From Symbiodinium sp. CCMP2592 (lineage: Eukaryota; Sar; Dinophyceae; Suessiales; Symbiodiniaceae), in NCBI GenBank assembly GCA_905221615.1, contig CAJNDT010000147.1, forward strand, positions 273,501 through 337,500: a stretch of DNA of 64,000 bases. Direction: 5' to 3'. Shown here in pieces: positions 1 to 64,000 of the stretch. Made by a program: the position numbers and the translations under genes. Every line of letters starts with the position of its first letter. Position 1 is the first letter of the stretch. The notes under the pieces are model-generated. The model made no database searches and was not told the origin of the DNA. It saw nothing but the letters and a program-made list of their open reading frames with translations.

Positions 1-41
1 ATTGTACCCCATTCCTCCATTCCCTACTAACCAAAGGTAAG
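1..41. mobile_element. Right end of a family-H TIR element, cut by the window edge
   Basis: The sequence ends in CTAACCAAAGGTAAG, matching the right ends of the two complete copies at 5542-5625 and 5737-5827. The left half lies outside the window. Non-coding. Confidence 0.6.
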
Positions 42-164
42 TTAAGTTTGCAGACATGCCCGGAGCCAGCTGCGGACCCTGAATCCAAATCCTCTCACTG
101 CAAAAACACCGCCAAGGGTTGGCTCTGGAATGCTTTGGAGTACCAAGGTGTCGAGTTTAGCATC

Positions 165-235
165 TGGGAGTTTCCGAAAATAGGGTACCCTACTATAATG
201 CACTAAATAGTAGGATCCATATTCTAAGAACCCCG
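165..235. mobile_element. Truncated family-A TIR element
   Basis: It starts with TGGGAGTTTCCGAAAATAGG and carries the family core CTAAATAGTAGGATCC. The right TIR found in complete copies (for example 8441-8544) is missing. Non-coding relic. Confidence 0.65.
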
Positions 236-884
236 AAAGCTTCTCATAGGATTTTTGAGGCCCAGCCTCCAGGCCAGATGCCCCTAGATCTTCTAATACC
301 GATTTAGGGCCGATTGAAAGGAATACTCCCAGAAATAGATTCGGGATCCTATCGTAAATTTTGAGGTCCATTGCTTCGTTAAGGGGTAGGGGGGCGTGGG
401 CTCTCTTGCGAGGTTTAAACCCTTACCCCGGAAACCCTGAACCTCAGGGCAGTAATGGAGTCTGGCCTTGAACACTTCGCAGCGCATTTGCCTCAAGATC
501 TCAACCTCGGCATGCCACAGCAAACTCAGGCTTTTCTGGGCTGACACTTGCGACAGCCCTACCAAACCTGAAACATCGGGGCTTCAAACTTTTCGGGCTC
601 GGCCGAGATTTGCCATAGTTGACCTTCGCAGAACACTCACCCCTCTCTTCGAAAAAGTTGTTCAACAGGAATCCTTAATCCTAAACACGCACCTCCTATC
701 ATTCTCGGTCGGGCTCCCAACGGCACCGAACTGATAATTCAAAAGTTCACCTGCTGACCCTTGTCGAGCAATACGAAAAAACCAAACCCCTAGATCCTAA
801 GACCTAGGCCTCAACCACTTACATGAACCCCTTAATGCTAAACCCTCCATCCCTGCACTGGTTGGGGGTCTCTTCCTGTTCTGC

Positions 885-978
885 CGGAACCTGATTAAGA
901 AACCCTGGGCCTACCACCCCAAAATAGTAGGGTTCATACATTGAACCCTGAGAAAGGCCCAAGGTTTCGAGGTTCCTA
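885..978. mobile_element. Degenerate family-J TIR element
   Basis: The left arm, CCTGATTAAGAAACCCTGGG, is nearly identical to the arms of the complete copy at 54942-55040. The right arm near 955-978 is decayed. Confidence 0.5.
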
Positions 979-1818
979 CATTACCCGCTGATACAAGGCC
1001 GCTGGCTCGGAACTCAATCTCCATCACGGTGCCCCAGACTGGCCACCTTAAGACTTTCGGGTTTCGACGCTCACACGCGGACAATCCAGGCGAGGCACAT
1101 GGTTCGGAGTCTGCCAAAGTGAAATATACCTGAAGGAAGTAGTCAGGATGATACTCAACAAAGGTATCAACAGATAAAGTGACTGTGCTTCCACAGACTG
1201 CCTCCTACCTGGGATCTTATTATTGTACTTTCGGTTTGAGGGCCGGGCTTTCAAGGGTATTGGGTCGAGAGCCTGGGATTTGGGGTCCTCCAAGTGGGCA
1301 ACAAGAATCAACTCAGAAGGTCTTTATATGCCGAAGCACGAATTCGGCACTTGGCAGGTTTGAGGTTACTCTCAATCAACATGCCACACCGGGCTCGTAC
1401 TAAGTACCTCAAGAATCAATCGACCGTGGCAACAACAAGGGACCCTGTTGCCTTCGCTTACCGGGTGCCGTGCGCGGTGTCTAGCTGATTGGCTTCCGTC
1501 TTTCCCAACTCACGCCACTCGTGCTCCCCTGCGGCCAGAACTTTAGGCATCAGAGGGTCTAGGCAAGGGGGAGACACCGTGTTGAGGACACGAACCTAGA
1601 CTCATCACAAACCGGACGTTCCAGCGTGAGTCTATACTATACTTTCTGCAATTGGAAATTATGAGAGGTTTATATCCCAAAGACATATCCAGACATTTGT
1701 ACTGGCTGCTTTGGGGTAAGCATCGCACTAATCTTGAAGACCGGAAGGAAGTTTGTGGTTCAGAACATGGGACCTTGGGCCTTTGGGTCGAGGATTCAAG
1801 GCTTGAGGGGGGCCGAAA

Positions 1819-1921
1819 TGGGAGGTTCCGAGAATTGGGGGTACCTTTTTGGGGGGTCCTTATAATCGGGTTCCTACTATTTAGGGTGCTATATTAGGGT
1901 CCCCTGTTTTCGGAAAGTCCC
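1819..1921. mobile_element. Family-A TIR element
   Basis: The inner core CCTACTATTTAGGGTGCTAT and the right arm TCCCCTGTTTTCGGAAAGTC match family A in the opposite orientation to 8441-8544. The left arm has drifted. Length ~103 bp, as in its siblings. Non-coding. Confidence 0.7.
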
Positions 1922-2597
1922 AAATGAATGTGAGAGGGTTTCTTCCTTTACAATAAGACTAAGAGGTATAAGCAGGCAAGGAGCTTGTTTATAAGCATAT
2001 GATGCTAGGGTTTGGGTAGCCTGACAGGTTGGCCGCAACCTAGTGTTTAGTGAGCTTAGGTTTAGGGTTTAGGTCTAAAAACAGGCTGAAGATGCCAACA
2101 TGTCATCCTGGTAGACATACCTTGTGCCATAGACCCAGCTCTGGTCTCCAAGAGCCATGTTGAAGGATCGACACCAAATCACGCGTCTGCCGACACCGCG
2201 TTCCGCCTGTGGTCTTCGTATAGACAACCTCGCAGAAGCAGCGGTTGGGCATTAACTTTGTAAAAGTTGCCAGATGACGTCTAAGAGCCATGGTGGAAAG
2301 ATTCTACTGTCAGTAGGGCTTTTAAGTACGTGCATCGTCTGAACAAGACTCATGATCTGAACCGCTTCCATCAACCGTGCTGCTGATACTGCACCGATCA
2401 GACTTGCTTGTGATACTTGGTCTATGCTCACCATTGCAACCTTACTGATGCGATTGCTTTGATGACGAGTCTAGGCACTCGTGCAACCCTGCATGTTACA
2501 ATACTCATGAGCGCAGTTGATGTCTTTTCTTTATCTCTGACACGTGCCACAGGCGAAGCACCTCATTATGGACAATGTGGCTGCCTACTGCTTCTAC

Positions 2598-2603
2598 TAC
2601 TAT

Positions 2604-2662
<59 letters not shown>

Positions 2663-2749
2663 CTCATCCTCCTGATGCTGCTTCTACGACGACGGCTACT
2701 ACTACAACTACTACTGCTGCAAGTACGACTCCTCCTCCTCCTCCTCCTC

Positions 2750-2807
<58 letters not shown>

Positions 2808-2835
2808 CACTACCACTACCACTACGACTACCACA
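2598..2835. repeat. Compound (ACT)n triplet microsatellite
   Basis: Long ACT/CTA triplet runs at about 2598-2660 and 2750-2835 flank an imperfect stretch with TCC and ACG triplets. Every frame on both strands gives homopolymer 'proteins' (Leu, Thr, Ser or Val runs), which are artefacts of the repeat. Confidence 0.9.
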
Positions 2836-2964
2836 GACATCAACAGAGACTTTCCTGCAAAACTCAGCTCTGGACGAGGAAAGCACGCATGCCATCCTTG
2901 AGTCCCTGGCAAGCGGGCTTGCGGTGGTCCGGATTCGGGTTCCGAATCTCTGGAATAGAACAGT

Positions 2965-3086
2965 ACTTGGAAGGGCAGGGGACTTAGTAAGCAGGTTATA
3001 AGTAGAGTTATAAGTACCCTAAATGGAGTTACCCCAGTTATAACCCTACTTATAACCTACTTACTAAGTCCCCTGCCCTTCCAAGT
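2965..3086. mobile_element. Family-F TIR element
   Basis: The arms are ACTTGGAAGGGCAGGGGACT and its reverse complement, enclosing a TTATAAGTAG-rich centre. A second copy lies at 17684-17806. Non-coding. Confidence 0.85.
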
Positions 3087-5535
3087 ATAGTCTTCATTAG
3101 GAGCACGAAGGCATACCATGGGTAAGAACTTTAGGCGGCTCGGCTTACCGAGTATGGATGTGCACGATCTAATTAGGGCTGACAGGCCTCAAAGAATCTG
3201 GATGCATTGATAAGGTTCAAGATGCTTGCGAGAAATCCTGAGCTCGCACCCATGTCCGTCGACACATGCCCCCTTCTCTTTTTGCCCTTGCCCGTCAAGG
3301 ATGAAACACCACCAATCCTGAAACTCCCTTTTTGCACGGGCTTGTGTGAAGCCCGCCTGGATGTCTCCTGAAACTCCCTAATTGAACCCAAAACGCTTAG
3401 GCTTAAACCCCTAAACACGTTTTTCGCATCCAGCCTGCAACTGCCTCAACCCCATAGACCCCTAACCCTAAACTTTGCTTTTGGACCTCACCCACAGTCG
3501 AAACCGAAACTGCCTCCCCGCGCCAGTGAAGCTCCAGCCTTGTGTTGACCAGCTCTTAAGTTTCGTTTCTGTTTTTGGGGGTAACTACCCTAAGGCCTCA
3601 AAGTAGTTCCTTTTTGGGGTTCGTATATAGAATCCCATGAAGTAATCCCCAAAAAGGAACTAGTTTGGGGCCTATGGGTAATGGAGGGGCCTGGGGGGTT
3701 CCTTTTAAAGGGGTCATGATAAGGGTTATTCTAAGGGATCTATATGGGTACTATAAAATTGTGTAGGTTTTAGGATTGACGTGTACATGTTTAACGGTCA
3801 GGTTCAAAGCTGTTCGGGGTGAAGCACTCGGTCGAAGTTTTGAATTGATGAGTGGTTTTCTGTTGTTTGACGACGTTCGAGCATCTTCTCTTTTTGCGGC
3901 TGGCTGAGGAACACACGTGAGTTTGAGGGGGCTGCCATGGACAAGCAAGACAAACCTCGAATACTAAGACCATTGTGAAGGAACCCGTTAGAAGTGATTC
4001 CATACTCTCGGAGACCAGCATGACCTTACACGGTGCTAGGGAATTGCAGTCTTAGAGCTCATGAGTTTAGGGTTTTTGGTTTTGAAGAAGCTGCGGATGT
4101 GTGGTATGATGTTCAGATTTTGACACCTGCTCTGTTTACGGCAACAAAACCTGGAGAAACCTGCGAAAACCCTACCCCAGACTCTAAATCTTGGAGAATT
4201 GAATCGGCACAAGATTCCGGTAATCCGAGCTACCACCATAAGGAGCGCATAAGATTCGCAAAACATCCCCATGTGAGAAGCATCTCATTATGACATCTTG
4301 AATTAATAGCCTTGACAAGGACCCGAATGCTCCAGAGGAAACAGTCCCGAAATGACCATTGGCATGCCCTCACCCACAGCAACGATGATTTGTCGTCAGG
4401 GCTTGTGGGTTTCGGGATATAAGGTTTGGGAAACAATAGCTCCGTAGAGAAATTTGACTAGGTCGCAACCCCCAAAGGCAATCCTTCAAATCGCGAAACC
4501 CGGATATGCATCCTAAAACCCAGAAACCAAAACCCTCAACCCAGAGGCAGCACCGGCTCGTGAAGAGACAGGCCCCCGACAGGGAGGAGAAGTCCCGATT
4601 CAGGATCTGCGCACCCGGAGCGATGCTCCTCTAAGACTCCAAAGTGTTCGTGACATAGCAGAGGAACGTTGGCAGATGGAAGAGGATTTGGTAGATATTC
4701 TGACGTATCTGAAGAAGCTGCAGAGGTTACATAGGATGTTGAGCCTCGTGGTTGTTAAACCGGAGGTCCTGAACTTGAGATTTGGGGCTGCAGGGCGCAA
4801 GGGTTCCCAGAGAGTTCGTGGGGGTGTTTGCTCTACTCGGCAAAAGCAGCACTGTGTTGCTCTTGCATGAAGGACCTTTCTACTCAGATCCCTACACCGT
4901 AAAGCCGGAAAAATCAAGCAGGCACCCTAGGGCTCCAGTTATTTGAACAGTATGAACCATAAAGGATGCAACCCGGTAGCCGACTATTTATCCTAGGGTC
5001 CACTTAGCTTCACGGGAAATTGCAAGGTCCTTTTCTCGGTAGCCTCCAAGTCCGCCACCTGCGACAAAAGGTCGCTTAGGGTTATGGTAACTCAGGGGCC
5101 TTAGTATTGAACATGGGGTTTTGGGTATAGTATACTTTAATTAAGGCAAGGAACCCCCAGAGTGGTCGAGGTAAATTTTAAGGCGCTTAGATTTCAGCAT
5201 TCCTAGTAGTTCAGGGTTTAAGCTTGCAGGATCTTCGGGTTGGATTTGCCGTAGCTGTTGCACGCCCATAAAGATGGACCATTTGGGACCGTTGAGTCTG
5301 ATTCCTTGGCTCTTGCAATAGATACAGAAGCATACGCGAAGCGTCAGTACCCCATCACACTCTCTCGCTCCCTCTTTCCCTCTCCATGGTTCAATTCAAT
5401 CTGGGAACCCTGACAGAAAACATCCTGTGAACACCGAGCCCCTGACCCCCAAACCCTTCCCTCTGACTCCAACCTCAAAATGAAGTTTCTAGAGCTTGCT
5501 GAAAGCAACCATATCAAAAAGGGGCTTCGGAAGTA
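3087..5535. other. Gene-free filler
   Basis: I see one family-C element (3583-3679) and a decayed family-D relic near 5094-5155. There is no supportable gene. A minus-strand frame near 3190-3290 reads loosely protein-like but has no match I can name. Confidence 0.4.
3583..3679. mobile_element. Family-C TIR element
   Basis: The TIR begins TACCCTAAGGCCTCAAAGTA and the inner arm is GTAGTTCCTTTTTGGGGTT, mirrored on the right. The closest sibling is 56209-56304. Non-coding. Confidence 0.85.
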
Positions 5536-5541
5536 TTCATG

Positions 5542-5625
5542 ACTTACCTTTGGTTAGTAGGGAATGGGAGAATGGTAGTAATAGTAGTTATACTTGTACC
5601 CCCTTCCTTACTAACCGAAGGTAAG
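5542..5625. mobile_element. Family-H TIR element
   Basis: The left arm ACTTACCTTTGGTTAGTAGG is mirrored by CTAACCGAAGGTAAG on the right. The centre is rich in TAGTAGTTATA. A second copy begins only ~110 bp downstream. Confidence 0.8.
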
Positions 5626-5712
5626 ATGATACGTTTTAGAAGGGCAGGGTCAACTCCAGAGTTGCCGACTTCAACACGGATCTGGTCCAAATTTCAATAC
5701 ACCCGCAAATCC

Positions 5713-5851
5713 GAAATTCTACACCCAATCCTGGGACTTACCTTTGGTTAGTAGGGAATGGAAGGATGGTAGTAATAGTAGTTATAACTGTACCCCATTC
5801 CTCCAGTCCCTACTAACCGAAGGTAAGGAAATTCTACACCCAATCCTGGGA
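5713..5851. mobile_element. Family-H TIR element flanked by a 24-bp direct repeat
   Basis: The element (5737-5827) has arms CTTACCTTTGGTTAGTAGGG and its mirror. The 24 bases at 5713-5736 recur perfectly at 5828-5851, directly abutting the element on both sides. The duplication is far longer than usual for DNA transposons; see findings. Confidence 0.85.
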
Positions 5852-7758
5852 AGCGGGTCCCTTTCCATGAAACCGCTTTTCTTCCTAAACCTATCATAAA
5901 AAGCCGGTCGCACCTTCAAGCACTTTCAACCTCTCGGCTATAACCCCTCAGGAATCTTGCTGATTTACCTCAGCCTTGTATATATTGGTCAATCGGCACC
6001 ACCACTACCACAGCAGTATACAGTTTCTAGTAGTTGTCATGCTGACAAATGCAGGATTCCTTGTCGGAGCCTGCAAACAACAGTGTCAATATCCTCAGCT
6101 CTGAATGCCGCACCTATCTGTGGCCTCAAACCCGATGCAATAAAAGGCTGTGACAGCCCTTGAAAGAGCAGGTTGCGGGATCCAAACGAAGACCCTAAGC
6201 CCAGAAAGCAACCAGTCACAGACCCAGAATTCGAACAGCCACGACAGAAAGAGACCAAAATGACCGCAAACGCAAAGTCGAGGGATCGAGGTGTAGCACG
6301 TTGGGTGCAGGGTCTCGAAATCTTCAACCACCGTAAGCCTATGGTTCGGGTTACGAAGACAGGACCTCGAACAAAGCATCGAAGGTACATGTCGGGGTTC
6401 AAGAGAGCTTCTAAGCGCACATCACGAAATTCTTTGGGAGACATCCTGCGCATAGGCGCGGAAAGAACCCATGCATAGCTGCATAGGCGGTGCAGGTTCT
6501 GATAACCCTAACTCACTCTTTTTTGTCTTGCCGCGCGATCCTTTCGGCCCAACTTTCCACTGCAATCATCCACTTTGATGCAGCCATAAGCCAGCATCTC
6601 GGCGCTCAGCCCCATTAACGCACTCATCCTCGTCTCACTCTACGACGATCGTTTCAATCCACTTGGCATGCTGCCCATCTTTCCTGGCACCACAAGTTAT
6701 GGTGATGGTGAGAGTGCTTGGGAGCCCCGAAATCAACACAACCGGGTGCTCCGGCATGCTTGGCCGCAATTGCCGGAATAGTGGTTCTACAGGTATACGC
6801 AGGAGAGGAGACATATCTCCAGTGCGGCGTGTCGGGGGAGTACTGCCTCGCTCTTGGCCCCGTCTGCAAGAAGGCTTGTACTACTAGTAAGGCTAGTACT
6901 ACGAGGGTTACTTGCTACTAGTACTATTGGTTATTGTCACAATTACCAGGAGTACTACCCCTGTCACCATTGCTAGCAGTATCATTCTCATTGTTATGAG
7001 TAGTATTCTGATGATGATGTTGGTGAAATAAAGTTTTGGACGTGGTTTTCGCAACATCGTTACTCTCAGTCGCTGCCGTGAGTACTCCTAAGTTTACTAG
7101 AGTCACCCTCAAGCATGTACCTGGCTCCCCGAGGCTTTAGGCCAGTACATAATTCACTAAAGCTGACTGACAATACTATTCCGGATGCTTTCTTAATGCA
7201 ATATACGTAGGGGCCTTCGCAAAATAGCATAGGGTTTTGGGGCCCATTAAACTATCAGTAAGAAACCACCGAACCCAATCATGCTTTCGGGTCACTATTA
7301 TGGCTCTACTATGTAACATACCCCAAACCCTGGACCCAGTCACCTACGACCAAAAGCCATTCAAATCCTGAAGCAAGCCAAGCCACACCAGCCGGAGCGG
7401 TCCTCCCCTTTCCGCATCCTGACATTTGAGTGTTTAGGGCCCCTATCCTTTTGTGAACCAGCACCAGGCGAAAGAAATGATCAATGAAGAATCAATCCCC
7501 CAAACGCTGCATATGAAGTGTTAAATCTGAGCCAAGCAGCTAACTGCTCGCCGTCCTGGGAATAGGCCAAGATTACCTGGATTGGGCGCAGGTTTGCTTT
7601 TCCAGGAACTGCGAAGCTCGGAATTTGGGCTTGGGATGCGGCCGCGCATCTCTAGCCTCCTCCACCGTGGAAGTGGTAGGTTTATGCTTGCAGGTTGCGG
7701 CCTTGCTATAAAACTGTCCTCACCCCATTTAATATCAAGCAACTACACAACTTGAGTT

Positions 7759-7760
<2 letters not shown>
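5852..7760. other. Gene-free stretch
   Basis: Overlapping frames on both strands at 6037-6480 (up to 138 codons) show no domain I recognise, and neither strand is favoured. A decayed family-D relic lies at about 7199-7285. Nothing else is supportable. Confidence 0.4.

Positions 7761-7828
<68 letters not shown>
7761..7828. repeat. (CAG)n microsatellite
   Basis: About 21 uninterrupted CAG triplets, followed by GCGACAGCGG. The leucine-run frame on the minus strand is an artefact. Confidence 0.95.
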
Positions 7829-7833
<5 letters not shown>

Positions 7834-7892
7834 GGCACTGAACTCTGATTCATTCGAAGAAGGTTCCTAGGCATAAGCATATACGCGCGTAT

Positions 7893-7920
7893 GCATATAT
7901 ATATATATATATATATACAT
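7893..7920. repeat. (TA)n microsatellite
   Basis: A short TA run followed by a CATACACACA tail. Confidence 0.9.
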
Positions 7921-8440
7921 ACACACATTTATTTATTTATTCGTATAGTACATGAGAATCGGAACACTAGTTCGACTTGTTCGAGCCACCTCTGGTTAGG
8001 GACGAGGATGTCATTGATAAAAGAAGATGTGTTGAAATCAGCTTTACCAAGAACTGTAAGCTTTCGGTGTTCGGGTTTAAGTTCAGCACGCAGGACTTAG
8101 GGTAGAGTGGCTCCGGGACGGGGGAAACCCAAGATTCACCCAAGACTGTCTGTAGTCTTCGAGGTGTGATGCGACGATGTTCAGGCTTGTTTAAGCATTG
8201 AGGTTTCGGGTGGCGGGTTTCGGGTGTCGGGTGGAAGAACATGGGTGTCAATCTGTACCTGCTGCACCAAAACCCAACACACCTGAACGCAAATCCCTGT
8301 AAAGTTAGAACCCCTGAAATCCACAGCTAGAATGGCTTCTTGTGGGGATCTTCTTCGATTCCGGCATCGGGCTGACTTCAGCGAGTGGCGTCGTCTTTCA
8401 TGGCCCGAGACCAGAACATGGAGTACCTGTGTTGAGAGTT

Positions 8441-8544
8441 TGGGAGTTTCCGAAAATAGGGGACCCCAATATAGTACCCTAAATAGTAGGATCCTTATTA
8501 TAAGGACCCTAAACGAAGGTACCCCTAATTTTCGGAAACTCCCA
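8441..8544. mobile_element. Family-A TIR element (reference copy)
   Basis: The left arm TGGGAGTTTCCGAAAATAGG and right arm TTTTCGGAAACTCCCA are near-perfect inverted repeats. The core is CCCTAAATAGTAGGATCC. 104 bp, no coding capacity. This is the cleanest family-A copy in the window. Confidence 0.9.
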
Positions 8545-9282
8545 TATTCGCGGTTCTGAGAACTTTTGTTCCAAAGGTGACTGCAGCTTCTGTTGCATGA
8601 CCTGAAGATTCAAGCAGTATGTATTGCAGATCAACACCCTAACCCAAACAGTTTGGATTACCTTAGGCTTCAAGGGAAAGCTTCCAGAACGAGGGACGTG
8701 AGCGGAGCCTCGAAGGGAGTTGAACATGTGCTGCTCTGCAAACATGTCGAAGATATCTCGCGGCATTCAGAAAATATGATTTTACGTTTCGGCGGCTGCG
8801 ATAATGGCGAAGCCCTATGACCTACGAAACATCTCTACGGTCACTTAACATAAGTTCCGTAACAACAGCCCAATTAGAGCTCCATCTTCTCCTGATCCTA
8901 GAATGCCCAAAAACCGTGTAAGAGACGACCTGAAGTCATCAGGGATCCTGGCAAAAAGAAACTGCTCAGAGTCTTATGTCCCCAAGCCCTAAACCTCCAA
9001 GGTAGCCATGAACGAATACTTGAGTTCAAAGCTGCAGGTCAGTACCCGTGTCTCTGGGTACGAGGCAACTTGGACCCTGAGGCTTTCGCACAAAAACAGC
9101 ACATTAACCCATGCACCAAATCCTAAACTCAAAAGCTCAACACCCCTACATCCTGAAATGGCCAGAACCTAACGTTGCCTGATAGCTTCTGAGATCTCGG
9201 TCGAGGATCCCGAAACCGTCCATGCCCACGAAAGTGACCAAGGTCTCATAGGTAGGTGGTCTGTTCCTTTGAGGCGTGCGGG

Positions 9283-9345
9283 GTTTCATATAGGAGCCTG
9301 ATTAAGCGAGCTTGGCTTAATTAGGATCCTATATATGAATCCTAT
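9283..9345. mobile_element. Short TIR relic, family-J-like
   Basis: TTTCATATAGGAGCCTGATT at the left is mirrored by AATTAGGATCCTATATATGA. The GCCTGATTAAG motif links it loosely to family J. Confidence 0.4.
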
Positions 9346-9486
9346 GTTGCGGTTATAAGTATAAGGCCAGGAATTCTTAAGGAGGTGTCTACAGTAGGCG
9401 CCCTAAGCCTTATAAACCCAAAGGCTTGCTTTTTGGGGGGATGTGGGCATGAAGGGCGGATTCAGGGGCTCTAGGGGGTAGGAGGA

Positions 9487-9592
9487 TCTGGGAGCACCCG
9501 AAAATAGGGGACCCGAATATCCCTGAATAGTAGGATCCTTATAAATTATAAGGATCCCAAAATAAGGTACGCCGAATTCTCTCAAACTCCCA
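9487..9592. mobile_element. Family-A TIR element, diverged
   Basis: It begins TGGGAGCACCCGAAAATAGG and ends CTCTCAAACTCCCA, with the GAATAGTAGGATCCTTATAA core. The arms carry several substitutions relative to 8441-8544. Confidence 0.8.
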
Positions 9593-9691
9593 TCTGGCTC
9601 TTCGGGTGTCTAGTTCAGGCTGCAGGGCTTTGGGGATTTTTGAGGCTTTTTGGGCTTAGGGCTGCGAGGCTCTCACTGGGTTTCGGTAATA

Positions 9692-9792
9692 AAGGGGACT
9701 CCAGAAAGTTGGAATATGGATTAATGGTAGGATCCCCTATAATTTACCTTAAAGGGGTTACGATAATGATATTCCAACTTTCTGGCTTCTAC
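9692..9792. mobile_element. Family-B TIR element
   Basis: Arms: CTCCAGAAAGTTGGAATATG at the left and ATATTCCAACTTTCTGGCTT at the right. Family B is one of the two commonest TIR families in this window. Non-coding. Confidence 0.85.
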
Positions 9793-10199
9793 GGTATAAT
9801 TTTTCTATAGTATAAACACCCATATTATGCGAATTAAGCCCCTTAGCCGGAAGCCAGTAGGGCGCTAGGAGGCTTCCAGGCTTTCGATGAGGCCTAGAGC
9901 TCCATGGATTTGTTCTCATGGGTTCTTCTTTAGGAAGTCAATTTAAACCATAATAAGGAAGGAACACAGATTATTTACCAGGCCATAGATCCCTACTATG
10001 GTAACTTCAGTTAAATTTCCTAATAAGAACCGAGTTTTTTTCGCACCGACAAGTACACCCGAGCTTTGGAAACAAAACTGGGAGCACGAGTTCAGCTCGA
10101 GGAGTCGACGTCTATTCACTTGGAACCGCTGTAGGGGCTTAGAGTCTAGGGCTCGGGCTTTCAGGCTTAGGAGCCCATTCAGCAGGTTTCAAAATCAGA

Positions 10200-10335
10200 A
10201 CATACATATATATACATATATATATATACACACACTTATATATATATATATATGTATGTATGTATATGTATGCATATGTATATACATATCGAAATACATA
10301 TATATATATATACATATGTGTGTGTACACGTATGT
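10200..10335. repeat. TA/TG-rich compound microsatellite
   Basis: Mixed TATA, CATA and TGTA runs. The tyrosine/isoleucine-rich frames through it are artefacts. Confidence 0.85.
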
Positions 10336-10516
10336 CTAAGGTCATTATACCCCGCATAGGCCTTTTCTCCGACTGCACAGAATTCGATGCAAACATGAAG
10401 AAGCGAATGAAGCAACACCCTAAACGCTGAAATCCTGACCCTAAGACCCTGAACCTTGAGCCTGAAAACCCAAGCCGAAACCCACAGAATCCGGAGCCCG
10501 TCCGAGCTAAATCCTG

Positions 10517-10622
10517 CTAGGGTTGATGAGATAAATCCTGCACTACCCATAATAAGGAATATACCATAATTCCCATAGTCTAGGGCCCTGAAGGTAATGC
10601 AGGATGTATATCATCAACCGTA
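10517..10622. mobile_element. Family-E TIR element
   Basis: GGTTGATGAGATAAATCCTG at the left mirrors CAGGATGTATATCATCAACC at the right. Siblings lie at 20379-20481, 25060-25168 and 47990-48084. Confidence 0.85.
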
Positions 10623-11052
10623 CCACCTCAAGCTCCGACCAAAATGCCCTAACCAGAACTCTACATGCACCAAAACATTCACGCTTACGTCATCTGCAAC
10701 GAAAGTAGGTCCCTAAATCCTAAACCCGATACCCTAAACCCTCCCAACAAGCTCGAGTTGAGGGATGGAGGCCCCCGGCCCGGGGTTGAGGCTGCAACGG
10801 CATCAAGAGTCCCCATCTGCGGAAGAAGCTCAGATACGCGGACGCCGGTCCTGATCCGCAACTACTGGCCATCCATCTCCCCGCTTCAGGTATGTTTCGT
10901 CCTATACCTTCAAGTGCAAAAGACTCACATGTTGAGGGTTCTAGGCTTCAAAGACTACGGTGACCGGCTTTGGGGCTTAAGGGCTTAGTGATCAGGATTT
11001 TGTTCGGGGCTCTTGCCTTCCCAGAGCCCTCCAAGAGCCCCATGGCAAAGAT

Positions 11053-11161
11053 ATATGGGTGGCTGTCAAAATTATGGCACCTTTTTGGGCACCCTAAATA
11101 TTAAGGGTCGTATTATAATAAGGACCCAAGATAGGACCATAATTTTTACAACCGCCCATAT
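11053..11161. mobile_element. Single-copy TIR element (family M)
   Basis: ATATGGGTGGCTGTCAAAAT is mirrored by ATTTTTACAACCGCCCATAT. The centre has two GGACC-type inner repeats. No second copy was seen in the window. Confidence 0.7.
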
Positions 11162-14009
11162 TCTTCACATTTGAGGTTCTGTGCTTCTGACGGCACTACA
11201 GTGAAGGTACCTTCAGTTTTCGTGAGGCTTCTGACTAGGACTTATGACCGGGCTCTCCGGGCAAGCCTCAACCTGGGGTGAGCGCCCTCGCAAAGGTTTT
11301 ATTTGGGGTGTAAATCTCAGGCTCTGTATAGGGTTTGTAAGGCTTCGGGATCGGAGGCTCGGGGATAAGTAGAGACGCATTGGGGGGCTCTTCGAACTAC
11401 CTGGTCACGGTTCATGGGGCTTGGTTGTAGGGTCTTCCTGTATGCTGCTATGCGACAAGTGACAAACGCAAGGGTCGTAGTACCTGGGTTTAGGGTAATT
11501 TAGGACTTGGAGGCTTACGTTGCCTCGGCTTTCGCCTCGGATTCAAGGTTTGGCGAAACGCTTGGGGTGGAGACGGCAAGACTTTGCGTTCATAACATGA
11601 CCCCAAACACCCAACCTTGTAAGACCGTCGCCGTCCCAAGATCCACTCAACCCTCAAACCCCAAGCCCGAAACCTTAAAACCCCTGAAAACCCGAGACCA
11701 TTTTGCATCCAGGCCCTCGTGTGACTGCCCGAGACCTCATAACCTGAAACCCTAAACCTTAAAACCCTCCTGACAGATCCCAAGGTCCACTCTTTGGTGT
11801 TCACGTTGCCCGAAGTACTGCACTGGTGGGTCACCGTTTTTGTGCCTGGCATTCTCCTTAAGGGTTTAGGGATTTGGGTCAAGGTGCCCAAGTAAGCAGG
11901 AATCTCACACACACACAATCACACACGACCCAAAACACAAAACTACAGTTGCACTATCCGAAGTGCCGAATGAGTTGGTCCGTTGGCTCTTATGGGGTAT
12001 GACCACAGCGACACTCTACCCAAACTATATGTAGACTCCTTTTCGGCATGGGCTTGGTTTTTATTCGCGAAAACTCCCCGACTGGGAGAAGGAGAAACAG
12101 GCTTCTATGCCAAATCTGGACCTGGAAACAGGAACCTCAGCTGGGCTTCCAAGTCAGGCTGGACCTGATGTCCGGCCCGGATGTGAAGCTTTCAGATCAT
12201 GAAGCGGACTGAGTTTGGGGGTTTCGACTCGCGCACGCGCGCAAATGCAGGCACGGCTTGTCGGAAGGTTTAGGGCTTCGGGAGTAGAGGCTGTCCGTGG
12301 TCACAGCCGCGACTTCTTCACTGCATCCAGACCCGAGGCCACAGAAAATCGCACTCGACTGACCACCCCTCCCTAGACCCGAAAGCCTACACCCCTGACT
12401 CTAAACTCTGAAGTCCTGAACCCCTAACTATAAGCTTTAATCTACACCCTAAGCCCCGAAAACTCGAAACCTTACAGAATTTTGGCCCGGTGATGTGGAA
12501 GTCCCAGGCACAGGGCTTGAAGGCCTTCCGAAGCTCTGCAACGGTAAAGATTCCTGAGCAGAGCTACATCAATAAGATTAAGCATCGCTTTGAAGGCTTC
12601 ACTGTCAAATCTGGTACAGTATTTACATGCGTTTTTTCCTACATATGACTGTATTTTACAGCATCACCTATCAGGTTTCGGTGTCGGTAGAGGGTGTTCA
12701 ATTGATTAATTTTTAATCCCTGACGAACAGGAGCTGCTGACTCCGGGAGCCAAAGCGAGGATTCGAGGGATGTTGGCACCGAGAAACATCGCACCGACGT
12801 GTCAGCCCCGGACTACATGTGGATTCATGATGCAACCCGAGCTAAGACGAGCTTGCACAGACGCAAAGACTGAAAATGGGAGCGCATGCCGATGCTGCTA
12901 TACTGCTATACTGTGTGCAATAGCGCGCATTCCTTTCCTGACCAATCATTCCTGGGCGTGTGGTGCTGAAGAAACAGCAGTTCATAATCACACTCGAACA
13001 AGTTTCTCAGAACAAGAGCTGAAGGACGAGATAGGCTGGCCTCAAAACCGCATCGACGGCGTCAACTGGAGCCCGACTCTCCGAATAACTTGCGGAACCT
13101 CGAAACTCGGAAGAGAATTCGAAGACCTGCTGAGGTGTCCCTGACTCCGAAGCCCAAGCCCTGCATCCTCTTACTCCCCAAAAAACCCGCAACTTCGGTC
13201 CTGAAACCCAAACCATGGACCCTTAAACCCGAAACCCTGCTTTAGGGCTGAGGGAAGCCCTGCCACCCCAACAACAAAGCCTAAACCCACATCCCGGCTC
13301 CAGCACTCCCCGACAGACTACAGACTTTTGCCAGGGCTTGATGCTTTACCGAGACCCGTGCTCTGTTACAGCTTGCAAAAGTAGGATGAGATTGGTGCAG
13401 GGTTTAGGCTGTCTTCGGGAAATTCGCGTGGGCTTGCTTGGGGATTCCTAAGCAAAAGGACCCTCAGCACAAAGAAAGCACCCAGAAATGTATGATACCT
13501 GTAAACCCTTCTAAAGACCTATACCATCCACATACGACCCCTAGGCAAGCCTGCACAATACCTCCAAAAATACTTGACCTTCGTAAGACCACACTCCCGG
13601 ACCACAACACAGACCGAGGGGTCGGCCGATTCACCCTAAACTCCAAACCCCCATGGCCAGTCTCAAAGCATCCTTGCGTTTCGGTGTCCTACTTGTCGGG
13701 TATCATGGGGAACTAAAGGTTAACTTGCTTGGTTATATAGGGATTATGTAGGTTCTATACTACCCAAAAATGTTGAAGGTACTCCACTACTAGGGTGTAG
13801 GGTTGACTTGGATTTTGCTGGAGGGCCTAGGTGGTTATGGATGGCCCTTATTTGGTTGGACTCCGGGCCCAAGACGCGAATAGCTTCACGTTTAAAACGT
13901 CTCCACGCCTACTAAGGGCTGAAATCGTCGGCTTTGGCTTTTGTAATTCCCTAAACCCTAAACCCTTTGCGCTCTCGCAAACGATGGAAGTTCTGCTCGC
14001 CGCCTTTTT
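11162..14009. other. Gene-free filler
   Basis: CCCTAAA-like filler is frequent (11640-11770, 12370-12480, 13150-13260). A 124-codon plus-strand frame at 12770-13144 has no recognisable domain and is not supported as a gene. Confidence 0.4.
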
Positions 14010-14148
14010 AAGGGAACTCCAGAAAGTTGGAACATGGTTTCAGGGTAAGATACCTTATATTGTACCATAATGGGTTTAGGGTTAAGATACCATATATTTT
14101 ACCATAAAGGGTTTAGGATAATCATATTCCAACTTTCTGGCTTTTACC
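14010..14148. mobile_element. Family-B TIR element with internal duplication
   Basis: Standard family-B arms enclose a ~35-bp tandem duplication of the GGTTTAGG..AAGATACC..TTTTACCATAA centre. This makes it ~139 bp instead of ~102 bp. Confidence 0.8.
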
Positions 14149-14261
14149 CTAAATCCATTCATCGCCAACTTCTGCTCAGCAATCCGAGATTCGTTTATAA
14201 GGACTGTTTGGCTTGTGTCACACCATCCCAATGCCCAACGCCCTCAACAGTATTGACATAA

Positions 14262-14515
14262 CATCGAACCCTAAATCCAAAACCCTAAACCCAAACCTTA
14301 ACACGCTAAACCCTAAACCCCGGAGCCTTAAAAGACTAAACCTGTGAACCCCAAACCCTGCAACCTTAAAACACTAAACCTAAAAACCCTAAACTCAAGC
14401 CTTAAAACACTAAACCCTAGAACCTTAAAACACTAAACCTTGAAACCCTAAACCCTGGAACCTTAAAACAGTAAACCTTAAAACCCTAAACCTCAAACCT
14501 TAAACCACTAAGATG
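14262..14515. repeat. Dense telomere-like CCCTAAA filler
   Basis: Nearly continuous degenerate repeats of AACCCTAAACC and AACCTTAAAACACTAAACC. Interstitial telomere-like sequence of one orientation, without coding potential. Confidence 0.85.
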
Positions 14516-14601
14516 CCCTCTGGTGGAGCCCTTAGATCCAAGATGCCAAACACACTGCCATCCGAGCGCTCCAGACGCAGCCGCACGGCGCCGGGCTCCT
14601 A

Positions 14602-14811
14602 ATATAGGAGCATTTAATGAATTTAATAATTGGAATAGGGTGGGGTCTAGAAGGGCTGCGATTGCGATAATGGCGATTCTCAGGATTTAGGAGAGGGACC
14701 TTGATAATTATGTAGAATACATTGTTTCTTTATTGTTTTGTTTTGAGGGGGGGCGGGCTATACATTATACTACCAAGCTAGTATAGGTAATTTAAGCCCC
14801 TATTTTAGGCA
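14602..14811. mobile_element. Family-D TIR element, enlarged
   Basis: It starts with AATATAGGAGCATTTAATGA and ends TAATTTAAGCCCCTATTTTA, as in family D, but is about twice the usual length. Boundaries are approximate. Confidence 0.5.
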
Positions 14812-15119
14812 ACGTCCCTCCCCAAGTCTGCGGTTTAGGGCGGAGTTTTGGGTTTAGGGCCGTTTAGGGTTCAGGGTTGAGACTGTTTAGGGCTGCTTTA
14901 CGCTCCTGTTTAAGGTTTAGGAGGGGCTTCGGGGCTCACAGGCTTAAGCCCTCATTGTTCCGAAGGCCTGGCGGCAAAAGACCATGCCCAAGAATACCAA
15001 AATAAACATCGCGGCATGCAGTGCATCCTCATGTAAATCGGCCTGCCGTGGGATCGACGAACAAGCCCCAAACCCCAAACCCGTACAGAACCTGAGCCGA
15101 ACCCGCCCTAAGGCCCCTA

Positions 15120-15320
15120 ATTAACCCCTGAACTCTCAACCTCAAACCCCTAAGCCCGAAACCCCTAAGCCCCAAACCCCTAAGAAATTAGGCCCGCGGC
15201 CCCAAACCCCTAAGCCCTAAACCCTAAACCAAACCCCTAAACCCGATAAGCCCTAAACACCTGAGCCCTAAAACCCTGAACCCTTAACACCAGACCCCTC
15301 AGCCTTAAACCCCACCTAAA
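15120..15320. repeat. Dense telomere-like filler
   Basis: Repeated CCCCTAAGCCC and CCCTAAACC units on the plus strand; no coding potential. Confidence 0.8.
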
Positions 15321-15911
15321 CACCTACTGCTCGAGACATGGTCGGGCCACGACATCCGGCCACTGTCGAGCCGCATCCGATAGGACGGGGGGAGCCTTGG
15401 TAACACAAACCCGAAGCTACAGTTGAGGCTTTAGGGGGGTTTCGGGTGAAGGTGCTACTTATAGGGCCCTGAACCCTTTTCTTTGAACCCGTTCTGATGC
15501 TTACGATGGGGGTGCCTTGCGGGTCCTTATGAACAGATTTGCACCTGGGACATACGGTCGCCAACGGTCTTTATCGTAAAGATCCGAATGTGACGTCTTT
15601 TTCTCTCCCTCTCCCTCCGTTTGCTTTGTCTGTTGAGGCTCGCTGCAAGGGCTCTTATAATATTTAATATAAGGGATCAAGAATCAAGATGTTTGGGGTT
15701 GCAAGTTTCTGGAGCAAGGGTTTGATTGCTTAGAGTGTCGAATATTCGGCACATGGCCTAGGGTCGACTGCTAGGCTGACAGTGACAAGTCACGAGAAAG
15801 AAGGGCAGAAGTTGGGTCAGAGAAATCGGCCGGTCATACCGGACTTAAACTTTCCCAATGTCCCATACAAGCCCATTAATTACTTGTGATGCTTGTGCAG
15901 AAATGACTACT

Positions 15912-16094
15912 TCAAGAGTTCCAGGCCCCTAGGGGGCTGGCTCGAGGTGCTCTTGCGAGCCAAGATGCCAGCTTGCCGATGCGATAGGGCTCCAGGATCT
16001 TTGCAAGCTCAGCCTGTAACTCAGGAAGGCTCTGATATGTTGCAGTGGCAGAGGGAGGTGTCCGAGTCTGATACTGCAGTATGTATAAGTTCAA
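15912..16094 (-). CDS. Possible isolated exon, unidentified
   Basis: This open frame reads through a Leu/Glu/Ala-rich amphipathic stretch, LPELQAELAKILEPYRIGKL, more protein-like than surrounding frames. I found no neighbouring exon or named domain. It may be an exon of an undetected gene or chance. Confidence 0.15.
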   Translation of the reverse strand: MNLYILQYQTRTPPSATATYQSLPELQAELAKILEPYRIGKLASWLARAPRASPLGAWNS

Positions 16095-16275
16095 AGCTTC
16101 CAGACATGCCCGAAACCCTAACTAAAGCAAAACCAAGCCAAAATCTCCGACGACAACATAAGAGACAGGATGCCAGACTCCAAATGCTACATCTCCACGC
16201 GAATCAGCACCAAAACACCTGTGAGAAAGTTGGAAGGCAAGGTCGACTATTCCTGGACGGATGGCGCAGTAGCCA

Positions 16276-16371
16276 CTACCTTAACCCTGAAGGACCTACC
16301 TTTTTAAGGACTTATAGAAGGAAATCATAATCAGGAACCCTAAAAAGGTAGGTTATTCAGGGTTAAGGTAG
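16276..16371. mobile_element. Family-G TIR element
   Basis: CTACCTTAACCCTGAAGGAC is mirrored by a GGTTATTCAGGGTTAAGGTAG-like arm. The centre is TTTAAGGACTTATA. Siblings lie at 51451-51543 and 57155-57250. Confidence 0.8.
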
Positions 16372-16486
16372 GTGCTGGTTCTGTCTGGCTCAATTATTTG
16401 TGCTTGACCCAGACAAGGCTACATTGGAGATTGTAGGCCTGACGCCATCCTTCGAACGACCGGAGACCTTGAATGACATTTTCAAG

Positions 16487-16614
16487 ATCATGCAGCGGTC
16501 GGAACTGTAGTCCCCGAGTACGCATAGTAGGATACAGTCCAAACTCTATCCCAATTATCAAGATCATGCAGTACTCATAGTAGGATACAGCCCAAACTCT
16601 ATTCCAAGTATCAA
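16487..16614. repeat. Imperfect tandem duplication of ~60 bp
   Basis: Two copies of a unit containing CATAGTAGGATACAG, CCAAACTCTAT and TATCAAG lie head to tail. The second copy is slightly shorter. Confidence 0.7.
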
Positions 16615-16722
16615 GGCCCCACCGTCAGGGCACAGGGTTCCCTTCGTGCCTTCACTCCTCTGCTGCAGTTGGCATCGGGGCCGCAGCCTCGCATGCTCCG
16701 GGCTTCGCTGCGGAACTTATCA

Positions 16723-16842
16723 TGGGAGTTTCCGAAAATAACGGGGTACCTTATTTGGGGGTCTTTTATTTTGGGGTCCTGATAATCAGGATCCTACTAT
16801 TTAGGGTACTATATTAGGGTCCCCTATTTTCGGAAACCCCCA
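16723..16842. mobile_element. Family-A TIR element
   Basis: It runs from TGGGAGTTTCCGAAAATAAC to TTTTCGGAAACCCCCA and is slightly longer than its siblings because of an inserted TTATTTTGGGG block. Confidence 0.85.
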
Positions 16843-17683
16843 TATCAAACTCCAATCTAGCATGAATGTATCTTGTGACATCGGATTCCCGGCTGTGCAC
16901 TCTGCTGCACGCTGAGGGGCTTGCCACTTAGTCCTTCCCCGGTTTTTGTCAAGACTGATCATCGGATGGCATGGGGATGTCGGTGCTGGCCATGGTCACG
17001 AACGACGGTCGCACTGGCGCCGACAATGATGACAATGATGAGGGTGGTGAGGGCTGTGCTAGGCTCCATGTTGGTGCTAGGAGTGGCTACATCATGGCGA
17101 TGACGATGGTGGCAGCGACGATGTCTATGCTGACGATGATGTGGCTTATGATGATGACAGTGATGATGATCATGAGGATGGCTGGTACCTCTAGCACTGG
17201 TGTCCACGAGTGGGTGGCACGGCTTTGTGGACTTTCGCGACTCTTGGTCAAGCAGCTCTGTGTTCAAGTGTTGCCTTTGAACGTGTGGATCTCGAAATGT
17301 AAGTCAACAGTACCTTAGGGGCTGAGTGCCCCACCCCAAAAAGGCCAACCTTTTCCATTATGGTAACATTCTATAAACCCCAAACGAAGCAGCTGGCTTA
17401 CATGACCATCTACTTTCAAATTGGGCGCGGCAGTACAGTACAACAGGGCTCACATACGGAGCTGGGGACTACAAGGCTGAAAGCACCAGATACAGCGAGA
17501 ACACGAGAACCTACACATGTTCTGGAACCCAAAACCCTAAACCCGTAAAGTTCAAGGCGTGGGCTTTTGGGTTTAGGGTTTAGGGCATCATTCTAGGGGT
17601 TCAGGATTAAGGGTTTAGGGTACTCTTAGAATGGCAGAAGGCTTGTTGTGAACTTCAACCCGTGGAGCCGACGTTTGAAATGC

Positions 17684-17806
17684 TACTTGGAAGGGCAGGA
17701 AACTTAGTAAGTAGGATATAAGTAGAGTTATAAGTACCCTAAATGGAGTTACCCCAATTATAACCCTACTTATAACCTACTTACCAAGTCCCCTGCCCTT
17801 CCAAGC
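17684..17806. mobile_element. Family-F TIR element
   Basis: Nearly identical to 2965-3086, with the same CTTGGAAGGGCAGG arms and TTATAAGTAGAGTTATAAG centre. The high identity suggests relatively recent spread. Confidence 0.85.
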
Positions 17807-18542
17807 AGACACAGCATGTTCGGCATGCAGATTGCAGAAACCTAATCGAATAGCACTGCCCAGTCATCATAAGCTCTAAGCCTCGAGCCCCAAACCCCAA
17901 AATCCTTCAAGCACGCGCTTGGATCCTAAATCCAACTGAGGACAACACTTCTCGTAACAGAAAACCCTCCACCCTCAACCCCTCCACCCTAAACCCTCAA
18001 CCCTCCCAGAATTCAAGATGCCTAGGTGTGCGGGGCCAAACGCATCCTCGAGCCATGTTGGACAATTAGGCAACGGTTTTGCGGTTCTCCCTTCGTTAAG
18101 TGTTCCTAGACAGTCATACCGTATGGCTTTTTGGGGGTAGCTGCTTTTGACTCCATAAAACCAAGTACCCTAAAAAGGCAGGGTATGACCCTCTAGGTCG
18201 GGCTTGTACGGCTTAGGACCTAATACAGGGTTTACGTGTTCAGGATTCAGCGTCTGGGCTTGGGGCTGAGGTTTGCAATGCAGCTGTGGCCAGGATTTCA
18301 GAGAAACCCTCAAAGCCCGAAACACCTAAATCCTTCTAGTTACTTGAACTCCAAACCCCCAAACCCAACATCCGCAAACCGCTAAAATCCCAGCACCACT
18401 GCTTGTCCAAGAGGTTTTGCAATTTCTGGGATCCCTTTTCGCATGATCCAAGGCCAACATTCCGAAGCAAGCCGAAAGCACACACCAGATCACTTTGAGG
18501 CTTAAATTCAACGGTTTGGGGTAAACGAGAGTGCAAGGTTCA

Positions 18543-18638
18543 CCTATAGTCTCCATGGTAGTTCCGTTTTACGGTTTAACCAATTAAATAATTAGGATAC
18601 TATAACCCCAAAAAGGAACTACAATGGAGACAATAGGC
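18543..18638. mobile_element. Family-C TIR element (subfamily 2)
   Basis: CCTATAGTCTCCATGGTAGT at the left mirrors ACTACAATGGAGACAATAGG at the right. It shares the outer CTATAGTCTCCAT arm with 25935-26057 and 34849-34946. Confidence 0.8.
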
Positions 18639-19347
18639 AGAGTTTAGGATTCTTCAGAGTCGCGGCTGGTTTGGGGTTTGAGATTCGAGTGCCAGTTGTC
18701 GGGTCAGGCCGTCTCGTTGGGTGCTTCTACACATTGATTCCCTTAGCACTCATAACAACCTAGCATACAAGAATGCCCCAGTGCCCATCCGTGAACCAGT
18801 CTCCTAAACAGTCAGTCTGACCGCACGAGTTTCACTCCTTCTTGTCTAAAAACATCATTCATGCATCATTGGCTGTTGAAGCCATGCTGTGCCGTACAGT
18901 GTTCAAAAGTAGTCCGTAGCGGCAACAGCCGTAACTAGCCAACTTCAAGCCCTAGATTGCCAACCCTCAGTACAACCACATCATACAAGCCCCCGGCCCT
19001 TCAGAAAACCGAAACGCAAGAATTGAAGGCCCCAAGCCCTTGAAACCCCAACCCTACAAATATAGAAACACACGTTCACCGCCCGCATAAAGTCTTCAAC
19101 TGACAAGGCAGAGCCAGAAGTCCTTTCAAATCCGGGACGGCTATTGGGGACTAAACCCTCAACCCTAAATCTTAAACCCCTAGACCCAAAACCCTAAACC
19201 CCTAAACTCCGAAGCTTTGAGCCAAAGGGGCCTGGCCCAGGAAATCCTCAAACCTCCGGCCGGCCAAGCGCTTCGACCAGTCCAATCCGGAGCAGGGCGG
19301 ATGCTGTGGAATATACCGGGTGATATCGTACCTGCAGCAGCCGCTTA

Positions 19348-19378
19348 CTACTACTACTACTACTACTACTACGACGAC
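19348..19378. repeat. (TAC)n microsatellite
   Basis: About ten TAC triplets followed by GACGACTAC. Confidence 0.9.
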
Positions 19379-20378
19379 TACGAAGACGAATACTACTGAG
19401 TCGAGGCTTACCACGTCTAGCGTCAAAAAGGTGATAAGTTGTAGGGGTATCTTGCCTGAGTCCCCGGGTGCAGGGGGGTTCGTAAACACACAGTTCAGGT
19501 CCCAGGTTTACGTGTCTAGGCCTTAGGTTTGGGAGCTTTGGGCGCTGTTCAGGTTGAAAAGGCTCCTTTGCTGGTTTGTTGGATTCTTTTTTCGCTGTCC
19601 TGAACATCTTTGGCGTGAGGGTTGCGCGACTCCTTTTCAAGGCCCTCTACTAGCTGCCTGGGAGTAATATTTAAGTTTGAGGTGCTGGATGAAGAGTTTG
19701 AGTGGTTTGATGCAGGCCATGTGGGATCTGCAGGATATGGGTCTTCTACCTGCTTCGGCGCAAGAACCAATCTTAACTGAAAGCAGTAAGCAATGCCCCA
19801 ATTATGATTATCGTTGCTTTTTTCCCTGATGGCATTGTTCTCCGCTTGGCCCGAAATTGCGCGATCTATGTTGGGATCTCCAGCGATAAAGGTTGCAGTT
19901 CAGGGTTTTATGAACAGAGCTTGAAATCAAGAGCTTAGGGAATTTGAAGGATTAAGGCAGGGAGACCATCACCCAATGGTGACATTCAGGCAAGCAGCAC
20001 AGATCCGTTGAAGGATATCCACGCATCCTTCTCGCGGTTGTGTCGGCGTACCTCCGCCTCGGAGAACACCTTGTCCTCACAGCTCTAAGCAGCGAAGAGC
20101 CCCAAAGAAAAGAAGGCTCTCACCGGCGAGTTGAAAACATGATAAGCTCCAGCTCCCAGGCATGTAAGCTGGTGCATCGTCGTGTCGCGACTTCACTTCG
20201 AAAACATGTGCGGGCCGACCTGTATCCGGATGCATCTAACCGTGCCACCCTCCACCCACGACATTGGAGGTTATTGGCTTATTTAGACAAGAGCTCTTAT
20301 CATGACAACAAGGGCTTTTACATGGTCAGCAGAAGCTTACCTCTCTTACACTGTCCCAGCACTACCTTTAGGTGGTTC

Positions 20379-20481
20379 TACGGTTGGTGATATAAGTCCT
20401 GCACTACACATCATAAGGAATAAACCATAAATCCCATAGTCTGGAGTCCTTAAGGTCATGCAGGATTTGAATCATCAACAG
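20379..20481. mobile_element. Family-E TIR element
   Basis: CGGTTGGTGATATAAGTCCT is mirrored by CAGGATTTGAATCATCAACA; the same centre as 10517-10622 (ATAAGGAATA..CCATAG). Confidence 0.85.
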
Positions 20482-23400
20482 CATCACTCATAAACAAAGG
20501 TCGAAGAGCGAGGGTTCAATAGCATCCACTAGCTGTTCAGCTCCCAACGCTAGTTCCGGCTTGACCCCTACTTCACACAGGACATCAATCACTTGTCAGC
20601 ATAGGCTTTCAACGTCCTTTGTCTCTGTATATCTTGTATCATATTTACTATTATGTTATATTTATATACATTATATATATATACACAGATTTTGTATATA
20701 GTCATAGAATTACTTAGACCTTCGGCACCAGAGCTCATCTGCCTCCTCCGCTCGGCAGCGCTGTGGGGACCACGGCGAGGGTCCCAGGGTGCCCGCAGCA
20801 GAAAGGATGGGGGCACTTAGGCGCCATCTGCTGGCTGCGCGGAACATCTTGCACGGCTTTGCGTTCAGTAGGGGTTCGGGTGGTAGATGAACGAACATCT
20901 TGCACGGCTTCGGGCCTATAGGGTACAAAGAATTTGAAAAGCATGTGACCGATGGTGCAAACATGTGCAACGAGATTGTTTGACGAACGCTTCATTCTCA
21001 GTTAGCGGGATGCCCAAACAAAAAGCAGTTCAACCCTAGAATGCCCCAGCTGAGCTTAAGTTGAGGAGTTGCAGTTTGCACACGAATAGCTGGGTAAAGA
21101 AGCACGCTTCATGTCCAGACAAGTTCTGGTGCTCAGCAGAAATGGCGGGCTTCATCGGAATGGTTGATCGAGTTCAAGTGACGCCATCCAAGAACCACTG
21201 CCCGCATGCAATTAACAAACTCACTAGGCAAAGAAAACCAAACTGCTGTGTTGAAGCCTGTGCCCACCCCCATCCCCACTGCAGTCCGTTCTTGCACCAC
21301 CTTGAGCCTGTAAATCGTTCTAGGACTCTCCACCTTGTGCGCCGAATGCTATCTATCCTATCACGCAGGCACAAGAAGCAGTGCATGTGTCTATCTGTGT
21401 GTAGTAGATGTAAATATATTGACAAAAAATGGCTGATATGTTATAAATTCATTATACACAGAGCATGTGCATACATATCTGTGTGTTTGCGCACTTGCGG
21501 GTGTATGTAAGCACGTAGGCATAGATCTGTGCCTGCGTGTGCATGCGCCGGTTGCCGTCTACGCGAAGGAGTTCGTATCTACGCACACGTGTGTGTATAT
21601 ACGCTTGCACATATATTGACGCACGCGTACATACATGCATGCATGCATGCATGGATGAACGAGTGAGCTTGCACAGACATATGGGCTCTGCATACACATA
21701 CACGCAGCAGGGAATACTGGAGGAGCCCCCACAGATTATTCAAGCATTGACAGAGAGGTGTGAACCTGGTCATAGAGTCCTGGTCGACCTGCTCCGCATC
21801 CCATCCTGTCACGCGCCGCTTCAGGGCTTTGGACTCCCGCAACGAGGACACTGCAAGCGCGGTTCAGTGGCGTTCAGGGCTTACACTCGAGCTCCAAGGA
21901 ATAATGCTGGTCATCACTGCGCTTCTACATTGCGGCCTCTGAATTCTGAATTTTGGTTTTCTACTGAGGGTGGTTGACACATGATGTCTACGGCTCAGGG
22001 TTGATCTGTTTTCATGTCTAGGATCCTTGGAGCGAAAACTCGTAGAACGACCCCAAAGCCTGCTGACAAAATGGCTGGTGCTCTGGCGAGCACAAATCTA
22101 CATCTGAAAACCCCAGGCCAAAGGTAATGAAAGGTTCGGCTTCTTGGCAAATGAGAGTGTCAGAGTCTGCAAGGGACGTAGGACCCTTTGCAGAGGGGAC
22201 TGTCGCGATTCTGTTTGCAGTACGCGGTTTGCAAGCTGGGATTTGGTGCGATGTTCTGAACTCTAAATCTTAAGTGGTTCGGACTGCCAGGAACTGGAGC
22301 ACTACAGTTTCCTCTTGTGAATGTGAAGCGCTCCTGTTCCCAGAAGTGGTCCGGCACGTGCATCGCAAATGGTCAGAGAAACCCAAGCGGCTTTAAACCC
22401 AAGAACTCAACAGGAAAAGCCCGAAGCATCCGACAAAGACTTTATAAACCCTCAAGCCCGAGACCTTCAAACCCAAAGTACCTAGGACCCTCGATCCCTA
22501 AACCGGTTCGAAGCTGCCGGATTTCGGCGCGGTTTGTGCGAGGCTTGGTGGCTTCTCAGAAAACAAGCATGGCCTCAGAAGCCCGCATCTATGTGTGTTT
22601 CGGGATTTCGGGCTTCGGTGCTTTGGCGCGTAGGAAGGTACGGGGTGGGATGATTAAGGTTGTCGAATCTGGACATTCGGGCTCAAGTGCGTTGGGGAAC
22701 GGATGATTCGGAAAGAGGCGGCGATAGAGCTTTTCGAAGGCTTAATTGGAGCTCCAGTGCTTGCAGTAAGTCAATGGAACGGCCATAAGAACCTTGAACT
22801 CTAGGCTGTTTATCAGCGTCTCGCAATGCCAGGTTCAGTCTGTCCGGTCTTCGCCAGACTTCTGAAAAGTGCGTGCCCGCCTAAGGAGACAAGGCAGAAC
22901 CTGGGGTATTACTGCAGCTCCGAGCAAAGGGAGTGTGCCAGGCACAGGCATCTAATCTTGGCGGACTTCTGAACCCCTCCTAAAAGTTTAACTTTTAGCC
23001 TCCTTATTATAGTTCATATAGAAACCCAAAAACATTAAAGTCTAAAGAGCCAACCAGAAGAACGCCATGTAATGGATATTTTCATTATGCTGCACAGCAG
23101 TTCGCCAAAACCGAAAGCACAGCACCACACACTCTACAAGAAATGATGACATAGGGGCCTCAAGCAATAGAATAAACCTGCCACGATCATTTTGTAGCTT
23201 TACGAAGCTAAGGAGCCCTAAGGAATAGTGCGACTCGTTACCCAAACTTTAAATAAGGGCAGTCGTAGGCTTCTGCTCATGACCACAAAAAACCACAATG
23301 CCGTTGTATCATACGGCTGGTTGTACAGGGTTCTGTAGTGATGTAAGGCTTCCTTGAAGGGGTTCCATAAGGGTTCGTATGGAGGGTTCCTGTAGGGTAC

Positions 23401-24362
23401 CATGAGGATTCCTTTGAAGGGGTTAAGGGTTTGGGTTTCGGGTTTCAGGGGTTTCGTCTCTCACCCTCGCACGATGCAGGACAGGCTCCGGGGTTTAGGG
23501 TTCGGGATGCCGACAGCAGCACCACCAGCACAGCAAGAGGAAGACAAACACCAATCACAACTGAAGCCATTCCCATAGTCATAGTCACCGGAAAACCTCC
23601 GATCGCGGAACAAGAGCATCAAGTTACAGCTGCAGGGAGCTCGCAAGTTACGACGTGGCAACGATGCTTTTTTTAGCAGAGGATAGACGGGCACAGCTTT
23701 CAGCGACCTGCTGACAAATAGCAGCAGCTCCAGCAGAATCGTAATGGCAGCCGTTGCCGACAACGAAAGCAAAGAAGCGACAACGATGCACATACGAAGC
23801 AGCAGCCGTATGGTTAGCTTCCAAAAGCGAAACTGTCGCATCCACCGGTGACGAATACAACCATCACGAAGCATGGCTTCTGGCAGTGACCCGCTTGCTC
23901 TTCGAGTATCTTCGTCAATAAGATCCTCTTAGGTCGTAGCCACAATAAGGGAGGACTACAAAGTGTCCAAAGGCCTACGAAGACGAAACTCCACAGCCCT
24001 GTGCCCTAGGCATTGCCCTGTGGACTCGGAATGCCTCCGAAGTCCACAACTTTCACCCCCGAGTTCACCCGGAGCAATAGGACCCACAGGTGTCCGTGAA
24101 TCGAAAACTACCAAAACTACCCCTCAGATATGGAGCCCACAAGAACACAAATTCATTCGGATTTAGCTTCGCAGACCGCACATGGAATCCGTAATGCTTT
24201 CTTTCTGTGCCAGTGTGGACTCCCATCAGGACGGTCAGAGACTTTCTTTGGAGAAGCTCCGCGGGAGGACATGAACATGGATCACTGGAGTCTTGCTGCC
24301 TTTTGGTATTCTAGACTCAGTTTGCTTAGTTGCGTTCTGCCTTACCCACGGTTCTTCTCTGA

Positions 24363-24557
24363 GTGCTCCGTGTTCCGCCTCACTCCTTCGTGGCGAGGTA
24401 CTCCTTGATGGAAAAGCCACCGGCTGATGTTAGCAAGCTGTTGCTCTTGCCTTGCTCAGCAATTGAGGAGGTTTTGGCCTCCTTCTTCGAGGCTTTCGAA
24501 ATTCGCGAGGATCTTGTGTTACGGAACCTACTAGACGGTTTAGGATTTAGAGTTTAG
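24363..24557 (+). CDS. Weak exon candidate, unidentified
   Basis: The frame contains an acidic/hydrophobic stretch (AIEEVLASFFEAFEIREDLV) that reads like a helical protein segment. It then runs into TTTAGGG filler, so only the first ~55 codons could be coding. No homolog or partner exon was recognised. Confidence 0.15.
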   Translation: MLRVPPHSFVARYSLMEKPPADVSKLLLLPCSAIEEVLASFFEAFEIREDLVLRNLLDGLGFRV

Positions 24558-25059
24558 GGTTTAGGGTTTATGGAACCTACTTTGCAGTGTTGCAGGTGCC
24601 CTGGCAAGGATATGTGCTACATAGCTGGCCTCCTTCTCAGGCTAAGTTCCTTAACATGAATTCCTCGAATCCGCATCAAACCACTTTGAAACCCCATAAG
24701 CCCCGTGCAAGCTCTTAGCTCTGAATATACCCTAAGCCGTGGGTGCTGAAAACCGGATGCCATTTGCGGATTCCAGCCCTGAACCATCATGCCAAGACGA
24801 AGCGGAAAGCACCCAGGCTAGCCCCGGTGCTACATGAGGACAAGTAGCGAACACTCACCTAAACCCACAATTAAGCCGCAAACTATGAATTCGTGACCCA
24901 GACCGCCCAGTGTGATATAGGGGCGGTAATTATTATCAAATTAGAACACGTTTTTCTGGTGCATATTGTACGATACTCATGCCGAAGAAGCTCAACACAG
25001 AAAACTCCATCAAGAAGAGTGCAGGAGGCTCGACGTGACAGAACCTTATGGAAGGCACT

Positions 25060-25168
25060 ACTGTTGATGATATAAATCCTGCATTACCTTAAGGACCCTC
25101 AACTATAAGATTTATGGAACAACATATTCCTGATTATGGGTGATGCAGGATTTATATCATCAACCGTA
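25060..25168. mobile_element. Family-E TIR element, inverted orientation
   Basis: The arms CTGTTGATGATATAAATCCT and GGATTTATATCATCAACCG pair. The inner part is the reverse of 10517-10622. Confidence 0.85.
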
Positions 25169-25512
25169 TTGCTGGCATCTTCATGCTTCTGCACTAGACC
25201 ACAACCCAACAACCCGACGAAGAACGAGACGCAAGATGCAAATAGAATGATGAATAACAAGGGGGCTCAACAACTAGAACAGGGCTTCGGGTGATAGGGT
25301 ACTAAATATGACTATCAGTTCATAAGTAAACGAAAATAAGCAGTGATAATCACTCATGAAATACAAGATCCAGCATCACTTATGACTCAAAGTTTGGTGC
25401 AAGTTCCTCGAAAACCTCAACCCTAAAATCCTGAACTGAACCCTAAGTCTTGAGTTCGAGCAGAAAGAGGCCGGTCCTCCCTCGCCTTCAGAGCTATGCA
25501 ACAATGCAGAAA

Positions 25513-25608
25513 CTGATACGTAATAGTGACAATAAGGATTATATAGGATTATATTAGGGCCCTATTATATTCCTATTGTACCACTATTACAGGGCGGGGG
25601 CAGCTTCT
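25513..25608. mobile_element. Family-K TIR element
   Basis: GTAATAGTGACAATAAGGAT is mirrored by TCCTATTGTACCACTATTAC. A related copy in reverse order lies at 59572-59648. Both neighbour a CAGCTTCTAAC sequence. Confidence 0.75.
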
Positions 25609-25934
25609 AACTGATACAGAACTCTGAATCCTATATAGCCTTTATTGAAGCGTAAGATTCCCCCACGCCCCCTATTCTGGTTATTGAAGGCACCCCGGGC
25701 TTCGCGTTAGGGTCGCACCAGTAGTCTCAGCACCGGAAAACAGAATGAGGATTAAGCCAAGACAGCAATTTCAGCTAATGCCTTCAAAGCTGCTGAAAGC
25801 TTCCACGCAGTCGTTGACGTAGGTCACGAAACCTTGTGATGGCGCGCTAGAGAAAGCTGACTCTAGCCCGAATCCTTCTCAAGCTTTCCTGCGACACATA
25901 CCTCGACACAAGACCCATGGCGAGACCTCAACCC

Positions 25935-25984
25935 TACCTATAGTCTCCATTGTAGTTCCTTTTTGGGGTTACCTTATAGGATCC

Positions 25985-26018
<34 letters not shown>

Positions 26019-26057
26019 GCTAACCCAAAAAAGGAACTACAATGGAGACTGTAGGCA
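25935..26057. mobile_element. Family-C TIR element with internal (TA)n expansion
   Basis: The arms are CCTATAGTCTCCATTGTAGT and its mirror. The centre holds ~13 TA units at 25989-26014 that siblings lack. The 70-codon frame through it is an artefact. Confidence 0.85.
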
Positions 26058-26990
26058 GATCTTGCGGCATGCTTATTGGGGTGATGAGGTGGACGGTGAT
26101 GCACAGGTTCGTGCTCAGGATGTCCGGGGTTGGGTCTCACTTCTCGGGATACTTGCTACATATATTGAACAATAGTAAGAACGGTACTCATGACAACATA
26201 TAAAAATCGTGTATAAAGATGTGTGTATATGTGTGTGCATGAGCCGCTGTGTTTGTCCGCGGTTCGAGTTACTTGCTATCTCTTTGCAGTGCCCTTATCT
26301 CCATTCCTGTTGAATACCGGCAGAAATTCTCTATCTCGTTCGAATATCGGTAGAAATAGCTCTATCCGAGCACTACGCGACTACGCGTACCAGGACAAAT
26401 GGGCTATATGGCCTGATTTGGCCGACTCCGTCGATCAATGTTGTGCATCTCGCTTGGGTATGGTTTACTATCGCGTTTCGATCCGACTACATCACATCCA
26501 ACGTGACAGCAACTCTACCTCATGCCGTCGTAAAAGCTGCGGTTCATCTGACTGTGTCATGCCGCACCAGCCTCTCTTTCAGCTTCGACTTCAGGTAGGA
26601 CTGCCACGAGTTGTAAATACGCTGAATCTGGTGCTCAGATGTGTCAGACCGCGGGTGCCTACCAAGCAGAACACCACAGAACCCTCAACAGCAAACAAAA
26701 AACATCAATCAAACGCGAAACGCGGAAGTTTACACAAGGCATTGTTAGAGACCTTAGCCCTGGGCAAAATCTGAAATGAACCCTCCAGCCCTAAGCTCAA
26801 AGCCCTGAACCCTCTAACTCACAAACCCAGAGCCGCAGACCTCGGGGGCATTAGGGTTTATATTGTGCTTTGAGAGCTGCCGTTTATGTTTATGGGCCAA
26901 TAACATGCGCTTCTGTGCGGGGGTGGAAGGGCTTGACAGTAGCTCAAGCACAATAAACAATGGATGATGCCCCTAAACCCTAAACCGTCA
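26058..26990. other. Gene-free stretch
   Basis: A 183-codon plus-strand frame at 26223-26774 is long for this sequence but has no recognisable domain, signal or repeat. I do not support it as a gene. CCCTAAA filler follows at 26770-26990. Confidence 0.35.
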
Positions 26991-26997
26991 GCAATAA

Positions 26998-29900
26998 TTA
27001 CTTGCAGAGTCTTGGCATTTCAGCCGTGGTGTCGATCTTCGAGTTCCATTCTTTCAGTGTCCAACCGTGGATCGAAAAACAATGATGACATTCCCCAAAT
27101 ACGTGAAGAGAAACACAAGAGCAAAATAAAATATGTAGCGTAAAACGAATACATACATACGTAACCATACGTACATACATATGCCTGTAGCGATGAATCC
27201 TTAGCCCAACTCATAGGTCGTGGAACGAGGAGGCAAGGTGAAGCCGGTCTTCTTCTTGACGGCCGGTTGGTTGGCTGCGTAGAGGAAGGGAAGTGCCTTC
27301 AGTTGCAGACTTTCCCGTTTGAGCAGAGAAAGCAATGCTAGTGATAGTGCTTCCAGGCTTCCAGCCTAAGGGACCCATGCACGTATGATGTATGCGTATC
27401 AGGTTCCAGGGTATGATGCTAGGGAAACTCAAATCTTGTGGGGCTCGTGAGCAAGCGAGTAGTAGGAAGCTTTTGGCTGGAGCTTTATGCGCAACTCCTC
27501 AGTGCTTCCTGTGCATGAGTCGTACAGGACCTTACAATTACAAGGAGCACCAAGACTCCAAGCCCAACATCTAAAGCCTATACTTCGCACAACACTGCTA
27601 CCCAGATCCCAATACCCTGCAACTAAAACCCACCCCAAACCCTCAACCTGAAACCTTCAGCCTCTAAACTGAACCCAACCCAATCGCCTTGAAGTCAGCA
27701 ATCGTCGGCTGCGACCCAACAAGGAACTTCCCCGTCTTGAAGAATGTCTTCTCTACCATGCCGAGGGCCTCGCCAAAGGACTCGGGTTTAGGGTTTAGGG
27801 TCTAGGGTTTAGGGCCTATAGGGGTTAGGGTTTAGAACCAAAGGATTCAGGCTTGGTTACTTGTTTTTTGCGGCTCAAGGAGTAAAGGGCTAAGGCTAAA
27901 GCGTTCATGGTACAGAGCTTCATGTTACAATGCCACGGAACCTGCACTATAACACTTAACCGTAAACCCTGCAAAGCCCTGTAAAGTGCGCCTAACACAA
28001 GAATTGCATATAAGGCCCAATATATCTCCTATACTAAACTTCCACCATCCCATACACCCCAAGCCCAGAAATCCCTGAAAACCTACACCCACGCTGAAAC
28101 CTTGAAGCCTTTAACGCACAGCTCTTGTTTCGAGAAAGCCCCCGCAAGTGTGACACAAAGTACGCTCCCGCAGAGCCTACGGAGCCCCGAATTGCCCTGG
28201 AAATTCCTCTTGCAAGGGCCTTCCCAAAAAGCACCACTCTAGACTCTAGAATCCGAAACAGTAAAAACTCTCAACCCAAAGCTCTGAACCCTGTAAAACC
28301 CGCCGTTCCAGCATTCCTTCTTGTGATTTCTTTATATAAGTCCTTGAAAAGGTAGGTCAGTCGGGTTAGGACAAGCCCTGAACCAAAGGAACCCCCAAAC
28401 CCCAAAATTCGACACCTATTTCTAATTCTCAAACCCTAGACCCTAAACCCTAACGCCCTTATCCTGGAATCTGCCTAAAACACGCGTTCCTGGGGGCCTC
28501 AGTGGCGGTGCTGTTGACCTTGGCTTGGTCTGCCGGCGGCGCCCCGAAGCCCATCACCTGTCGGGTTCAGGAAGAAAAGGTCCTTAATAATTGGAATAAG
28601 GTTCCTTGTAAAGGGGTCTATAGGAGCTGCCATAAAGGGATACTATAAGGGTACTGAAACATAGGGGCCTCTATCATTGAATAGTGTTTGGGGGGCACAT
28701 TCCCTTACAACCTATAGTAAGGAACCACCAAAATTGCACAAGTAACTGTATTAAGTCTTCTCGGGATTGGGGCTTAGGGGGTATAAGGGTTTGGTGTCAT
28801 TTCAGGATTGGGGTTTAGGGCTTAGCTTAAGGTTTGTCTTAAGTATAAAGGCAGAGTTTCGGGCTTTTGGGGCTAGGATTCAGGGCTTTAGGCTCAAGAA
28901 AAGGAGAAGAGAAGTTCGGAAGAACGAATCCAAAGCCATGTACACCTAAAAAAGTATAGGGCCCCAAAAAAGCAGATAAGCAAAAATTAGGATAGGGATA
29001 TCCCATCTAAACCCCCTTATAATGAATCCCATTAAGGTAGGGATATCCCTATAAAAGCTTATGCTTATGTGCTTTTTGGGGTCCCTAAAGTAACTGGCCG
29101 AGAAGAAAGCGGATCCCAAGTAGCGGCCCAGTCACCGGATAGACGACGGCGACCGCCACCTTCCTTGATCTGCGGGTTTGAAGCTGTAAAGTAAAAGCCA
29201 GAAAGTTGGAATATGATTATCCTAAACCCTTTATGGTAAATTATAAGGCATCCGACCCTGAAACCATATTCCAACTTTCTGCAGTTCCCTTTAGGTTGCC
29301 AGCTTCAAGGTTTATGGGGCTTCATGGCCTTTGGGGACAGCGGCCTAAGACGTTTTTAGGCTTCAGGGTGATCTTGGGATTTGCCGGGAGAGGTGAGGGT
29401 TCAGACGGTCAAAAAAGTGGCGAGTGTTCTACAAAGCTCATCTCTGCGAGGATTAATTAACAAATACGGACCAAGCACAGCAGCAAGGAGTACGGTTGCG
29501 GGTGTTTTGGGGCAAAAAGTTAACAGAGGCCTTGAACGAACCCCAAACCCTAAAACCATAAAACATAAATATATAAGCCCTAATTTAAGCCAGATTCTGG
29601 TACACACCCGTGCTGAACAGATCCATGGCCATGTCGATCTTGGCACGGTTCTCTGCGTCGCCGGGGTAATACTGCGGTGCCTGAGTCTATACTGGGTGCT
29701 TGCAACGTTGTCGGGAAAAACATCCCGATGAGCCGTTTCCTTCCACCATCTCACTTTTTCGGCAAACACTACGGCGATCAACATCGAAAGTGATTCCCTC
29801 ATTCCATGTGGGTGTGAACAGGGGGGTCCATTCATATGAGCCCAGGTGCATAGTTCGAGGCGATGAAGCGCATGATCGCATTGCCTTCCCCGATGCAGAA

Positions 29901-30335
29901 CCCATCCGACCCCTCGTATGTCGGAATCTGGTGGAAAGGATTCTTCTCCTTGGCTGATCAAATCCGAGGTTGTGCCGTGCTTCAGAAGTCTTGAAGACCT
30001 GCCTATAATGGGTAGAAACTGCAATCGTAGAACCCCCAGCGAACACCGTAAAAGATAAGCTTCTTGTTTATTACTTACTACTGCTGCTGCTACCGCTGAT
30101 GTTGATGATGGTGCTGCAGCTGTGCCTTTTACTTTCGATGCTATTGTTGCCACTGTGGTGGAAGTCGTTGCTGTTGCTGCTGGCTCCTGCTGATGGCGTG
30201 GCCGTTCATGCTATTGCTGCAGCTGCCACTGCTGCTGCTGCTGCTGCTGCCGCTGCCGCTGCCGCTGCCGCTGCCGCTGCCGCTGCCGGCTGCCGCTGCC
30301 GCTGCCGCTGCCGCTGCCGCTGCCGCTGCGGCTGC

Positions 30336-30382
<47 letters not shown>

Positions 30383-30673
30383 ATGTTCAAGCCAATACGG
30401 CGGTCGCTGCTGATAATGTTGAACTTGTTGATGATGTTGTCGAACTTCTTGCTAGAGTTGCTGTGGTTGGTGCTGGAGGTTTGTTGTTGCTGTTGAGGTT
30501 GTAGCTGTGGCTGTGGTTGTGGACGTGTTTGTTGCTGTTGCTATTGCTAGTGCTGTTGCTGTTGCTGTCGGTTTGGTTACTATTGCTGTTGCTGGTGTTG
30601 TTGTTGTTGTTGTTGTGGTTGTCGTGGTTGTTGTCGTGGTTGTTGTCGTGGTTGTTGTCGTGGTTGTTGTCGC

Positions 30674-30704
<31 letters not shown>

Positions 30705-30843
30705 GGTGGTGGTGGTGTTGCTGTTGTCGCTGTCGTTGTGGTTGTGGTTGTTGTCGTTGATGATGATGCTGTTGTTATTGATGCTGCTGCTACTGTTGCT
30801 CTTGCATTTGCCGACTGCTGCTGTTGGTGTTGTTGGTGTTGCA

Positions 30844-30874
<31 letters not shown>

Positions 30875-30886
30875 TTGTTGTTGTGG

Positions 30887-30932
<46 letters not shown>

Positions 30933-32816
30933 GGCTTGTGGTGGGGCTGTCGTAAATTATGGCCGCGGTGCTTGGCTGTGTGATTCTTTGCTGGCTTCTC
31001 CTCGTGCTGGTTTATGCTAATCGTTTGTGTCCTTGTCTGTTTGTCTGGGTGGTGTTGGTGGTGGCGGCGGCGGTGAGGTTGGCGCCTTGGGCCATCTCGT
31101 TCTTGTTGTTGTTGCTGCCGCTGTGTCCGGCTCTGTTGTTGTGTCTGTTGATGTCGTTGTTGTTGCTAAGAGCCCCGCTGCTGTCGTTGCTTTGATAGCT
31201 GTTGAACCCAAAGCCCTAAACCCGAAACCCCAAAAAAAAACATTCCCCTTAGCTTTAAGCAAACCTGATGTGGGAGTTTCCGAAAATAGGGGACCCTAAA
31301 ATAGTACCCTAAATAGTAGGATCCTTATTATAAGGACCGGTACCCCTAATTTTCGGAAACTCTCATGTTTCAGTGGCCGCAGAGCTTCCAGGAACTCCGG
31401 TTTCTTGTGGGCACCCTCCATCAGATTACCTTACTTGTCCAGCTTCCAATAGGGAGTTTCTGAACACTAGAGGTACCTTATTTTGGGGTCCTTATAAGAA
31501 GGGTCCTAGAATTTAGGGTCCGATATTAAGGTCCCCTATTTTCGGAAACCCCCAATAGAAGATCATAAATGAACCTTAGGATCCCAAGGGTTGCTCATTT
31601 CTACTACAAAGCTACAGAGCTCCATGGCGCCGACACCAGTCTCCGTTGCAAGCATCAGCGATCCTGTGCAGTTCCTCGGAGCAGGGGTCGAGACCAGAAG
31701 GATGCTCAGTAGCTTTCAGATTTCGGGCCTTTAAGGGTTAGATATTCAGGGTGTAGGGTTTTTATGGGTTTCGGTTCGAGGATTAGGAGCCCTGCTCAAT
31801 TCAACGGTAGGATGCAGAAGAACAACGTCTGAGAAAGTTTTGCAGTATCAACGCCAAGCCGTTTCGGAGGGAGCCCTGCATTCTAGGAACCCAGAAGCTC
31901 AAAGTACCTAACTACGGAGCGATTTCAACAGCCCCCAATGTTATGTGTAGTTGCTATCTTGAACCAGTAAGGGGAATTTAAGTTATCTGTATGTGGAGAG
32001 AAGGAAAGAGAGAGGAGAGAAAGAAGGAAAAAGAGAGAGAGAGAGAGAGATGTGATTCATTTATGTGTTTGTTCGTGTGTGGCAAAGTGAGGCTGTGCCA
32101 TTGCAAGGCGTTCTACGGCAGAGCTTGGCGCTTCTCTCTGGGAGGCCTGGTGTGCTCGTCAAGGTCAAAGCACATAGATTGAGCAGAGAGCTCCAGCAGT
32201 AAACAAAGGCTCCTAAAACGCGGAGTGGGATGCTAGAGTGTTCGCAAACATTGTAACACGCAAATACTTGCGCACGTGCGAAGCTTGCCGCCTGCCTTGT
32301 CTTCTAAAGTTCGCTTGCAAACTGCAGGGCTTGAAGAGCTTCTGGGGTTCCTAAGGTGAAAGCCAGAAAGGTGGAACATGATTATCCTAAACCCTTTATG
32401 GTAATTTATAGGGTATCCTACCCTGAAACCATATTCCAACTTTCTGGAGTTCCCTTTAGCCCATGAACTTCAAGCCACTTGCCTCACAACTCGGCTCCTG
32501 CCTCGGGGCCCCCCGGCCATGAGTGCAGACCCCTGACTAATGAGCCTGCTCCTTCCCGGGAATCCTAAACCATAAACCATGGGGGGATCCGTGCTACAGG
32601 GAACTCCAGAAAGTTGGAATATGGTTTCTTGGTAGGATACCCTATAATTTACCATAGAAGGGTTAGGATAATCATATTCCAACTTTCTGGCTTTTACCTT
32701 AATGCGATGATTATCAACTTGTGGAAGTTGAGGTTCGCAGACACCGGCATACCATGGATCTTGGCCGCCTTCTCGCCAGCCTTGGCCGCGCCTGGAGGGC
32801 CGCCAGCATTCAAAAG
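26998..32816 (-). CDS. Glutathione S-transferase, second copy (GST-2), at least 10 exons
   Basis: This is a cytosolic GST-fold protein that would conjugate glutathione to electrophiles. I reassembled it by aligning segments to GST-1. The inferred exons, in transcript order, are 32737-32816, 31616-31674, 31389-31429, 29850-29948, 29591-29680, 29136-29159, 28507-28557, 27688-27780, 27213-27296 and 26998-27051. They total 675 nt in one frame ending in TAA. Landmarks are KIHGMPVSAN (exon 1), TGVGAMEL (2), EGAHKKPEF (3), HQIPTYEG and GEGNAIMRF (4, the thioredoxin-fold glutathione site), AKIDMAMD (5) and GSQPTIADFK (8, the all-helical C-terminal domain). Exon edges were chosen for AG acceptors with GT, GC or GA donors. 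The start is unresolved: no ATG lies in exon 1, so an upstream exon or decayed start is likely. It may be functional or a pseudogene; no internal stop was seen. Exons 6, 7 and 10 are least certain. Confidence 0.75.
27783..28500. other. GST-2 intron 7 contents
   Basis: CCCTAAA/TTTAGGG filler (27785-27835, 28380-28460) and a family-G fragment at about 28331-28372 (TTTATATAAGTCCTTG..GGTAGGT). No separate gene was seen; the 67-76 codon frames on both strands here are not supported. Confidence 0.5.
28661..28745. mobile_element. Family-D TIR element inside GST-2 intron 6
   Basis: It starts ATAGGGGCCTCTATCATTGA and carries the family's GGGGCACATT..ACCTATAGTAAGGAACCACC order. The right arm is decayed. 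Confidence 0.6.
28958..29088. mobile_element. Family-I TIR element inside GST-2 intron 6
   Basis: TAGGGCCCCAAAAAAGCA is mirrored by TGCTTTTTGGGGTCCCTA. The inner GGATAGGGATATCC is palindromic. A sibling lies at 59146-59281 with the same inner sequence. Confidence 0.85.
29191..29293. mobile_element. Family-B TIR element inside GST-2 intron 5
   Basis: Inverse orientation: AAAGCCAGAAAGTTGGAATA at the left and CATATTCCAACTTTCTG at the right. It lies 31 bp upstream (in transcript sense) of the proposed 24-nt exon 6. Confidence 0.85.
30058..31200. repeat. Triplet-repeat tract (GCT, GCC, TGT, GTT) within GST-2 intron 3
   Basis: Over 1.1 kb of almost pure triplets runs from GCTGCT and GCCGCT blocks (30225-30385) to TGTTGT and GTTGTT blocks (30590-30945). 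All three frames yield homopolymeric Ala, Val, Leu or Cys strings; these are not genes. It lies between GST-2 exons 3 and 4, if the gene model is right. Confidence 0.9.
31271..31365. mobile_element. Family-A TIR element inside GST-2 intron 3
   Basis: Clean arms TGGGAGTTTCCGAAAATAGG and TTTTCGGAAACTCTCA. It starts 24 bp beyond the inferred 5' splice site after exon 3. Confidence 0.9.
31451..31554. mobile_element. Family-A TIR element inside GST-2 intron 2
   Basis: AGGGAGTTTCTGAACACTAG to TTTTCGGAAACCCCCAA. This ~104-bp element makes up more than half of the 186-bp intron between exons 2 and 3. Confidence 0.85.
32032..32050. repeat. (GA)n microsatellite
   Basis: A short GA run within a purine-rich stretch from about 31995. 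Confidence 0.85.
32354..32459. mobile_element. Family-B TIR element inside GST-2 intron 1
   Basis: TGAAAGCCAGAAAGGTGGAA at the left and CATATTCCAACTTTCTGGAG at the right. It is oriented opposite to its neighbour at 32598-32701. Confidence 0.85.
32598..32701. mobile_element. Family-B TIR element inside GST-2 intron 1
   Basis: AGGGAACTCCAGAAAGTTGG to CCAACTTTCTGGCTTTTACC. It ends ~35 bp from the inferred exon-1 donor. With 32354-32459 it forms a divergent pair in one intron. Confidence 0.85.
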
Positions 32817-32842
32817 CTGGATGGACTTTTGGGGCTGTGGGT

Positions 32843-34028
32843 TTAGAGTTTGCCCAGGAGTCGGGCACGAAATTTCGCAGGCTCTTCATCGATCGCTGCT
32901 GGCACGTATGCCTAGGGATGTAAAGTGGCAGTTTCAAAGGTGCGAGCAGTGAGCAGCGACTCGAACAGGTCGTGGAAACTTCCGAATCCCGCAATAGCCC
33001 TCTGAAGCAACAAACCGAAACAGCATCTACATTTACACTTCCGAGCAATATGCTGCGCACCTGTCTCCCTCCCCGGATGAGCACCTGTCTTCATGGCTCC
33101 TGCTGTCGGCCCGCTTCCACATGTGACCACAGAGCCCGCATAGTTTGGAAGATCGGTCTTGGTGGCGAGGAACTCCTGTACTTTCTTTTGGGGCTTTCGG
33201 AGAATTTTTGAGAGGCTTAAGCGCCTTTTCATGGTTTTCAGCAAAGCACGGCTGTCAAAAATGAAATTCATCAGGGGTTTACTGGTTTAGAGTTTAGTAG
33301 GCAGCTCAGAGAGGATAGGGCGCAGGCTGTCGACTTTAGTCCGAAACCCCCTCTTCGTTTGTAAGGACATGCGGGGTCCAATCTCCATCGTTGGTTCAAT
33401 GTTTGGTTTCACCGGGTCCGGCTTCGGCGTTTCGTGGCTCCGAGTTCGGCACTACCTCGCTGAAAACTCCATGTTTGCATTGGGGTCTGAAGTCTGAGGG
33501 TTCTTTTAACGGGGGGTTTAGTTAGTATAAGGTCTAGGGCCCACTTTGCGCTTTTTGACGCCCTTCGCCATTTCGACAAAGTCCTATACCAGTAGCCCAA
33601 AATTTTACAAAAGGGTAGGCTATGACCCTATGATGACAGGGCATACCGTAACTTCCAAAGCAATCGGACATTGGAGCCACAGGTATATAACCTCTCGCAG
33701 AGCCAAGGAAGAAAAGGATTCAAAACGGCTGAGGGGCCAAATAAATCTACCTGAACCCATTGAGCTCCTTGTTGAGCTTCGTGATACGAGCAGGACCCTG
33801 AATATACGTTTGGTTAAACCAAACAGAAGGAACTACAACGGACACTACGCATAGCAAGTCCGGGAGTTTGGGAAGACAGGGGACCCTCCAATCGATCCGA
33901 ATCCTTAAACAATCCAAAAACCTAAACCCTAAATCCAAAACCCTAAATCCCACCCCTAACCCCACCAACAACCCCTTTTCCCGAAAGCAAGCACTCCGAA
34001 GGGCCCGGAAGTTGGAGAAACCCACCAT
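32843..34028 (-). CDS. Exon-like fragments of an unidentified gene between the two GSTs
   Basis: Several short minus-strand segments read like protein and lie next to AG or GT-type signals. They are MVGFSNFRALRSACFRE from 34028, ARITKLNKELNGF at 33751-33797, DFVEMAKGVKKRKV at 33542-33583, VQEFLATKTDLPNYAG near 33150-33200, and AAIDEEPAKFRARLLGKL ending in TAA at 32843-32845. I cannot name the family or close the frame across all junctions. A further segment at 32936-32978 would leave a 24-nt intron, too short to trust. It may be one small gene with ~5 exons, or decayed remains. Confidence 0.3.
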
Positions 34029-34190
34029 GTCGAATGGGGCCCTGAACTAGTAGAATAGGGTTTCGGGTGATACTGCTGGTCGAATAAGAACCTCAAAAAC
34101 AGTATAGAGTTATATGGGATATGATACTACAGGTATGATAAGAAACCCCCAAACTGTAGTGTTCATTACATCTAGGGGGCTATATTAGAC

Positions 34191-35104
34191 TTATCCCGCA
34201 TCCCATACTCGGTGGGAGAGCTCCTCCACGCCGAAGCCGTCAGCCGCCTTCAGCATCGATGAGGATGGCATTGCCGCCATGCAATCCTTCACATACTGTT
34301 CCAGACGGGGGTCAATCTGAATGCCGGATTTCTGCTTGATCATGGGCTGCATCGCGCAATGCAAGTAAGGCATCACCTTGTAGTCTGCGATGGTGAGCTT
34401 GTCCCCACAAATGTACTTGCCTTGGCCGATGAAGGTCTTCTTGAAACAGCTCAGGATCTCGCTGAGCTCTTCGTTCACCTTCGCCTGGTCCGCGGGGTGT
34501 GAGCCAAAGCCCAAGATTGGGTAGGTCCTTTGGAGCCACTTCTGATACACCGAGGTTCCCATGGCGTCCATGGCCCAATCGATTCGGGCTCTCATTTTCG
34601 GGTCGTCCGGATAGTAAGCCGGGGCATACTTCGCGGCCATGTAGCGCAAGATGGCATTGGACTCCCCAAGGGTGAAGCCATCTGCACCCTCGTAGGTCGG
34701 GATCGTGTGGAAGGCGTTCTTCGCCAAGAACTCAGGCTTCAAGTGTGCACCCGACATGAGGTCGCAGAACCTTAGCCGATTGAGTGTCCGGCCACCACAA
34801 GCAACACAAGCAACCACAGTTCCTGTAGAGTCAGGTGTGCAAGATTCCTCTACTTTCCAATATAGTTCCTTTAGCGGTCTACTTTACAGGACTTAAATGT
34901 TAAGTCGGTTAAACCGAAAAAGAACTACGCCATAGACTATAGGTAGCTTCCCTACTTGACCCCTTGGGCAAGCAACTCAAAGGCACCAATACCTGTGTCT
35001 TGGGCAAAGAGTACCGGCGACATGGCGTTGCAGGAGAGGGTCAAACCATGAATCTTGGCCTTGCCGTCCGGCGCCGTGGCTGGGCCACCGCAAAGGTTTC
35101 CCAT
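34191..35104 (-). CDS. Glutathione S-transferase, first copy (GST-1), two exons
   Basis: Inferred exons are 34977-35104 and 34191-34770, giving 235 residues, a normal cytosolic GST length. Exon 1 starts at an ATG in GCCATGGG context and encodes the first strand and helix of the thioredoxin fold (KIHGLTLSCNAMSP, then TGIGAFE). Exon 2 supplies DLMSGAHLKPEF, HTIPTYEG with the cis-Pro of the glutathione site, GESNAILRY, and the helical C-terminal domain with LTIADYKVMPYL. The intron (34771-34976) has a GT donor and AG acceptor and gives GAFEFCDLMSG across the junction. An open frame continuing upstream of exon 2 reads into intron and is not the start. It is probably active in glutathione conjugation in the cytosol; the class cannot be fixed. 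Its paralog lies downstream on the same strand. Confidence 0.85.
34849..34946. mobile_element. Family-C TIR element inside the GST-1 intron
   Basis: TAGTTCCTTT and AAAGAACTAC form the inner arms, with a CTATAGG end shared with 18543-18638. It is ~98 bp of a 206-bp intron; the outer arms are diverged. Confidence 0.75.
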
Positions 35105-37985
35105 GGCTTAGTGGCGCACAAAGCTCTATAGGCGGAATGCGGCACGGGGGGCCTCACTGGCGGCAACAGCTTCTAGGAGATACCGCAAGCAAGATGTGTC
35201 AGCTTGAAGCTGCTAAGCAACAAGACAACACCGGGCGTGTGCATACCATGCCAAAACTCACATCACGCTGGTGCATGGTCCTGCATACACAAGACAGGAG
35301 CGCATGCTTCGCATTGCGATTGCCAAGGCTAGTGAAGGTTTGCCTCTTGCTACTTGCGGACGTTGCCTCGCCCTGAGGCTCCCGCCGCAAGTGCCCGTCT
35401 CTGCTCAATGCACTGCAATCCTAAATGCCACTCAACTCTTTTGCCACTGGACTCAAGTCTAGCCAGTTTAAGACCCCAATCATCTTGACCACTCAACTTG
35501 ACCTGGAAACTATATAAAGCATTAAAACCTGAAGCCGACTTTTCACAACACGAAGCTCAAACCCTCAAGCCCTCTACCCCTGCTACTACAGTAGAAGCCA
35601 GAAAGTTGGAATATGATTATCCTAACCCCTTTATGGTAAATTATAGGGGATCCTACCATTAATCCATATTCCAACTTTCTGGAGTTCCCTTTACACCTCA
35701 ATAAGCATCGTTTCCAGGACTGCTGCGACCCTCGATCTGGTGCAAGGCTGACAGGCCCACACCGAAAGTGTTTCGCAGAACCACCCTAAACCCTAAACCC
35801 TGAACCCTAAACCCTAGCCAAAACCCAGCCCCCCTTGGATGACTTAACAGATGACGTCAAATCATGCAATTTACCAGCCTCGCAACCCTTGCCTGAAACC
35901 TCACCAAGCCTGTTCCCTTCTACAGCCTAAACCTGACTCTGACTTCGTGGCCGCACCTTCGCCGCAATGTGCGCTTTGGGCCATAATCAAGGCCGCGAGA
36001 TTCGACGATGGGTGAAACCCCTTGAAGGTTTGCGATATCAGGTTGCTAGAGATTGAGCTTTTTGCGGTGGGGTGAAGAGGGGGCAGTGAGGCTTTGTGTA
36101 GAAGCGAGTGTTATGGCCTATAGCCTATACCCTGCTATCTTTTGAACTTCATTAGGCCAAGGCTTGTGCAGGGGAGTTCCGGATCCTCAAAGGGGCGCAA
36201 TACTCTTCGGATAAGGACTTCTGCTGTGACTCGGATTCCTGAAAGTACCCGGGAGCTACGAAAGCCGGAATGGACTAATCTGGCCTTACATGCATGCAGA
36301 CCTCTGTTGAAAAAACATGTGTAAGTATACTTCTCCTTGACCAAAGAAGATGTTGAATATCCCAGTGGCCTGCTGAAGAAGAATCCTCCTGCAGCAGTAG
36401 GAGCCGAAATGGAAGCGACGGGATTGTCGGGCGAACAGCCACCTGGAGTGCCTAACACAACCAATAATTACACCGACGATGGTTTGGGGACTCTTAGTAA
36501 GTAGACTTATAAGTACCCTAAAAGGGACCCTAATTGGGATTATTGGTTTGGGGCATGTGGCTTCAAGGTTGAGGCTGCAGCCAAAACTTTCAACTCTGTA
36601 GATCCCAATCCTGGACCCGGAACCCGAACAACCTATCAATTAGGGTTTAGGGTTTAGGGCTTAGGGTTTAGGGTGGGGAATATGCCAGAATCGGAACTAG
36701 CAGCTCGCAGACCACCCGACAACGGAAGCCCTGCTAAACCTTTACTTGAAGTTGGGCAACATCTCAGAGCCTTCTTTCACGTGCAAAGCCTCTAAAGTCT
36801 AGTTGTCAGGGTACGTTCTGCTTCGGGTTTAGGGCTCAGGGTTCAGGGTTTCAGGAATAGGGTTTGTTTAGGTCTCTTGGGCACATTCGCATTGCTTGAG
36901 TCTTATGGGGTTTACCCTAGCCAGAACACGAAACCCAAGCAAGAAGTGATCTGGCACAAGTGACATTTTCTCTCGTGATCCGCCAGTGTCGGTGGCAAGG
37001 CTAGAATGTTTGTTCTCTTTTGTTCGAGAGCTCCTTTGGGGGATTCACGTCTAAGGGTTCCATCAGTAAGCCCATGTTTCAGATGGGCTGGAGACGAGAG
37101 CCAGGTGTGTCTACTACTCCTGAATGTGGCCAAGCTGTCCCTTGTCCGAGCCCGTTGCAAACACCTGAAGGACGGAGTGAATCCGGTATAACACAACCAT
37201 CAGCGTTCCCGTAGATCAACCTCCATATGCATAAACAGTACTTCCTATACGGGCTCTACGGTCGACCAGTCCTGACTACAGCCTCTGGGTTGCTGTCAGA
37301 ATAGGGCAGAGAACCCGAATACTTGTTTGGCGTCATGAAACAACTGGAACCTTGAAACCACCCGCAGTCAGAACCGAGGAAGCCGTTACCCTCATGGCAG
37401 TGATCGGACCCCTTGTCCCCGGAGTCTTCGCATAATTCTCTACCGAAGTCTTCGCATAATTCTCTACAGCGAATCCTCGAACGTCGAACACCGCAAAGAT
37501 GACCGATATTTTGGATTAGTGTCCAATTAGGACTCCTAACTAAGACGCTTTCGAAGTCAGGAGAATGACTACCTTAGCCGGCACCCAAACTTACCAAATC
37601 ACAAGCATATAGGGTCACACTCCCAAAACGAAGTCCGTTTCTGAAGCACTCTGACCATGAATAGCAGAGGAGGGGTGGTTGCTCCATCTGCACTCTAAAC
37701 TTCGACCCAAAGTGCACAAAGTCGAAGTTCCTCCACACCCTTAAACCCGAGACCCTAGAATTCACGCAGAGTCTCCATCGACACAGCACACCAAACACCC
37801 TAAACCCTAAACCACCTGGCTCCCAAGCCTTCGCAAGGCCTGCCGGGATGGCAATCTGCCACTCTCAGCTCAGCGCGACGAGCACATAATCCACGGACAG
37901 TTTGGGCAGAATCTAAGTTTAACAGCTTCGTAGAGCGTGATCTTACCCGGAAACCTCCTGAGTTGGAACAGTGACGACCTGTCAT
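35105..37985. other. Gene-free stretch upstream of GST-1
   Basis: It holds one family-B element (35591-35693), a family-F fragment near 36485-36540, and filler. Frames of 60-117 codons on both strands lack recognisable domains. A ~24-bp unit ending GTCTTCGCATAATTCTCTAC occurs twice in tandem near 37425-37470. Confidence 0.4.
35591..35693. mobile_element. Family-B TIR element
   Basis: GTAGAAGCCAGAAAGTTGGA to TTCCAACTTTCTGGAGTTCC, same orientation as 29191-29293. Confidence 0.85.
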
Positions 37986-37998
37986 CCTCCTAACCTGG

Positions 37999-38010
37999 AG
38001 TATCTCTCTC

Positions 38011-38076
<66 letters not shown>

Positions 38077-38085
38077 TCTGTTTCT
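37999..38085. repeat. (TC)n microsatellite
   Basis: About 40 TC units with a few CG and TG interruptions. Confidence 0.95.
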
Positions 38086-38107
38086 ATATGTGCGTGTACC
38101 CAACCAG

Positions 38108-38230
38108 GATATATATATATATATATACATGTAATGTATATATATATATATATATATATATGTACGCACATATATATATATATATATATATGTATATACG
38201 CATATACAGATATATATATATATATATATC
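38108..38230. repeat. (TA)n microsatellite block
   Basis: Four TA runs separated by CATGTAATG, GTACGCAC and GTATACGCATATACAG spacers. Confidence 0.9.
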
Positions 38231-38473
38231 CCACTGTATCCTAAAGCCCCTTCATCAAACCACAACCATCCTGATAGCAAAATGCTAGAACCCTTATCGA
38301 GCCATCCCCAACTGACCCGTGGTTAAGTCTAAGGGCCTGGCTCTTGGGTAGAAAAGCCACATGGACCAAAAGGGAGAATGATTCTAGGACAGGAAACCTC
38401 ATTACTTCCGTGGGGTAGAAGCCCTAAACCCTAAACCCTGAAAGACGCAGAAGCCTGAAAAAAAAGAAGAGGC

Positions 38474-38582
38474 TAATATTGGGGCCTTCATGATTAGAGT
38501 AGGGTTTTGGGGCCCATTATCCTATAATCCTAATAGGGAACCTCCAAAATGGTATTGGTAGTTATTTAATCCCCTGTATTAC
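38474..38582. mobile_element. Family-D TIR element
   Basis: TAATATTGGGGCCTTCATGA to TAGTTATTTAATCCCCTGTA, with AGGGTTTTGGGGCCCATTAT inside as in other family-D copies. Confidence 0.75.
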
Positions 38583-38928
38583 CCCTAAGTATAAGGGCTC
38601 TAAAGGGCTTCTGGGATAAAGGCTTTGGAGGGCTTAGCACACCGGATAATCAAACTATTCTTTGAGGATTATAGTCTTAGCAGTACAGATATGCTGGGCT
38701 GTCACGGTCTAAGGCCTCAGGGCTTAGGGTTTCAGGCGTTTTGGTGCCTCCTACTGGGTCTCAGGGTTAACGGGGGTTGAGGGCTTGGACTTTGGGGTTT
38801 TTTAAGCCTGAGTGCTCATATCATTAAGTGTGGCGCTGCGCAACAGCAACTTCTTAACTTACACACCGGCAAACACTGGGACCACCCTAAACCGTAAACC
38901 CGCGCAGGAGTCAAGGATGCTGCTACAC

Positions 38929-39132
<204 letters not shown>

Positions 39133-41750
39133 TCTCGTAGTAGAGCTTCAATGAACCGTTACCCTGAGGAGCCCAAAAACACCCTATAATCATGTACACC
39201 CTAAGACACCTAAACCCGAAACCCTAGGCAATAAAGCCCTAAACCCTAAGCTTGCTATCTGCGGCTGTTTTTTTTGACAGCGAAGCAAGAACTGTCACAG
39301 CCAAGAAACTCAAGAAACGCACATCAGAAGGAGCCATGGACAACCGTTGTAATGGTGAACATTCAGTAGCGCATGCCTCGGCGGATAGCAGCATGATGTA
39401 GATGCAAGCCCAATTTTTTTCAGGAGGGGGGTGGCAGTGATGCACACTGCTAGGCGAGTTTTCGTGTAGAGCCGGCTTTGTATGCATAAGCCCTCGAACC
39501 AGAAAACCCCAGCCTAAACCAAGATGTTGCCCAGCCGCCAGCCGCGCCAGACTTTGTAAGAAGGGGTGCCAGAATTGCTCCGGATCTCTTCTGGCTCTTT
39601 CATCGGAAGTAGAGAATCGTCGTGGGGGTAATTACATCCTGTGGCTAAGCTACACGTATCTTCGACCACTAAGCCAAAGCCAAATAAAAGAGGTCCATGA
39701 GCACTGCTAAAGAAGTTCGGAAGCTTCTGAATTAATGCATGCAGCTGAGCATTCCTACTGTCAGGCAATCTTCGGTTGAACAGTCTTGGCACGGCGAGTA
39801 GTTATTGTCCCACCATGGCAACAAAAAATACCTGCGGTTGGTAGGCAGAACTCCTCCCACTAGTGCTCGGCATGTGCAAAGACAACTGGTGATAAACAGC
39901 GTCTACAGCAGACAGTGCCAGTAACGCCGTTATCGCTGCGGTCCTCGTGTTTCAAGCTAAACCCTAAATCCTAACCGTGAAATGGATGGCCTGCAAACTG
40001 GAGTCTGGGACTTCCGGTCCTGTCAGAAGGGATCCTACTGCTCAGGTTCTACACTCGCGTCCCTTAAATGAACTTGCCAAATGCAATGAACCCCACACCC
40101 TGAAACCTAAAACCCCAAACCCAAGCCCTAAACGCCAAAAACCCTAAACCCCATGAACCACCGTGGCTTTCGATCATGGGCATGTCTTTTCCAGCTGTGC
40201 ACAGGTGGGGGAGTCTGATCTCTGACTTCGCGCTCATCTGACAGGTCCAAGGACGTATCGTTATGGGTGACTGATAAGATAATCATAGGGGCCTTAACTA
40301 ATGATGACTAGAATAGGGTATGTTTTGTGGGGGTATATGTAGCTCCGTACCCATGTGGAATAAGTGCAGCATGCTATCAATAAATATTCAAGCCCGTTGA
40401 CGCATGGAGGAGGGTTTACATTAGGGATCATTAGGGCTTTTTTGAAACATTGGAGAAAAAGAATATTCAGGTCTGGTTTTGGAGGGCAAAGTCGCAGTAT
40501 ATAACCCCTACACTACTTCACGTGAACATACGTACACTCCCAAATCAACCTAACTTGCATCCGAGAGAGATTTGCCTGCATGCTTGCAATGTGGACGCAA
40601 GATCCAAGATCCATCCGTGTCTCTCACAGCCCCTTGGCCGCAAAATGGTTTAAATAGGGTCTAAGGTTTACGGTGTAGAACCAACAAGTGCAAGGTCTTG
40701 CAAGGTTTGATAAGCCATAAACCACATGATTTCAGCCTGAACCGAACGCTGGTGGGTTGGGAAAGCTATATCGGACGGACAGCCCTGACAGACTCTGTGA
40801 CTTTGTGCGCAAATTGCTGAGCCCCATGGTGTCACTGCAACAAGGAAAGCGTACCAGGCTCCACACCAACGAGTCATCTTCCTACGCTTCGAAGAAAGTA
40901 CACTTGAAAGCCAGCTTGCACTGCGGAGAAACGGCTACACAAACCGAGCAGCTCAATGATTGTTCCCGTGATCTACGGGGTTAGCAACGTAGCAACTAGA
41001 TGCAGGTACTTGCTTGTTACAGACTCCTTTCTCAAGTTGATTCACCCTACCACGAGACCTGTGAACACAAACACGGGTTTTAGTAGGTCAAGGTAGACGC
41101 TGAGGATGTTCGGCCGATCAGGCACGACACAGGCGGACTGGATGTGAACGTCCGGGAACAGAGCACGAAACTTGACCAAGCACACTCCCACGGGCCGCTG
41201 GGAAGAACAAGTAGGCTCTATTAAACGTGTCAAGCTTACCAGCGCTCGTACTTGGTGTGGGTCCCGAGCATTTGAGAAGGCAGGTTTCCGGGTAATACAG
41301 GGTTTTATTGATGAGAATATGGCTTTAGGGGGTAGTATACCATAGATGTACAAAGACGTCCTTCAGGCCCGGCCCTAGAATACGATCATGGGACAGGAGA
41401 CGGCGGTGTGATAGGCCCAAAAGAGTAAACATAGTGGACATGATTCCCGACAGGATTGTCGGATGGCTCCTATTGACGATGTCGACATTTAGGCCCCTGC
41501 GATGAAGCAAATCATTAACCCCAGAAAGAGAATTACGGAAGAGACTATAGCAAGTTTGTATAGGAACGAGTTCAGCCATGGGTACTTCTTCCCATGCTTT
41601 TCAGGCAACGTTCAATTGCCTTGCACCTCCTGTGTTCATCCAGACAGCAGAAGGACCTGGAGGAGGGAGACCAGGCCCTAAAAACAAGAAAAGAGTTGCA
41701 GGCGATATTGCAGTGTAACTAGCTTGTGCGAGCTCACACGGACTATACAA
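39133..41750. other. Gene-free stretch
   Basis: CCCTAAA filler (40090-40160) and a decayed family-D relic at 40285-40345. Apart from the weak candidate at 39514-39792, nothing supports a gene. Confidence 0.4.
39514..39792 (-). CDS. Weak hypothetical ORF
   Basis: A 92-codon minus-strand frame ends at a stop, and its translation looks varied and protein-like (for example GPLLFGFGLVVEDTC and EPEEIRSNSGTPSYKVWRGW). No domain or partner exon was recognised. It could be the last exon of an undetected gene. Confidence 0.2.
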   Translation of the reverse strand: MPRLFNRRLPDSRNAQLHALIQKLPNFFSSAHGPLLFGFGLVVEDTCSLATGCNYPHDDSLLPMKEPEEIRSNSGTPSYKVWRGWRLGNILV

Positions 41751-41863
41751 TAAAGGGAACTCCAGAAAGTTGGAATATGGTTTCAGGGTAGGATACCTTA
41801 TAATTTACCATAAAGGGTTAGGATAATCATATTCCAACTTTCTGGCTTTTACTGTATACAATA
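41744..41863. mobile_element. Family-B TIR element with a 9-bp flanking duplication
   Basis: The element 41753-41854 has arms CTCCAGAAAGTTGGAATATG and ATATTCCAACTTTCTGGCTT. TATACAATA occurs at 41744-41752 and again at 41855-41863, abutting both ends: a plausible target-site duplication. Confidence 0.9.
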
Positions 41864-41980
41864 ATTGTATGACCAAGTATTCTGCAGCACCTCGGTCTGA
41901 CTTCTTGCCAAAGACTGAGACTGCGTGACTTGGTGCGACACTCTCGGTCCTCAATGGCTTCCAACTGTGTCCGGTGAAAT

Positions 41981-42080
41981 ATAGGGGCCTAGTTAGAACA
42001 GGGTTTGGGGGGCAATACACTATGATTTATAATAAGGAACACCCAGAATAGTAAAGGTAATGGTTTTAAGCCCCTATGTT
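41981..42080. mobile_element. Family-D TIR element
   Basis: ATAGGGGCCTAGTTAGAACA to GGTTTTAAGCCCCTATGTT. Confidence 0.8.
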
Positions 42081-42246
42081 ATGTGGAAGGATTAGGCATG
42101 ATCAGGCGTCGCGGTTGAGCGAAAAGGGCCAGGGGTCTGGTCTAAGGCCACCATATTCCAAACCAATCAATCCCTAAAGCCCCGTAACCCTTGGGCCCCT
42201 AAATCCGAGACTCCCAAACCCCTACATAGCCCTCATCCATGGCATA

Positions 42247-42342
42247 ATATAGGGGCCTTACCAAGTAAAATGGGTTTCGGGACCCATGATGCTAAATCAT
42301 AGCAAAGAACCCACAAAATAGGGCTATAAGGCCCTTATATTA
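42247..42342. mobile_element. Family-D TIR element
   Basis: ATATAGGGGCCTTACCAAGT to GGGCTATAAGGCCCTTATAT. It lies ~165 bp from another family-D copy in the same orientation. Confidence 0.75.
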
Positions 42343-42515
42343 CTTTCGATCCTAAACCCTAAACCCTGAACCCTAAACCCTAACCGAAAACCCTGATGGT
42401 TTTTTGGGGACAACGGCTCTCGTCGTCTCCCTCCTCGTCGGTCTTTCGGAACCCATGCTGAGGCTTTCGAGACATAAAGCCGCTGCTTCGCAATCCTTAA
42501 AACCCAAGCGTATAC

Positions 42516-42635
42516 AGTAAACCCCAGAAAGTTGGAACATGAGTTTAGGATGATTAGTGCTAGGACCTGCTAGGATTCCCTCTAATTTACCTTAAGGGAA
42601 TGAGGATAATGATGTGCCAACTTTCTGGTTTCTAC
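42516..42635. mobile_element. Family-B TIR element, diverged and enlarged
   Basis: CCCCAGAAAGTTGGAACATG to GTGCCAACTTTCTGGTTTCT, with ~17 extra bases in the centre relative to the other copies. Confidence 0.8.
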
Positions 42636-42639
42636 TTCA

Positions 42640-45600
42640 GGGTTTAGGATTTCTCGAAGGGTTCCTTTAAGGGTCTACTAGAGGGGTCGGCATTTCCCAA
42701 AGCCCTACACCCTGAACATCTTCAAGCCCCCCAAACTCCCTACCCAGATCCTAGAATCTCAAGTTGAAGCAGCCAGAATTGGGAAGGTTCGGAGTGTCAG
42801 CTTCGCTACGGATGCAAGTCTGGGACCCGTCATTGAGGGAATGACCAACATGGGGGTCTGTGTACCAAACAAACATCACTACAGTACACGGTCTTTTTTT
42901 GACGAACTTATTATAAACAAGTCGCCAATGTCTTGGAAAGCCTCTTCAAGGCCCGGCGTTCGTGCTGGGGATTCCTTGTTGAACCTCTGCCAGTCGTACT
43001 TTGCAAACGCCCGGACCCCTTAGCGGCGAAGTCGTGCTGAAACACTGAGGCCTTGGATTAATCCCAGATCCGAAAACCTCGCTCGAAGCCATCAAGAGAC
43101 CTTTGTTTTGGGTGTTTTAGCGCTTTCTAGTCTGGGTTCGCAGTTTGTGACCTGACAGAGATAGGATTTTGTTGGCTACGGGTATGCTCAGGCACTCAGC
43201 ATGAACCCGTACGCACTTCCTAGGGAAACAGCCTTAAATGAAACCTTACTTCACGTAGATCTGCTTCCATTGAACATCAAAGGCCCAGAGTGCAGGAGGA
43301 AGAGCCGTCAAAGGCCTGCATGCCCGTCTGTAGCGTCAACATGCCGTCCGCCTATCGGAGGCGCCCAAGAAAATCCACGCACCAAATACTCTTGACTTGG
43401 CTTCGGCGTTTAGGGTTCATGGTTTCAGGCTTCAGTGATTTGCAGGTCGAGGGGTTTAGGACTAGGAATCGTGGACTGCGATTTGCGATTTTGAGCTTTC
43501 CTCTTCTTTCAAATGAAGCATGCAGGCTTGCAAGGATTCTGTGTCATGCCAGGGGCAAGGCCAACCGCTACAGTGAATCGCAGCTGTTCCATTCAGGCCT
43601 TTCATGAAAGTAGCATCTCCGCAATTTCAACTCGAAAACCCCGATTCCCAGCCATGCCTGCGCACAACCAGGCTTCCAATGAGTTAGATGCCGGAATGAA
43701 GCACGATACTTTCTAGAGCCCTTTGACAAAACGCTCCGCCCCTGCGCAACACTTCTGAAAGCTTTTTGCGAACTACATACGTATATTCAGAAGACGACAG
43801 CACGATGGTCGACTATTCATAAGCTCCCTCGGCATGCCACAGCAAAGGATTTCTGCGACGGCCGAATTCAGCCGGAGGGTCTTGGAATTTCCAGAACTCC
43901 GGTGTTTACATCGCACAAGTCAAGGGTTTAAGCTTTCGATTCAGATCCGACCACCTCGCAGGTGTTGCTGCTTGCAGGTGTACTGGTTGAAGTCGCAGTA
44001 ATTACTGGCCGTCAGCGTGGTAGTGGTATGGTAGTGGTAGTGCTACTGCGAGTGGTAATGTAGTGGCCGTGATAGTGGTAGCAGCTGTGGTGGTCGCAGT
44101 GGTTCAGTGTTTGGGGTGTTGTATGGCGCGGGGAAGTCTTGCCGCTTTAATATTACACTACAGTATGCCATATTGTAGACATCTCCTCGCCACGTTGTTG
44201 CATCAGGACTTGTGCAACCGCCTCCTAAAGAAGCAACTCGACCTCAAAGACCAAATCCGTGAGCAAGAAGCCCCAAGTGCCTGATATCCGAGTCCATGTG
44301 CGCAGCATTGTATGTTTCAGGTGTCGACTCTAGGATCATAGGGAAGTGCGTGTCAGTATCAACTTGACAATTCCTTTCCCTAAGGGTCCAAAGGACCCAA
44401 TAATTAGGTTCTTAAGTTTAGGATAATAGTTATGTAGGCTACTATTTGGGAGAGTATATGATAACTAGGTACTCGGACCCTTAGGGTTTGGGGCCTGCCT
44501 TCCACGCATTTGATCCGGCCAGGCCGGTTCCGTGATGTGGGAATGCGCGTCCTGGGTTCACAGGAGGCACTTAAATTAACATGGCCGAACGGTGTTTAGC
44601 ATTTAAAAGTTTTAAAGGTTTATGTGTTCAGGGTCAAATCCCCCAACCGCGTCTTTCAACCAGAAAGCAGCAATTTCAGTAAAGACGCTTTGAGTTTAAA
44701 GTACAAAGTCTCCGCAGGAATTGAAAGGCACGGCTGCGGGCACAACACACCTGATTTCTTTTGCGCTAGCTGGCATCTCCCTGGCCCACGGAGGATGCTA
44801 AGTATCACTGCACCGTCAACTCCTGCGATGCAAACTTCGTTTTGACGACCTGTTGTTCTTCCGTAAACCCCAGACACACCACGCATCCTAGTTATATCCC
44901 TGTTTGCAAACCTTGCAGGACTGCAAGCCCCAAGTTTCATACCCTACGGAAGGCACCTGGAATGCTCCCAATGTTCGGCCTGACCTAGACATCAACCTTA
45001 TCTCGGTTGCTTTGTTTTTGCGTGGCCCTGTCCCCAGCTCGGGCGTCCAAAGAAAGGCAAAAAAGGTGCCAAGTTTACACCATTGGGCTCAAGTCTAGCC
45101 AGACTTTTTACCCTATTTCCTAAACATCAACCCTTGGATGAGCTGGCGAGTCTCAAAGAATGTGCCGGCGCCAGCGTTTGTTCGGTCGCCGACCCTGATC
45201 CACCCTCTCCTGGGGCCTGGCAGAAGGATCTCGAAGATTTGGGGCGTAGGGGTTTGTGTTTGTATTTCGGGTGGCGGGTTTTAGAGGTTTGAAGCCCAAG
45301 GTGGTTTTCTGAAGTGTTTTGGTTTCATGGGCCTCGGAATCATATGGGTAGCTCTAAGAGATCGAGGGTCCCGGATTTTGGGTCCCAGAAACACTACGGC
45401 ACCCCTATACCAAGGCAGCCGAAGGGATCCTAAGTTAGAGAACTACCCTCCTCACTGGCCCAAACCCCAAGGAAATAAAAGTTGAAACTTTCAGAATCGA
45501 CTACCTTATACGAACCCCAGAAGTTGAAAAGTTGAGCTTAGAGCTAATAAGACTAATTATAGGAGGCCTCCAGAGAAACACTTCTTGCATTCGCCGTTTG

Positions 45601-45680
45601 TTGCTTCAGGGAGGTGGCTGGCGGTCGAGGCTCAGGAATCATACAGGAGCTCATCTGGGCTTAGGGCTTAGGGGTGTTTC
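42640..45680. other. Gene-free stretch
   Basis: It holds a TIR element at 44378-44487 and filler. A G/T-rich imperfect GTGGTA repeat lies near 44015-44105. No domain was recognised in the 60-113 codon frames. Confidence 0.4.
44378..44487. mobile_element. Single-copy TIR element (family N)
   Basis: CCCTAAGGGTCC at the left is the exact inverse of GGACCCTTAGGG at the right. The interior is AT-rich (TAGGATAATAGTTATG). No second copy was found. Confidence 0.7.
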
Positions 45681-45682
45681 AG

Positions 45683-45698
45683 ATACTCTCTCTCTCTT

Positions 45699-45793
<95 letters not shown>
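45683..45793. repeat. (CT)n microsatellite
   Basis: About 110 bp of almost uninterrupted CT. The Ser/Leu-run frame through it is an artefact. Confidence 0.95.
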
Positions 45794-45794
<1 letters not shown>

Positions 45795-47340
45795 AGGCAT
45801 TCGAAACGTCAAGACCCATGGATACTACACCCTAAAACCCGACAGCCTGCTCCCCGGAAGCCAGAAGCCCTAATCTCCAACCCTAAGACCTCGAACCATT
45901 GAGATTTTCTCAGGGAAGCGGTTGAGGGTTTGTAGGGTTTAGGATTTAGGGAATCTTCAAGCATGCTCTTATAAATGAGGTGAGAGAAGGTCTGGGCTCC
46001 TATGGACACGAAAGCATACGGTAAGGGTTAGGGCTTAGGGGCTTTTATTCAGATTTAGGGTTCTATTTAACGGGTTTACGGTTTTGGGTTTAGCTCAACA
46101 TAGCACATAGTCTTGGGTCTCAGAAGCCTTGGGGTACCCGACGCCCATCCTACATTGTTGAAGCCCAAGCCGCCAATAACACTATTGCTTCAGTTTTCTG
46201 TGCACATGTGTGTGTGTGGCTATCACCCAAGTACATCCCATTAAATACTCAAAGTTGACGTATTCGCTTTTGTGACTACCTGCAGTCCCAAGCCCCACCG
46301 AACATGGCAGGTTATGGCCTCTTCAACTATACGGTATAACTCTTTGCAAAAAAACTAGGCAACCGGAGTTAAGGTAGACGACAGTATGAGGATGTTCCCT
46401 AATCCTCGTCGTTTTGGACCTATGGCTGGCTTCTGGCATGGAGTGGGCTCGAAGTGGGGAAAGACATTCTGCCCTGAACCCTCAACCCTTAAACCCTCAA
46501 ACCCAAACTTGCTTTTTGCTTTGGGCTCGCTCGCCTCTGGGCGGCTTCGTGGCAGCGCGCACGCCCCAGGAACTCGGAGAGCCCGACGGCGGAGGCCTCT
46601 TCTCTCGTTTTTTTGACACTCACACTCGGACAAAGCCTGGCAAGGCTTTTAGACAAAGGAACAAACTGTCAAGTACCATGCACTTCTCTCGTTTTGGATG
46701 TTAATGGATCTTAGGGGTTTTGGGCTTAGAGGTTTAGGGTTGCGGATGTTTGTCAAGGGTTTTAGGGTGAAGGGTCTAAGGTTGGGTTTCGGGGTTTGGA
46801 CTTTCGCGACTCGGACGACGCAGGCTTAGGGTTCGCAGCTCTTTGGCTTCGGGTCTTAGAGTTCGTTGCTCGATTTGGGATTGTGTTTCTCCAGACCCTG
46901 CGGCACTCAATCCTCCCCAAGAGTTTGATCCAGAGAACAAAGCCTAGAATATCACCCGTCGAGAATCTAATAGCCTTTCTAACATAGCCCCCTCCCCCGA
47001 AAGGGGCCCTACATAAGTATCAGAAAAACTTTCTGCATCTCTGTAATCCCTTAAACCTCAACCCTCTCTCTCAGAAGCCCACTATAGGCTATAGGGGCCT
47101 TAATAATTAGAATAAGGTTTTGGGACCCATTATACTATAATTCACCAAAATGGTATAGATAATTATTGCCGCCCCTCTAGCACATGCTTTTCTTCTCGGC
47201 CACAGCGCCTCATCCCCTTTAAGGAGGCATTCCATGCCAAGGTCCCGCAGCTCCAGCAAGCCTCGAGGTGGCCACGATAATGGCTTAGGGCAGAGGGTTT
47301 AGGGACATGATTATGCTATCAGGGCTTACTTACTCATCAG
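45794..47340. other. Gene-free stretch
   Basis: TTTAGGG-type filler (45920-46100, 46690-46800) and one family-D element. A GC-rich island at 46500-46610 has long frames on both strands without a recognisable product. Confidence 0.4.
47090..47180. mobile_element. Family-D TIR element
   Basis: TATAGGGGCCTTAATAATTA followed by AAGGTTTTGGGACCCATTAT; the right end is degenerate (ATTGCCGCCCCTCTA). Confidence 0.7.
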
Positions 47341-47349
47341 GTTCCATAA

Positions 47350-47551
47350 TGGATATATATATATATATATGTTTATTTGTTTATCCAGGTACTTGTTAAA
47401 GGTATGTAGAGTGGTGTCAGTGTTTTCTCATGAGTTCATGCAGCAGGGTTTGTATTACGGGTATGTAGGTTCTGGATGTCAGTATGGCGAAATTGCGGAC
47501 TATGTTTCCATGTGTGTATATACATTTATACATACACATTTTACATATATG

Positions 47552-47589
<38 letters not shown>

Positions 47590-47651
47590 TATATACATAT
47601 GTGTGTGTGTGTGTCTATATGTCTGTGTATATATATATATGTATATGTATA

Positions 47652-47682
<31 letters not shown>

Positions 47683-47690
47683 GCAAACGA
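47350..47690. repeat. TA/TG microsatellite block
   Basis: TA runs at 47351-47370, 47550-47597 and 47628-47682 with TGTGTG and TGTATA interruptions. The Tyr/Ile/Cys-rich frames are artefacts. Confidence 0.9.
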
Positions 47691-47989
47691 GCCTTTATCA
47701 GGCTTTCTCATGCTTGCGAGATTTCTGCGGGTGTCTTCAAGTTAGGGGTACCTGATCCCGTGTTCTACGGGCTTTGGGGTGTTATGAAAGGTTTTGTTGT
47801 GTAGTTTTGAGCTTCTGGATGACATTCCCACTTTACATCGATGCATGGCTGCTTCGAACAACTGTACTCCTAAATCCCACAACCCCCGAATCAACCAAAA
47901 AGCCCATTCCGAACAAGATGCTGTTGTTATGGGGTTTGTCCCGCTCGCATGGCTGGGCACAAATGCTTGGGCTTGAGGGTTTATGGTTG

Positions 47990-48084
47990 TACTGTTGATG
48001 ATATAAATCTAGAGGACCCTAGACTATGGGAATTATGGGATATTCCTTATTATGGGTAATGCAGGATTTACATCATCCACCGTA
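47990..48084. mobile_element. Family-E TIR element
   Basis: ACTGTTGATGATATAAATCT is mirrored by GCAGGATTTACATCATCCAC. ~10 bp are deleted next to the left arm relative to 25060-25168. Confidence 0.8.
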
Positions 48085-49290
48085 TGTACTGTCAAGCCAC
48101 ACGAGCGATCCAACCAAAGATCGGTGCACTCCGCATCTTCGTTTGGATCCTGGAGCTTGGGGCGTAGGAGGGCTTAGGCTTACGGGGTTTAGGGCTCAGG
48201 GGTAGTTACAGCAGGGGGTCTATAGAGGAGTCTAGGCTTTGAGGGTTTAGGGTTAGGCGTAATTCACGATTCACGCCTTGCGTGGGGCTCGGAGGGGTTG
48301 GGTTCATCCCAAATTTGATATGCAGCCCGAAACTATACGCGCCTTAGAACCAAGGCAAGCACGCTTTCTTTATCGGTAACTTCTTGGATTTATCTCATAC
48401 CCAACTGCCCAACAAGTGCCAAGGAAAGCACGTCTTGAACATGCTTGACCCTGGGCCGTGCAAACCCCCACACCCTAAACCTAAAACCCCTTGGCCTAAG
48501 ACATGGTGGCTAGCAGTTAGCAGTTGGCACTGATGCTCAGTGGTTCCCATGTATTCGCAAGTTGTGGTGGTGGTGGTGGTGGTGGTGGTGGTGGTGGTGG
48601 TGGTGGTGGTGGTGGTGGTGGTGGTGGTGGTGGTAGTGGCGACGACGGCCGCCAACGGCCAACAAAGATTGAACAGTAGCAGCAGTCATGCTCCTTGTCG
48701 CAATTATAGGCCGGCGTCGTAGTGGAGCAACTTCAGTCTTTGTCTTCTCGTGGCTCGTCGTCGAACCCAGGACTTTCGCAAATGACCACTGCAACGCATA
48801 CTTCAGGCTTACTTGTGTGATCGTCGGCGCCTTGAACTCATGTAGATTTGAATAACAAGACCTCAAGACGAGCTGGATTCGGAACTAGACCCAGCTATGG
48901 CTTGAGTGACATCGCTTAAACGCTCACACATACCGCAGATCCCTCGGAGCTGAAGCTACTAAACTGAATCCAACTTCCTCCCTAAACTCTAACCCCTGCT
49001 CTTGAACCCGGCGTCCGTAAACTCGTGCATGAGCTTCAGGAGCTGTTGCACCAGGGGCTGAGTTGAGGCTCCTCCACGCAGGGCGTGGGAAAAAGGGCGC
49101 GGCTTTCTGTCGGGAGTTTTCGTTGTTCAGATTTGGGCTACGGGGTGCTTCAAGCCCATGGAAGCTGCTTGGAGTTGTAGAGTGAACTAAATGAACTAAG
49201 CTTCAGCTCAGAATGTCCTATACATGTGAAGGTTCGAAGACTCCAAGCCGGACTGCTTAAAGACAAAAACACAACAAAAGACAAACACCC
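48085..49290. other. Gene-free stretch with a (GGT)n tract
   Basis: Filler at 48160-48260 and the GGT microsatellite. No supportable exon; the His/Thr/Val-run frames come from the triplet repeat. Confidence 0.45.
48563..48636. repeat. (GGT)n microsatellite
   Basis: About 24 uninterrupted GGT triplets. Confidence 0.95.
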
Positions 49291-49299
49291 AACGCTCAC

Positions 49300-49367
49300 T
49301 CACACACACACACACACACACTCCCACACTCATGACCACAGATTTTCAGGCGTATATGTACACACCC

Positions 49368-49406
<39 letters not shown>

Positions 49407-49700
49407 CATATGCGAACAAATGTGTGTGAGTGTGCACATGAATGTCTGTGTAGGTGGCTAGGTAGGTATGTATATGTGTATGTACGTGTATGTGTGTGCA
49501 CGTGTATGTATGCACGAATGTACGAATGTACAAATGCGCGAATGCACGAATGCACGTACCTACTTACGGTTGCTTACGTGCGTACGTACGCAGGTATGTA
49601 TGTATGTATGTATGTACGCATTATATATTTATATATATGAACACATCCATATGTACTATGTATACTACGTATGTGCAGTTATGTTTACACACGCGTGGTG
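49300..49700. repeat. CA/TA/TG compound microsatellite
   Basis: (CA)n at 49301-49321, TA runs at 49370-49406, then a long TGTA/CGAA-rich stretch including (GTAT)n at 49594-49613. Frames here are artefacts. Confidence 0.85.
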
Positions 49701-50879
49701 TACGGATACATGTGTGTATGCGCGCACACCCACATGAAGTGGCCCTCCATCTTACTCCCAGGCGTTGACCGTGAGACCGAAGGCTTTCTAACTGCCACAA
49801 TACTCGACAGTCATATTCCCGAAACTGAGCCCCTGAACCCTTCCGAAACCCCCGACGAGGTAAGCTGCCTGCAGATCGTGCTGCGGCAATCGCCTCCGCC
49901 AGCATCTGAAGGGGCCGCCTTCTCAACCCCGAACCCCAAATCCTAAACCTCAAGCCCTTTATGAACGAGGTCTATAACCCTTTTTTGCCACTGGGCTTGG
50001 GGCTATTTAGCCCTTCTTTACACCTCTCTCTCTCTCTCTCTCTGCCGTGCCATCATCAAGTGTCTCGCAATGCAAGGGCACGAAAAATGCAGGCCAGAAT
50101 ATCAGGAAGCGTAGCGCGAACGCTGAACCTCCTTCATCCTTCGGGCCACTGAACTGGACAAGAACTTCTTTACACCTGGACTACGCATATATAACCCCAA
50201 ACTCTAAACCCCTGGCCCTAAACCTTAAGCCCTAAACCTCAAGCCTATATAAATCCTAAACCTAGGAGGCTCGGCTCGGCGGCTGAAGCTTCTTGTGGTT
50301 TCGGGTTCAGGGTTTTTTTCAGCTTATGGTCTAGGACCGCTTAGGGTTTATAAGGTTGAGAGTTTTTAGGGTTTCAGCACTCACTCTCAGACAAGCCTAG
50401 GCGAGGTTTTAGGGCTTGAAGTCTCAGGTTCAGGGATTACTGTAGGTTGATTACGTGCTTGGTGCTGTTGCACTCTTCAACTTGAAGCTCTGGCGCTTCG
50501 GGCTGCAAGGTTTCAGGGTTTCAGGCTGTAAGGTTTCAGGGTTCAGGCTTCAGGGTTTTAGGGTTCGGGCTGTAAGGTTTTAGGGTTCAGGTTTCAGGGT
50601 TTAAGGGGCTGAGCTTCGAGTCGGACCCGGGCTGACATGGGTTGACCTGCTGCCGCCACCCAGACCAAGTGCAGAACGAATGGCGAAACTCGGCGCGACC
50701 ATTGAGAACCCATAGAACTGCAGCCATCGGCGGTAGAAGACATGATAGTGACAGTTGTGCTCAGACAGCAAACTAGCAGCAGTAAGTGCTGCTCGGTCGG
50801 TGTCTGCAAGTAGCTGTGCCAGTACCCCTTCAACCCAACCAGCCTACAGCACCTGATCCGATACCCTAACCCTTATAAC

Positions 50880-51135
50880 CCCTAATATAATTTCTACACC
50901 ACCCCTCAAACGACCAAATCAAGCCCCCCTTAAACCCTAAACCCTAACTAAAGCCCTAAACCTAAACCCCTAAACCTTAAACCCTTAAACCCTTTTTTTT
51001 TACACCTGGACTACGCATATGCCTTAAACCCTAAACCTTCAACCCTGAACCCTAAACCCCTTAACCTTAAAACCTAAACCACTTAAACCCTCAACCCTTC
51101 AACCCTTAAACCTTGAACCTCTAAACCCTAGAGCC
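50880..51135. repeat. Dense CCCTAAA-oriented telomere-like filler
   Basis: Continuous AACCCTAAACC variants on the plus strand, interrupted by a T9 run and TACACCTGGACTACGCATAT at 51001-51020. Confidence 0.85.
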
Positions 51136-51189
51136 CTACACCCGAAAGGAGCTTAGCCTCGAAAGGAGGGATGCCTTGCTCTGCAGAAG

Positions 51190-51460
51190 ATAGGAAACCT
51201 CGGGTTTAGGCTTTGAGCGTTTTGAGGCTTCAGGGTTTAGGGGCTTCTTTTGGTCGGTTTAGGGTTTAGGGTCTAGGGTTTAGGGTTTGAGCGTTTTGGG
51301 GCTTCAGGGTTTAGGGTCTAGGGTTTAGGGTTTGAGCGGTTTAGGGTGCCAGTGTTCAGGGTTTCGGGTATATAGGGCTTTTAGGGTTTAGGGCTTGAGT
51401 AATTTAGGGACTCAGGGTTTCGGGTTTAAGGTTTAGAGGTTTAGGGTTTGCCTTAGCCCT
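51190..51460. repeat. Dense TTTAGGG-oriented telomere-like filler
   Basis: Continuous GGGTTTAGGG variants, the opposite orientation to 50880-51135. A phrase containing TAGGGTTTGAGCG recurs about every 60 bp. Confidence 0.85.
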
Positions 51461-51543
51461 GAATAACCTACCTTTTTAGGGTTCCTTATTATGATTTCCT
51501 TATATAAGTCCTTAAAACGGTAGGTCCTTCAGGGTTAAGGTAG
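51451..51543. mobile_element. Family-G TIR element, inverted
   Basis: CCTTAGCCCTGAATAACCTA to GGTCCTTCAGGGTTAAGG, the reverse orientation of 16276-16371. Confidence 0.8.
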
Positions 51544-53114
51544 GGTTTAGGGTTAGAGGTTCAGGGTTTACGGAACTTTTTCCACAAGGGACGCGACTGC
51601 TGCCCTTACTTCAGTGGGGTTTGTGGTGTGATGGTAGGGCCTTTTGTTTAACACGGGGTGCTGCGTGACTCGTTTTTGGCTCAATGGCTGAAAGCCTCCT
51701 GTTTTTAGGCTTTAGGGTCTTAGGGAGGCGGACAGCTAGAGGATTTAGGCTTTGGGGGTGTAGGCTCTGGGGTTCAGAGGGTGTAGGGCTTTAGGGCTTC
51801 AGGGTTTACGGCTCTAGGTTTTAGGTTTGAGCTTAGGATTCAGGGTGTAGTCTTTGAGGTTTCCGGGTGCCCTGTCGTTGAAGCCTGTTTTGTAGGTTCC
51901 TCCGAATGAAGTCTCTGGCAAAAAGGTTCATGTAGGTGTCGTGGTTTCAGAGGGGTTTAGGGTTCAGGATTTGCTAGCTGTGTCAAACAAGTTTCGACTG
52001 CAAAACACTGCCACGAAGCTTAGTAGCTCCAAGAGGGAGATGCACTAGCCCTGAATCCCTGAATCTCCCGTCATGTTGGAACATCAGAAGCTTGCTGCAA
52101 TGTTTTGCATCCACAGATCTGGGACTGCTTGGAAAAAGAACCCCCCTAAACCACAAGCCATGAACCACCGAACCACAAACCAAAACCCGTAAGCCCAAAC
52201 GTTGCACTCAAACCGCCGAAAGACAATCCTAATTCAGCATCCCCAGCACTTTTTTCGGGATCGAACGGTTTAGCGTTTAGGGTTCAGGGTTAGGGTTGCT
52301 GGGCCCTTGGTTTACAAGCCCGATTACCCTAAACCTAAGCACTTGACTCCTTAACATGGCCTCATTCTCTTCTAGACCCAAGAGTAACCTAGGAACAAGA
52401 AAGATAACCTAGGAACAAGAAAGAGCGCCCTTTTTTGGTTTAAAGGGGCTTATAGGGGAACCTGAACCCTAAAGAAAGGGAATAAGGGCCTACTCTAGGT
52501 CCCAGTCTTCGATGAACGCTTTGGTCTTCGGGGCTCGTGGCCAAGGCATTTTCAAGTGTTCAATGGAGAAGGATTTACGCTCTCACAGCAGGGACTTTGC
52601 CATGACTCCGAAGTGGAGGCTATGGGCTCTGTCAAGTTGCAGAACATTCTGGAAAGACATGTCGATCCAAGTTTGAGGACTTAGGGTTAGGGGCGGTTGA
52701 GGTTCTTGGGGTCTATGCAACTAGCGACCTGGTCCTGACAATTCGTGCAACATTTCCGGGCCCATGCGTCTGCTTAACTGCAGACCCGTAAAAACCACAA
52801 CTTCATGTTCAAGGAATGCATCTTTGAACTTTCAGGACACCTAAGGGCTTTGGGTTTAGGTGTTGGGGTTTAGGGACGCACTATTCAATCACACCCTACA
52901 CCGAGCCACGATGTGCTCCTGCTGAGCCCAGGTTGCCGTCTCTAGTATGGAATTCGACACCTTCGGGGCCGAAATTATAGGGGCCTCAATATGTAGAATA
53001 GGGTTCCTGTTAAAGGGGTCTGTGTGCGCCGCTTTCAGGAATTCCTTTCAGGGCATGGGTTTGGGAGAAGTCTGGAGTTTACAGACACTTGCTTAGAAAC
53101 AAACCTAAGAGCGG

Positions 53115-53215
53115 CATTCTCCATTGTAGTGGCTTGTTTGAGTTTAGCCAGTTCTACTTATTTAGGATCCGATAAGGCAACCCAGAAAAGGATCTACAAA
53201 TGAGACTATCGGCTC
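53115..53215. mobile_element. Degenerate family-C TIR element
   Basis: TTCTCCATTGTAGTGGCTTG at the left and GATCTACAAATGAGACTATC at the right retain the family-C plan with many substitutions. Confidence 0.55.
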
Positions 53216-53537
53216 TAGGAAAGGTCCTAACCCATCAGCATCCCAAGCCGGTCTAAACAGGCAGGGGTGAAAAGGTCTCTCGCTCAAGCTTTGCACTCTA
53301 AGGACCAGAGGGTCTTGCGCTATTGCACCGGCTGGTAGAAGTTTCGTTTGAGCGCATGCTTGGTGAGCACATCAGCTGCTGGGAATCTCAACCCCAAACC
53401 CTAAACCCGCAAAACCCGCCACGAAAGGGATCAATGATTATTAATTGAGGTCGTGATTAGGCGAGAATCGCGTTTCGCCGGAGCTGACAATACTACCACG
53501 ATACTACCACTACTCCTGCTGCTGCCACTGCTACCAC

Positions 53538-53566
53538 CACTATTATTATTATTACTACTACTACTA

Positions 53567-53650
<84 letters not shown>
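53538..53650. repeat. (ACT)n triplet microsatellite
   Basis: Over 30 ACT/CTA triplets with a few ATT and TCT interruptions. The Ser, Val and Leu runs on both strands are artefacts. Confidence 0.95.
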
Positions 53651-53651
<1 letters not shown>

Positions 53652-53779
53652 GATTTTCAATTGAACGCTGCGCGAGCGTGCTCTGCGCGTTGCGGACGAT
53701 TGCCGCTTTGGCACTCATTAATGGGGGAAAACCGACTTCGGCTCGATTCTGAATGGCAAAGGCAAAAAAGCACCCAGAA

Positions 53780-54200
53780 ACCCACTAACAAAAACCAACC
53801 TCACAAGGCAAGGAGCAAAGCCAATCGGAACTGAGCCTGAGCCTAAAGCCTCTGGGGGGCCTGCGACTCCTCAAGACACTCTTGGCCCGTACGCGGGGTG
53901 GGCTATGCCCACCTGTTGTGGTGTCCGGCCTTCCCGCGCACAGGCACCCATGTTGTGCATTCCTGCCCGTAAATTTTGGGCCAGCACCCAGCTTGCGGCC
54001 GGGCTGCCGGCCTTTCAACAGAGGCTAGGCGGCCGGAGATCTGACACAATCATGAACACGGGCTGTGGCAGGCGGCACGAGGGGACTGCCCATGCGAATA
54101 TCGCAGGTACCTCCTTCATCCGTTTTTGGAGCAAGGCCAGTGGCACGTTTTGCTCCGAGGCCTCGTGCTAGCCACCAACCGTGAAGTAAAACGAAACACA
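53780..54200. other. GC-rich stretch with frames on both strands
   Basis: The plus strand is open at 53905-54171 and the minus strand at 53785-54018. I recognise no domain and cannot choose a strand. It might be an exon remnant. Confidence 0.2.
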
Positions 54201-54221
54201 GAAACCGCGAAAAGCAGGTCT

Positions 54222-54362
54222 ACTACTACTAATAATAATAATAACGCTGATAATAACTACTACTATCACTGTGATTATTACTACTATTACGACTATAGTT
54301 ACTAATACTACTACTATTGGTTACGATTACTACATTTACAACTATTACTAATTACTCGTACT
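54222..54362. repeat. ACT/AAT triplet-rich microsatellite
   Basis: Degenerate ACT, AAT and ATT triplets with GATAATAAC interruptions. Confidence 0.8.
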
Positions 54363-54560
54363 ACAAACCCCGACGGACACGGCCAGACGTTTATTATCAC
54401 CACCCTGACCCCAAACCCTGCCCCAAGAGAGACCCCCCCGCAAAACAACCTCCCAGGAAGGGAGGGCACACCAACATTAAGGAACCCCGCGAAACAGTAT
54501 ATACCTCAATCCGAAACCTGTAAACCTCGAAGATGACTCAAAGACATCTGGGATCGATAC

Positions 54561-54650
54561 CTGGACACTCAAAGGGGAAGTACCCTAAACAGTCGGATCC
54601 TTATAAGGACCCCCGAATAAGGTATGTACCCCTAATTGTCGGAAACTCCA
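54561..54650. mobile_element. Truncated family-A TIR element
   Basis: The core TACCCTAAACAGTCGGATCC and right arm CCCCTAATTGTCGGAAACTC are present; the left arm is decayed. Confidence 0.65.
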
Positions 54651-54941
54651 AAGAGCCCCTGCGCAGCCAAGCGGCCAACCACGGCGAATCCATGTCCGCC
54701 CTTGCTTCCAGAAGCTTCTTGACTATCCTCAGCGGAAGACGGACGACCCTTCTAACATCCCAAGCGACGAAATGCTAACACACTTGACTTAACACCAAAC
54801 TCCGGCCTTAAATCACGAGCTCTGAACCCTAAATCCTTGAGGGCTGCGCGCCCCGTCAAGGCACGGCAAATGGCCAGCCTGTGCAGCCCCTTGAAGGGCC
54901 GTGCGCGGCCCGGCCAGGACATCCTGCTTCGTGCTCTGATG

Positions 54942-55040
54942 TAAGAATCTGATTAAGAAACCTTGGGCCTTTATTCGGGTTCCCTATATGAATCCTGCTA
55001 TGTTGGGGTTTTTGGCCCAGGGTTTCTTAATCAGGTTCCG
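54942..55040. mobile_element. Family-J TIR element (complete copy)
   Basis: AATCTGATTAAGAAACCTTG at the left mirrors GGGTTTCTTAATCAGGTTC at the right, with TATATGAATCCTGCTATG in the centre. Confidence 0.8.
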
Positions 55041-56205
55041 ACATTAGGGCTTACTTAGGAGTTGAATCTAAAGGTTGTGGTTAATGTCTTGCGGCAGCGC
55101 GTCTTCGCCCTGACTATTGAAAATTCAAATGATTTGTTGCCAGGCCTAAGACTGAGTTGCTAGTTCAGTATTGAGAGCATATGTTTACTCAATATGTGAC
55201 ATTGTTTAAAATATGTGGTTCTGGTAGATCGAGTGCTGTTTTGTTTAAGGCGGAAGTGTGGAGGACTCAGAGCGGTTTGGATCTGGCTGTTCGTGCCCAT
55301 GTGGCCTGTCCAATCAAGTAACTGTGCTGCGTCTCGTGTCTACTGGTCTTCGTGTCCGTATTGAAACCCAGTGATGACAGTTGTGATGCTGCTGTTTCTG
55401 TGACTAATGCTGATCGCGATCATGCCCGCTGTGATTTGCTGACAAAAATGATGACACGAACTAGATTCGACCGCATTTGGTGCCTGTCGAGGTTTACTTT
55501 GCAGGGTTTGGACGCAAGAGCTTTGGGTTGTCGACACCTAGGCACCCGAAACCCTTTGTGAGCCTAAACTGCATATCCTGTGTGCTGTTGGGTTTGGTGG
55601 CACCACCAGCCACGAACCACAACACAACTCGAACTATCTGATCTGCACAGCTTACATGAACTATGGTTCTTACCTGCCCTCAACCACTTGCCTAGGGCCC
55701 AAAGGGGTTAGGGTGTAGAGTTCAGGGCACTTTAGGGTTAGGTTTACCAATGCCAAGATGCTGCTCTCGCACGAAGGAGCTCGTCGACTATGTCTCCATG
55801 TCCGCAGCGTGCGGCGCACTGTAGTGCCTGCAGTTAGTGCCGTAGGAGGACCCTCATAATGCCATCTTCATTGCGGAGTTTATGCTGCAGGGTTTCGGGT
55901 GTGAACAGTCTTGTTCGAATATCAAACTTGAATCTAACCTTTTTGCACCTGCTAGCAGCTGCTTCTCAAAATGGCAAGCCCCCAAAAGGGACCAGCACCA
56001 GCGCAGCCTTTTTGGAAGGTGGTTTGGACATCCGCCTACTATCGCAGTCTATACGTCCCTTGGGCAAATGTCGGAATGTGGAGTTACTTGCGGCATGAGG
56101 CATGGCATCAGTTTGAGCTAGAGAAAGCATGAAGCGTGGGTTGGGGACTCGGACGTCAATTCGCCCTGTCCTAAACGACATGGGGCGGGGGGGTACACAA
56201 ACCTC
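55041..56205. other. Gene-free stretch
   Basis: Little filler here, but the 65-79 codon frames are antisense pairs without domains. Nothing else was seen. Confidence 0.35.
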
Positions 56206-56208
56206 AGT

Positions 56209-56304
56209 AACTACCCTAAGGCCCCAAAGTAGTTCCTTTTTGGGCTTTGTATATAGAATCCTTTAAGGTAATCCCCAAAACGAACTACTTTGGGGCCTAT
56301 GGGT
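56209..56304. mobile_element. Family-C TIR element (subfamily 1)
   Basis: AACTACCCTAAGGCCCCAAA to TTTGGGGCCTATGGGTA. It is nearly identical to 3583-3679, suggesting recent activity. Confidence 0.85.
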
Positions 56305-56512
56305 AGAGTACCTGTGTCTGTGGAAGCCTACTACGCAACGCAAAGATACTTTCAGACTTCGGGGACAAGTGCTAGGTCAGTAGCCCATTATTCACACGGG
56401 CATCCTGTTCAGGCTGTGCAGTTTGCATGCAGACCACCCAGGACAGCAGGTCGTCAGGTGCTACTACGATAATTAACTTTCGTTAACTAAACCCTATACC
56501 CCTTCAGGGGAA

Positions 56513-56630
56513 TATCGGGGCCTTAATAATTGGTATAGGGTTTTGTGGCCCACTATACTATAACTACAATAAGGAACCCCCAAATAATGAATATAGGCAC
56601 TTATAATTGAATTAAAGGCCCCTAAATAAG
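56513..56630. mobile_element. Family-D TIR element
   Basis: TATCGGGGCCTTAATAATTG to TTAAAGGCCCCTAAATA; it has an extra TATAGGCACTTATAATTG block. Confidence 0.7.
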
Positions 56631-56878
56631 ATTTCGTCCTTGAGGACGGGAGGACGTCCTGATGACCGAATGCTCTGCACCTCGAGCCCCGGAAACCCAG
56701 ACATCGAATGAGACGCCAAGCTTATTGGGTTTAGGGTTTAGGGTTTCGAAGTTTACTGAAAGGCCCATCCCGAGCCTAGATACGATTTGGGGTCCAGGTG
56801 TGGTTGCGATTGGGGTTGGTGTTAAGGCTTTCGGGGTGAATCGACGCTAAATACTCTCAAGCTTTGGAGGACCCTTAC

Positions 56879-56979
56879 AGGGAACTCCAGAAAGTTGGAA
56901 TATTGTTTCATGGTAGGATACCCTATAATTTACCATAGAAGGGTTAGGATAATCATATTCCAACTTTCTGGCTTTTACT
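56879..56979. mobile_element. Family-B TIR element
   Basis: AGGGAACTCCAGAAAGTTGG to CCAACTTTCTGGCTTTTACT, almost identical to 32598-32701. Confidence 0.9.
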
Positions 56980-57154
56980 TTAAACAAAACTGCTCCTTTG
57001 TTGTCCAGCTCGTGTCAGACACATGCCAGGTGAGACCCAGCCCTCCTTCTGACTGCGGAGAGACAAAGACTGCTTGCCCACGTGGATCTCGGGACTTTCT
57101 CCCTCTCGCATTTCGGGTTCGAGCGCTTGGGGATTAGGATTTAGGGTGTAGGGG

Positions 57155-57250
57155 TTACCTTAACCCTGAAGGACCTACCTTTTTAAGGACTTATATCAGG
57201 AAATCAGAATAAGGAACCCTAAAAAGGTAGGTTATTCAGGGTTAAGGTAG
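57155..57250. mobile_element. Family-G TIR element
   Basis: TACCTTAACCCTGAAGGACC to GGTTATTCAGGGTTAAGGTA, very close to 16276-16371. Confidence 0.85.
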
Positions 57251-57660
57251 GGTTTAGGGTGAGATCAAGGACTTGGCAGCGTCTGTAGATCAGGATGCTC
57301 GAGGGTGTATGTACCCAGGAATTAGCACTTGGGTTTAATGGGAAAGTCTTGGCAGGTGAGCATTTGGGACGTTGAACACATGAGGGCATCCTCTCCATTT
57401 CTGTGCCTTGCCTGCGCATGCATACAGACACACATCACTTCAGACAGTCAGAAAGCCGCGCAGACATCAGTCACACACATACTCATTGTTACCTGAACAA
57501 TGCCGGTCCCTTACTTTCTGGTTGCATGCTTGTATGCATGCTACATAGTGTACGTATGCATAAGTTAACTTTTCCGCCAAAATTTCATGTGTGTGTGTGA
57601 ACCATATGGCTGCGAGTATGTGAGAGCGGCGTCTTCGGGCCACCCACTGGAAGCTGTCAC

Positions 57661-58626
57661 TCAGTCCTCCAGCATCCGAGACCACTGTGTGTCTGCAAGG
57701 GCCGTCTTGATCTCCTCCCAGTTCTGCAGGAAGCTTTCGATCTTGCCGTCATGCAGCTTTTGATAGCGTCCAGCCACCTGCACGGGTGGAGATTTGCAGG
57801 AGGTTCCTCTGAGCATGAAACTCCACACGTCGCCCAAGTCTTTCACAATATCCTCGTAGTAGACACGACGGTATTGAACGGCATTGGATTCCAAAAACTT
57901 GGCCAAACGGGAGTTCTCAGCTTCACTGGTCTTGAGTTCTCTGAGAAGTAGTTTTGGGCTGATCGTGACCTTCTGCTTCTTGATCGCGCCAGCCGTCTTA
58001 TCATCTTGCGTTGCTGCAACGCCCTGGACCGCATTGGCATGGCCCGAAACGAGCCTTCTCACCAGGTTCTTGCGCTGTACCCAGAGTATCCGGATCGAGT
58101 GATTGCTGGAATACTGGCGAAACCAGGCGGGCCAATCCTCAAGAAAGCCTTGGTTGATTTTCCAGTTGAACCCTCGGATAAATTTGCCGCTGCCCAACTC
58201 ACGCGCACTGATCTGAACATAGCGCTCCACCTGCCATGGCATCTTCTTGCCATCCACAACCATGTCGCTAGGTACGTCTGCAGGATTGAAGAATCTCCGG
58301 ATCGCCATTTTGCGTAGTGCAGGTGGCCACCAGGAAGTATCGTTGCAGCAGAGAATCTCTGGTTGTACGTCAATGCACGGGTGTTGGTTGATCTTTTCTG
58401 TCAACCAGTGCGTACCCGAGCGCTGCTGAGCAAGGAGAATAACCCAAGTTTGCTCAGGCTTCTGCTTGGCATCTTCCAACGACAACGGCTTGGGTTGAGA
58501 CACGGATTCAGACTGGTTTGGACTCAAGGAGTTCGAACAGAATGAAAGCATAGCCGAGTGCATGAAGCCTGTGGTCAGAAGACTGCCTATAAAGATGCCA
58601 TAGAGCAGACCACGCCAGAACGGCAT
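57661..58626 (-). CDS. Membrane-anchored sulfotransferase-like protein
   Basis: A 321-residue single-exon protein. A transmembrane segment at residues ~3-21 (WRGLLYGIFIGSLLTTGF) gives a type II anchor, as in Golgi sulfotransferases. RSGTHWL (69-75) after a hydrophobic strand is the 5'-phosphosulfate loop. RKNLVRRLVS (185-194) matches the 3'-phosphate-binding Arg/Ser motif. Together these imply transfer of sulfate from PAPS to a carbohydrate or small acceptor in the secretory lumen; the substrate is unknown. The frame stays open to an ATG at 58701, but those 25 extra codons run through CCCTAAA filler. I therefore prefer the ATG at 58626, which directly follows a GCAG that could be a trans-splice acceptor. 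No introns are needed. Confidence 0.8.
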   Translation of the reverse strand: MPFWRGLLYGIFIGSLLTTGFMHSAMLSFCSNSLSPNQSESVSQPKPLSLEDAKQKPEQTWVILLAQQRSGTHWLTEKINQHPCIDVQPEILCCNDTSWWPPALRKMAIRRFFNPADVPSDMVVDGKKMPWQVERYVQISARELGSGKFIRGFNWKINQGFLEDWPAWFRQYSSNHSIRILWVQRKNLVRRLVSGHANAVQGVAATQDDKTAGAIKKQKVTISPKLLLRELKTSEAENSRLAKFLESNAVQYRRVYYEDIVKDLGDVWSFMLRGTSCKSPPVQVAGRYQKLHDGKIESFLQNWEEIKTALADTQWSRMLED

Positions 58627-59145
58627 CTGCTTCCACAGGAGCACCGGATTGCAAGTGAACAACCCTATAACCCCTAAACAGCGACCCAAAACAAGATGCA
58701 CGTTTGCTTTCGTTTTTGGCCCTGCGCGGCCAGCCGAAGGGCCCCTGTCGTACTACCGACGTCGACGTGTATATACAATGACGAAAACCCTTTAAAGCCT
58801 ATACAAACATGTGTGTTCTCTACAACGGATATGATTGACGATGCTTCTTCTTCTTCTTGTTAATATTTGTGCTTACTCTTGGAACTTCGATCATGTTTAT
58901 CATTGTTAATATTGCCTGGAAAAGTGATGCAAATTACGAAACCGCTGTACTCCAAAAACCCAGGCGAAAGACACACTGCAGACCTGAGCCAAACGGAAGC
59001 TCCGAACTTGGAAACCTACACCCTGATCTAGTTGTTGCTTAGGTTTTTTTTTTGCCGGCCGCGGTTTTAGGGCTTAGGGCAGCAGGTGTTGCGGTTGCTG
59101 AAGGACCCTGTTTCCGTCTCGCAGTGGTCTTGGAAGCAGTTTCCT
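58627..59145. other. Spacer upstream of the sulfotransferase
   Basis: CCCTAAA filler, then an AT-rich stretch with a CTT microsatellite (58843-58857). I see no promoter motif; dinoflagellate promoters are not recognisable by TATA boxes. Confidence 0.4.
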
Positions 59146-59281
59146 TAGGGCCCCAAAGAGCACATAGGCAAAACTAAGGATAGGGATATCCTATATAAAC
59201 CCCCTTATAATGAAGCCCAATAAGGTAGGGATATCCCCATAAAATGCTTATGCTTAGCTTATGTTCTTTTTGGGTCCCTAA
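59146..59281. mobile_element. Family-I TIR element
   Basis: TAGGGCCCCAAAGAGCACAT to ATGTTCTTTTTGGGTCCCTA, with GGATAGGGATATCC inside. Sibling of 28958-29088. Confidence 0.85.
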
Positions 59282-59310
59282 TTCCTGCAGGCGAGTTCAG
59301 AGGTTAAGCA

Positions 59311-59402
59311 CCCAGACCTTCCAAAATCCCACTAATTAAGGAATATACCTTAATTCATATTTGGGATCCTATTATGATTTAAGGGATTTTGGAAGGTCTG
59401 GG
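59311..59402. mobile_element. Single-copy TIR element (family L)
   Basis: CCCAGACCTTCCAAAATCCC is a perfect inverse of GGGATTTTGGAAGGTCTGGG. The 20-bp perfect arms suggest a young or conserved copy. Confidence 0.85.
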
Positions 59403-59517
59403 CAGTTTCGGTTCCGGGGCTTTCAAAATTCGGGATCCTGAGCCTGGGCAGCTTCGACGTGAAGTTGCTGGGGTTGATTCCTCTTGAGTCTCCCTGTCTA
59501 CTTGAAGGTTCATGGGT

Positions 59518-59565
59518 AGTTATAAGTGGGGTTATAAGTAAGGCAACTATACCTATAACTTAGAA
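59518..59565. mobile_element. Fragment resembling the centre of family F
   Basis: GTTATAAGTGGGGTTATAAG and CTATACCTATAACTT resemble the centre of family F; the outer arms are missing. Confidence 0.35.
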
Positions 59566-59571
59566 GGGGCC

Positions 59572-59648
59572 CCGCCCTGTAATAGTGGTATAATAGGAAT
59601 ATAATAGGGCCCTAATATAATCCTTATAGTCACTATTACAGCTTCTAA
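59572..59648. mobile_element. Family-K TIR element
   Basis: TGTAATAGTGGTATAATAGG is mirrored by TTATAGTCACTATTACA; reverse orientation of 25513-25608. Confidence 0.75.
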
Positions 59649-59741
59649 CCTATAACCCTTCAGAAGGGGACGCCGTGGACGCTTGTTTCTTCCTTGTGTG
59701 GACGCTTGTTTGCTCCTTGTCGATTGTGTTCCCAGCCGGTG

Positions 59742-60117
59742 CCCCGACTTAATGACTTAAAAAATTTAAGTCATTAAGTCAGGGCCCCGGCTGGATCCAA
59801 GATCCAAGATTGCAGAAAAAAGTTTCTTGGATCCATCTTGGATCCGGGAGGGCCCCGACTTAATGACTTAAAAAATTTAAGTCATTAAGTCAGGGCCCCG
59901 GCTGGATCCAAGATCCAAGATTGCAGAAAAAGTTTCTTGGATCCATCTTGGATCCGGGAGGGCCCCGACTTAATGACTTAAAAAATTTAAGTCATTAAGT
60001 CAGGGCCCCGGCTGGATCCAAGATCCAAGATTGCAGAAAAAAGTTTCTTGGATCCATCTTGGATCCGGGAGGGCCCCTGACTTAATGACTTAATTTTTTT
60101 AAGTCATTAAGTCGGGG
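59742..60117. repeat. Tandem array of double hairpins bounded by inverted palindromes
   Basis: Three units of 110-111 bp start at 59742, 59853 and 59963. Each holds a palindrome with 16-nt arms (GACTTAATGACTTAAA and its inverse) and a second hairpin from GGATCCAAGAT to ATCTTGGATCC. A final palindrome at 60074-60117 is in the opposite orientation (T-rich instead of A-rich loop), so the whole array has inverted ends. It lies ~300 bp upstream of the three-ORF unit. Non-coding. Confidence 0.95.
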
Positions 60118-60415
60118 CGCGCGGCTCTTGGAATGTCCTGTGCTTGCGTCCCGGTGTCCCTGTAGGAATAATTCACCATTCAGGGTTATAGATGTTTACT
60201 TACGATACAGAGCTTTACCTGTCAGGTCACTTGGCTGCATCGCGGCGAAGCAACTGGGCCTTTTGGGGTCTGCTTGGGTAGGCACTACGACCCTTAAACT
60301 TAATCCTTAACCCTACGCCCCAAACCCCGACATCATCATTACTCCACCTTGCAAGGCTTCGGCTTGAAAGCATCGTAGCTCCTGTATTCTTTGCTTCGTA
60401 TTCCCCAGTCGAATA
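60118..60415. other. 5' leader of the three-ORF unit
   Basis: Short CCCTAAA-type filler at 60290-60330, then ~90 bp without filler before the first ATG. No core promoter motif was seen. Confidence 0.4.
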
Positions 60416-61315
60416 ATGGCTTCAACGGTGGAGGTATCCGGTGATGCAATCTTCAAAGGCAAGCAGGTCATCTTGCGATTGCAACAGTCGCAAGAGTCGC
60501 AGTCAAAAGAAAATCCAGAAGTGGTCGTGCTCAAACCTTTGCCTGATGACACGAAGATTTTGACGGAGATTCAGAGCGGTACGATTGACTGCCACCCAAG
60601 TCGTCTCCCAATCACTGCCTACGAGGTGCGGAAGTTGATGAGGAACATCCAGCTTGGAATGCAGTTGCGTCCACCTGCTGGTCCATGGTCCGATGTTGCA
60701 CACAACCGCTTTCTCGACTTGTTGAGCAAGCCAAAACGCAAGCGCGGTCGCAAATGTGAGATGATTGAAAATGGTGATGGGGCACCCTTGTGCTTGATGG
60801 ATGAGCCCATGCCCGAAAGCCCCGAGAACATCGCGGAGGACGCCGAGAACATCGCCGAGGACGCCGCCAAGCTCATGCAGCCGAACATCCCCCGGGACAC
60901 CGAGAACATCGCCAATGACGCCGCCAACCTGATGAAGCAGAACATCCACCAGGACACCGAGAACATCGCCAACGACGCCGCCAACCTGATGAAGCAGAAC
61001 TTCCCCCAGGACGCTGAGAACATCCCCAATGACGCCGCCAATCTGATGAAGCAGAACATCCACGAGGACGACAACAAGGTTTCCATGGACACCAACCCGA
61101 ACACGAGCGAGAACGATAACATGGAACAATGCGCCGGCAATGCTATCAACCAGGACAGCAGCGACAGTTCTACATCGTCATCCTCATCCTCATCGTCTTC
61201 TTCTACACCGAAGAAAGAGTTGCGTCGCCGTATCGTTGTGCTCGAAGCGGACTTGGAGGAAGTCAGCCGCGACCTGTACATTGCTAATGATGCATTGGGG
61301 GCCCATGATGGATAA
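60416..61315 (+). CDS. Hypothetical repeat and coiled-coil protein (first ORF of the unit)
   Basis: 299 residues starting at ATG in AATAATGG context. The N-terminal ~100 residues (containing ITAYEVRKLMRNIQLGMQL) have no family I recognise. KPKRKRGRK at 105-113 is an AT-hook-like or nuclear-localisation patch. Residues 157-213 are three 19-residue tandem repeats of the type NIPRDTENIANDAANLMKQ, preceded by degenerate ENIAEDA copies. A poly-Ser linker (about 245-262) leads to a charged helix (KKELRRRIVVLEADLEEVSR) that probably forms a coiled coil. The reverse strand is also open for 208-244 codons because of the repeat; that is a shadow. Inference: a nuclear, DNA- or partner-binding accessory protein of a mobile element. 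The next ORF starts 175 bp downstream on the same strand. Confidence 0.75.
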   Translation: MASTVEVSGDAIFKGKQVILRLQQSQESQSKENPEVVVLKPLPDDTKILTEIQSGTIDCHPSRLPITAYEVRKLMRNIQLGMQLRPPAGPWSDVAHNRFLDLLSKPKRKRGRKCEMIENGDGAPLCLMDEPMPESPENIAEDAENIAEDAAKLMQPNIPRDTENIANDAANLMKQNIHQDTENIANDAANLMKQNFPQDAENIPNDAANLMKQNIHEDDNKVSMDTNPNTSENDNMEQCAGNAINQDSSDSSTSSSSSSSSSSTPKKELRRRIVVLEADLEEVSRDLYIANDALGAHDG

Positions 61316-61490
61316 GGCTTGTCGCACGGCGCATCCGCGAAAAGCGCCTGCAATCATGCACATTTGAATGCTCCGTAGGACACATCATGTTGCAAACGAT
61401 TGCAATCTTTCTTAAATCTGTCTTGCGCCTAGTGCCCTTAAGCCGAGACAGATAGTGGTGTTAGCTCCTCGCGATTTCTTGCGGTGCAAC

Positions 61491-63422
61491 ATGGCGTCGC
61501 CGCATAACAGGCTGCTAGATGATGCCATGGCCAAGTACGCCGCAAAGGAGTGGACCATTCAGGAGCACTCGACGCCAGTCTATGTCAACAATAGCCAGGC
61601 GGACATCTCCGAGTGCATTCGGCTGTCAGATCTTGAGAAGCATGCTTGTCGTCGTGACCTTCCAAAGACATGCGTGCTTGTATTGGATGCACACTACCAG
61701 ATCGCTGAGTTTGGGAACTTGCTTTCAGTATGTGAACGTCTGTCAAATCAGGACTATTCAGCTCTACCGCCTAGACTACAGCCGTCGACGTCTTTGCCAC
61801 ACGGAGCTACCGTCTCTTACATCATTCACAATCTGCAGGACGGGACCATGGACGTTCTGCGGATCATCAGGTTCACGGCCACGGTTGCCGCGAAGGAAGC
61901 AAAGGGCTTCTGCACCGGGCTTCCATTGTTCTTCGCTTACCGCGAGGGACCGTGGAGCTGGAAGAAGGCAGTCCATGCTCTCCTTGGCCGTCTTCCGGGA
62001 CATCATGTCGTTTGGTGGACTCTTTGTGAAAAGGAACTCAAGCGCGCCCAATCCACAGCAGCATGGACCGCTTCCGATGACGAGCTTGTCAAAGGCGTTG
62101 ACTTCGTGAACAAGAATGCCCCAGAAGACGATTCGGAGAACCAGCAATACCTGTGGATCTTGACGAACATCAAGGCGGACAGTGGCTCGCCAATTGCGGG
62201 CTGGCCGGAGGGCAAGATCATCCGGATGGCTCAGAATAAAAGTCGTGCGAATGTAGGAGCATCTTCGTGCCGCTTCTTCCCAATGACCACCAAGAGTATG
62301 AAGCCATTCATGGGAGAGTTTCTCTTCCCCTTGTTTGCACCCTTACTGACTAGCTTCGGAATTGTGACCATCGGATGGCCGGGAGTTGGGAAGACTCCTC
62401 TGCTCATCATTCTCGCTCTGGCCATCGGCAGGTATCACATCAATCGCCTGGAACTGGAGGGAGTTTCTCCTGGGTGGAGGAGGGCCAAGGCCATGGATAA
62501 CTTTAGGCATCGCAATGCACAGATCCACGAGGGCTTGATACTAGATGATCCCAACATGGACAAAATGGAGCCCGCGGATGTCAAATCGTGGCTAACTTCT
62601 GAGGAAGATCAGAACTGTTCGGGTCGGTACACGGATGTGAAGCTCGTCGCCAATGGCCTTCGGGCCTTAGCTGCAAACGACTTTGTACCTGAAGACGAAC
62701 CACTCCCGGACAAGCACCATACCTCCATCGAGCCAAAAGAGTTCTTCAATCTCGTCAAGAAATTCTTCGTAGGCTACAAGGAGGCCGACATGATGGCTGT
62801 TTTGAAACGTTGCATCATGTTCATCTTCGGCAAGCGTGCAACCTATCTTCGTCTGCCTTCCCAGGATCGTAACGCCCTTATCCACTGCATTCGAGTAGAT
62901 GACCTGCACGAAGATCTGTTCACACCGCGAGACAAGGACTTCTACGCCAAGTACAAAGTTGGCATCCATGAGCCGCCTCCTACATTCGAGGCAGACATTG
63001 CCAAGGAGCAGGAACTCCTGCTTCAGGGCATAGAGTCTATGCAGACGGCCGGTCGTCCAGAAACTTACATGGCCGAAATCAATCAAAAGATTGCGGACAA
63101 GATCGGCTCTTTGACTCGCGCATCCACTGCAGTGCATCTTCCTGCTTCGCCATCCACCGACGAGGAGACCGCAGTCCCAGTTCCTTTCCCAGAAGCTCTG
63201 CCTGTGGCTTGCGTCAATCCTCCTGGGCGAATGGGCCAGTTCCAATATCCTCCTCCAAAGCGTCGCCTCACCAGCAAGACTTCCATGACCTCCGAGATCG
63301 GGGAGAATTTGGAGACACCCACCCACATTGCGGGGGGCATGGCATCCTCGACGGTGGAACCTCCGGCAATGGCTTGCGATGACGATCCTGATGAGCAAGC
63401 AGCCCGTGACATGCACAACTGA
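61491..63422 (+). CDS. P-loop ATPase resembling superfamily-3 helicases (second ORF)
   Basis: 643 residues from the first ATG; a GTG-initiated extension to 61455 is unlikely in a eukaryote. Walker A is GWPGVGKT (295-302). Walker B is LILDDPN (349-355). A polar residue at the end of a hydrophobic strand, RALAANDF with N396, fits sensor-1/motif C. The spacing (DD, then a Trp/Leu helix, GRYTDVKL, then N) resembles the compact SF3 helicase domains of Rep-type replication proteins. Residues 1-280 are unassigned; I see no His-hydrophobic-His endonuclease motif. The C-terminal ~130 residues are Pro/Ser/Thr-rich and probably disordered. It has no introns, unlike GST-2. Likely role: a DNA helicase or ATPase for replication or mobility of the element. 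An AAA+ ATPase of another kind is possible. Confidence 0.75.
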   Translation: MASPHNRLLDDAMAKYAAKEWTIQEHSTPVYVNNSQADISECIRLSDLEKHACRRDLPKTCVLVLDAHYQIAEFGNLLSVCERLSNQDYSALPPRLQPSTSLPHGATVSYIIHNLQDGTMDVLRIIRFTATVAAKEAKGFCTGLPLFFAYREGPWSWKKAVHALLGRLPGHHVVWWTLCEKELKRAQSTAAWTASDDELVKGVDFVNKNAPEDDSENQQYLWILTNIKADSGSPIAGWPEGKIIRMAQNKSRANVGASSCRFFPMTTKSMKPFMGEFLFPLFAPLLTSFGIVTIGWPGVGKTPLLIILALAIGRYHINRLELEGVSPGWRRAKAMDNFRHRNAQIHEGLILDDPNMDKMEPADVKSWLTSEEDQNCSGRYTDVKLVANGLRALAANDFVPEDEPLPDKHHTSIEPKEFFNLVKKFFVGYKEADMMAVLKRCIMFIFGKRATYLRLPSQDRNALIHCIRVDDLHEDLFTPRDKDFYAKYKVGIHEPPPTFEADIAKEQELLLQGIESMQTAGRPETYMAEINQKIADKIGSLTRASTAVHLPASPSTDEETAVPVPFPEALPVACVNPPGRMGQFQYPPPKRRLTSKTSMTSEIGENLETPTHIAGGMASSTVEPPAMACDDDPDEQAARDMHN

Positions 63423-63586
63423 GCCAGGTCGGATCTTCGTGCAGTGACTGTATGAAAGGCGGAAATGCAAACATCTTGCATATTAACAGCTTTAACACCA
63501 TCCTGAATTAACTGTCTGAGTTTCATGAGAAGCTGCTGTCTGGGCAATCTCTGCATTCTGTTTCATCTGCATATGCCTCCAAGCAG

Positions 63587-64000
63587 ATGTCCCGTAGCTG
63601 CTCTTCTGTTCCACGTGCCGTAGGCTCCCGTGTCGCCATGAAACGTCCGTCCGCCGCCACAAGCCGGAAACGTCCATCAGCCTTCGCTCGCAGCTCTCAC
63701 CGGAAAGCTTGTGTCAAGGATCAAAAAGTTCTCAAGACCTACACCTTCCCTGGTGACGACTGCCCTATGTGCGGTAAGCGACTCTATGCCAGAACGGACA
63801 AGAACGTGAAGGCTATTCTCATTGGGGGAGAAACCATTGCGAATGTACAGACTGCGTCCAAGGTCTGTAACCGCTGCAGAAACACTGCACGTTACAACAT
63901 GTTCACGATCGGCAAGGAGCTCCTGAATTGCCTCTCGCTCGACCAAATGAAGGATGCCGGTGTCCTCTTTATTACTTCCAAGACTGCCTTCACCATTCCG
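63587..64000 (+). CDS. Four-cysteine, probably zinc-binding protein, 5' part only (third ORF)
   Basis: This frame is open to the right edge (138 codons) and so is a partial gene. The start ATG at 63587 is the first after an in-frame TAA at 63509; an alternative ATG is codon 18. A basic N-terminus (MKRPSAATSRKRPS) is followed by CPMC (Cys59, Cys62) and CNRC (Cys94, Cys97), a classic paired zinc ribbon or finger. Cysteine clusters of this general layout occur near the N-termini of several eukaryotic transposases, including KDZ-type, but the catalytic part is outside the window. It lies 164 bp after the ATPase stop, same strand. Inference: DNA-binding transposase or integrase-like partner. Confidence 0.65.
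   Translation, partial: MSRSCSSVPRAVGSRVAMKRPSAATSRKRPSAFARSSHRKACVKDQKVLKTYTFPGDDCPMCGKRLYARTDKNVKAILIGGETIANVQTASKVCNRCRNTARYNMFTIGKELLNCLSLDQMKDAGVLFITSKTAFTIP

Follow-up and report, generated by a model that had tools for sequence, protein, structure and literature searches.

In bacteria, dedicated ATPases set where and when transposons insert, as in Tn7, Mu, and IS21. This arrangement, familiar in bacteria, has to our knowledge no established eukaryotic equivalent, and the papers matching our literature search on TnsC, IstB, MuB, and AAA+ proteins did not mention eukaryotic transposons. One source states that many transposases depend on dedicated AAA+ ATPases (PMC11208146). The closest described eukaryotic elements for the locus considered here are those of the KDZ (Kyakuja-Dileera-Zisupton) superfamily. 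According to two further sources, Zisupton and Dileera make 8-bp target duplications and Kyakuja makes 7-bp duplications without terminal inverted repeats (TIRs) (PMC12730594), while KDZ transposases can be longer than 1300 aa and the elements as long as 30 kb (PMC12477816). Our literature search found no paper joining Zisupton with dinoflagellates.

Here we analyze a compact unit in the dinoflagellate Symbiodinium sp. CCMP2592, located at the right-hand end of a 64-kb stretch of one contig (hereafter, the window). Judged from its sequence and that of its relatives, the unit is very probably a DNA transposon of the KDZ superfamily that carries three genes and was active recently.

Results

Three uninterrupted ORFs lie tightly packed on the forward strand, separated by gaps of 175 bp (ORF1–ORF2) and 164 bp (ORF2–ORF3), as a preliminary description of the sequence had reported. 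Across positions 60127–64000, the longest stop-free run is 668 codons, whereas none of 300 dinucleotide shuffles gave more than 317. GC content is highest at the third codon position in each of ORF1, ORF2, and ORF3. The rest of the window had been called almost gene-free with good reason; even so, two further long frames, at 34191–34817 and 57661–58701, resemble genes by eye. The full spliced-leader motif is absent from the 64-kb window.

The element begins at position 59661, 5′ of a palindromic array, at a boundary common to four copies, and its right side runs past the window end at 64000. Three complete, near-identical copies of 5.78–5.91 kb lie elsewhere in the 1.1-Gb genome, each with three long same-strand ORFs. 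The left TIR (59661..59693, forward strand) begins CAGAAGGGGACG; in the complete copies, the TIRs are imperfect, with 28 of 31 bases identical. The TIR core occurs 98 times genome-wide, versus 0 times in a reversed-sequence control, and the window copy carries a one-mismatch variant of it. The 8-bp flanks of the three complete copies are TAATCTTA/TAATCTTA, TAATTTTA/TAATTTTA, and AATACTTA/AATATTTA; that is, the target duplication is exact in two and agrees at 7 of 8 bases in the third. For the window copy, the left duplication would be TAACCCTT (59653..59660), the 8 bases outside the left end, with its right partner in masked sequence. Convergent TIR pairs number 25 in the genome, where about 0.001 neighboring pairs are expected by chance. 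Three of these span 5.76–5.90 kb, and the other 22, of 2.07–2.94 kb, look like nonautonomous copies. Clean termini could not be placed for the pairs L026/L029 and L027/L028.

The subterminal array (59732..60126) has a 111-bp unit repeated 3.5 times (at 59741–60126) and long inverted arms. Its first palindrome is present in 4 copies in the window element and in 6, 6, and 7 copies in the three complete elements. The preliminary description had placed a palindromic array with inverted ends just upstream of the unit. The array is indeed present, but it belongs to the element; because it sits within the boundaries shared by four copies, we rejected its interpretation as a separate, adjoining element.

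ORF1 (60416..61315, forward strand) is an uninterrupted frame encoding an acidic protein of 299 aa, with 31 K+R versus 50 D+E. It was thus mistaken for a basic protein at first; the basic product is the window part of ORF3 (26 K+R versus 8 D+E). The N-terminal region of ORF1 is conserved among its relatives; the protein also has tandem repeats of 19 aa and a tract rich in Ser. Family-profile searches gave no significant family match. Four relatives left out of the ORF1 profile (L026–L029) match it at 1e-30 to 1e-46. In its own genome, 17 of the 23 listed ORF1 places have an ATPase downstream, these lists being lower bounds, and at one locus (L023) an ORF1-like frame is positioned after the transposase.

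ORF2 (61491..63422 from the ATG, forward strand) is an uninterrupted frame for a P-loop ATPase of 643 aa, or of 655 aa from an alternative GTG start at 61455. It contains a Walker A motif (GWPGVGKTP), a DD pair, and a conserved N further downstream. Across 11 aligned homologs, the invariant positions include GxxGxGK[ST]P with G295, G300, and K301, as well as D352-D353, R379, N396, and K439-R440 (numbering of the complete copy L015); by eye, N396 may correspond to SF3 motif C. A search of its own genome with ORF2 returned 73 match rows, and no significant match was found in Pfam, PHROGs, NCBIfam, or PDB sequences. Phage searches yielded nothing informative. Single homologs among the 11 touched RNA_helicase (E 0.056) and Parvo_NS1 (E 0.14), neither significantly, and 4 of the 11 gave subsignificant matches to IstB (best E 0.2). 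In local hhalign comparisons with P4 alpha and MuB, little aligned outside Walker A. The ATPase-domain profile matched MuB over 21 columns at Walker A (probability 64%), and the whole-ORF2 profile matched it over 67 other columns (probability 34%); the reference sets used were 10 of 80 kept P4 loci, a shallow set with all loci at ≥90% identity, and 14 of 54 for MuB. A single-sequence AlphaFold model of 390 residues around the ATPase had a pLDDT of 33.7 and was useless. The earlier reading of an SF3-like ATPase stands as far as the order of Walker A, DD, and N is concerned, but neither profiles nor a fold confirm it. Between L015 and L017, pS and pN were 0.78 and 0.25 for ORF2 and 0.79 and 0.26 for ORF3, so that, on these substitution patterns, the ATPase is about as constrained between families as the transposase. 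In some near-identical pairs, dN/dS exceeds 1.

ORF3 (63587..64000, forward strand) enters the window as the N-terminal 138 aa of a predicted KDZ-type transposase. The frame is open at the window edge, with its remainder and the right TIR lying beyond, in sequence that is masked in this copy. The unit had been expected to extend further, and it does: in L015, ORF3 is complete at 460 aa and is identical to the window ORF3 over 138 codons. ORF3 had been described as a paired-Cys2 zinc protein. Both C-x2-C pairs are there, the first invariant (C59 and C62) and the second nearly so (C94 and C97 at ≥90% in the alignment A1 of ten third ORFs), but the third ORF is the start of a transposase, and we rejected a plain DNA-binding zinc protein after reading the complete frame in other copies. 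Pfam profile CxC4 matched 5 of the 10 third ORFs (best 6.1e-4) and CxC5 matched one (2.7e-4), all under the curated cut-offs. Neither the window part nor the complete 460-aa ORF3 gave a direct Pfam KDZ hit; the assignment to the KDZ transposases is made on sequence through relatives. By phmmer, the complete ORF3 matches the third ORF of L031 at 7.2e-15, and the latter exceeds the Pfam KDZ (PF18758) cut-off, with 27.5 versus 26.6 bits. Likewise, the genomic match C1657 (1.6e-11) exceeds the cut-off with 41.8 bits. In all, 25 genomic places lie above the KDZ cut-off, 13 of them being ORF3 matches, and an ATPase is present at two of those 13 (C5196, which is L031 itself, and C5273). None of 14 named control genomes exceeded the cut-off.

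Genome-wide, 38 of the 111 listed ATPase places have a same-strand KDZ transposase no more than 3 kb further downstream. The KDZ transposase is on the opposite strand at none and upstream at one, and 67 of the 111 have neither listed transposase partner; the ATPase (111) and KDZ (82) lists are lower bounds. ATPases of 40–49% identity, for example C1136, C13, C871, C2001, C5012, and C5200, are without a KDZ partner in these lists. At six other ATPase places, the ATPase stands upstream of a different type of transposase (ORF1 was checked at two), which from its relatives is probably IS1595/ISXO2-like. The sister elements L022 and L024 carry an ORF1 relative, an ATPase relative, and a different third ORF. 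That of L022 matches Pfam DDE_Tnp_IS1595 weakly (E 0.02; 15.3 of the required 27 bits). Relatives of these third ORFs at five places (5e-27 to 8e-27) reach 30.4–30.8 bits against the same cut-off of 27, and these five places have no listed ATPase. Haloferax volcanii was the one positive among the 14 named genomes in the control for this profile. In a group with a 712-aa ATPase, no ORF1 was recognized, and the three third-gene frames scanned (from L025) had no significant Pfam hit. The tree of the ATPase contradicts that of the transposase, with strong support, so that the two modules have probably been reassorted among related elements of one genome.

Discussion

The mobility of the unit is supported because copies share boundaries, TIRs, and 8-bp target duplications and because its ORFs recur together, in the order ORF1–ATPase–transposase. 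Neither a transposition event nor an empty site was seen. Recurrence and common boundaries were both found in the element's own genome, in agreement with the preliminary suggestion of a mobile element. That suggestion had extended to a virus-derived element, such as an endogenous DNA virus or a virophage-like element, in which the SF3-like ATPase would be a replication helicase and the other ORFs structural or regulatory. The compact, same-strand genes, the SF3-like motif order, and the nonsignificant RNA_helicase and Parvo_NS1 matches would fit such an origin, but the complete copies (5.78–5.91 kb) hold three long genes with no capsid, polymerase, or packaging match, ORF3 falls in the KDZ transposase family, and the TIRs with target duplications are the structure of a DDE transposon. 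Scans of IMG/VR viral contigs for close relatives, in which ORF3 was represented by its 138-aa window part and ORF1 by its first 140 aa, found none, and neither did a profile scan. We therefore rejected a viral origin, which is very improbable on structure, gene content, and these scans. A local cluster of ordinary host genes has a negligible probability: the three frames are open and under constraint between families, as it would require, but they are multicopy, with common ends, TIRs, and target duplications, on which grounds it too was rejected.

ORF1 and the ATPase could be passengers outside the transposition machinery, comparable to the TET/JBP genes that fungal KDZ elements carry. Accessory genes are described as frequent in KDZ elements (PMC12730594 and PMC12477816); for 44 of the 82 KDZ places no ATPase is listed, and some of these have frames of 1,566–1,680 aa; and exchange between transposases would suit a portable passenger. 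This reading is nonetheless less likely than not, given that between families the ATPase is about as constrained as the transposase and that, where both were listed, the ATPase stood just upstream in the same orientation at 38 places and on the opposite strand at 0. It is also less likely than not that ORF2 encodes a genuine SF3 helicase providing a replicative step, by which the transposon would partly copy itself beyond cut-and-paste. To the eye, the order Walker A–DD–R/N–KR resembles SF3 and the left-end palindromic arrays look origin-like, but neither profile nor fold lends support, no HUH-type motif was seen by eye, and the ends and target duplications are those of ordinary DDE transposition.

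In the KDZ transposon that we favor, the ORF3 DDE transposase would use its cysteine cluster to bind the TIRs and possibly the palindromes of the left end; it would excise the element and join it to staggered target DNA, producing the 8-bp duplication. The ORF2 ATPase would assemble on DNA with ATP and either license the transposase or pick the target, as MuB, TnsC, and IstB do; alternatively, it may remodel the complex by helicase action. ORF1 may be an adaptor or regulator, and together with the ATPase it would form an accessory module swapped between transposons having different transposases. What is new, on the sequence comparisons, is a predicted lineage of eukaryotic transposons whose dedicated ATPase can be exchanged. 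More tentatively, and with chances we judge somewhat under even, the ORF1–ATPase module would be the eukaryotic counterpart of bacterial transposase–ATPase systems, controlling DDE activation or target choice and passing, inside a single nucleus, between transposases of at least two superfamilies, KDZ and IS1595-like. A single genome offers at least 111 ATPase places and signs that ATPases were exchanged between transposase types; it also holds several copies that are nearly identical and shorter ones that share their ends. The question of ATP-gated activation or target selection in eukaryotic transposons thereby becomes directly testable.

It is useful to contrast the element with known systems. 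SF3 helicases include P4 alpha, D5, and the parvovirus and CRESS Rep proteins; set against the general SF3 motif scheme, ORF2 shows by eye Walker A, DD, a downstream N, and a basic pair in order, but unlike these helicases it matches no Pfam SF3 family significantly and has no fold confirmation. IS1595/ISXO2-like transposons, which we take to be Merlin-type, resemble the sister elements L022 and L024 in the third ORF, through relatives that pass the cut-off, whereas the window element itself is KDZ. Like Zisupton, Dileera, and Kyakuja, it encodes a KDZ-type transposase whose N-terminal part has clustered cysteines (the CxC profiles being below cut-off here), and like Zisupton and Dileera its family has TIRs and 8-bp target duplications. 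Unlike described KDZ elements, it is 5.8 kb long, has a palindromic array at its left end, and encodes a short transposase, of 460 aa, with ORF1 and a P-loop ATPase gene ahead of it; unlike in fungal KDZ elements with TET/JBP, neither ORF1 nor ORF2 matched a TET/JBP-like family. It was thus fairly said not to be a textbook eukaryotic transposon: the transposase superfamily is known, and the ATPase partner is unusual. In IS21, Tn7, and Mu, the order differs, since here the ATPase lies upstream of the transposase, there is an extra ORF1, and the best match to IstB was at E 0.2 while that of the domain profile to MuB covered 21 columns at Walker A. Nevertheless, as in IS21 IstAB, Tn7 TnsC, and Mu A/B, the transposase gene adjoins a gene for a dedicated ATPase, and we propose a working likeness to these bacterial systems.

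An element with shared ends and many shorter, probably non-autonomous copies

As the preliminary description stated, three same-strand open frames lie near the right end of the window: ORF1 (60416-61315), ORF2 (61491-63422) and the window part of ORF3 (63587-64000). They look coding because the longest stop-free run spans 668 codons (maximum 317 in 300 dinucleotide shuffles), GC is highest at the third codon position of their reading frames, and their synonymous codon preference matches two other long window frames in frame but not out of frame. ORF2 carries GWPGVGKTP and LDDP motifs, and ORF3 two C-x2-C pairs. ORF1, described as a basic repeat protein, indeed contains 19-aa tandem repeats, along with a serine run, but is acidic (50 D+E versus 31 K+R). 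Elsewhere in the window, two long minus-strand frames resemble by eye a sulfotransferase (57661-58701; no significant Pfam match) and a glutathione S-transferase (34191-34817).

In the 1.098-Gb assembly holding the window (G000:C147:273501-337500), ORF2 gave at least 73 match rows, a lower bound from scoring 68 of 304 candidates. Three nearly identical copies, on contigs C358, C5241 and C3702, can be read end to end (5776, 5783 and 5910 bp). The unit has the shared boundaries that the preliminary description proposed to look for: the left one, CAGAAGGGGACG, is common to all four copies (59661 in the window) and the right one to the three complete copies. The ends align over 31 bp with 3 mismatches, beginning two bases inward, as terminal inverted repeats (TIRs). 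One complete copy is flanked on both sides by the 8-bp target duplication TAATCTTA and another by TAATTTTA; the remaining copy has 8-bp flanks AATACTTA/AATATTTA. ORF1 and ORF2 are interrupted in the C5241 copy and ORF3 is split in the C358 copy, whereas at least one complete copy keeps ORF1, ORF2 and ORF3 all open. The unit does continue past the window edge, where the assembly is masked over 5 kb, and the C3702 copy predicts the window copy's right end about 1.24 kb beyond 64000. At G000:C2146:38323-69575, window-family TIRs converge across 31 kb, ORF3 lying close to one of them and ORF1-ORF2 close to the other; later insertions may have split a copy here.

The palindromic array (59741-60126), a 111-bp unit holding palindromes, is present as described, but it lies inside the shared boundaries of all four copies rather than outside the unit; its first palindrome occurs 4, 6, 6 and 7 times across the four elements. 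Hairpins of about 95-125 bp are also dispersed through the window (56211-56306, 57156-57249, 3586-3680, 16276-16371, 2964-3087, 17686-17805 and others), some repeated within it at 77-96% identity. Outside low complexity there are 12, two being the array itself, versus 0 in five shuffles; the dispersed ones resemble a distinct family of palindromic repeats in this genome.

Allowing up to 2 mismatches, the TIR core occurs 98 times in the genome, versus 0 for a reversed control. Convergent pairs less than 10 kb apart number 25, where chance predicts about 0.001 neighbouring pairs. Measured core to core, 22 of them span 2.07-2.94 kb and the other 3, at 5.76-5.90 kb, are full-length; the remaining matches have no partner, stand at greater distances or make up two divergent pairs. 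Judging from length, we take the 22 short pairs to be non-autonomous copies, since none could hold the three genes together. One of them, on C2669, retains parts of ORF2 and ORF3. The window copy's left TIR is a one-mismatch variant, TTTCTTCC, which 16 of the 22 short pairs also show at one of their ends.

ORF3 belongs with the KDZ transposases

The complete ORF3 (L015:6206-7588, 460 aa), read in a window-family copy and identical to the window part of ORF3 across 138 codons, has no Pfam match of its own, and its assignment to the Kyakuja-Dileera-Zisupton (KDZ) transposases comes through relatives. It matches the third ORF of L031 (phmmer, 7.2e-15), which passes the Pfam KDZ cut-off (27.5 versus 26.6 bits, E 3.1e-6) and also touches CxC4 (6.1e-4); the L021 relative touches CxC5 (2.7e-4), both below the curated cut-offs. 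Five of ten ORF3 members touch CxC4 and four touch KDZ (E up to 1), in a set that includes L024, whose third ORF is a different, probably IS1595-type transposase. The ORF3 genome search gave 108 match rows. The Pfam KDZ model, independent of the sequences analyzed here, found 25 places over cut-off (control, 0 of 14 genomes), and 13 coincide with an ORF3 match, for example C1657 (ORF3 1.6e-11, KDZ 41.8 bits). An ATPase lies upstream at two of the 13, C5196 (L031 itself) and C5273.

The paired-Cys2 pattern noted earlier holds, but the zinc protein is, through L031 and C1657, assigned as a KDZ transposase. In the ORF3 alignment C59, C62, D231 and D334 are invariant and C94 and C97 nearly so; by eye, the E of SESFNAW/CEQVFSW is the likely last acid. 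Other frames of 1,575-1,919 aa in the same genome have a KDZ domain but no ATPase listed for them (C4951, C2224, C3124, C602, C1164, C4446), and are perhaps larger single-gene KDZ elements.

Recurrence of the unit and probable exchange of its ATPase module

The co-occurrence of the three ORFs extends beyond the window family. The order ORF1-ATPase-transposase recurs at L017 (in two tandem copies, of which the second extends into L018), L021 (with a split third frame), L026, L027, L028, L029, L031 and L032 (damaged). ORF1 relatives in L026-L029, all four outside the profile's building set, match at 1e-30 to 1e-46; L023 is an exception, with its ORF1-like frame after the transposase. Merging two sets of search rows gives 111 ATPase places in the genome, a lower bound. 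At 38 of them a KDZ ORF3 match follows on the same strand within 3 kb, at none does it follow on the opposite strand, and at one KDZ lies upstream. Conversely, an ATPase lies upstream at 38 of 82 KDZ places and downstream at 17 of 23 ORF1 places.

The tandem L017 and L018 copies (G000:C2347:55001-67000), relatives 63% identical to the window element, lie about 6.1 kb apart with equal match scores. Five near-identical copies of another element (L020, L025, L030, L033, L034; 99.7-99.9% over 7.2-7.3 kb) have C-rich ends in AT runs and a 712-aa ATPase of the ORF2 family, interrupted in L020; neither an ORF1 nor a KDZ frame could be recognised in this group, and its third gene is in pieces with no significant Pfam match.

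In L022 and L024, ORF1 and ATPase relatives accompany a third ORF of a different kind, with a weak DDE_Tnp_IS1595 match (E 0.02). These elements have similar ends of their own (GGGTACCCCCCTATATGGGG versus GGGCGCACCCCTATTTGGGG) and 8-bp repeats around them, exact at L022 (ATGCATAT; ATATATAT at L024), both within AT-rich runs. Relatives of this third ORF on C4990, C879, C1160, C1741 and C1375 are 5 of the 23 places passing the IS1595 model cut-off (30.4-30.8 versus 27 bits). The L022-type transposase lies downstream at six ATPase places, with ORF1 checked at two of the six.

Among KDZ-bearing units, the ATPase and KDZ trees conflict. In ultrafast-bootstrap trees of 9 ATPases and 7 KDZ sequences, where the L021 and L023 KDZ sequences are incomplete, the L021 and L023 ATPases group with those of L022 and L025 (100), whereas the L023 KDZ joins the window family and that of L021 joins L026/L028/L031 (100). 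The identities point the same way: the ATPases of L021 and L022 share 44% identity despite third ORFs of different kinds, and to the window family the L023 transposase is 43-45% identical and its ATPase 21%. The simplest reading is that the ATPase module was swapped repeatedly between transposons.

What the partner genes may do

ORF2 had been described as an SF3-like ATPase, and its motif order does resemble that of SF3 helicases; eleven homologs share GxxGxGK[ST]P, D352-D353, R379, N396 and K439-R440. The family match did not follow, as none of the eleven reached any family in the search (best E-values: RNA_helicase 0.056 in 1 of 11, nSTAND3 0.11 in 4, Parvo_NS1 0.14 in 1, IstB 0.2 in 4). The sole match in a PDB profile search was a non-significant one to ClpC at Walker A (E 1.4). 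With hhalign, the ATPase domain aligned with P4 alpha and MuB at Walker A only, and the whole-ORF2 profile aligned with MuB in other columns at 34% probability; the AlphaFold model of the ATPase was unusable. A helicase role for ORF2 is less likely than not.

The same modest odds apply to the reading of ORF1 and the ATPase as passengers. Neither type of partner is listed at 67 of 111 ATPase places, and 44 of 82 KDZ places lack a listed ATPase. Some of these are search misses, since C68 and C3447 (L027, L028) are among them and a profile found their KDZ ORF3; certain KDZ frames (1,566-1,680 aa) are perhaps elements of a single gene, and part of the ATPases may pair with other transposases. Between families, the comparison of L015 with L017 points clearly to constraint (ORF2, pS 0.78, pN 0.25; ORF3, 0.79 and 0.26; ORF1, 0.73 and 0.51); we quote no ratios because synonymous change is saturated. 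Near-identical copies give small, mixed counts: the window and L015 versions of ORF2 differ by 1 synonymous change and 6 others, and dN/dS is 1.29 for L017 versus L032 ORF3, 1.22 for L028 versus L027 ORF1 and 0.28-0.67 for other pairs with a defined ratio.

The ends, target duplications, copies, co-occurrence, constraint and tree conflict, all read from sequence, are best explained by a three-gene KDZ DNA transposon with a partner ATPase. In such an element, ORF3 would cut and join DNA, ORF2 could act as an ATP-dependent DNA-binding partner that licenses the transposase or selects its target, ORF1 may be an adaptor, and the left-end palindromes are putative binding sites.

Comparison with known KDZ elements

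In literature titles and abstract openings, with few subscription journals covered, we found no lineage of compact KDZ elements carrying an exchangeable ATPase of its own. The superfamily itself is already known, and accessory genes are reported in KDZ elements (PMC12730594, PMC12477816); the word ATPase is absent from the latter paper. Published target duplications are 8 bp for Zisupton and Dileera and 7 bp for Kyakuja (PMC12730594), and the 8-bp duplications around the complete copies fit this pattern.
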